From a bacterium (GTDB taxonomy: Bacteria > SAR324 > XYD2-FULL-50-16): a stretch of DNA of 24,008 nt. The position numbers were made by a program, and so were the translations under genes. Below the pieces are notes generated by a model. That model did not search any database and was not told where the DNA came from. It saw only the letters and a program-made list of their open reading frames with translations. The stretch covers positions 1 to 24,008 of the forward strand of contig JAJRZQ010000044.1 in NCBI GenBank assembly GCA_024275165.1, written 5' to 3'. This document shows positions 1-24,008 of this stretch, one piece after another (the first letter of the stretch is position 1; every line of letters starts with the position of its first letter).

Positions 1-2
1 AC

Positions 3-1748
3 CTGCTTTTGGAATACGCCTATCCCTTGATCGACCAATTGGATTTCTTCCAACAACAAAACCAACAATGGCAACGGATTCAAACAGGAGACGCCCATCC
101 TTTTGAGCAGAGGCCTTTCTTGCATCGCAATTTCGTCTTCCTCCTCACCTTGGGGGCCCAGACAAAAGAGTTTTTCATTCGCGTGCAAAGCAGCGACACC
201 CTAGAGGTTCCTTTATACCTTTGGGAACAAGGAGAATTTTACAGGGCCGACCACAACCAACAATTGGTTTACGGAATCTATTTCGGTCTCATGCTGGTCC
301 TATTCACCTTCAACCTTTTATTGTTTTTATTGGTGCGCGATGGGGCCTATTTTGCCTACGCTGCTTATATTCTTTCCTTTACCGGTGTGGTCGCCTCCTT
401 AACCGGGTTTTCTTTTGAATATTTATGGCCGAATTGGCCGGAATGGGCGAAGCTCTCTCGGCCTTTTTTCATTGGCGGCAGCATCTTGGCAATCGGCCTT
501 TTTATCCAAAAGCTGCTGCATTTAAAAGAGCATCTCCCCCTGTATCACCGCCTGATGAACCTCCTCCTCCTGTTGGCAGGAGGGGTCATGCTCACCGCAA
601 TCACCGGATTTTTTACCTTTTCGATTCTCTTTGGGGTGTTGCTCTCCATCCCCGCGGCGTTGTTTGCCCTCTTTATCGGCATCGCTCGCTATCGCCAGGG
701 GTATAGCCCCGCCAGATTGTTTCTGCTCGGTTGGAGTTCTTTGTTGCTCGGCATCGTCCTCTATTGCCTCAAAGCCTTAGGCTTGATCCCTCCCGGTTTT
801 TGGGTCAACAACGGAATGCTTATGGGCTCGGTGATTGAAGTGATACTGCTGGCCACCGCCTTATCGGACCGAGTCTTTACCTTAAAAAAGGAAAAAGACC
901 GCGCCTTTAACCTCTTGGCCGAACATTCCAACAAGCTCGAAGAAATCGTCGCTTTGCGCACCAAGCGCCTCAATCAGGCAATCCAGCATATCGAATCGAG
1001 CCTTGCCTACGCCCAGCGGATCCAGTCGAGCCTGCTCCCGAGCCCCGAATTGATCCAAAGCCTTTTCCAAGCTTCCAGCATTATTTGGAAACCGCGCGAG
1101 CAGGTCGGGGGGGATATCTATTTAATCCGCCAATTCGAGGACGGGGTGAGCATTGCCTTGTTCGACTGCACGGGGCATGGGGTTCCCGGGGCCTTGATGA
1201 CCATGATCAGCACCAGCGGCTTGTGGCACATCATGAACCCCGAAAATCGCTCCGACCCCGCCTTATTGTTGCAGCGACTCAACCAGTTCATCAAAGAATA
1301 CCTATGGCAACAATCTCGACAGCAGCACAGGGGCTCCAACGATGGGCTCGAAGGGGGCATCTGCTGGTTGGACTTAAAAACGAAAAAACTAAAATATGCC
1401 GGGGCGAGGCTGCCGCTCTTGCATTGGGATCAAAAAGAGTTGCAAATCCTCCCCGGGGATAAACAAGAAATCGGGTATCGCAGTAGTTTAGCTGATTTTG
1501 TCTTTCAAACCCGCACCCTCTCCCTCAAAGCGGGAGACCGCTTTTTCCTCTACACCGATGGGCTCATTGATCAACTGGGGGGAGCAAAACACTTCCCCTT
1601 TGGGAAAACCCGCCTCACCCAAGCCTTAACCAGCCAGTTCCACGCCCCCATGGCCATGCAGACCAGCCACCTCATTCAGTTATGGAAGCAATACCAGGGT
1701 TCCCATGAACAGGTTGACGACCTCACCTTTTTGGGGTTTGAGGTTTAA
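3..1748 (+). CDS. 7TM-DISM receptor with C-terminal SpoIIE/PP2C phosphatase domain (5' end outside window)
   Basis: A membrane signalling protein that probably senses a periplasmic ligand and dephosphorylates a Ser/Thr-phosphorylated partner, usually a STAS-domain anti-sigma antagonist. The reading frame is open to the window edge with no start of its own, so the N-terminus is missing; what remains of the first 80 residues looks like the end of a DISM extracellular domain. Seven hydrophobic segments follow (about residues 84-290 of the visible part), typical of 7TM-DISM. A short charged coiled linker then leads to the phosphatase domain (about 335-579), with metal-binding signatures VGGDIYLI, FDCTGHGVPGALM, LYTDGLID and a final VDDLTFLGF. 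All the acidic residues expected of an active PP2C-like enzyme appear present. It lies upstream of cheR and cheB on the same strand but is separated from them by 185 bases with a predicted promoter. The domain call is strong; the partner is unknown. Confidence 0.9.
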   Translation: MLLEYAYPLIDQLDFFQQQNQQWQRIQTGDAHPFEQRPFLHRNFVFLLTLGAQTKEFFIRVQSSDTLEVPLYLWEQGEFYRADHNQQLVYGIYFGLMLVLFTFNLLLFLLVRDGAYFAYAAYILSFTGVVASLTGFSFEYLWPNWPEWAKLSRPFFIGGSILAIGLFIQKLLHLKEHLPLYHRLMNLLLLLAGGVMLTAITGFFTFSILFGVLLSIPAALFALFIGIARYRQGYSPARLFLLGWSSLLLGIVLYCLKALGLIPPGFWVNNGMLMGSVIEVILLATALSDRVFTLKKEKDRAFNLLAEHSNKLEEIVALRTKRLNQAIQHIESSLAYAQRIQSSLLPSPELIQSLFQASSIIWKPREQVGGDIYLIRQFEDGVSIALFDCTGHGVPGALMTMISTSGLWHIMNPENRSDPALLLQRLNQFIKEYLWQQSRQQHRGSNDGLEGGICWLDLKTKKLKYAGARLPLLHWDQKELQILPGDKQEIGYRSSLADFVFQTRTLSLKAGDRFFLYTDGLIDQLGGAKHFPFGKTRLTQALTSQFHAPMAMQTSHLIQLWKQYQGSHEQVDDLTFLGFEV

Positions 1749-1817
1749 GCCTCTCTAGGAGTTCACCCTAGGGCATTGATCCTATTACATTTTAATTATA
1801 TTTTTTACTGAAAAAAG

Positions 1818-1846
1818 TTGTCTTCACCTTGAAGGTAACCTAAAAT
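1818..1846 (+). promoter_or_regulatory. Predicted sigma-70-type promoter for cheRB
   Basis: A TTGTCT -35 box (1818-1823) and a TAAAAT -10 box (1841-1846) are separated by exactly 17 bases. They sit in the AT-rich gap between the receptor/phosphatase gene and cheR, about 90 bases before the cheR start. Box quality and spacing fit a housekeeping promoter. No sigma-28-type flagellar promoter was recognised here. Sequence-only prediction. Confidence 0.45.
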
Positions 1847-1885
1847 AAGAATGTAACGCCCTTTCAAAGCAACCCCTTCCATCGC

Positions 1886-1919
1886 GCACCTGGGGCTGCT
1901 TGAGTTCTTCTTCAGGTGC
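1886..1919 (+). promoter_or_regulatory. Hairpin in the cheR 5' leader
   Basis: GCACCTG (1886-1892) and CAGGTGC (1913-1919) can pair as a perfect 7-bp stem around a 20-base loop. The stem ends 14 bases before the cheR ATG, where a ribosome binding site would normally lie, and no purine-rich Shine-Dalgarno sequence is visible there. It may modulate translation initiation of cheR, but a stem of this size can also arise by chance. Confidence 0.3.
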
Positions 1920-1933
1920 CTACATAATCAACT

Positions 1934-2827
1934 ATGATCAACAGTTTGCCCCCCCACCAGCCAGAACAAAGGTTAGAACTTTTACGAGGCGAACAAGTCC
2001 CCATCAAAGAAAAAGAATTTCAACAATTTTCCCAATTGATCTACCAAGAAAGCGGGATCAATCTGACCCGGGATAAACAAAGCCTGCTCAAAACCCGCTT
2101 AAACAAAATGCTCAAGCAGGCGGGGATGAGCAACTACCAAGCATACTACGAATACATCACCCTGCGACAAAACAAAGACAAGCTCTTAGAGGTCATTGAC
2201 GCCATTTCCACCAACCACACCTTCTTTTTTCGTGAGCCCGAACACTTTGCGTTGCTCAAAAAACTGGTCCTCCCCGACTTAAGCCAAAAGCTCAGTGCCG
2301 AGGGGAGCAAGGATTTACGGCTTTGGTGCGCCGCCAGCTCCAGCGGGGAGGAGCCCTATTGCCTGGCCATGACCTTAATGGAGTTTTTCGGGCCCCAATA
2401 CCCCCATTGGAAGGCCGGAGTGTTGGCGACCGATATTTCCACCAAGGTATTGAACTTCGCCCAAAAAGGGATTTACAACCCCAATCAATTAAGCGGTCTG
2501 CCCCAGGCACTGCAGAACAAGTATTTCAACTCTCAAGCCGACGGCTCGGCAGAGGTCAAAGATTTTTTAAAAAAAGAGGTTCTCTTCCGCCGCTTCAACC
2601 TGATGAACGAACAATATCGATTCCGCCAGCCCTTTCATCTTATTTTTTGCCGCAATGTACTGATTTATTTCGATAAAGCAACGGTAGAACAGGTGATCCA
2701 CCGCTTTTACCACTGCCTCGCCCCGGGGGGCGTCCTCTTTGTCGGTCACTCTGAATCCCTCAAGCGCATCAAAAACCCTTTTTCCCTGCAACTAGGCCCC
2801 TCGGTTTTTCAAAAGGAACTCGCATGA
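1934..2827 (+). CDS. cheR: CheR, chemoreceptor glutamate methyltransferase
   Basis: Cytoplasmic enzyme that transfers methyl groups from S-adenosylmethionine to glutamates in chemoreceptor signalling helices; with CheB and CheD it sets adaptation. At 297 residues it is of normal CheR length. An N-terminal helical domain (about 27-95) with ESGINLTRDKQSLLKTRL is followed by ISTNHTFFFREPEHF at the domain junction. The SAM-binding Rossmann part has WCAASSSGEEPYCLAM (W131 onward), the acidic motif ATDIS, and the late FCRNVLIYFD segment. The ATG at 1934 is the only reasonable start because an in-frame TAA lies at 1925; no clear Shine-Dalgarno sequence precedes it. The stop codon overlaps the cheB start as ATGA, so the two are translationally coupled. 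The partner receptor is probably the four-PAS protein in the facing operon. Confidence 0.96.
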   Translation: MINSLPPHQPEQRLELLRGEQVPIKEKEFQQFSQLIYQESGINLTRDKQSLLKTRLNKMLKQAGMSNYQAYYEYITLRQNKDKLLEVIDAISTNHTFFFREPEHFALLKKLVLPDLSQKLSAEGSKDLRLWCAASSSGEEPYCLAMTLMEFFGPQYPHWKAGVLATDISTKVLNFAQKGIYNPNQLSGLPQALQNKYFNSQADGSAEVKDFLKKEVLFRRFNLMNEQYRFRQPFHLIFCRNVLIYFDKATVEQVIHRFYHCLAPGGVLFVGHSESLKRIKNPFSLQLGPSVFQKELA

Positions 2828-3900
2828 AAGAACAGGCCAAACGAAAGATCCGGGTTTTGGTTGTCGACGACTCCGCCTTGGTACGCAATGTCATCAAAGA
2901 GGGTTTAAACCAAGACCCCAATTTGAAGGTAGTGGGCACGGCGAGCGACCCCTTCATCGCCCGCGACCAAATTGTCGCCTTAAACCCCGATGTCATGACC
3001 TTAGATGTCGAGATGCCCCGCATGGATGGCATTGAATTTTTAAGGCACCTCATGCCGCAACACCCCATGCCGGTGATCATCGTCAGTTCCTTAACCGAAA
3101 GAGGGGGCGAGGTCACTTTGGCGGCCTTAAATTCAGGGGCCCTGGATTTTATCACCAAGCCAAAGGCCAATGTGGCAGGGGGCCTCCCCGTGATGCTGGG
3201 AGAACTGCGAGAAAAAATAAAAATCGCCTCTCAAGCCAACCTTTCAGGCTGGAAAAAAGCCAAAACCCCCACCGCCCCAGCCCAGAACTACAAAGCCGAC
3301 TTAGCCCAAACCACCGACAAGGTGATTTGCATCGGGGCCTCTACCGGAGGCACCCAGGCAATCCGCGAGGTCTTAACCCAAATGCCGGTCAACATGCCGG
3401 GCATTGTCGTGGTACAGCATATGCCCCCAGGCTTTACCAAACAATTTGCCGATCAAGTGAATCAATATTGCCAAATCCAAGTCAAAGAGGCGGAACAGGG
3501 CGACCGAATCCTGCCGGGCATCGCCTTGATCGCTCCTGGTGACCTCCATATGAGCATTCGCCGGATTGGAGGGGAATACCGAGTGGAGATCCAGGAGGGG
3601 GAAAAGGTTTGCGGTCATCGCCCCTCGGTCGAGGTACTCTTCCGCTCTGCCGCTAAATTTGTGGGGCGCAACGGGATTGGGGTGATGCTCACGGGAATGG
3701 GTCATGACGGAGCCGCCGGCATGCTCTCCATGCGCCAAGTGGGTAGCCGCACCCTAGCCCAAGACGAGAAGAGTTCGGTTGTCTATGGCATGCCCAAGGT
3801 GGCCTTTGAAAACGGCGGGGCCGAGGTGCAAGTGAATTTGAAAGACATCCCCGCAACCCTTTTAAAGCTTGCCGCCGGCTTGAATCAAGCCCGGGCTTGA
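2824..3900 (+). CDS. cheB: CheB, receptor methylesterase/deamidase with receiver domain
   Basis: Removes receptor methyl groups when phosphorylated by CheA, closing the adaptation loop. The N-terminal receiver domain (about 8-130) has acidic-pocket residues D15 and D16, phosphoacceptor D61 in TLDVEMP, a switch Ser in IIVSS and the conserved Lys in FITKP. After a Pro/Ala-rich linker, the methylesterase domain (about 165-355) shows the full catalytic triad: Ser173 in GASTGG, His199 in VVQHMPPGF and Asp295 in GMGHDGAAGM. The length (358 aa) is typical. It overlaps cheR by four bases, forming a two-gene unit transcribed toward the cheD end of the main chemotaxis operon. Confidence 0.97.
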   Translation: MKEQAKRKIRVLVVDDSALVRNVIKEGLNQDPNLKVVGTASDPFIARDQIVALNPDVMTLDVEMPRMDGIEFLRHLMPQHPMPVIIVSSLTERGGEVTLAALNSGALDFITKPKANVAGGLPVMLGELREKIKIASQANLSGWKKAKTPTAPAQNYKADLAQTTDKVICIGASTGGTQAIREVLTQMPVNMPGIVVVQHMPPGFTKQFADQVNQYCQIQVKEAEQGDRILPGIALIAPGDLHMSIRRIGGEYRVEIQEGEKVCGHRPSVEVLFRSAAKFVGRNGIGVMLTGMGHDGAAGMLSMRQVGSRTLAQDEKSSVVYGMPKVAFENGGAEVQVNLKDIPATLLKLAAGLNQARA

Positions 3901-3911
3901 GCCTCAAAAGC

Positions 3912-3946
3912 AAACTCTGAAAAACGCGGAATTTCCCAGCAAGGCA
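3912..3946 (-). repeat. Dispersed 35-bp repeat, copy 1
   Basis: These 35 bases match the reverse complement of 15189-15223 with one mismatch (34/35 by eye). They begin just after the cheB stop and include the CTCTGAAAAA motif that also recurs at 15171 and 16121. The last bases overlap a perfect 7-bp hairpin (CAAGGCA/TGCCTTG, 3940-3957). This looks like part of a mobile repeat (MITE or insertion-sequence end) rather than a coding remnant. Confidence 0.6.
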
Positions 3947-4073
3947 GGGATGCCTTGCCAAATCCAAAAATATAACTTGTTGATTCGCGTTGGGATTGTG
4001 GATTTCATTCCCCACCGAAACGACGGAAAAACTTGACGCGCCCCCAGGGCTATAATCAGCCCGAAGGGCATGA

Positions 4074-4110
4074 GCCTACCGCTTAAGCAAGCGGTAGGCA
4101 AGAAGTTTTT
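4074..4110 (+). terminator. Strong hairpin between cheB and cheD, probable terminator
   Basis: GCCTACCGCTT (4074-4084) and AAGCGGTAGGC (4089-4099) form a perfect 11-bp stem closed by an AAGC loop. A T-run (4106-4110) begins six bases after the stem on the + strand. It lies between the converging cheRB and cheD transcripts, where termination is expected. The T-run is offset from the stem, so it is not a textbook intrinsic terminator; on the - strand no T-tract follows. Confidence 0.5.
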
Positions 4111-4187
4111 AGAGGGGTCCCTAAAACAATAAAAAGAAAGTTAGGCTAGGTGAAGGCCCCGGAGTATAGTAAGGGGCGCGGTTTCCT

Positions 4188-4787
4188 TTAGTCCCATAAA
4201 TCCACCCCGTCGTTGGAATCGGCTTGATGGTGAATCGAAGACTTCCAAAAATGGCGTTCCTTTTCGGTAATCACCTCGGTCTGATTGCGCGCGATATTTT
4301 TTTTCAATACCGTATAATCCTGCTGAAAAAAGTAGATCATGCGGCCCTGCGTCCCCCCTAAATCAGAAGCGTGCAGCGGAATTTTTTCCGCTCGCAGAAA
4401 CTCTTTCGCAAAGCGAACATTGACCTCCCCAATGCACATAAAATTATCTGCCCCCTTTTGCAAGTCCAGCACCGCGGCCCCTCCAAAGGCCTTTGCTTGC
4501 AGGTTCTTTTTTTTAGCCCCCAACTTGAGCAAGGAGTTAATGAGCAGTTCCATGTAATGCACCCCATAGCGGCCCGCGTCGGAATCGGTAAACTTCATGG
4601 TTTTGGAAAACCGCTGACTCGCCAAAAGAAAATGATTCATCCCCCTTACCCCTTGCAGCGGGTCATAGAGGCAAACGGCAATACAAGAGCCCAACAGGGT
4701 GCTAATCACCTCCTCCCCCTGGGTCGCGTAATATTCGCCCGGCGCCAGTACCATGGCCACCCCGTCTTTTAATTGCCGTTGCATCAT
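4188..4787 (-). CDS. cheD: CheD, chemoreceptor glutamine deamidase
   Basis: Deamidates specific receptor glutamines to glutamates so that CheR can methylate them; in some bacteria it also works with CheC-type phosphatases. The 199-residue protein has the expected catalytic Cys35 in LLGSCIAVCLYD and His52 in RGMNHFLL, with a KAFGGAAVL strand later, as in CheD structures. The C-terminus has about 35 charged residues beyond the core, which is within family variation. The start is ATG-ATG with GAGG about eight bases upstream. It is the last gene of the - strand chemotaxis operon, 42 bases after the ABC1-kinase gene, and converges on cheB. No cheC or cheX is in the window, so its usual regulator would have to be elsewhere or absent. 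Confidence 0.95.
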   Translation of the reverse strand: MMQRQLKDGVAMVLAPGEYYATQGEEVISTLLGSCIAVCLYDPLQGVRGMNHFLLASQRFSKTMKFTDSDAGRYGVHYMELLINSLLKLGAKKKNLQAKAFGGAAVLDLQKGADNFMCIGEVNVRFAKEFLRAEKIPLHASDLGGTQGRMIYFFQQDYTVLKKNIARNQTEVITEKERHFWKSSIHHQADSNDGVDLWD

Positions 4788-4829
4788 CTTCCGACCTCAG
4801 TCTTTAAGCAAAAAAGGAGGTAAAACAAA

Positions 4830-6383
4830 CTATTCCAGCCAGACCTCAACCTGCTTTCCCTTCTCAAGCTCAATGTGAAATAGGGCTTGGGGTTGATATT
4901 GGTTTTTCCTCACCTCCTCAACGATTTGGCCCAGGTCGATTTTTCGTTGCTGAATCCGAGTTAAGATTTCTGGAGGAATAATCTCTTCAATCCGTTCAAT
5001 GGAACTCCTAGAAAAAGCAAGCTGTACCTTGGTTTGCCCCTGCTGGCTGACCTTAATTTTCAAATGCTTGGCCATGCTGTCGTATCCCTTGGCCTCCGGT
5101 ATTTCACAAACCTTGAGACGCTCTTGAATCTCCATCTGAAACGGTTTCGATACCTCTTCCAATAAAGGGGTCAGCCAAATCGGCTCTTTTAAGTGACCTA
5201 AATAATAAAACAACCCCGTAAAGGCGCGAACGAGCAGCAAGGCATCGGCTGGCGCGGCAATACGAAAATTCCAACGATCATCGTGTAGAATTCCCGCAGC
5301 CCGTTCGCTACGCTTCCAACCTTTTAAATCATACTGCCCCATAGAGAAAAAAGGTTCGCTCAACAACTCGGTCAAGGCGGGGAGTTTTTGTTGTAAGGGC
5401 TCTAAAAACAAAGCAGAAAACCCCAAGGAAAGGTAAAGGGGATAGGGGTTGCGGGTCCCTCGAAACTTGCTGCTCCATAAAATAGCCAAAAGATTGATCC
5501 GTTGCCTCCGGTCCTGGCGGCCCACCGACCCAAAATCATAGGTGATCACCTCGATCCTACCCTTTTCTTTACGAAAGGCGTAATTGCCGGGGTTGGGGTC
5601 GGCATGAAACATCCCTTCTCGAAAAAGGCTATGCATAAAAATATGGGCCAGCAACTTTTGGGCTTTGCGTTTTTCCTTCCCGCTCCAATGCTTGCAGACC
5701 TCTTGCAGGCTTTGCCCCCCCTCCCACACGCTCACCAACACCTTATCGGTGCAAAGCTGGGCGAGCAGTTCGGGCACCACCCACCCCTGGATGGAACTCT
5801 CTTCGGCGATGCGGGAAAACTCCGCTTGATTCTCCATCTCTTGGATATAGCTCAGTTCCGCATCCATATTGCTTTGAATCGCTTTTTTATAGCTGTCTAA
5901 GTCAAAGCCGCGGCTCAAGCCCCCAAAGGGAATGGAAAGGTAATTGAGCAGGCGCGCGTCGGCCCGCACCGCTTTTTTAATCCCCGGGTATTGAATCTTA
6001 ATGGCCACCTGCCCCCCTGTTTTCAAGGTGGCGCGGTGTACCTGACCTAAGGAGGCGCTCAATCCCACGGGTTCAATTTCTTCTAAAATCACATAGGGGT
6101 CGAGCCCCCATTCCCTCTCAATGATTTTTAAGACCTGCTCTAAGGGAATCGCTTCGCAATCATGCACCAAGGACATAAAATCATTATCCAATTCTCTTTG
6201 AGAAGACATGGCGATCATCTGACCGACCTTCCCCGGCAGTCCCTTGAGTTCTTTAATCTGACCGATCATTTTTTCTACTAAATCCCCTCGTTCCGATCCT
6301 TCCGGCATCCCTTTCAGCTGTTTTGCCTGAAAGCCTAAGGAGGCAATTGAAAAACTACGGGTCAATAGGTTACTTCTCATCAT
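4830..6383 (-). CDS. ABC1/AarF/UbiB-family atypical kinase-like protein
   Basis: Member of the ABC1 (UbiB/ADCK) family of atypical kinase-like ATPases, best known for supporting ubiquinone biosynthesis and lipid handling. Visible hallmarks are the KxGQ motif (K52-Q55 in GKVGQM), the Ala-rich nucleotide loop as SASLGQVHRA, the lysine strand VAIKIQYPG, the catalytic-loop segment FHADPNPGNY and the metal-binding YDFGSVG. All look intact. The usual C-terminal membrane helices of UbiB are not evident; instead the last 150 residues are charged and helical, so it may be soluble. The start is ATG-ATG behind ACGAGGAAAC. It sits 15 bases after the STAS gene and before cheD, so it is co-transcribed with chemotaxis genes, which suggests a signalling or receptor-linked role rather than quinone synthesis. 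The family call is firm; the function is inference. Confidence 0.9.
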   Translation of the reverse strand: MMRSNLLTRSFSIASLGFQAKQLKGMPEGSERGDLVEKMIGQIKELKGLPGKVGQMIAMSSQRELDNDFMSLVHDCEAIPLEQVLKIIEREWGLDPYVILEEIEPVGLSASLGQVHRATLKTGGQVAIKIQYPGIKKAVRADARLLNYLSIPFGGLSRGFDLDSYKKAIQSNMDAELSYIQEMENQAEFSRIAEESSIQGWVVPELLAQLCTDKVLVSVWEGGQSLQEVCKHWSGKEKRKAQKLLAHIFMHSLFREGMFHADPNPGNYAFRKEKGRIEVITYDFGSVGRQDRRQRINLLAILWSSKFRGTRNPYPLYLSLGFSALFLEPLQQKLPALTELLSEPFFSMGQYDLKGWKRSERAAGILHDDRWNFRIAAPADALLLVRAFTGLFYYLGHLKEPIWLTPLLEEVSKPFQMEIQERLKVCEIPEAKGYDSMAKHLKIKVSQQGQTKVQLAFSRSSIERIEEIIPPEILTRIQQRKIDLGQIVEEVRKNQYQPQALFHIELEKGKQVEVWLE

Positions 6384-6398
6384 GTTTCCTCGTTTTTT

Positions 6399-6746
6399 TT
6401 AAGGGTTAGGGGTCTCTAAACCACTAACGCTGGTGATCCAAGTTAATTTTTCAAATCCTGAAACCTCTAAGGCTTCACTGAATACTTCGGGAAAGGGCTC
6501 TAACACAGAGACCTCTTTCTGCATTGCCTTGGCGGTCACACTCGCTGAATAAAGCAATTGCAAAACCGCAAAGGAAATCTCTTCCAGCCCCGCCATATTT
6601 AAGACGATAAAATCATTGTGTTCCAAGCCGGTGAGCAACTCTTGGTAGCACGTCCCCGCTTGAGCCACCGTCAACTGAGGCGGCAGCCGCAATAAAATTC
6701 CCTGGCTCGCCCCCTGGCTTACCTTTTGTGTCTTCCATGCGTCCAT
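6399..6746 (-). CDS. STAS-domain protein lacking the usual phosphoacceptor Ser
   Basis: Small cytoplasmic protein (115 aa) with the alternating strand/helix pattern of STAS domains (SpoIIAA/anti-sigma antagonist type): a LLRLPPQLTVAQAG start, FIVLNMAGLEEISFAVLQLL core and an LTWITSV C-terminal strand. In SpoIIAA-like proteins the core reads D-S-(S/A)-G-L with Ser phosphorylated; here the aligned residues are S58-F59-A60-V61-L62, so Phe replaces the Ser and Val the Gly. It therefore cannot be controlled by phosphorylation at that site and may act as a constitutive binder or scaffold. The start has GAGGG about eight bases upstream. It sits 24 bases after the 623-residue coiled-coil gene and 15 bases before the ABC1 kinase gene. 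Confidence 0.8.
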   Translation of the reverse strand: MDAWKTQKVSQGASQGILLRLPPQLTVAQAGTCYQELLTGLEHNDFIVLNMAGLEEISFAVLQLLYSASVTAKAMQKEVSVLEPFPEVFSEALEVSGFEKLTWITSVSGLETPNP

Positions 6747-6770
6747 CGATCAGACCCTCTTGGTTGTAGC

Positions 6771-8642
6771 TTAAAAAAGAAGAACATCGTCATCCAATTC
6801 ATGGGGTTGCCCCTGCGCTGATCCCCCCGCGCCGGGCCCTCGGCTCGCTTCAAACTCTTTAACCAATAAATCGGCGATCTCCGCCCCCCCCAGCGTAGCG
6901 AGCGACTCTTTCAAAGTCGTTCGTTCCTGCGCCGTTGTATAGGTGCCGTAAAGGTATTTGAGCCGTTCTCGCAACTGGGGGCGGAATTGCGGCTTCAACC
7001 CCAGGGGGGGGGTTCTACGGGTAAGCAGCCGTTGCATCTCCTCTTTTACCCCCGCGGTACCCCGCAATAAAGTTTGATTGAAATCCAATTTCGACAGCAA
7101 ACTTTGGGATTCCAGGCTCAAGCGAATGGAGGTTTGCGCCACCTGCGACATGCTTTTTAAAATCTCTTCTTGGGTTTTAACCAGGGTTTGAATCTCTTTT
7201 TGAGCCTTCTCCCGTTTCGCGGCAATAATCTTCACCCGCTGTCGCAGGCTCTCTTGCAGACGATTGCTACGATCTTCAATGAGTTGAGAAACCTTCTCGA
7301 TTTCTTCACGCTCTTGCAAAAAAAGGCTTTCCATCTCGGCGGAAAGCTCACGAATGGCGCTGGAGATAATCTTTAAACTCCCTTGCTGCCCTTGCATGTT
7401 TTTGGTTTGCAACATGGAATTAAGAGAGAGCAACTCTAAATCTTCTCGAATGCGTTCCACATCGAGAATTTTTTTGATCATCTGTTGCATCTCTTGTTTG
7501 GTTTTCGCGGTGACCTCCAATAGATTCTCCATTAAGTCATGGCTATTGCTCAAGTATTGCAAGAGGCTGTCGAATTCCTTTTCCAAGTAACCTGCCACCT
7601 CTAAGCTTTCCTTTCTCACCTGCAAGGCTTGACTGGAGCTACTCTCCTGTACCCCTGCCTGCGTTAAGATCTCTTGAATTTTTTCATGAACGGTCTCAAA
7701 CATATTGTTGCCTTGGATTTCAACCCGGTTTAATTGATGCAGATTGATCTGGAACAATAAAGGCAACCACTCGTCCCCCGGACCTTGAATATCCAATCCT
7801 GCTAGAGGCGCCCCCTCCAAGGGCTTTAAGGCAAAGGAGTCCTGGATATGATCCAACTGCTGCTGGGTGATATCATGGTATTGCAACGCCTGGATGACCT
7901 CATTGATCTTTGGGGTGAGTAGGGCGGTCGAGCCGTCGATTCGGCGGCAGCATTCACCCAAGACTTTGCCGGTAAAAGCCAACTGGCGCAGCACTGGATT
8001 CCATTCCTTGAAGGGCCGAAGCACTCCGGCCTCCATTTCGTCCGCTTCCTGCTGCGCCATGGCCCGGAAGGAACCAATGGTTTGATTGATCCGTTCCACA
8101 ACCCGAGAGAGTTCCTGAATATGAATCGAGGCCTGATTGGCCAACCGCTTCAACTCCTCTACCATGGGATCAAAATCCACCGCCCTTTGCTTAGAGGACT
8201 CGATATTCATCACCGTACTAATATTGAGAATCAGATTGGAATGCTGCTCAATCCGATCTTGCCAACGGCAAATCTGATTCACCCGAATCTGCATTTTCCG
8301 TAAATCCTCAAACCCCTCGCTTAAGTCTTTTAGACCCACGAAAATTTCTTTTTTGAGCTCCTCTTTCAGCGTTTCCAAGGCTTGAGGAGAAAAGGCGTCT
8401 TCTGTCTCCAACTGCTTTTGCAGTTTAAAAGAGAGGTCGGCGTTGATCCGGTAGCTTTTTTGCAAGTCTCTCAACAGCCTCGACACCTTCAAGACTTGGG
8501 CCTCGGTCTCTGCGGAGATGCCATGTAAAAGCCCTTGCATCTTGCTTAGATTGGGCTCAAAATCAGCACTACCTATCATGGAAACCTTTTTAAACCAAAG
8601 TTGCATCCACTGCCGGGGAAAAATCGCCATGGCAAAATTCAT
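6771..8642 (-). CDS. Large coiled-coil chemotaxis protein with CheZ-like motif and C-terminal tail; candidate CheY-P phosphatase
   Basis: I do not recognise a named family for the full 623 residues. It is almost entirely helical and charged, with long coiled coils (about 30-240 and 320-560) and no membrane segment. Residues 252-266 read LQYHDITQQQLDHI, which resembles the catalytic helix of CheZ (FQDLTGQVI): D257 and Q261 keep the D-x-x-x-Q spacing of E. coli CheZ D143 and Q147. The protein ends in a Gly/Pro/Ser-rich flexible stretch and then ELDDDVLLF, like the acidic-hydrophobic CheY-binding tail of CheZ (VDDLLDSLGF). CheZ has about 214 residues, so this would be a threefold larger relative. 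Its ATG overlaps the cheA stop as ATGA, coupling it to the kinase. No other CheY phosphatase is visible in the window. Alternatives are an adaptor or a receptor-like scaffold. The gene is firm, the phosphatase role is inference. Confidence 0.6.
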   Translation of the reverse strand: MNFAMAIFPRQWMQLWFKKVSMIGSADFEPNLSKMQGLLHGISAETEAQVLKVSRLLRDLQKSYRINADLSFKLQKQLETEDAFSPQALETLKEELKKEIFVGLKDLSEGFEDLRKMQIRVNQICRWQDRIEQHSNLILNISTVMNIESSKQRAVDFDPMVEELKRLANQASIHIQELSRVVERINQTIGSFRAMAQQEADEMEAGVLRPFKEWNPVLRQLAFTGKVLGECCRRIDGSTALLTPKINEVIQALQYHDITQQQLDHIQDSFALKPLEGAPLAGLDIQGPGDEWLPLLFQINLHQLNRVEIQGNNMFETVHEKIQEILTQAGVQESSSSQALQVRKESLEVAGYLEKEFDSLLQYLSNSHDLMENLLEVTAKTKQEMQQMIKKILDVERIREDLELLSLNSMLQTKNMQGQQGSLKIISSAIRELSAEMESLFLQEREEIEKVSQLIEDRSNRLQESLRQRVKIIAAKREKAQKEIQTLVKTQEEILKSMSQVAQTSIRLSLESQSLLSKLDFNQTLLRGTAGVKEEMQRLLTRRTPPLGLKPQFRPQLRERLKYLYGTYTTAQERTTLKESLATLGGAEIADLLVKEFEASRGPGAGGSAQGQPHELDDDVLLF

Positions 8643-10726
8643 ACCCCTACCAGTTCAAAAAGGTTCAACACCAAAGCGACCGTACCGTCTCCCAGCAAAG
8701 TGGTGCCTGAAAAGCGGCCTTTCCCCGCGATGGTGGGGGTTAAGGGTTTGATGACCGATTGATGCTCCCCGATCACCAAATCAATCGAAAAACCCACCAA
8801 ACTGTTTTCGACCCGAGCGATTACGATTTGTTCCAATTCCGGTGGTTCCCCTCCAAGTTGGAACAGGTTCCTCAAGCGCACAAAGGGTAAAACCTCGCCC
8901 CGAACCTTGATGGTCAAGGTTCCGTTGACCGACCTCACCTCTTTGGAATGGATGGCGACACATTCTTCTACCGTGGCCAGAGGAAAAACATAAAAGCAAT
9001 CCGCGACCCGTACCAAAAGCCCTTCGATCATGGTTAAGGTTAAGGGGAGGTGCAAAACAAAAGTGGTGCCCCGGCCCCACTCGCTCTCCACGGCAATCTT
9101 GCCGCGCAGGGACTCAATGTTTTGCCGCACCACATCCATCCCCACCCCCCGACCCGAAACAGAGGTCACCTTTTCGGCGGTGGAAAACCCAGGGTGAAAC
9201 AAAAGAGCGTAGGCCTCGGAGTCGCTCAAGCTCGCGTCGGGCTCAATCAGCCCCTGCTGCTTGGCTTTGGCAATCACCTTTTCTTTATGGATCCCCGCGC
9301 CGTCATCGGCAACGCGTAAAATGATATTGGTTCCAGAGTGAATCGCGCTCAAGCTCACCTTACCCTGGCTCGGTTTCCCCACTTTTTTGCGCTGCTCGGG
9401 TCGTTCGACCCCGTGATCAATCGCGTTGCGGATCAAATGTACCAGAGGGTCATTGAGTCGTTCGATTAAGGTTTTATCCAGTTCCGTGGTTTCTCCCTCC
9501 GTGATCAGTTCCACCTCTTTACCCAATTCCTGGGACAAATCACGCACCAAGCGTTTGAACTTGCTGTAAGCGGTACCAATGGGCAGCATCCGCAGTTCCA
9601 TGGTGGCCTCTCGCAATTCAGCCGCCAGACGGGTCAAGCCTTCGGCCATGTTATCTAAAGCGGGATCATCGCGAGATTGCACGATCTGTGAGATATGGGC
9701 CTGCATGGTGGTCAACTCCCCCACTAAGTCCACCAAGGCATCGAGTCGTTGTGAGGGCACCCGAATACTGCTTTGATCCCGCTCTTTCTCTTTTTTCTTC
9801 TGCTTGGAGCGAATCATCTTCTGCTCGCTCAAGGCAGACTGAACTTGCAAATCGCTCACCAGACCCGATTGGGTTAGGAGTTCGCCCACCTTAGGCTGGG
9901 CTCGCAATAGCTTTTCCAGCTCTACAGAAGTCACCGCCCCTCGCTGGGCCAGAATTTGCCCCAACTGGGTCACCGATTCGACATCCTGCTCTTCATCAAG
10001 CTGAATCGGTTGAATCTCCAACCGACAAGCCTGCTCCACAAACATAAAGACATCTTTTAAGGGCTGAATCCCCTGGGGGGAAAAGACTAAGACCTCCCAT
10101 GAGGTATAACAAACTTCGGGGTCCAACTCCTCTAAATGAGGGATTCCCTCCACTTGAGGAAACACCTCCACCTCTTCTAGTTCCTTCAACTCCCGCAATA
10201 AAGCCAAGGGCTTATAACCGAGAAAAAAATCCTCTTGGGGCGCAAAACGAACCCAAAACATCCCCTCTCCTTTTGCCTCCGGCCTTTCTTGTGCGCTGGG
10301 GTCCGCCGTTGCCTGAGGGGCTTGGGGCGCAGGCGCAGGTTGCTCCATCAAACCCCGCAGCAGTTGATCCACCTCCAAGGCGCGCTGTTGCCCCTCAGCA
10401 CTCAAGTCCCCCTCGTCCACTAAAAACTCTTGAATCTGGTCATGGGCCTTCAGCCCCAAGGCAATGAGCTGCTCGGTTACCCCTAAAGCCCCCGAACGCA
10501 CCTGATCAAAAGCGGTTTCAATGTGATGGGCAAAGTCGGAGAGCTCGGTAAAACCAAACATGGCCCCACTGCCTTTAATGGTGTGCAGGGCGCGAAAAAT
10601 ATTATGAACCTGCGCCTCGTCCGCGGGGTTGTCTTCCAATTCCAGCAAGCCCTCCTCCATGACCTTTAAGAGGTCTTCGGCTTCTTCTTTAAAGGCAAGG
10701 CGGCCTTTTTCCAACGCGCTACTCAT
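8639..10726 (-). CDS. cheA: CheA, chemotaxis sensor histidine kinase
   Basis: Phosphorylates CheY and CheB in response to receptor state. Domains in order: Hpt/P1 with phosphoacceptor His48 in RALHTIKGSGAMFGF; an atypical region (about 150-310) in place of a clear P2; P3 dimerisation (about 320-385, starting IRVPSQRLDALVDLVGEL); P4 ATPase with N-box HLIRNAIDHG (His430-Gly439), G1 box around DDGAG (D474-D475) and G2 box SGRGVGMDVV; and a CheW-like P5 (about 565-695). The atypical region has an alpha/beta-looking part starting MFWVRFAPQEDFFLGY, then two helical half-repeats LGQILAQRGAVTS and VGELLTQSGLVSD, like the N-terminal modules of GspE-type ATPases. At 695 residues the size is normal. It overlaps both cheY (upstream) and the coiled-coil gene (downstream) by ATGA junctions. 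Confidence 0.96.
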   Translation of the reverse strand: MSSALEKGRLAFKEEAEDLLKVMEEGLLELEDNPADEAQVHNIFRALHTIKGSGAMFGFTELSDFAHHIETAFDQVRSGALGVTEQLIALGLKAHDQIQEFLVDEGDLSAEGQQRALEVDQLLRGLMEQPAPAPQAPQATADPSAQERPEAKGEGMFWVRFAPQEDFFLGYKPLALLRELKELEEVEVFPQVEGIPHLEELDPEVCYTSWEVLVFSPQGIQPLKDVFMFVEQACRLEIQPIQLDEEQDVESVTQLGQILAQRGAVTSVELEKLLRAQPKVGELLTQSGLVSDLQVQSALSEQKMIRSKQKKKEKERDQSSIRVPSQRLDALVDLVGELTTMQAHISQIVQSRDDPALDNMAEGLTRLAAELREATMELRMLPIGTAYSKFKRLVRDLSQELGKEVELITEGETTELDKTLIERLNDPLVHLIRNAIDHGVERPEQRKKVGKPSQGKVSLSAIHSGTNIILRVADDGAGIHKEKVIAKAKQQGLIEPDASLSDSEAYALLFHPGFSTAEKVTSVSGRGVGMDVVRQNIESLRGKIAVESEWGRGTTFVLHLPLTLTMIEGLLVRVADCFYVFPLATVEECVAIHSKEVRSVNGTLTIKVRGEVLPFVRLRNLFQLGGEPPELEQIVIARVENSLVGFSIDLVIGEHQSVIKPLTPTIAGKGRFSGTTLLGDGTVALVLNLFELVGV

Positions 10727-11088
10727 CCCACCACCTTTTTGACCACCATCAACAACTTTTCCGGAACAAAGGGCTTAACCAGCCAACCATTGGCCCCGGC
10801 GCTCCGCCCCTCTTCCTTTTTAGAGATTTCCGACTCCGTGGTGAGCATGACGATGGGAAGAAACTTATGCCCTTCTTCTTGCCGAATGGAGCGGATCAGT
10901 TCCATCCCATTCATGACCGGCATATTTAAATCGGTCAGCACCATGTTGAAACGATGCTGGGCCAATTGGCTTAAGGCGTCTTCTCCGTTTTCCGCTTCCA
11001 CCACCCCATAACCGGCTTCCAGCAGGGTTAACTTCACCATTTCCCTCATACTCGAAGAGTCATCGACGATTAATATTTTCTTGTCCAT
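10723..11088 (-). CDS. cheY: CheY, single-domain response regulator
   Basis: Receives phosphate from CheA and presumably binds the flagellar switch. All receiver landmarks are present in 121 residues: D9 and D10 in IVDDSSSMR, phosphoacceptor D53 in LTDLNMP, Thr83 in MLTTES and Lys105 in LVKPF. The aromatic switch position equivalent to E. coli Tyr106 is Trp102 (GANGWLVKP), as in many CheY proteins outside the enterics. A good ribosome site (AAGGCGGA) precedes the ATG. The stop overlaps the cheA start (ATGA), and it follows the receptor gene by 35 bases. It is the only stand-alone receiver here and so the likely target of the CheZ-like protein two genes downstream. Confidence 0.96.
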   Translation of the reverse strand: MDKKILIVDDSSSMREMVKLTLLEAGYGVVEAENGEDALSQLAQHRFNMVLTDLNMPVMNGMELIRSIRQEEGHKFLPIVMLTTESEISKKEEGRSAGANGWLVKPFVPEKLLMVVKKVVG

Positions 11089-11123
11089 ACTTCCGCCTTT
11101 TAGGTTCCCAGGTTTCCCCTCGA

Positions 11124-14100
11124 TTAATAGCGACCAAAATCCCCTTCGAGAGAGATCACATCCGCGGGATGAATGGAATTCACCTTATCCCCCCCTGCCT
11201 TTATTGGCGTTTCGGGTAAGGCCTTGGGTTTTTTGCTTGTTTCCGAAATCCGCTGAGGGCGCGCCACCGGCTGATACTCCGCTTTTTGCCCTCCCCTTTG
11301 CTGATGGATCATTTTTTGAATCATCGCTATGAGTTCGGGAGAGAGCCCTGAGGGGAGTTCCATCTCTTCGTTTTGTTCTTTTAACTTAAACTGAGAGACC
11401 AATTCTTGCAGTTGCCCCGACTGTTGGGCCAGTTCTTCGGCAGCGGCGGCGCTTTCTTCCGAGTTCGCCGTATTCTGCTGGGTCACCTGCTCGATTTGAT
11501 TTAAGCCCGTATTGATCTGGTTGATTCCTTCGGCTTGTTCCTTGCTTGCCGCGGCGATTTCCGCCACTAGATCGCTCACCTTGCCGACATTGGAGACGAT
11601 TTCGGTTAGGGCTTCTGCGGTTTTATCGGCGATTTGAATCCCTTGGCGCACCTTTTTAGCCGAATCCTCAATCATCTCGGTGGTCTCCTTCGCCGCCTGA
11701 GCGCTACGGCCCGCGAGGCTCCGTACCTCGTTGGCCACGACGGCGAATCCCTTGCCGTGTACCCCCGCGCGCGCGGCCTCTACCGCGGCATTCAAGGCCA
11801 ATAAATTGGTTTGGAAGGCGATTTCATCAATCACCTTGATGATTTTGGAGATGTTCTGACTGGATTCTTCGATTGTGGACATGGCCGTGATCATCTCTTT
11901 CATCTGCTCATCACCGGTCTGGGCGTTGCTCCGCCCCGCGTCGGCCAAGCTGTTGGCCTGATTGGCGTTTTCCGCGTTGGCCACCGTTTGACTGGCCAAC
12001 TCGGTCATGGAAGCGCTCACCTCCTCTAAAGAACTCGCCTGCTCGGTGGAGCCTTGAGCCAAGGATTGACTGGAAGAGGCGATTTGCTCGCTGCCGTCGG
12101 AAATCTGATTCACTGCCCGGTTTACCTTGCCGAGCAGGCTATTCATATTCTGCACAATCTGGCTGATCGCCTTGCCCATGGCGTCCACCCCTGATTTCGG
12201 GGTCACCTCTACGGTTAAATCCCCCTCGGCAATTTGACTGGAGGCTTTGGCCAACTCCCTTAAGGATTCTAAGGTATTGTTGAGGGAATTTTTGAGGATT
12301 GCGTGGTCTCCCTTATAATCCCCGGTTACAAAGGCCTCTACATCGCCTAGGGCGATTTCTCCCAGCCGCTCTTGAATCTCGCTCAAGGGAAAAACAATGG
12401 CCTCAATGATTTGATTGATGTTTTCCACCATGGGCTGAAAGGCTTTCGGCACCGTCTCCACCTGGCCCCGTTCTTTTAAGTTGCCCTCCATCACCTGCGT
12501 CAGCAAGCGATCCACCTCGCTGCTGTAAATCGCCCGATCATTGTAATCCAGCCATTCCACAGCGTTGCCGATTAAATTGCCCTCTTTGTCCAAAAGCGCC
12601 GTGGCGTTCACCCCGAACTCCAACTTGCCCAGTTTCAGTTCGGACTGAAAAGGCAGATTCGCCTTGTTGGTTAAAATCTTTCTTTGGTGCGCCGGGTTGA
12701 CATGGTAACTGTCGATACAGGTGCCTACCAAATCGTCTACGCTAAATTGAGGTAAATTCTTTTTGAGTTCCGACTCATACTGGCGCATCATCTCCAGCAC
12801 CGCAGGGTTGCAGTAGGTAATCACCAAATCCTTGTCGCAGATCATAAAATTGGTCTTGGCCGTTTCGATCAACCCCCAAAGACGAGACACCTCGGTTTCG
12901 TTGCTGCGGGTCGCGGTCACATTCGACCATTCCAAGGTGTTGCCGATATAACTCCCCTCCGCGTCGCGCATGGCAGATACATTGAGGTTAAAAGTTAATT
13001 TACCCACCTGAATATCGGCCTGGTAGGGCAAATTATCCGCGTTCGCCAGCAATTTGCGTTGGTGTTCTGGGTGTTGGTGAAACCGATCAATGCAACTCCC
13101 TACAAAATGATCCAAAGAAAACCCGGGGAAGGCGGCACGGAATTCGTCTAAGTTTTCTTGAATCATCTTTTCGGTCGCCGGATTGGCATAGGTAATCACC
13201 AAGTCACGGTTGCAATTGATGATCGCCTGGGCCGCCCCGGAAAGGGAGGATTGCAACCGCGCCGAATTGTTGCGTTCTTGCATCAAGTCCGTGGTATTGG
13301 CCCAGTTGAGGGTTGTCCCGATATACTTCCCCTCGCTATCGAGGTTGGCGCTGATATTTAAAGAAAAGAACAAAGGCCCGACCTGAATCGTGGTTTGGTA
13401 GGGCAGGTTTTTCGGGTCGCTCAAAAGTCGGCGCTGATGCTCCGGGTTCTTGTGAAAGGCATCAATGCAGGTTCCGATGATCGTTTTGGCATTAAAACCG
13501 GCAAAGGCTTGTTCAAAAACCTTTTGGTTCTCCTCAAAAAGTTTATAGGTCGCCGGATTAACCCAACTGATGACCAAATCGCGGTCACACATAATCACCG
13601 CCTGATTGCTCCCCTCCAAGGCGCTGGTTAAGAGTTCCGCCTTGTTGGCAAAGGATTCTTTTTCAGTGATGTTTTCCCACTCCACTGCATAATGAGACTT
13701 TTTCCCTTCCTCATCCGCCTGGGCGGTGGCGTTGAACATAAAAACGAGCTTGCCTGCATTGATCTTGGCGCGGTGACTTTCACCGGGCCGCAGATGCTGT
13801 AAGACTCGGCGGATCATCTCGGGATCTTTATGAAAGCGGTGAATGCTCTCGCCTAAAATCTGACTCGCTTTAAATCCGGGGATGTAGCTTGCCAATTCGG
13901 CTTCCACCTGCTGAAAGGTTTGGGTCGTATTTTCGTTGAGATAGATGATTTTTTCGTCCAAATCAGCGATCATGATATTGCTTTTGCTTTGATGTAATAT
14001 CTGCCGCAATAGCATTGGATTTATTTGAGAAAGGGCATCGACTTGCTGATTCATGGCACCACCTGATTGAGGATGAAAAAAAGAAACTTGAGCTTGCGGA

Positions 14101-14285
14101 CTCGGCGTTATGGGTTGCCTCGGAGTTAAAGGAGCTGTGGGGGGCGGGGCCGCTCGCCTGGGCTCCGGCTTGGTTGTCGCCTCACCGAGGGTCACCTTGG
14201 TGAGCTCCTTCCCTCTAGCGGTTTGCGGGTTGGCTTGGTCTGGTTGATTTGGTTGATTTGGTTGATTTGGTTGAATATCCTTCAT
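11124..14285 (-). CDS. Soluble methyl-accepting chemotaxis protein with four tandem Aer2-like PAS domains
   Basis: Cytoplasmic chemoreceptor (1053 aa, no hydrophobic membrane segment). A low-complexity Q/P/N-rich N-terminus (1-77) precedes four PAS domains repeating every 125-126 residues. Their key helices read FHKDPE (151), FHKNPEHQ (277), FHQHPEHQ (402) and YHVNPAHQ (527), each followed about 51 residues later by a Trp in a final strand (W203, W328, W453, W578). This His helix plus late Trp resembles the heme PAS of Pseudomonas Aer2, so gas sensing is plausible. HAMP-like helices (about 620-720) lead to the MCP signalling hairpin, with its tip at [18 protein letters not shown] (from F824). 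The C-terminus ends GDFGRY and may dock CheR/CheB. Met78 has a better ribosome site (AGGTGG) than Met1, so the true start is uncertain. It lies between cheW and cheY. Confidence 0.9.
14241..14276 (-). repeat. 9-bp tandem repeat encoding Asn-Gln-Pro units
   Basis: Three exact copies of TGGTTGATT and a fourth with one change (TGGTTGAAT) lie head to tail on the + strand, with a degenerate fifth unit beside them. On the coding strand they give repeated QPN triplets just after the first Met of the chemoreceptor. Copy-number change would be in frame and only lengthen or shorten a flexible tail. Confidence 0.75.
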
Positions 14286-14311
14286 TTTCTTTCTCGCTCA
14301 ATGCAAAAGGA

Positions 14312-14821
14312 TTAAGGTTCCGCTGTTTCGGTGGAAACAACAAAGCGGGCGAGATCCAAAAGCAGAATGATTTCCTCATTCAGCTTGCCGATTCCCTGAA
14401 CAAAATTCTTGCCCTTATAATCGCGGGTAGCGGGGGGCTCTTGGATGTTTTCTTCGCTGATATAAACGACATCTCGCATCTCATCGACGATCAATCCGGT
14501 CTCCAACCCTTCAAAATCAACCACAATAATACATTTTCTCACTTGGTCATGGGCCGGGCCCATGATAAAGCTCGCGCGCAGGTCAACCACGGGGATCACC
14601 TTGCCCCTTAGATTGATCACGCCTAAAATGCAGGCATCCACATCGGGGACCTTGGTAATCCGCTGCATTTGAATAATTTCAATAACATGACAAATTTCTA
14701 GACCATAGACTTGAAAATCCGCTTCATTACCTAGGGCAAAGGTCAAATACATTCCATCCATCATGTTTTCCGCCTCTTCTACTTCAACCTCTTCCATGGA
14801 TGCCTCTGCATTCTTCTTCAT
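14312..14821 (-). CDS. cheW: CheW, receptor-kinase coupling protein
   Basis: Adaptor that joins chemoreceptor tips to CheA. After an acidic 25-residue N-terminal extension, the 169-residue protein has the CheW fold: YLTFALGNEADFQVYGLEICHV is recognisable in outline, then VPDVDACILGVINLRGKVIP (the most conserved CheW signature) and the later GLIVDEMRDVV and ILLLDLAR strands. It is the first gene of the - strand operon, directly upstream of the four-PAS receptor (26 bases), and behind a predicted promoter ending in a perfect TATAAT. The genes order as coupler, receptor, regulator, kinase, which supports one dedicated signalling array. Confidence 0.95.
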   Translation of the reverse strand: MKKNAEASMEEVEVEEAENMMDGMYLTFALGNEADFQVYGLEICHVIEIIQMQRITKVPDVDACILGVINLRGKVIPVVDLRASFIMGPAHDQVRKCIIVVDFEGLETGLIVDEMRDVVYISEENIQEPPATRDYKGKNFVQGIGKLNEEIILLLDLARFVVSTETAEP

Positions 14822-14869
14822 AGCTCGTCCCGTTCTAAAAATTTACAACTCTGCAATCATTTTGGTTCA

Positions 14870-14899
14870 ATTATAAGGACTTGAGGGGGGCAAGGGCAA
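14870..14899 (-). promoter_or_regulatory. Predicted sigma-70-type promoter for the cheW operon
   Basis: Reading on the - strand, TTGCCC (14894-14899) and a perfect TATAAT (14870-14875) are 18 bases apart, about 50 bases upstream of the cheW ATG. This is the best promoter-like pair in front of the eight-gene operon. Prediction from sequence only. Confidence 0.5.
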
Positions 14900-15170
14900 A
14901 TTGTTTGGCGGTCAATTGCGGGCAATTTACTCCAGAGGTAATTTATCTTTATTTTTCAGATAGTTGCCCAATCTTTTCCCCCTTTGCCGGCGGGCCTGTA
15001 AATTTTGCACTAGGGGATTGCGCCTAATTTTCCCCACAAAGTATTATCCTTAAATTGTTTTTATTCATTTTTACGCTCTATTGGAGGAGTAGAAAACTGG
15101 CCAGAAGCAGGCAAATAGGGGCTAATTTCCCCAACTTTTTACTGATTTTTAAGTTTTTTTTAACTTGAGG

Positions 15171-15223
15171 GACCTCTGAAAAAATCCTTGCCTTGCTGGG
15201 AAACTCCGCGTTTTTCAGAGTTT
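15171..15223 (+). repeat. Dispersed repeat, copy 2, with terminal inverted repeat
   Basis: Bases 15189-15223 match the reverse complement of 3912-3946 at 34 of 35 positions. In this copy the left edge carries CTCTGAAAAA (15174-15183) and the right edge its exact reverse complement TTTTTCAGAG (15211-15220), so the unit is itself a 10-bp inverted repeat around a 27-base centre. This is the look of a small non-autonomous element or paired insertion-sequence ends. Confidence 0.6.
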
Positions 15224-15243
15224 CCTTGATTCGTTGGGAATGG

Positions 15244-15287
15244 GTCTAGACTCGGTACAGCCGAGCGCGTCAACCTCTAGACGCGCT
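15244..15287 (+). promoter_or_regulatory. Two mutually exclusive hairpins upstream of the TPR gene
   Basis: Structure A pairs GTCTAGA (15244-15250) with TCTAGAC (15276-15282) and encloses CTCGG/CCGAG (15251-15255 with 15261-15265). Structure B pairs AGCGCGTC (15264-15271) with GACGCGCT (15280-15287), all matches perfect. They share bases, so only one can form. This is attenuator-like geometry, but no T-run follows, and it may simply belong to the adjoining repeat. Confidence 0.35.
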
Positions 15288-15402
15288 TGCCCAAATGGAA
15301 AAAGTGTATTAACTTATCTGAATAAATAGAGAGCCTGATAAAAGCTACCGCAAGCCCTAAGATGAACTTGCTTCTAAGCCCTCCACCATACCCCGAGACC
15401 CG

Positions 15403-16101
15403 ATGAGCGATCAACAAAACCCCCTCAAGGATGAACTCTCCCAACGCGTTGGAGAAATCCCCAACAACTCCCCGAATGAAGCCGACAACTGGGGGGAGGC
15501 CCACACCGCACAGGGCAAAGAATATATGGAAAAGGCAGAATACTCCAAGGCGCAAGCGCAATTTGAGCAAGCCATTGCCTGTCACCTAGAAAAAAACAAA
15601 GACGAGCAAGCTGAAATCGGTGAGCTCTATTCTTATTTAGCCAGTGCCCAGAGTTATCAGGGGGAGTACAATAGGGCCTTGGCCACCTATGAAAAATCCT
15701 TGCGCATCTTAAAACAAAGCTCGCAAACGGAGCCGATTTTTTTAGGAGAGGTCTATAACGCCTTGGGCAATACCCTGCGTCACTTGGGCCGCCTTGATGA
15801 AGCCGTGCGGGCCATGAAGCAGGGTTTGGAAGGGATCTTAAAAGCAGCGGGAACAGAGCATCCCAGCCTGGGCGTGGGTTGCAACAACTTAGGCAATGTC
15901 TTGCGCGACCAGGGGAACCAAGAGGAGGCCCTACTCTATTATGAGCGCGCCTTGAGCAGTTTGAGCGCGGGTTTAGGGCCGGAGCATGCCTATACGCGGC
16001 GGGCGATGGTCAACTTCTTCGACCTCGCGGCCAAACTCAAAGGGGTCACCCCCCAAGAGCTGATCACCGAGATGCAGAGCGAAATGGGCAAACCCGCTTG
16101 A
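15403..16101 (+). CDS. Small tetratricopeptide-repeat (TPR) protein
   Basis: Soluble 232-residue protein made mostly of TPR helix pairs. At least four repeats can be read: about 27-60 (GKEYMEKAEYSKAQAQFEQA), 70-105 (SYLASAQSYQGEYNRALATY), 113-147 (VYNALGNTLRHLGRLDEAVR) and 156-190 (GCNNLGNVLRDQGNQEEALL), each with the usual A/G-Y-A spacing. There is no signal peptide and no enzyme domain, so it is likely a protein-protein interaction module; the partner is unknown. The ATG at 15403 has only a weak purine-rich site. It is divergent from cheW and converges on ccmC with 48 bases between, so neither neighbour assigns it a pathway. Confidence 0.85.
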   Translation: MSDQQNPLKDELSQRVGEIPNNSPNEADNWGEAHTAQGKEYMEKAEYSKAQAQFEQAIACHLEKNKDEQAEIGELYSYLASAQSYQGEYNRALATYEKSLRILKQSSQTEPIFLGEVYNALGNTLRHLGRLDEAVRAMKQGLEGILKAAGTEHPSLGVGCNNLGNVLRDQGNQEEALLYYERALSSLSAGLGPEHAYTRRAMVNFFDLAAKLKGVTPQELITEMQSEMGKPA

Positions 16102-16120
16102 TCCTCATTGGTCTTAAGGA

Positions 16121-16132
16121 ACCTCTGAAAAA
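16121..16132 (+). repeat. Short copy of the ACCTCTGAAAAA repeat end
   Basis: The 12-mer ACCTCTGAAAAA is identical to 15172-15183 and differs by one base from the start of copy 1 at 3914. It lies in the 48-base gap between the TPR gene and ccmC. It may be a solo end of the same mobile repeat; being short, it could also be chance. Confidence 0.35.
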
Positions 16133-16149
16133 CTCCAGGAGGAAGTGGG

Positions 16150-16827
16150 TCAAAAACTTTCTAAGTTGGCCATCTTGCGTAAAAAGGCGCGCCGCGCGTT
16201 TTCCAGGCGCACCCGCTTGACCAGCATCCAACAGAAAAAGAGGGTAAAGGCGGCCACGCTGATCCACAGCATGATGGCGATGTTGGGGTCGACCACCCGC
16301 TCCTTCTTCATCGAAAACATGGTACTGGTTTGGTGCAGGGTACGCCACCACACCACGGATTGATGAATCAGGGGGACATCCAAAAAACCGATGATTCCCA
16401 CCACCGCGGCGTAACGGGCCTGCTGCTCGCCGGGATCGACAAATTTCCGCAATAAAAGATACCCTATAAAAACCAACAAAAGAATCAAGGTGGTGGTGAG
16501 CCGCGCGTCCCAAGTCCAGTAGGTGTTCCAGGTGGGTTTTCCCCAAATCGAGCCCGTCAACAAACCAATAGCGCAAAACAAAACCCCGATCTCCGCGGCA
16601 GACTGGGCTAAAACATCAAACTTTTCTTCTCGCTTCCATAAATAACCGATACTCGCCAAAAAACAGAGAAAAAAGGCCAAAAAGGTAAGCCAAACACTGG
16701 GAACATGCAAGTACATGATCTTTTGCACATACCCCTGGGTCACCTCGGCAGGGGAAAAAACAAAAATCATCAATAAATCGGCTACGAGAAATACAAAAAC
16801 CGCTAGAGGGAAAATACGATGAAGCAT
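16150..16827 (-). CDS. ccmC: CcmC, heme-handling protein of cytochrome c maturation system I
   Basis: Inner-membrane protein that presents heme to the CcmE chaperone. It has about six hydrophobic segments in 225 residues. The diagnostic tryptophan-rich (WWD) periplasmic segment is present as WGKPTWNTYWTWDARLTT (about 95-112), and the two heme-ligand histidines of the family are at His41 in YLHVPS and His165 in WWRTLHQTST, flanking the WWD as expected. ATG is preceded by AAAAGGA. It is the last gene of the ccm unit here, 14 bases after ccmB. No ccmD, ccmE, ccmF or ccmH follows; the next gene is on the opposite strand, so the rest of the system must be elsewhere. Confidence 0.95.
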   Translation of the reverse strand: MLHRIFPLAVFVFLVADLLMIFVFSPAEVTQGYVQKIMYLHVPSVWLTFLAFFLCFLASIGYLWKREEKFDVLAQSAAEIGVLFCAIGLLTGSIWGKPTWNTYWTWDARLTTTLILLLVFIGYLLLRKFVDPGEQQARYAAVVGIIGFLDVPLIHQSVVWWRTLHQTSTMFSMKKERVVDPNIAIMLWISVAAFTLFFCWMLVKRVRLENARRAFLRKMANLESF

Positions 16828-16841
16828 AGGTTTGTATCCTT

Positions 16842-17513
16842 TTAAAGTTCCATTACAAATTCAAAAACCAAATAGCTGACCACCAGATAGATTAAATCAA
16901 ACCCCACCAAGAGTTTGAGCCAATCCGCCTCTGCCGCCAGCCCCGCCCCACTGATCAGGCTTTGCAGCAAAATCACCGCCGCCAGCAAGAGAGGAACCAG
17001 CAAGGGAAACAGCAAGAGGGGCAATAAAATCTCCTTAAAGCGGACATCGGTGGTCAAGCCGCCTAAAAGCGTCCCCAAGCTGGAAAAGCCTAAACAGACC
17101 ACAAAACTCAACCCCAAGAGGGGGAAGAAGTGGCTCATTAAAGCCTCAAAAAAGAAGAGGCTGAATAAGGGAATCAGCAAAACCTGCATGGCGAGAATAA
17201 AAATCATGTTCTCTGCCATCTTGCCCAGAAAAATGGACCCTCGAGAAAGGGGGCTTAAAAGCAGCGCATCCATGCAGGCGTTTTCCTTTTCCACCTGAAA
17301 GAGCTTGTTGAGGTTTAAGATCCCGCTCAATAAAAAAGTCACCCAAAAAAGCCCCGGCGCCATTAATTCATGACTCTCGTCGTCTAAGGGGAGGGCAAAG
17401 GCAAAGAGTAGGAGAATCACGACCGCAAAAAAGAGCATGGATAAAAAATTCTCTAAGCTTCTTAAGTCAAGCTTGATGTCTTTGGCCAGCAATCGGGCTG
17501 CTTGACGCATCAT
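16842..17513 (-). CDS. ccmB: CcmB, membrane subunit of the CcmAB ABC complex
   Basis: Membrane partner of CcmA; the ATP-driven complex releases holo-CcmE during cytochrome c maturation. The 223-residue protein has six hydrophobic segments and the family-typical cytoplasmic loop EKENACMDALLLSPLSRGSI (about 76-95), which contacts the ATPase. The ATG overlaps the ccmA stop (ATGA), so the two subunits are translationally coupled in a balanced ratio. The N-terminal KDIKLDLRS matches the usual amphipathic start of CcmB proteins. Confidence 0.93.
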   Translation of the reverse strand: MMRQAARLLAKDIKLDLRSLENFLSMLFFAVVILLLFAFALPLDDESHELMAPGLFWVTFLLSGILNLNKLFQVEKENACMDALLLSPLSRGSIFLGKMAENMIFILAMQVLLIPLFSLFFFEALMSHFFPLLGLSFVVCLGFSSLGTLLGGLTTDVRFKEILLPLLLFPLLVPLLLAAVILLQSLISGAGLAAEADWLKLLVGFDLIYLVVSYLVFEFVMEL

Positions 17514-18214
17514 GCGCTGATCTCCTGATATTGGATCAAAAGCTCTTCATAGCTATGTTTGGCATGTTTGTCGATCCGCTGAAACCGGCCTTGGCGTAAA
17601 ATCAAAATTTGGTCGCTCAAGGGGTAGAAGAGGTCGATTTGGTGGGTTACCATGATCAAGGTGCCCCCTGCCTCCTTAAAGCTGAACAGGTAATCGTTAA
17701 AAAACTCAATCGAGTCAAAATCCAGCCCCGTGTAGGGCTCATCGAGAAACAAAATCTCGGGCTCTGCCACCATCAAACGAGCGATGTTGAGCCGTTTGCC
17801 CATGCCGGAAGAAAAGGTTCCCACCCGGGTGTTGGCAAAGGGGCTAAGCCCTACAGCGAGTAAGGCTTGGGGGATTTTTTCCTTTAAGTCCTCTGCCCCT
17901 TTTAGGGCGCAGAAAAAATGTAGATTTTCCGTGGCGGTCAACTCATTGTAAAAATGAATCTGATGACTGATCACCCCCATGGCGGCGCGAAACCCTTCTG
18001 GGTCTTCTTGCACTGCTTGCCCCTTAAAAAAAACTTTTCCCTGTTCGGGCCGCATCAATCCGGTGATGATCTTTAAGAGGGTTGATTTCCCCTCCCCGTT
18101 CCGGCCCAAAAGCATCAAGGCCTCACCCTGATGGAGGGAGAAATCCAACCCTTTGAGAAGTTTACGATAGCCGAAACTTTTTTCAACCCCCTCTATCCTT
18201 AAAAACTCGCTCAT
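17510..18214 (-). CDS. ccmA: CcmA, ATPase subunit of the CcmAB ABC complex
   Basis: Cytoplasmic ABC ATPase (234 aa) that powers release of holo-CcmE. Walker A is GRNGEGKST with Lys43, the Q-loop region lies near VISHQIHFYNELT, the signature motif is SSGMGKRLNIARL and Walker B runs into FLDEPYTGLD, followed by the switch His in MVTHQ. The signature SSGMGKR is characteristic of CcmA among small ABC proteins. It overlaps the upstream YbjN-like gene and the downstream ccmB by four bases each. Neighbours support CcmA rather than another small ABC exporter. Confidence 0.92.
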   Translation of the reverse strand: MSEFLRIEGVEKSFGYRKLLKGLDFSLHQGEALMLLGRNGEGKSTLLKIITGLMRPEQGKVFFKGQAVQEDPEGFRAAMGVISHQIHFYNELTATENLHFFCALKGAEDLKEKIPQALLAVGLSPFANTRVGTFSSGMGKRLNIARLMVAEPEILFLDEPYTGLDFDSIEFFNDYLFSFKEAGGTLIMVTHQIDLFYPLSDQILILRQGRFQRIDKHAKHSYEELLIQYQEISA

Positions 18215-18654
18215 TCTTCTTCCTTTTTCTGGACAAAGTACTTTGCGCCCAGATTATCTCTCATACGGGGGAGTTGCCAACGGTACTCCAAGATATTATC
18301 TTGAAATTCCTCATAGGTATAATGGGCATGCTCATTGATCAGTCGCAGGTGAATGCCGTCTTTGACGATGCAAAACTTCGCCTGCTTGGTTTGATGGGCA
18401 TTGAGTTCTAAGAGTTCCCTCATAAATTCGTTTTGCTTTTCCGGGAGAAAAGGAAAAAGCAGACTATCGAAAATCACCAACTTGCTGGTGATAATCAGAT
18501 TGTATTCAAAATTCTCTTCCTGAAAGCGCCAGATATTGCTATGCACCCGCAGGTACTGCTTGGAGGTGTCCCCAAAATGTTGGTGCACAAACCCGGCAAC
18601 CCGCTTGTCAATCTCGGGAGAGGTGTTTTCGGCGTAATCACCCTGAATATCCAT
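18211..18654 (-). CDS. Small hypothetical protein, possible YbjN/type III chaperone-like fold
   Basis: A 147-residue soluble protein with no signal peptide and no catalytic motif that I can recognise. The alternation of predicted strands and helices and the segment ELLELNAHQTKQAKFCIVKD followed by a second strand and a helix (YTYEEFQDNILEYRW) recall YbjN-type proteins, which share a fold with type III secretion chaperones; the similarity is by pattern only. The ATG follows ATAGGAT, a modest ribosome site. Its stop overlaps the ccmA start (ATGA), so it heads the ccmABC unit and is probably made with it. A role as a chaperone or partner in heme or cytochrome handling is possible but not shown. 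Confidence 0.6.
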   Translation of the reverse strand: MDIQGDYAENTSPEIDKRVAGFVHQHFGDTSKQYLRVHSNIWRFQEENFEYNLIITSKLVIFDSLLFPFLPEKQNEFMRELLELNAHQTKQAKFCIVKDGIHLRLINEHAHYTYEEFQDNILEYRWQLPRMRDNLGAKYFVQKKEEE

Positions 18655-18723
18655 ATCCTATTTTTGGTTATTTTCGGGCTAAGCTAGCCTATTTTTTGCA
18701 AACTTGCATCCCAAAAGCGGCAA

Positions 18724-18743
18724 GAGGGAATGAAAATTCCCTC
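18724..18743 (+). promoter_or_regulatory. Stem-loop with GAAA tetraloop in a divergent intergenic region
   Basis: GAGGGAAT and ATTCCCTC form a perfect 8-bp stem closed by GAAA, followed on + by CTTTTAG. It lies between the divergent YbjN-like and CfpA-like genes, upstream of the predicted promoter of the latter. It could be a terminator remnant or a protein-binding site. Confidence 0.35.
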
Positions 18744-18782
18744 CTTTTAGTCTCTTGCCAACTCCGCCCATTGGGTTTTGAC

Positions 18783-18815
18783 TTGACTCTCCTTATCGCA
18801 AGAGCTATGCTTGCG
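18783..18815 (+). promoter_or_regulatory. Predicted promoter of the CfpA-like gene with an overlapping inverted repeat
   Basis: TTGACT (18783-18788) and TATGCT (18806-18811) are exactly 17 bases apart. The inverted repeat CGCAAG-N7-CTTGCG (18797-18802 and 18810-18815) brackets and overlaps the -10 box, which is the placement expected of a repressor operator. The gene's ATG follows about 70 bases downstream with GAGG as ribosome site. Confidence 0.45.
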
Positions 18816-18880
18816 CCTAAAAGAGAAATTATGACCTGCCCCCTCAGCCCAGGCAGACAATAAAACCTACGAGGTCGCTC

Positions 18881-20746
18881 ATGACATCCGATAAATTCTA
18901 CCAAGGCCCCAACATTATCCACCCTGAAAGGGAAAGCGCGGTCGGCAGTCGCAACAGCCTGCACCGTGATGGCCGAAACGAATACAACGAATCCAAACTC
19001 TTAATCGACGAAGAGGTAGAAAAAATCCTCTCTCATGTCGAGGCAAAGCTTCCCCCAGAGGTTTTAGAAAAGCTGCATATCGGGGGCACGGTCAAGGAGT
19101 TGTTGCACAACTACTTCAACCAAGCCTTTCACAACATGTACAACCGCTACCTGGTTACGGCAGAAGACGAGCTTTCCAAAAAGTTCCGCAGCATGATCGA
19201 CCAGGAAGAAACCAAAGGGTTGAACAAACACGCCCCCAAGCAAATTTCCGAGTTGCTCGACAGTTTAGGCGGCGCCGCCAACTTCAACAACCAGGATTTG
19301 GAATCGAGCATTGTCAGTATTTATTCCCAATTGCAGTCTCACCTGCAAAAAGGGGTCTATGATCTGCAAAAAAAGACCAGTCAGGTGCTCCAAGAAAAGG
19401 CGGAGGTTTCCGGCTTGGTCAACACCGACTTCACCTACTCCTTGGTCAATTGCCATATTGCCGACAACCCCCTCAAACCAGAAACGGTGACGGATGTTTC
19501 GATGGTGATCAACATCTTAGAATCAGAGTTGTTAAGCCCCATCTTCCACTTTCAAGCCACTACCGAAAGCATCATCAAAGATGTCATCAGCACCCAAATT
19601 TTAGAGCGCGTTGATGAAGAAATCGAACAGCTCAAGCAAAAGCTCAGCGCGCAAGGGGAAGAAAAAATCACCGAAGCGGAAGAAGTTTTTGAAAAATTCC
19701 GCAAGTTGGAAAACTATGTGGATTTTGAAAATACCCCAGAATCCCCCCAATACTCCTTTGTGGCAAAAGACTTTTTTGAAAAAATCGAAGGCATCGGCTC
19801 AGAGATTTTAAAAGATTCAAGTTACGACCCCCTCAACATCCGCGAGAACCTGCAACGCATCGTAGACGAGGGAAAACTCCGAACCCGCGGATTCAACAAA
19901 GCGGTAAACGCGTTGACCAACTACCTCGACAACAACCAACTAGGCTACCAGCACATCGAGAACTTCAAAAACGCTCGCAAGGTTCATATCGCCGAATACG
20001 GCGACACCGACGCGGCCTCACTGCCCGATGAGCGCTATGCCATTTCCCTAACCTATTACGACAACGAGCAAATTCGCACCCAAAGGCGCGCCTACGCCGC
20101 TCAAATCAGCGAACTCCAACAAGAAGTCGATACCCTTTGGAATGTTTTTGATCAAATCGGGGCAAAGCGCAGGGAAAAGGCAGGCAATGTGGATTTTCAA
20201 GTTTTGTCTCAAATCTACTCTCAAGGCCCCCCGCCTCCACCCAGTTTTTTTGAGCGGCTCTTGGCTAAGTTTTTCAAAACAAAGCGCAGCCTGCCCAAAC
20301 CCTCAGAAGGGGATAAAGTCAAACTCTGGGACGAAGCCGAGATCATCAAACCCAAAGAAACGGTGGGTTTTGACCTAGACAACACCACCTATACCTTTAA
20401 CCCGCAAAAGCAGTACATCACCACCAAGTTGAAACTGTTGAGCCATAAAATCAGCGAAAGCTTCGGCGCTGAAATCAACCCCCAACGACAGATCTTGCAA
20501 GATCGGCTGGAGTTTTTAGAAGCGAATTTTGAAGACTTCTTAAAAGGCTATAACCCCTTTAATGTACGACCAGGGTTGTTTCTTGAACTGCGCCTCTCTA
20601 CCGTTGCCAAGAAAAAAACCACCATGCGCGCTATGGGCGAGGTCTTAAACGATTTCTTGGGGATCGTCGCCAAAGGCTTTGTCGATATCAGCGGGCAAAG
20701 GCCCCCTAACAGCGCCAAAACAACCGAAGAAGCCATAGCCAGCTAA
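18881..20746 (+). CDS. CfpA-like cytoplasmic filament protein (spirochaete type)
   Basis: A 621-residue, highly charged, mostly helical cytoplasmic protein without membrane segments or enzyme motifs. From memory its N-terminal half resembles CfpA, the subunit of the ribbon-like cytoplasmic filaments of Treponema: compare VKELLHNYFNQAFHNMYNRY, VTAEDELSKKFRSMID and the later IRENLQRIVDEGKLRTRGFN and LPDERYAISLTYYD. Length is close to the treponemal protein (about 670-680 aa). Coiled-coil stretches are clear at about 230-275 and 385-435. A Pro run (450-454) and a basic patch (FFKTKRSLPK) separate the body from a C-terminal helical domain. Start: ATG behind GAGG. It is a single-gene unit between its own predicted promoter and a strong terminator. 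The family assignment rests on recalled similarity and should be treated as probable; the alternative is an unrelated structural coiled-coil protein. Confidence 0.55.
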   Translation: MTSDKFYQGPNIIHPERESAVGSRNSLHRDGRNEYNESKLLIDEEVEKILSHVEAKLPPEVLEKLHIGGTVKELLHNYFNQAFHNMYNRYLVTAEDELSKKFRSMIDQEETKGLNKHAPKQISELLDSLGGAANFNNQDLESSIVSIYSQLQSHLQKGVYDLQKKTSQVLQEKAEVSGLVNTDFTYSLVNCHIADNPLKPETVTDVSMVINILESELLSPIFHFQATTESIIKDVISTQILERVDEEIEQLKQKLSAQGEEKITEAEEVFEKFRKLENYVDFENTPESPQYSFVAKDFFEKIEGIGSEILKDSSYDPLNIRENLQRIVDEGKLRTRGFNKAVNALTNYLDNNQLGYQHIENFKNARKVHIAEYGDTDAASLPDERYAISLTYYDNEQIRTQRRAYAAQISELQQEVDTLWNVFDQIGAKRREKAGNVDFQVLSQIYSQGPPPPPSFFERLLAKFFKTKRSLPKPSEGDKVKLWDEAEIIKPKETVGFDLDNTTYTFNPQKQYITTKLKLLSHKISESFGAEINPQRQILQDRLEFLEANFEDFLKGYNPFNVRPGLFLELRLSTVAKKKTTMRAMGEVLNDFLGIVAKGFVDISGQRPPNSAKTTEEAIAS

Positions 20747-20770
20747 AGCAACTAGGCCTCCCCGGAAAAA

Positions 20771-20814
20771 ACAAAAAACCCCGTTGAAGCTAACAATTCA
20801 ACGGGGTTTTTTGT
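20771..20814. terminator. Bidirectional intrinsic terminator between cfpA-like and lon
   Basis: A perfect 18-bp inverted repeat (20771-20788 with 20797-20814) surrounds an 8-base loop. The inner part is GC-rich (CCCCGTTGAA) and the outer part is an A-run on one side and a T-run on the other, so RNA from either direction has a stem followed by U. It lies between the convergent CfpA-like and lon stop codons. Confidence 0.92.
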
Positions 20815-20848
20815 TTGCGCCATACCTGCTGAGTTTTTAAACAGGGTC

Positions 20849-23350
20849 TTACGCTGTCGCCGCCTTATCTTTCCTTACTTTTTTTATCTTCAAACCAGGA
20901 AAGGCCACCCGAAAGACATCTTCATAATACCTGGCAAAATGAACCTCAATCGGTTCCTTGATGTGATCTTCCAATTCCAGGTAATCTTTTTTGTTCTGCT
21001 GAGGGATCACCACCACCTTCAAACCGGCCCTTCTAGCGGCGATCATCTTTTCCTTCAAGCCCCCAATGGGCAAAACCTCACCGGTTAAGGACAGCTCCCC
21101 CGTCATTCCCAATTTAGGCAAAACCGCTTGATGGAGCATCAAAGAGAGCAAAGTCGTCGCCATGGTCACCCCCGCGGAGGGGCCGTCTTTCGGGGTGGCC
21201 CCGGCAGGAACATGAAGATGAATAAAGCGCTGGTTGAAAAAATCCAGCGCGCCGCCAAAGCGTTCCGCGTTTGCCAGCACAAAGCTATAAGCGATTTCAC
21301 TCGACTCCACCATCACGCTGCCCAATTGACCGGTCTGCTTAAAGCCCTTTTGGCTCGCCTTCACCCAATTGGCCTCAATAGGGAGAATGCTTCCTCCCAT
21401 ACTGGTCCAAGCCAAGCCGGTCACAATTCCCGGTTTGCCTTCTCCCATGATCTCTTCTTCTTCAAAAATCGGGTTTTTGAGGTAGTCTTTCAACAGCTTC
21501 GGGGTCATGGAAACCTTCACTCCCGCCCCTCCCTTCACCACCTGACTGGCCACCTTGCGGCACATTTTTTTAATCTGATTTTCCAGATTTCGCACCCCTG
21601 CCTCACGGGCATAACCCTCAATGGTTTTTAAAATCGCCGCGTCCGTAAAGGTCAGGTTTTGAGCCTTCAAACCGTGCTCTTTCCTTTGCTTGGGCACCAG
21701 ATAACGCTTAGCGATGTATAATTTCTCCTCCGCGATATAACCCGAAAGCCTCAATACCTCCATGCGGTCCAGCAAGGCGGGGGGAATACTGTCTAGGGTG
21801 TTGGCCGTGGTGATAAACATGACCTTGGAAAGATCAAAGGGGACATCCAAATAATGATCCACAAAGGCGCTGTTTTGCTCTGGGTCCAACACCTCCAACA
21901 GGGCGCTTGCCGGATCCCCTTGAAAGCTATTGCCAATCTTATCAATCTCATCCAGCATGATCACGGGATTAGAGAACTTGCTGCTCTTTAAGGCCTGAAT
22001 AAATTTTCCGGGCATGGCCCCAATGTAGGTGCGGCGGTGCCCTTTGATCTCGGCCTCGTCGCGCATCCCGCCCACGGAAAAACGATAGAATTTACGGTTC
22101 ATCGCCCTGGCAATGGATTTGCCGATACTCGTCTTACCGACTCCCGGCGGCCCCACAAAACATAAAATCGTGCCCGAGGTTTGCTTTTTCAGCTTCAAGG
22201 TAGCCATAAACTCTAAAATTCTCTCTTTAATATCTTCCAACCCATAATGGTCTTGGTTGAGAATTTTTTCCGCCTTTGCCAAATCCAAATGCTCTTTGGA
22301 ATAAACCCCCCAAGGCAAGCTGGTGAGCCAGTCCACATAGTTTCGACTCACATTGAACTCCGGGCTTTGCACATCGAGCAGATCAAGCTTATTCATTTCC
22401 TCCTCAAAGCGCTCCTTGACTTCATCGGAAAACTTCAGCCTCTTTGCCCGGCCCCGTAACTTGTCTAAAACCTGGGTTTTTTCATCTTGCGAGATCCCCA
22501 ATTCTTTTTGAATCTCTTTGAGTTGCTCGCGCAAAAAGAATTCTCGTTGGTGTTCGCTGATCCGCTCTTCAATCTTCTGGCTGATCTCGGCCTGCAAGCG
22601 ACTCAATTCCAGTTCTTTTTTAATCAAGAGGAGGGTTTTTGCCAAACGAGGCACAATCTCCACCTTGGTCAGCACGGATTGTAATTCTTCTCGATCCGCG
22701 CTGGTTAAGGTCGCGGCGAAATCAGCCAAACGGCTGGGGTCATCCATGCTAATCTGGCTGATAAACTGATTGAGCTCTTCTTTGATCAAGGGGTTCAGGC
22801 GAATCAATTCCTTTATGTTCGAAAGAATCTCTCTGGAATAGGCCCTCACCTCATCATTGACCTCCAGCGACTGCTCTTTGATATATTCAACCTGCGCCAT
22901 CATAATAGCGGGGTGCTTGATTTTGCGAACCATGCGGATGCGGTCGATCACATCCAGCAAGACCTGAGTGCTTTCATTATCCTGACTAAACACCTTAGAG
23001 ATGCGGGCCACCACGCCATAGGCATGCAGGTCGTCTACACTCGGGTCATTGGAGTCGAAACTCGCCTTCGCCAAAACAATACCGATATAGCCGGGTCCTT
23101 GTTTGCGCGCTTCCTCAATGGTTCTTTGGTACATGTCCCCTTCCACCACGAGGGGGATGACCATATGAGGAAATAAAGGCCGATGCTGCACCGCGATGAT
23201 GCCTAAATGCTCGGGCAAAACCTCAATTTTTGGAATCAACGCCCCAAAGGGGGCCTCTTTTTCTCCCTTCTCAATCACTTCATCAGGGGCGATTTCATGA
23301 ATTACCCCCTCGTCATTGCGGGGTTCTTTAGGGTCTTTTTCGTCTTCCAT
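20849..23350 (-). CDS. lon: Lon, ATP-dependent serine protease
   Basis: Cytoplasmic hexameric AAA+ protease that degrades misfolded and regulatory proteins. The 833 residues carry the N-terminal substrate-recognition (LAN) domain (about 45-240, from [17 protein letters not shown]), a long coiled-coil linker, the AAA+ module with Walker [10 protein letters not shown] (Lys406) and Walker [10 protein letters not shown], and the protease domain with the Ser-Lys dyad Ser725 in KDGPSAGVT and Lys768 in [10 protein letters not shown], 43 residues apart as in E. coli. Everything needed for activity is present. The first 40 residues are acidic and probably disordered. The ATG has AGGTCGGG before it. 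It is a single-gene unit, ending at the bidirectional terminator. Confidence 0.97.
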
Positions 23351-23473
23351 CCCGACCTAATTAAACAGTTCTTTTAACAATTACCAAGATGTTTTTGATC
23401 TGTCTTCTTCTATGCCTCATAGATTTTTTTTTAGCCAGGGGCAATCCTGAGTATTGAAAAAATTTACAAACTA

Positions 23474-23511
23474 TTTATAACTTTAATCCTCACCAAAGCA
23501 CAAGGTGCTTT
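23474..23511 (-). promoter_or_regulatory. Possible lon promoter with a palindrome over the -35
   Basis: On the - strand, TTGTGC (23498-23503) and TATAAA (23474-23479) are 18 bases apart. The -35 lies inside the palindrome AAAGCAC-AAG-GTGCTTT (23495-23511), which could be an operator. It would give a leader of more than 100 bases before lon. No clear heat-shock (sigma-32) or CIRCE element was seen. Confidence 0.3.
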
Positions 23512-23745
23512 ATCCAGCTTTCCCCCTATTCAGGGAGATTTGCGAAATTTTGCGACGAGAAAAAAGGAGTAAAAAATTCTTGCATGTAAGTTTTTTTTCA
23601 TGTAGCCAATTACAAGCAGCGACCCCCTTCCCCCTTCTTTGATGCGAAAAGGGCGGCTCATTTCTCCCCTTAATTTTAAGGGTTTTTATAGCTTAAGTCG
23701 CTGTATCCATTTGCAACACCCCCCATAGGACAGGAGGAAAAAACT

Positions 23746-23796
23746 ATGGTGCCTGTTAATCCGGATAAAATTAACATGAACATTTTCATGTTTTAG
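23746..23796 (+). CDS. Putative 16-codon leader peptide upstream of the cox gene
   Basis: ATG follows a near-perfect Shine-Dalgarno sequence (AGGAGG seven bases upstream), stronger than that of most genes in this window. The peptide reads MVPVNPDKINMNIFMF and stops at TAG. Its last codons form a perfect 8-bp hairpin (AACATGAA/TTCATGTT, 23773-23792), and a second stem follows at 23810-23831. The layout suggests a translated leader controlling the downstream gene, but so short a peptide cannot be proven from sequence. Confidence 0.35.
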   Translation: MVPVNPDKINMNIFMF

Positions 23797-23809
23797 CATC
23801 GTTTGGTTT

Positions 23810-23831
23810 GGCGGTTGCGTTTTTAGCCGCC
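23810..23831 (+). promoter_or_regulatory. Second stem-loop in the cox leader
   Basis: GGCGGTT (23810-23816) pairs with AGCCGCC (23825-23831) with one G-U pair, around an 8-base loop rich in T. It begins 13 bases after the leader-peptide stop and ends about 50 bases before the ATG of the last gene. No T-run follows directly, so it is not a clear terminator. Confidence 0.35.
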
Positions 23832-23883
23832 TTCCTAACTGTATACTAGAGGGTAATTCTCAAAATAAAAGGGAGAACAAACG

Positions 23884-24008
23884 ATGGAATTTTTACATCA
23901 CATGCTGCCGCCTGTCGGTGGCACTTTCGCTCACGAAGTCGACGAACTCTTAGAGACCATCACTCTGCTGATGGGTATCGCCTTCGTCATTTCTTTAGCG
24001 ATCATTAT
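23884..24008 (+). CDS. Probable cytochrome c oxidase subunit II, N-terminal 41 codons (cut by window edge)
   Basis: The visible part has LPPVGGTFAHEVDELLETIT followed by a hydrophobic segment (LLMGIAFVISLAII). The pattern of a Pro-containing start, an acidic VD pair and then the first transmembrane helix matches the mature N-terminus of bacterial CoxB, where the CuA domain would follow beyond the window. ATG is preceded by AAGGGAGAA, a good ribosome site. Neighbouring ccm genes fit an aerobic respiratory chain, but these 41 residues cannot exclude another membrane protein. Expect coxA and coxC downstream if the call is right. Confidence 0.5.
   Translation, partial: MEFLHHMLPPVGGTFAHEVDELLETITLLMGIAFVISLAII

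Follow-up and report, generated by a model that had tools for sequence, protein, structure and literature searches.

A candidate CheY-P phosphatase built on a duplicated chemoreceptor hairpin in a SAR324 bacterium

CheZ is an enzyme whose role is to turn the swimming signal off. In a chemosensory gene cluster of a SAR324 bacterium, the gene that follows cheA encodes a 623-residue protein which had been read, from the DNA letters, as a large CheZ-like phosphatase of CheY-P fused into a coiled coil. We asked what this protein is derived from, and whether it could serve as the off-switch of its own cluster.

The gene, its locus and its family

The window (the whole stretch of 24,008 nucleotides that was analysed) carries the gene on the minus strand only, as a 623-codon open reading frame running from 8642 to 6771; the plus strand of the same interval has many stop codons. 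Its ATG overlaps the stop codon of cheA, confirming the ATGA coupling that had been proposed. On the minus strand cheW comes first, followed by the gene of a PAS-rich receptor, by cheY and cheA, by the 623-residue protein gene, and then by a STAS gene, the gene of an ABC1-type kinase and cheD (Table 1); the position next to cheY and cheA is as the sequence-only reading had stated. The ABC1/UbiB-type kinase gene (4830-6383, minus strand) separates cheD from the STAS gene; at many family loci a STAS-domain gene is located between the family gene and cheY-cheA. The same window also contains a 7TMR-DISM SpoIIE-phosphatase gene (9-1748) and a plus-strand gene (18881-20746) for a 621-residue protein without a significant Pfam match.

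Table 1. Positions in the window of the gene, of segments of its product and of neighbouring chemosensory genes.
Feature	Positions	Strand	Basis or remark
Receptor-derived CheZ-like protein gene, 623 residues	6771..8642	-	ORF and AlphaFold2 model; stop codon counted in
N-terminal helix, residues 28-80, with conserved TExxFLxxG patch (E47, L51, L57)	8403..8561	-	Alignment and AlphaFold2
MCP-like hairpin 1, residues 86-270, tip 152-154	7833..8387	-	AlphaFold2, profiles, Foldseek
CheZ-like motif LQYHDITQQQLDH, residues 253-265, with D257 and Q261	7848..7886	-	Family alignment, CheZ profile register
MCP-like hairpin 2, residues 288-541, tip 416-420	7020..7781	-	AlphaFold2, profiles
Decayed second motif copy LDFNQTLLRGTAGV, residues 519-532	7047..7088	-	Half-versus-half alignment
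Family motif YTMxxERxxH, here YTTAQERTTL, residues 568-577	6912..6941	-	Alignment
Disordered C-terminal linker and tail, residues 606-623, ending ELDDDVLLF	6774..6827	-	AlphaFold2 and tail comparison
STAS-domain protein, next gene	6399..6746	-	Common in family loci
cheA, upstream gene, overlapping	8639..10726	-	
cheY	10723..11088	-	
PAS-rich chemoreceptor of the cluster, C-terminus GDFGRY	11124..14285	-	
cheW, single-domain	14312..14821	-	
cheD	4188..4787	-	
cheR	1934..2827	+	
cheB	2824..3900	+	

The window had been described as having no cheX, cheC or ordinary cheZ. This is true of the window but does not extend to the genome, in which we found three CheX and a canonical CheZ (413 residues; C3:97309-98001) that contains FQDLTGQ, ends in LAEFGF and lies beside FlaG. 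The genome (2.7 Mb) has four CheA loci. Contigs C29, C9, C11 and C32 hold the three further cheA loci and, on C32, a receptor beside a partial CheA-like reading frame; multiple chemosensory systems coexist in the source genome.

A genome scan with the 623-residue sequence alone gave no matches; an alignment-based scan succeeded. A whole-protein search of relatives in which no motif was required returned four diverged homologues (17-19% identity), two directly beside cheA and a third with cheA a few kilobases off. All four have [YF]HD[IN]xRQ and a C-terminal peptide resembling LGDN[VI][ED]LF. Scanning with the alignment of these four homologues identified 51 loci from Nitrospirae, Desulfovibrio, Geobacter (L030, L046, L056 and L065), other Deltaproteobacteria, Bacteroidetes, Ignavibacteria, Armatimonadetes, a spirochaete and SAR324, and cheY-cheA linkage was found in nearly all of them. 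Because the scan used the D/Q motif as its search pattern, the conservation of the motif among these loci follows in part from how they were selected. Conservation across the family also extends to the tail, the YTMxxERxxH motif and the TExxFLxxG patch, none of which belonged to the pattern.

We also built a motif-free profile from the first half of the protein with the D/Q motif left out. It gave one strong match (E < 1e-40) per genome in 22 genomes, and two in one of these; ordinary receptors were far weaker (1e-12). Over 383 genomes the profile had matches in eight. In plasmids, the searches returned only a partial receptor match, in Methylosinus, and none for the single-hairpin form described below. 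A canonical CheZ is also present in 12 of the 22 genomes that carry the family, which rules out the family as a general replacement for CheZ.

Receptor ancestry of the protein body

An AlphaFold2 model computed from an alignment of 48 family sequences was all-helical, with no strands and a pLDDT of 85, in agreement with the helical protein first proposed. When the N-terminal half was modelled alone, a hairpin was predicted again. The top Foldseek matches of this half were chemoreceptors, and in structural alignment the best among the matches listed was Tm1143 (2ch7; Z 13.5, rmsd 3.7 over 256 residues). Compared with receptors in the PDB by profile, the first half matched 3g67 (1.1e-18) and the second half matched 2ch7 (2e-25). 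The two halves aligned with each other nearly without gaps over 193 columns (E 7.7e-18), placing the D/Q motif opposite a decayed copy of itself in the second half. Since the halves match each other and also match receptors in profile and fold, the body of the protein is, as judged from sequence and predicted structure, a tandem duplication of the MCP signalling hairpin, with the CheZ-like site carried by the descending helix of copy 1. The idea of a CheZ fused into a coiled coil therefore had the anatomy wrong; the body is a duplicated receptor hairpin, and its similarity to CheZ is at the background level of MCPs.

Convincing Pfam and NCBIfam matches of family members were to receptor models only. 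For PF00015 (cut-off 34.6 bits) the 623-residue protein scored 16.3 bits, the cut-off was exceeded by L004 (54 bits), L072 (40.1) and L048 (36.9), and 42 of the 48 members had a match at E 0.01. Simple hydropathy indicated no credible transmembrane segment in the long members, with a single weak window in L026 and in L070, and domain searches found no sensor domain. The family thus resembles the MCP signalling domain (PF00015; the Thermotoga soluble receptor 3g67, Tm1143 2ch7 and Tsr 1qu7) in the profile and predicted fold of both halves, and differs in having two tandem hairpins with diverged tips, an added CheZ-like site and tail, and, in its long form, neither a transmembrane nor a ligand domain.

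A related arrangement is known from DosM, a cytoplasmic receptor with a tandem double signalling domain in F9 chemosensory systems (PMC9321776). By its description, DosM likewise has two tandem MCP signalling domains, whereas a CheZ-like site is not described there, and the F9 class has a triple-domain CheW partner where the cheW of the window is single-domain.

Two proteins of 390-430 residues, L142 and the spirochaete L066 (L066:7680-8969), have a hydrophobic N-terminus, retain the MCP tip intact and carry one copy of the motif each (FQDITRQ and YHDIIRQ, respectively). These single-hairpin proteins look like the unduplicated form and are possible ancestors of the family.

The D/Q motif and its relation to CheZ

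Residues 253-265 contain YHDITQQ, with D257 and Q261 in the D-x-x-x-Q spacing that had been noted, carried by the long helix 155-270 of the AlphaFold2 model. The expectation that both residues would be conserved in orthologues held in 48 of 48 aligned sequences, in a set for which both residues were part of the search pattern. Among hits of a motif-free search that lay outside the earlier set, D and Q were kept in four of seven (L137, L144, L140 and L142), with H, D or Q at the position ahead of D. In L142 (FQDITRQ) it is Gln, exactly as in the CheZ sequence FQDLTGQ. In L141, L143 and L145, which are diverged paralogues, the motif has been lost along with the YTM motif and the tail. Among 1519 reading frames of at least 150 residues in the family loci, [FY]xD[ILN]xxQxxxH is confined to family members; together with the tail conservation given below, this is more than chance would give.

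The profile search against CheZ did not bear out the proposed similarity: the hhalign probability was weak (5-33%), shifted with the alignment, and nothing rose above the CheZ cut-off. With PF04344 (cut-off 30.7 bits) the 623-residue protein had no match, and the best member reached 22.1 bits. In the sub-threshold hits of L027, L035, L066, L067 and L072, the motif Asp falls at profile position 129, as does the catalytic Asp of a canonical CheZ fragment; this register was inferred from the ends of alignments whose scores are sub-threshold. As a control, ordinary MCPs scored against the CheZ model as high as the family did, over other stretches that do not cover position 129. Overall similarity to CheZ is uninformative for this reason, and only the register of the hits was used; the PF04344 matches in 7 of 48 members were dropped as evidence of homology. 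In fold searches with the full-length model, the matches were generic helical bundles. The fold matches listed did not include CheZ (1kmi), which we do not count as absence, and helical hairpins are predicted.

Several features are common to the family and CheZ (PF04344; E. coli, PDB 1KMI): a long helix that bears D-x-x-x-Q within the same local surroundings, [FY]-x-D-[IL]-x-x-Q, an all-helical hairpin and a disordered linker (both predicted for the family), a conserved acidic-hydrophobic C-terminal peptide and a che-gene context. The family differs from CheZ in its length (about 600 residues against 214-430), in its MCP-derived body with an internal duplication and one site lost, in its tail (D-N-V-E-L-F against DxxDxLLxxLGF) and in the additional YTMxxER motif.

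The C-terminal tail and the proposed function

The C-terminus, GAGGSAQGQPHELDDDVLLF, is as first described, and its linker is disordered in the model, again as proposed. The family peptide is (L)GDNVELF, and 49 of 50 members, none of them found by means of the tail, terminate in [VILF][ED][LF][FW]. The pattern D-x-[VI]-[DE] is present in 40 of 50 family tails, in 16 of 25 CheZ tails and in 1 of 45 MCP tails. Because the tail is conserved and shares this pattern with CheZ tails, CheY would be its likeliest partner. Copies of D-x-x-[VI]-[ED]-L-F are repeated in some members (six in L063:955-2925, four in L051:7326-9236 and four in L004:397-2613), with a spacing of about nine residues in L051 and L063, and a few other members have one extra copy. 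The tandem motifs look as if they provided multivalent docking.

The pentapeptide NWETF of receptors is a tether for CheR or CheB, and the receptors of family clusters often share a C-terminal [ED][FY]x[KRH][FY], such as GDFGRY in the MCP of the window, which is likely a CheR tether of a distinct type. One could thus view the protein as a non-catalytic scaffold or adaptation helper, derived from an MCP and joining the array, whose C-terminal peptide tethers CheR or CheB. Its clear MCP ancestry fits such a role, and NVELF is superficially like NWETF, all the more in three Geobacter-type members that end in NFELF. The tails argue otherwise: 20 of 45 receptor reading frames of the family loci have an aromatic residue at -4, a basic one at -2 and an aromatic one at -1 (EFEKF, EFERY), whereas family tails have a basic -2 in 0 of 50 and an aromatic -4 in 3 of 50. 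Moreover, the tail motif does not require a free C-terminus, since it is repeated internally up to six times, and a scaffold leaves the invariant D/Q pair unexplained. We consider this role unlikely.

The protein could also be a cytoplasmic sensor: the polar residues of HD..Q..EH, QxxQ and YTMxxERxxH would make up a site for a metal or ligand within the bundle, and this site would signal to the array; indeed, the conservation of H256, H265, Q303 and YTMxxER comes close to that of D/Q. However, H256 is replaced by Asp in L140 and by Gln in L142, the 623-residue protein itself has Leu at the family H577 position and Asn at 300, and the tail is not accounted for, which makes a sensor improbable. 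Equally doubtful is a buffer or sink that docks CheY-P through tail and bundle without hydrolysis and so modulates output: the tail is conserved and multivalent and several genomes also have CheZ or CheX, but the acid-amide pair is invariant and in catalytic spacing.

We favour, as the rather more probable reading, a CheY-P phosphatase of the CheZ type that derives from an MCP and is dedicated to its own chemosensory system. The cheY of the cluster probably encodes its substrate. In CheZ and CheX-type phosphatases, an amide orients the attacking water and an acid pairs with the lysine of the receiver (PMC3035606). According to the profiles and the predicted model, the two MCP-type hairpins of one chain make up a long bundle similar to a dimer of receptors, and the descending helix of hairpin 1 would present the D257/Q261 pair. 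D257 would contact the active-site lysine of CheY and Q261 would orient the water, as their counterparts do in CheZ; one site per chain would be left, since the second copy has decayed. The disordered tail motif would dock the cognate CheY, and the receptor-like body may retain the phosphatase in its own array or close to it. Such acid-plus-amide catalysis on CheY-P would parallel that of CheC, CheX and FliY, which differ in having an alpha/beta fold and a Glu/Asn pair where the 623-residue model is all-helical and has no strands.

As a tentative proposal, the family may have arisen from a chemoreceptor and constitute a new class of CheY-P phosphatase. A CheZ-type site would have evolved on the descending helix of an MCP hairpin, perhaps independently of CheZ, and L142 and L066 are transmembrane single-hairpin forms that exist to this day; the hairpin would then have been duplicated with one site kept. 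Located within the array or next to it, the protein would now act as the off-switch dedicated to a STAS-CheY-CheA system across several phyla.

A literature search, with most subscription journals outside its scope, returned no description of the family or of any receptor that bears a CheZ-like site. In 2008, a survey of Geobacter concluded that cheZ is missing from the genomes and that a CheZ-independent mechanism must operate (PMC2577667), and a later study counted the lack of known phosphatases in favour of phosphate sinks (PMC10542144). The family may hold the missing phosphatase activity in Geobacter, Nitrospirae and Bacteroidetes, and it offers specific residues and a tail motif for testing. 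It would also show that a receptor scaffold can become an enzyme within the pathway to which it belongs. This widely spread family, which has no name, is probably an off-switch that has been overlooked in such bacteria as Geobacter.
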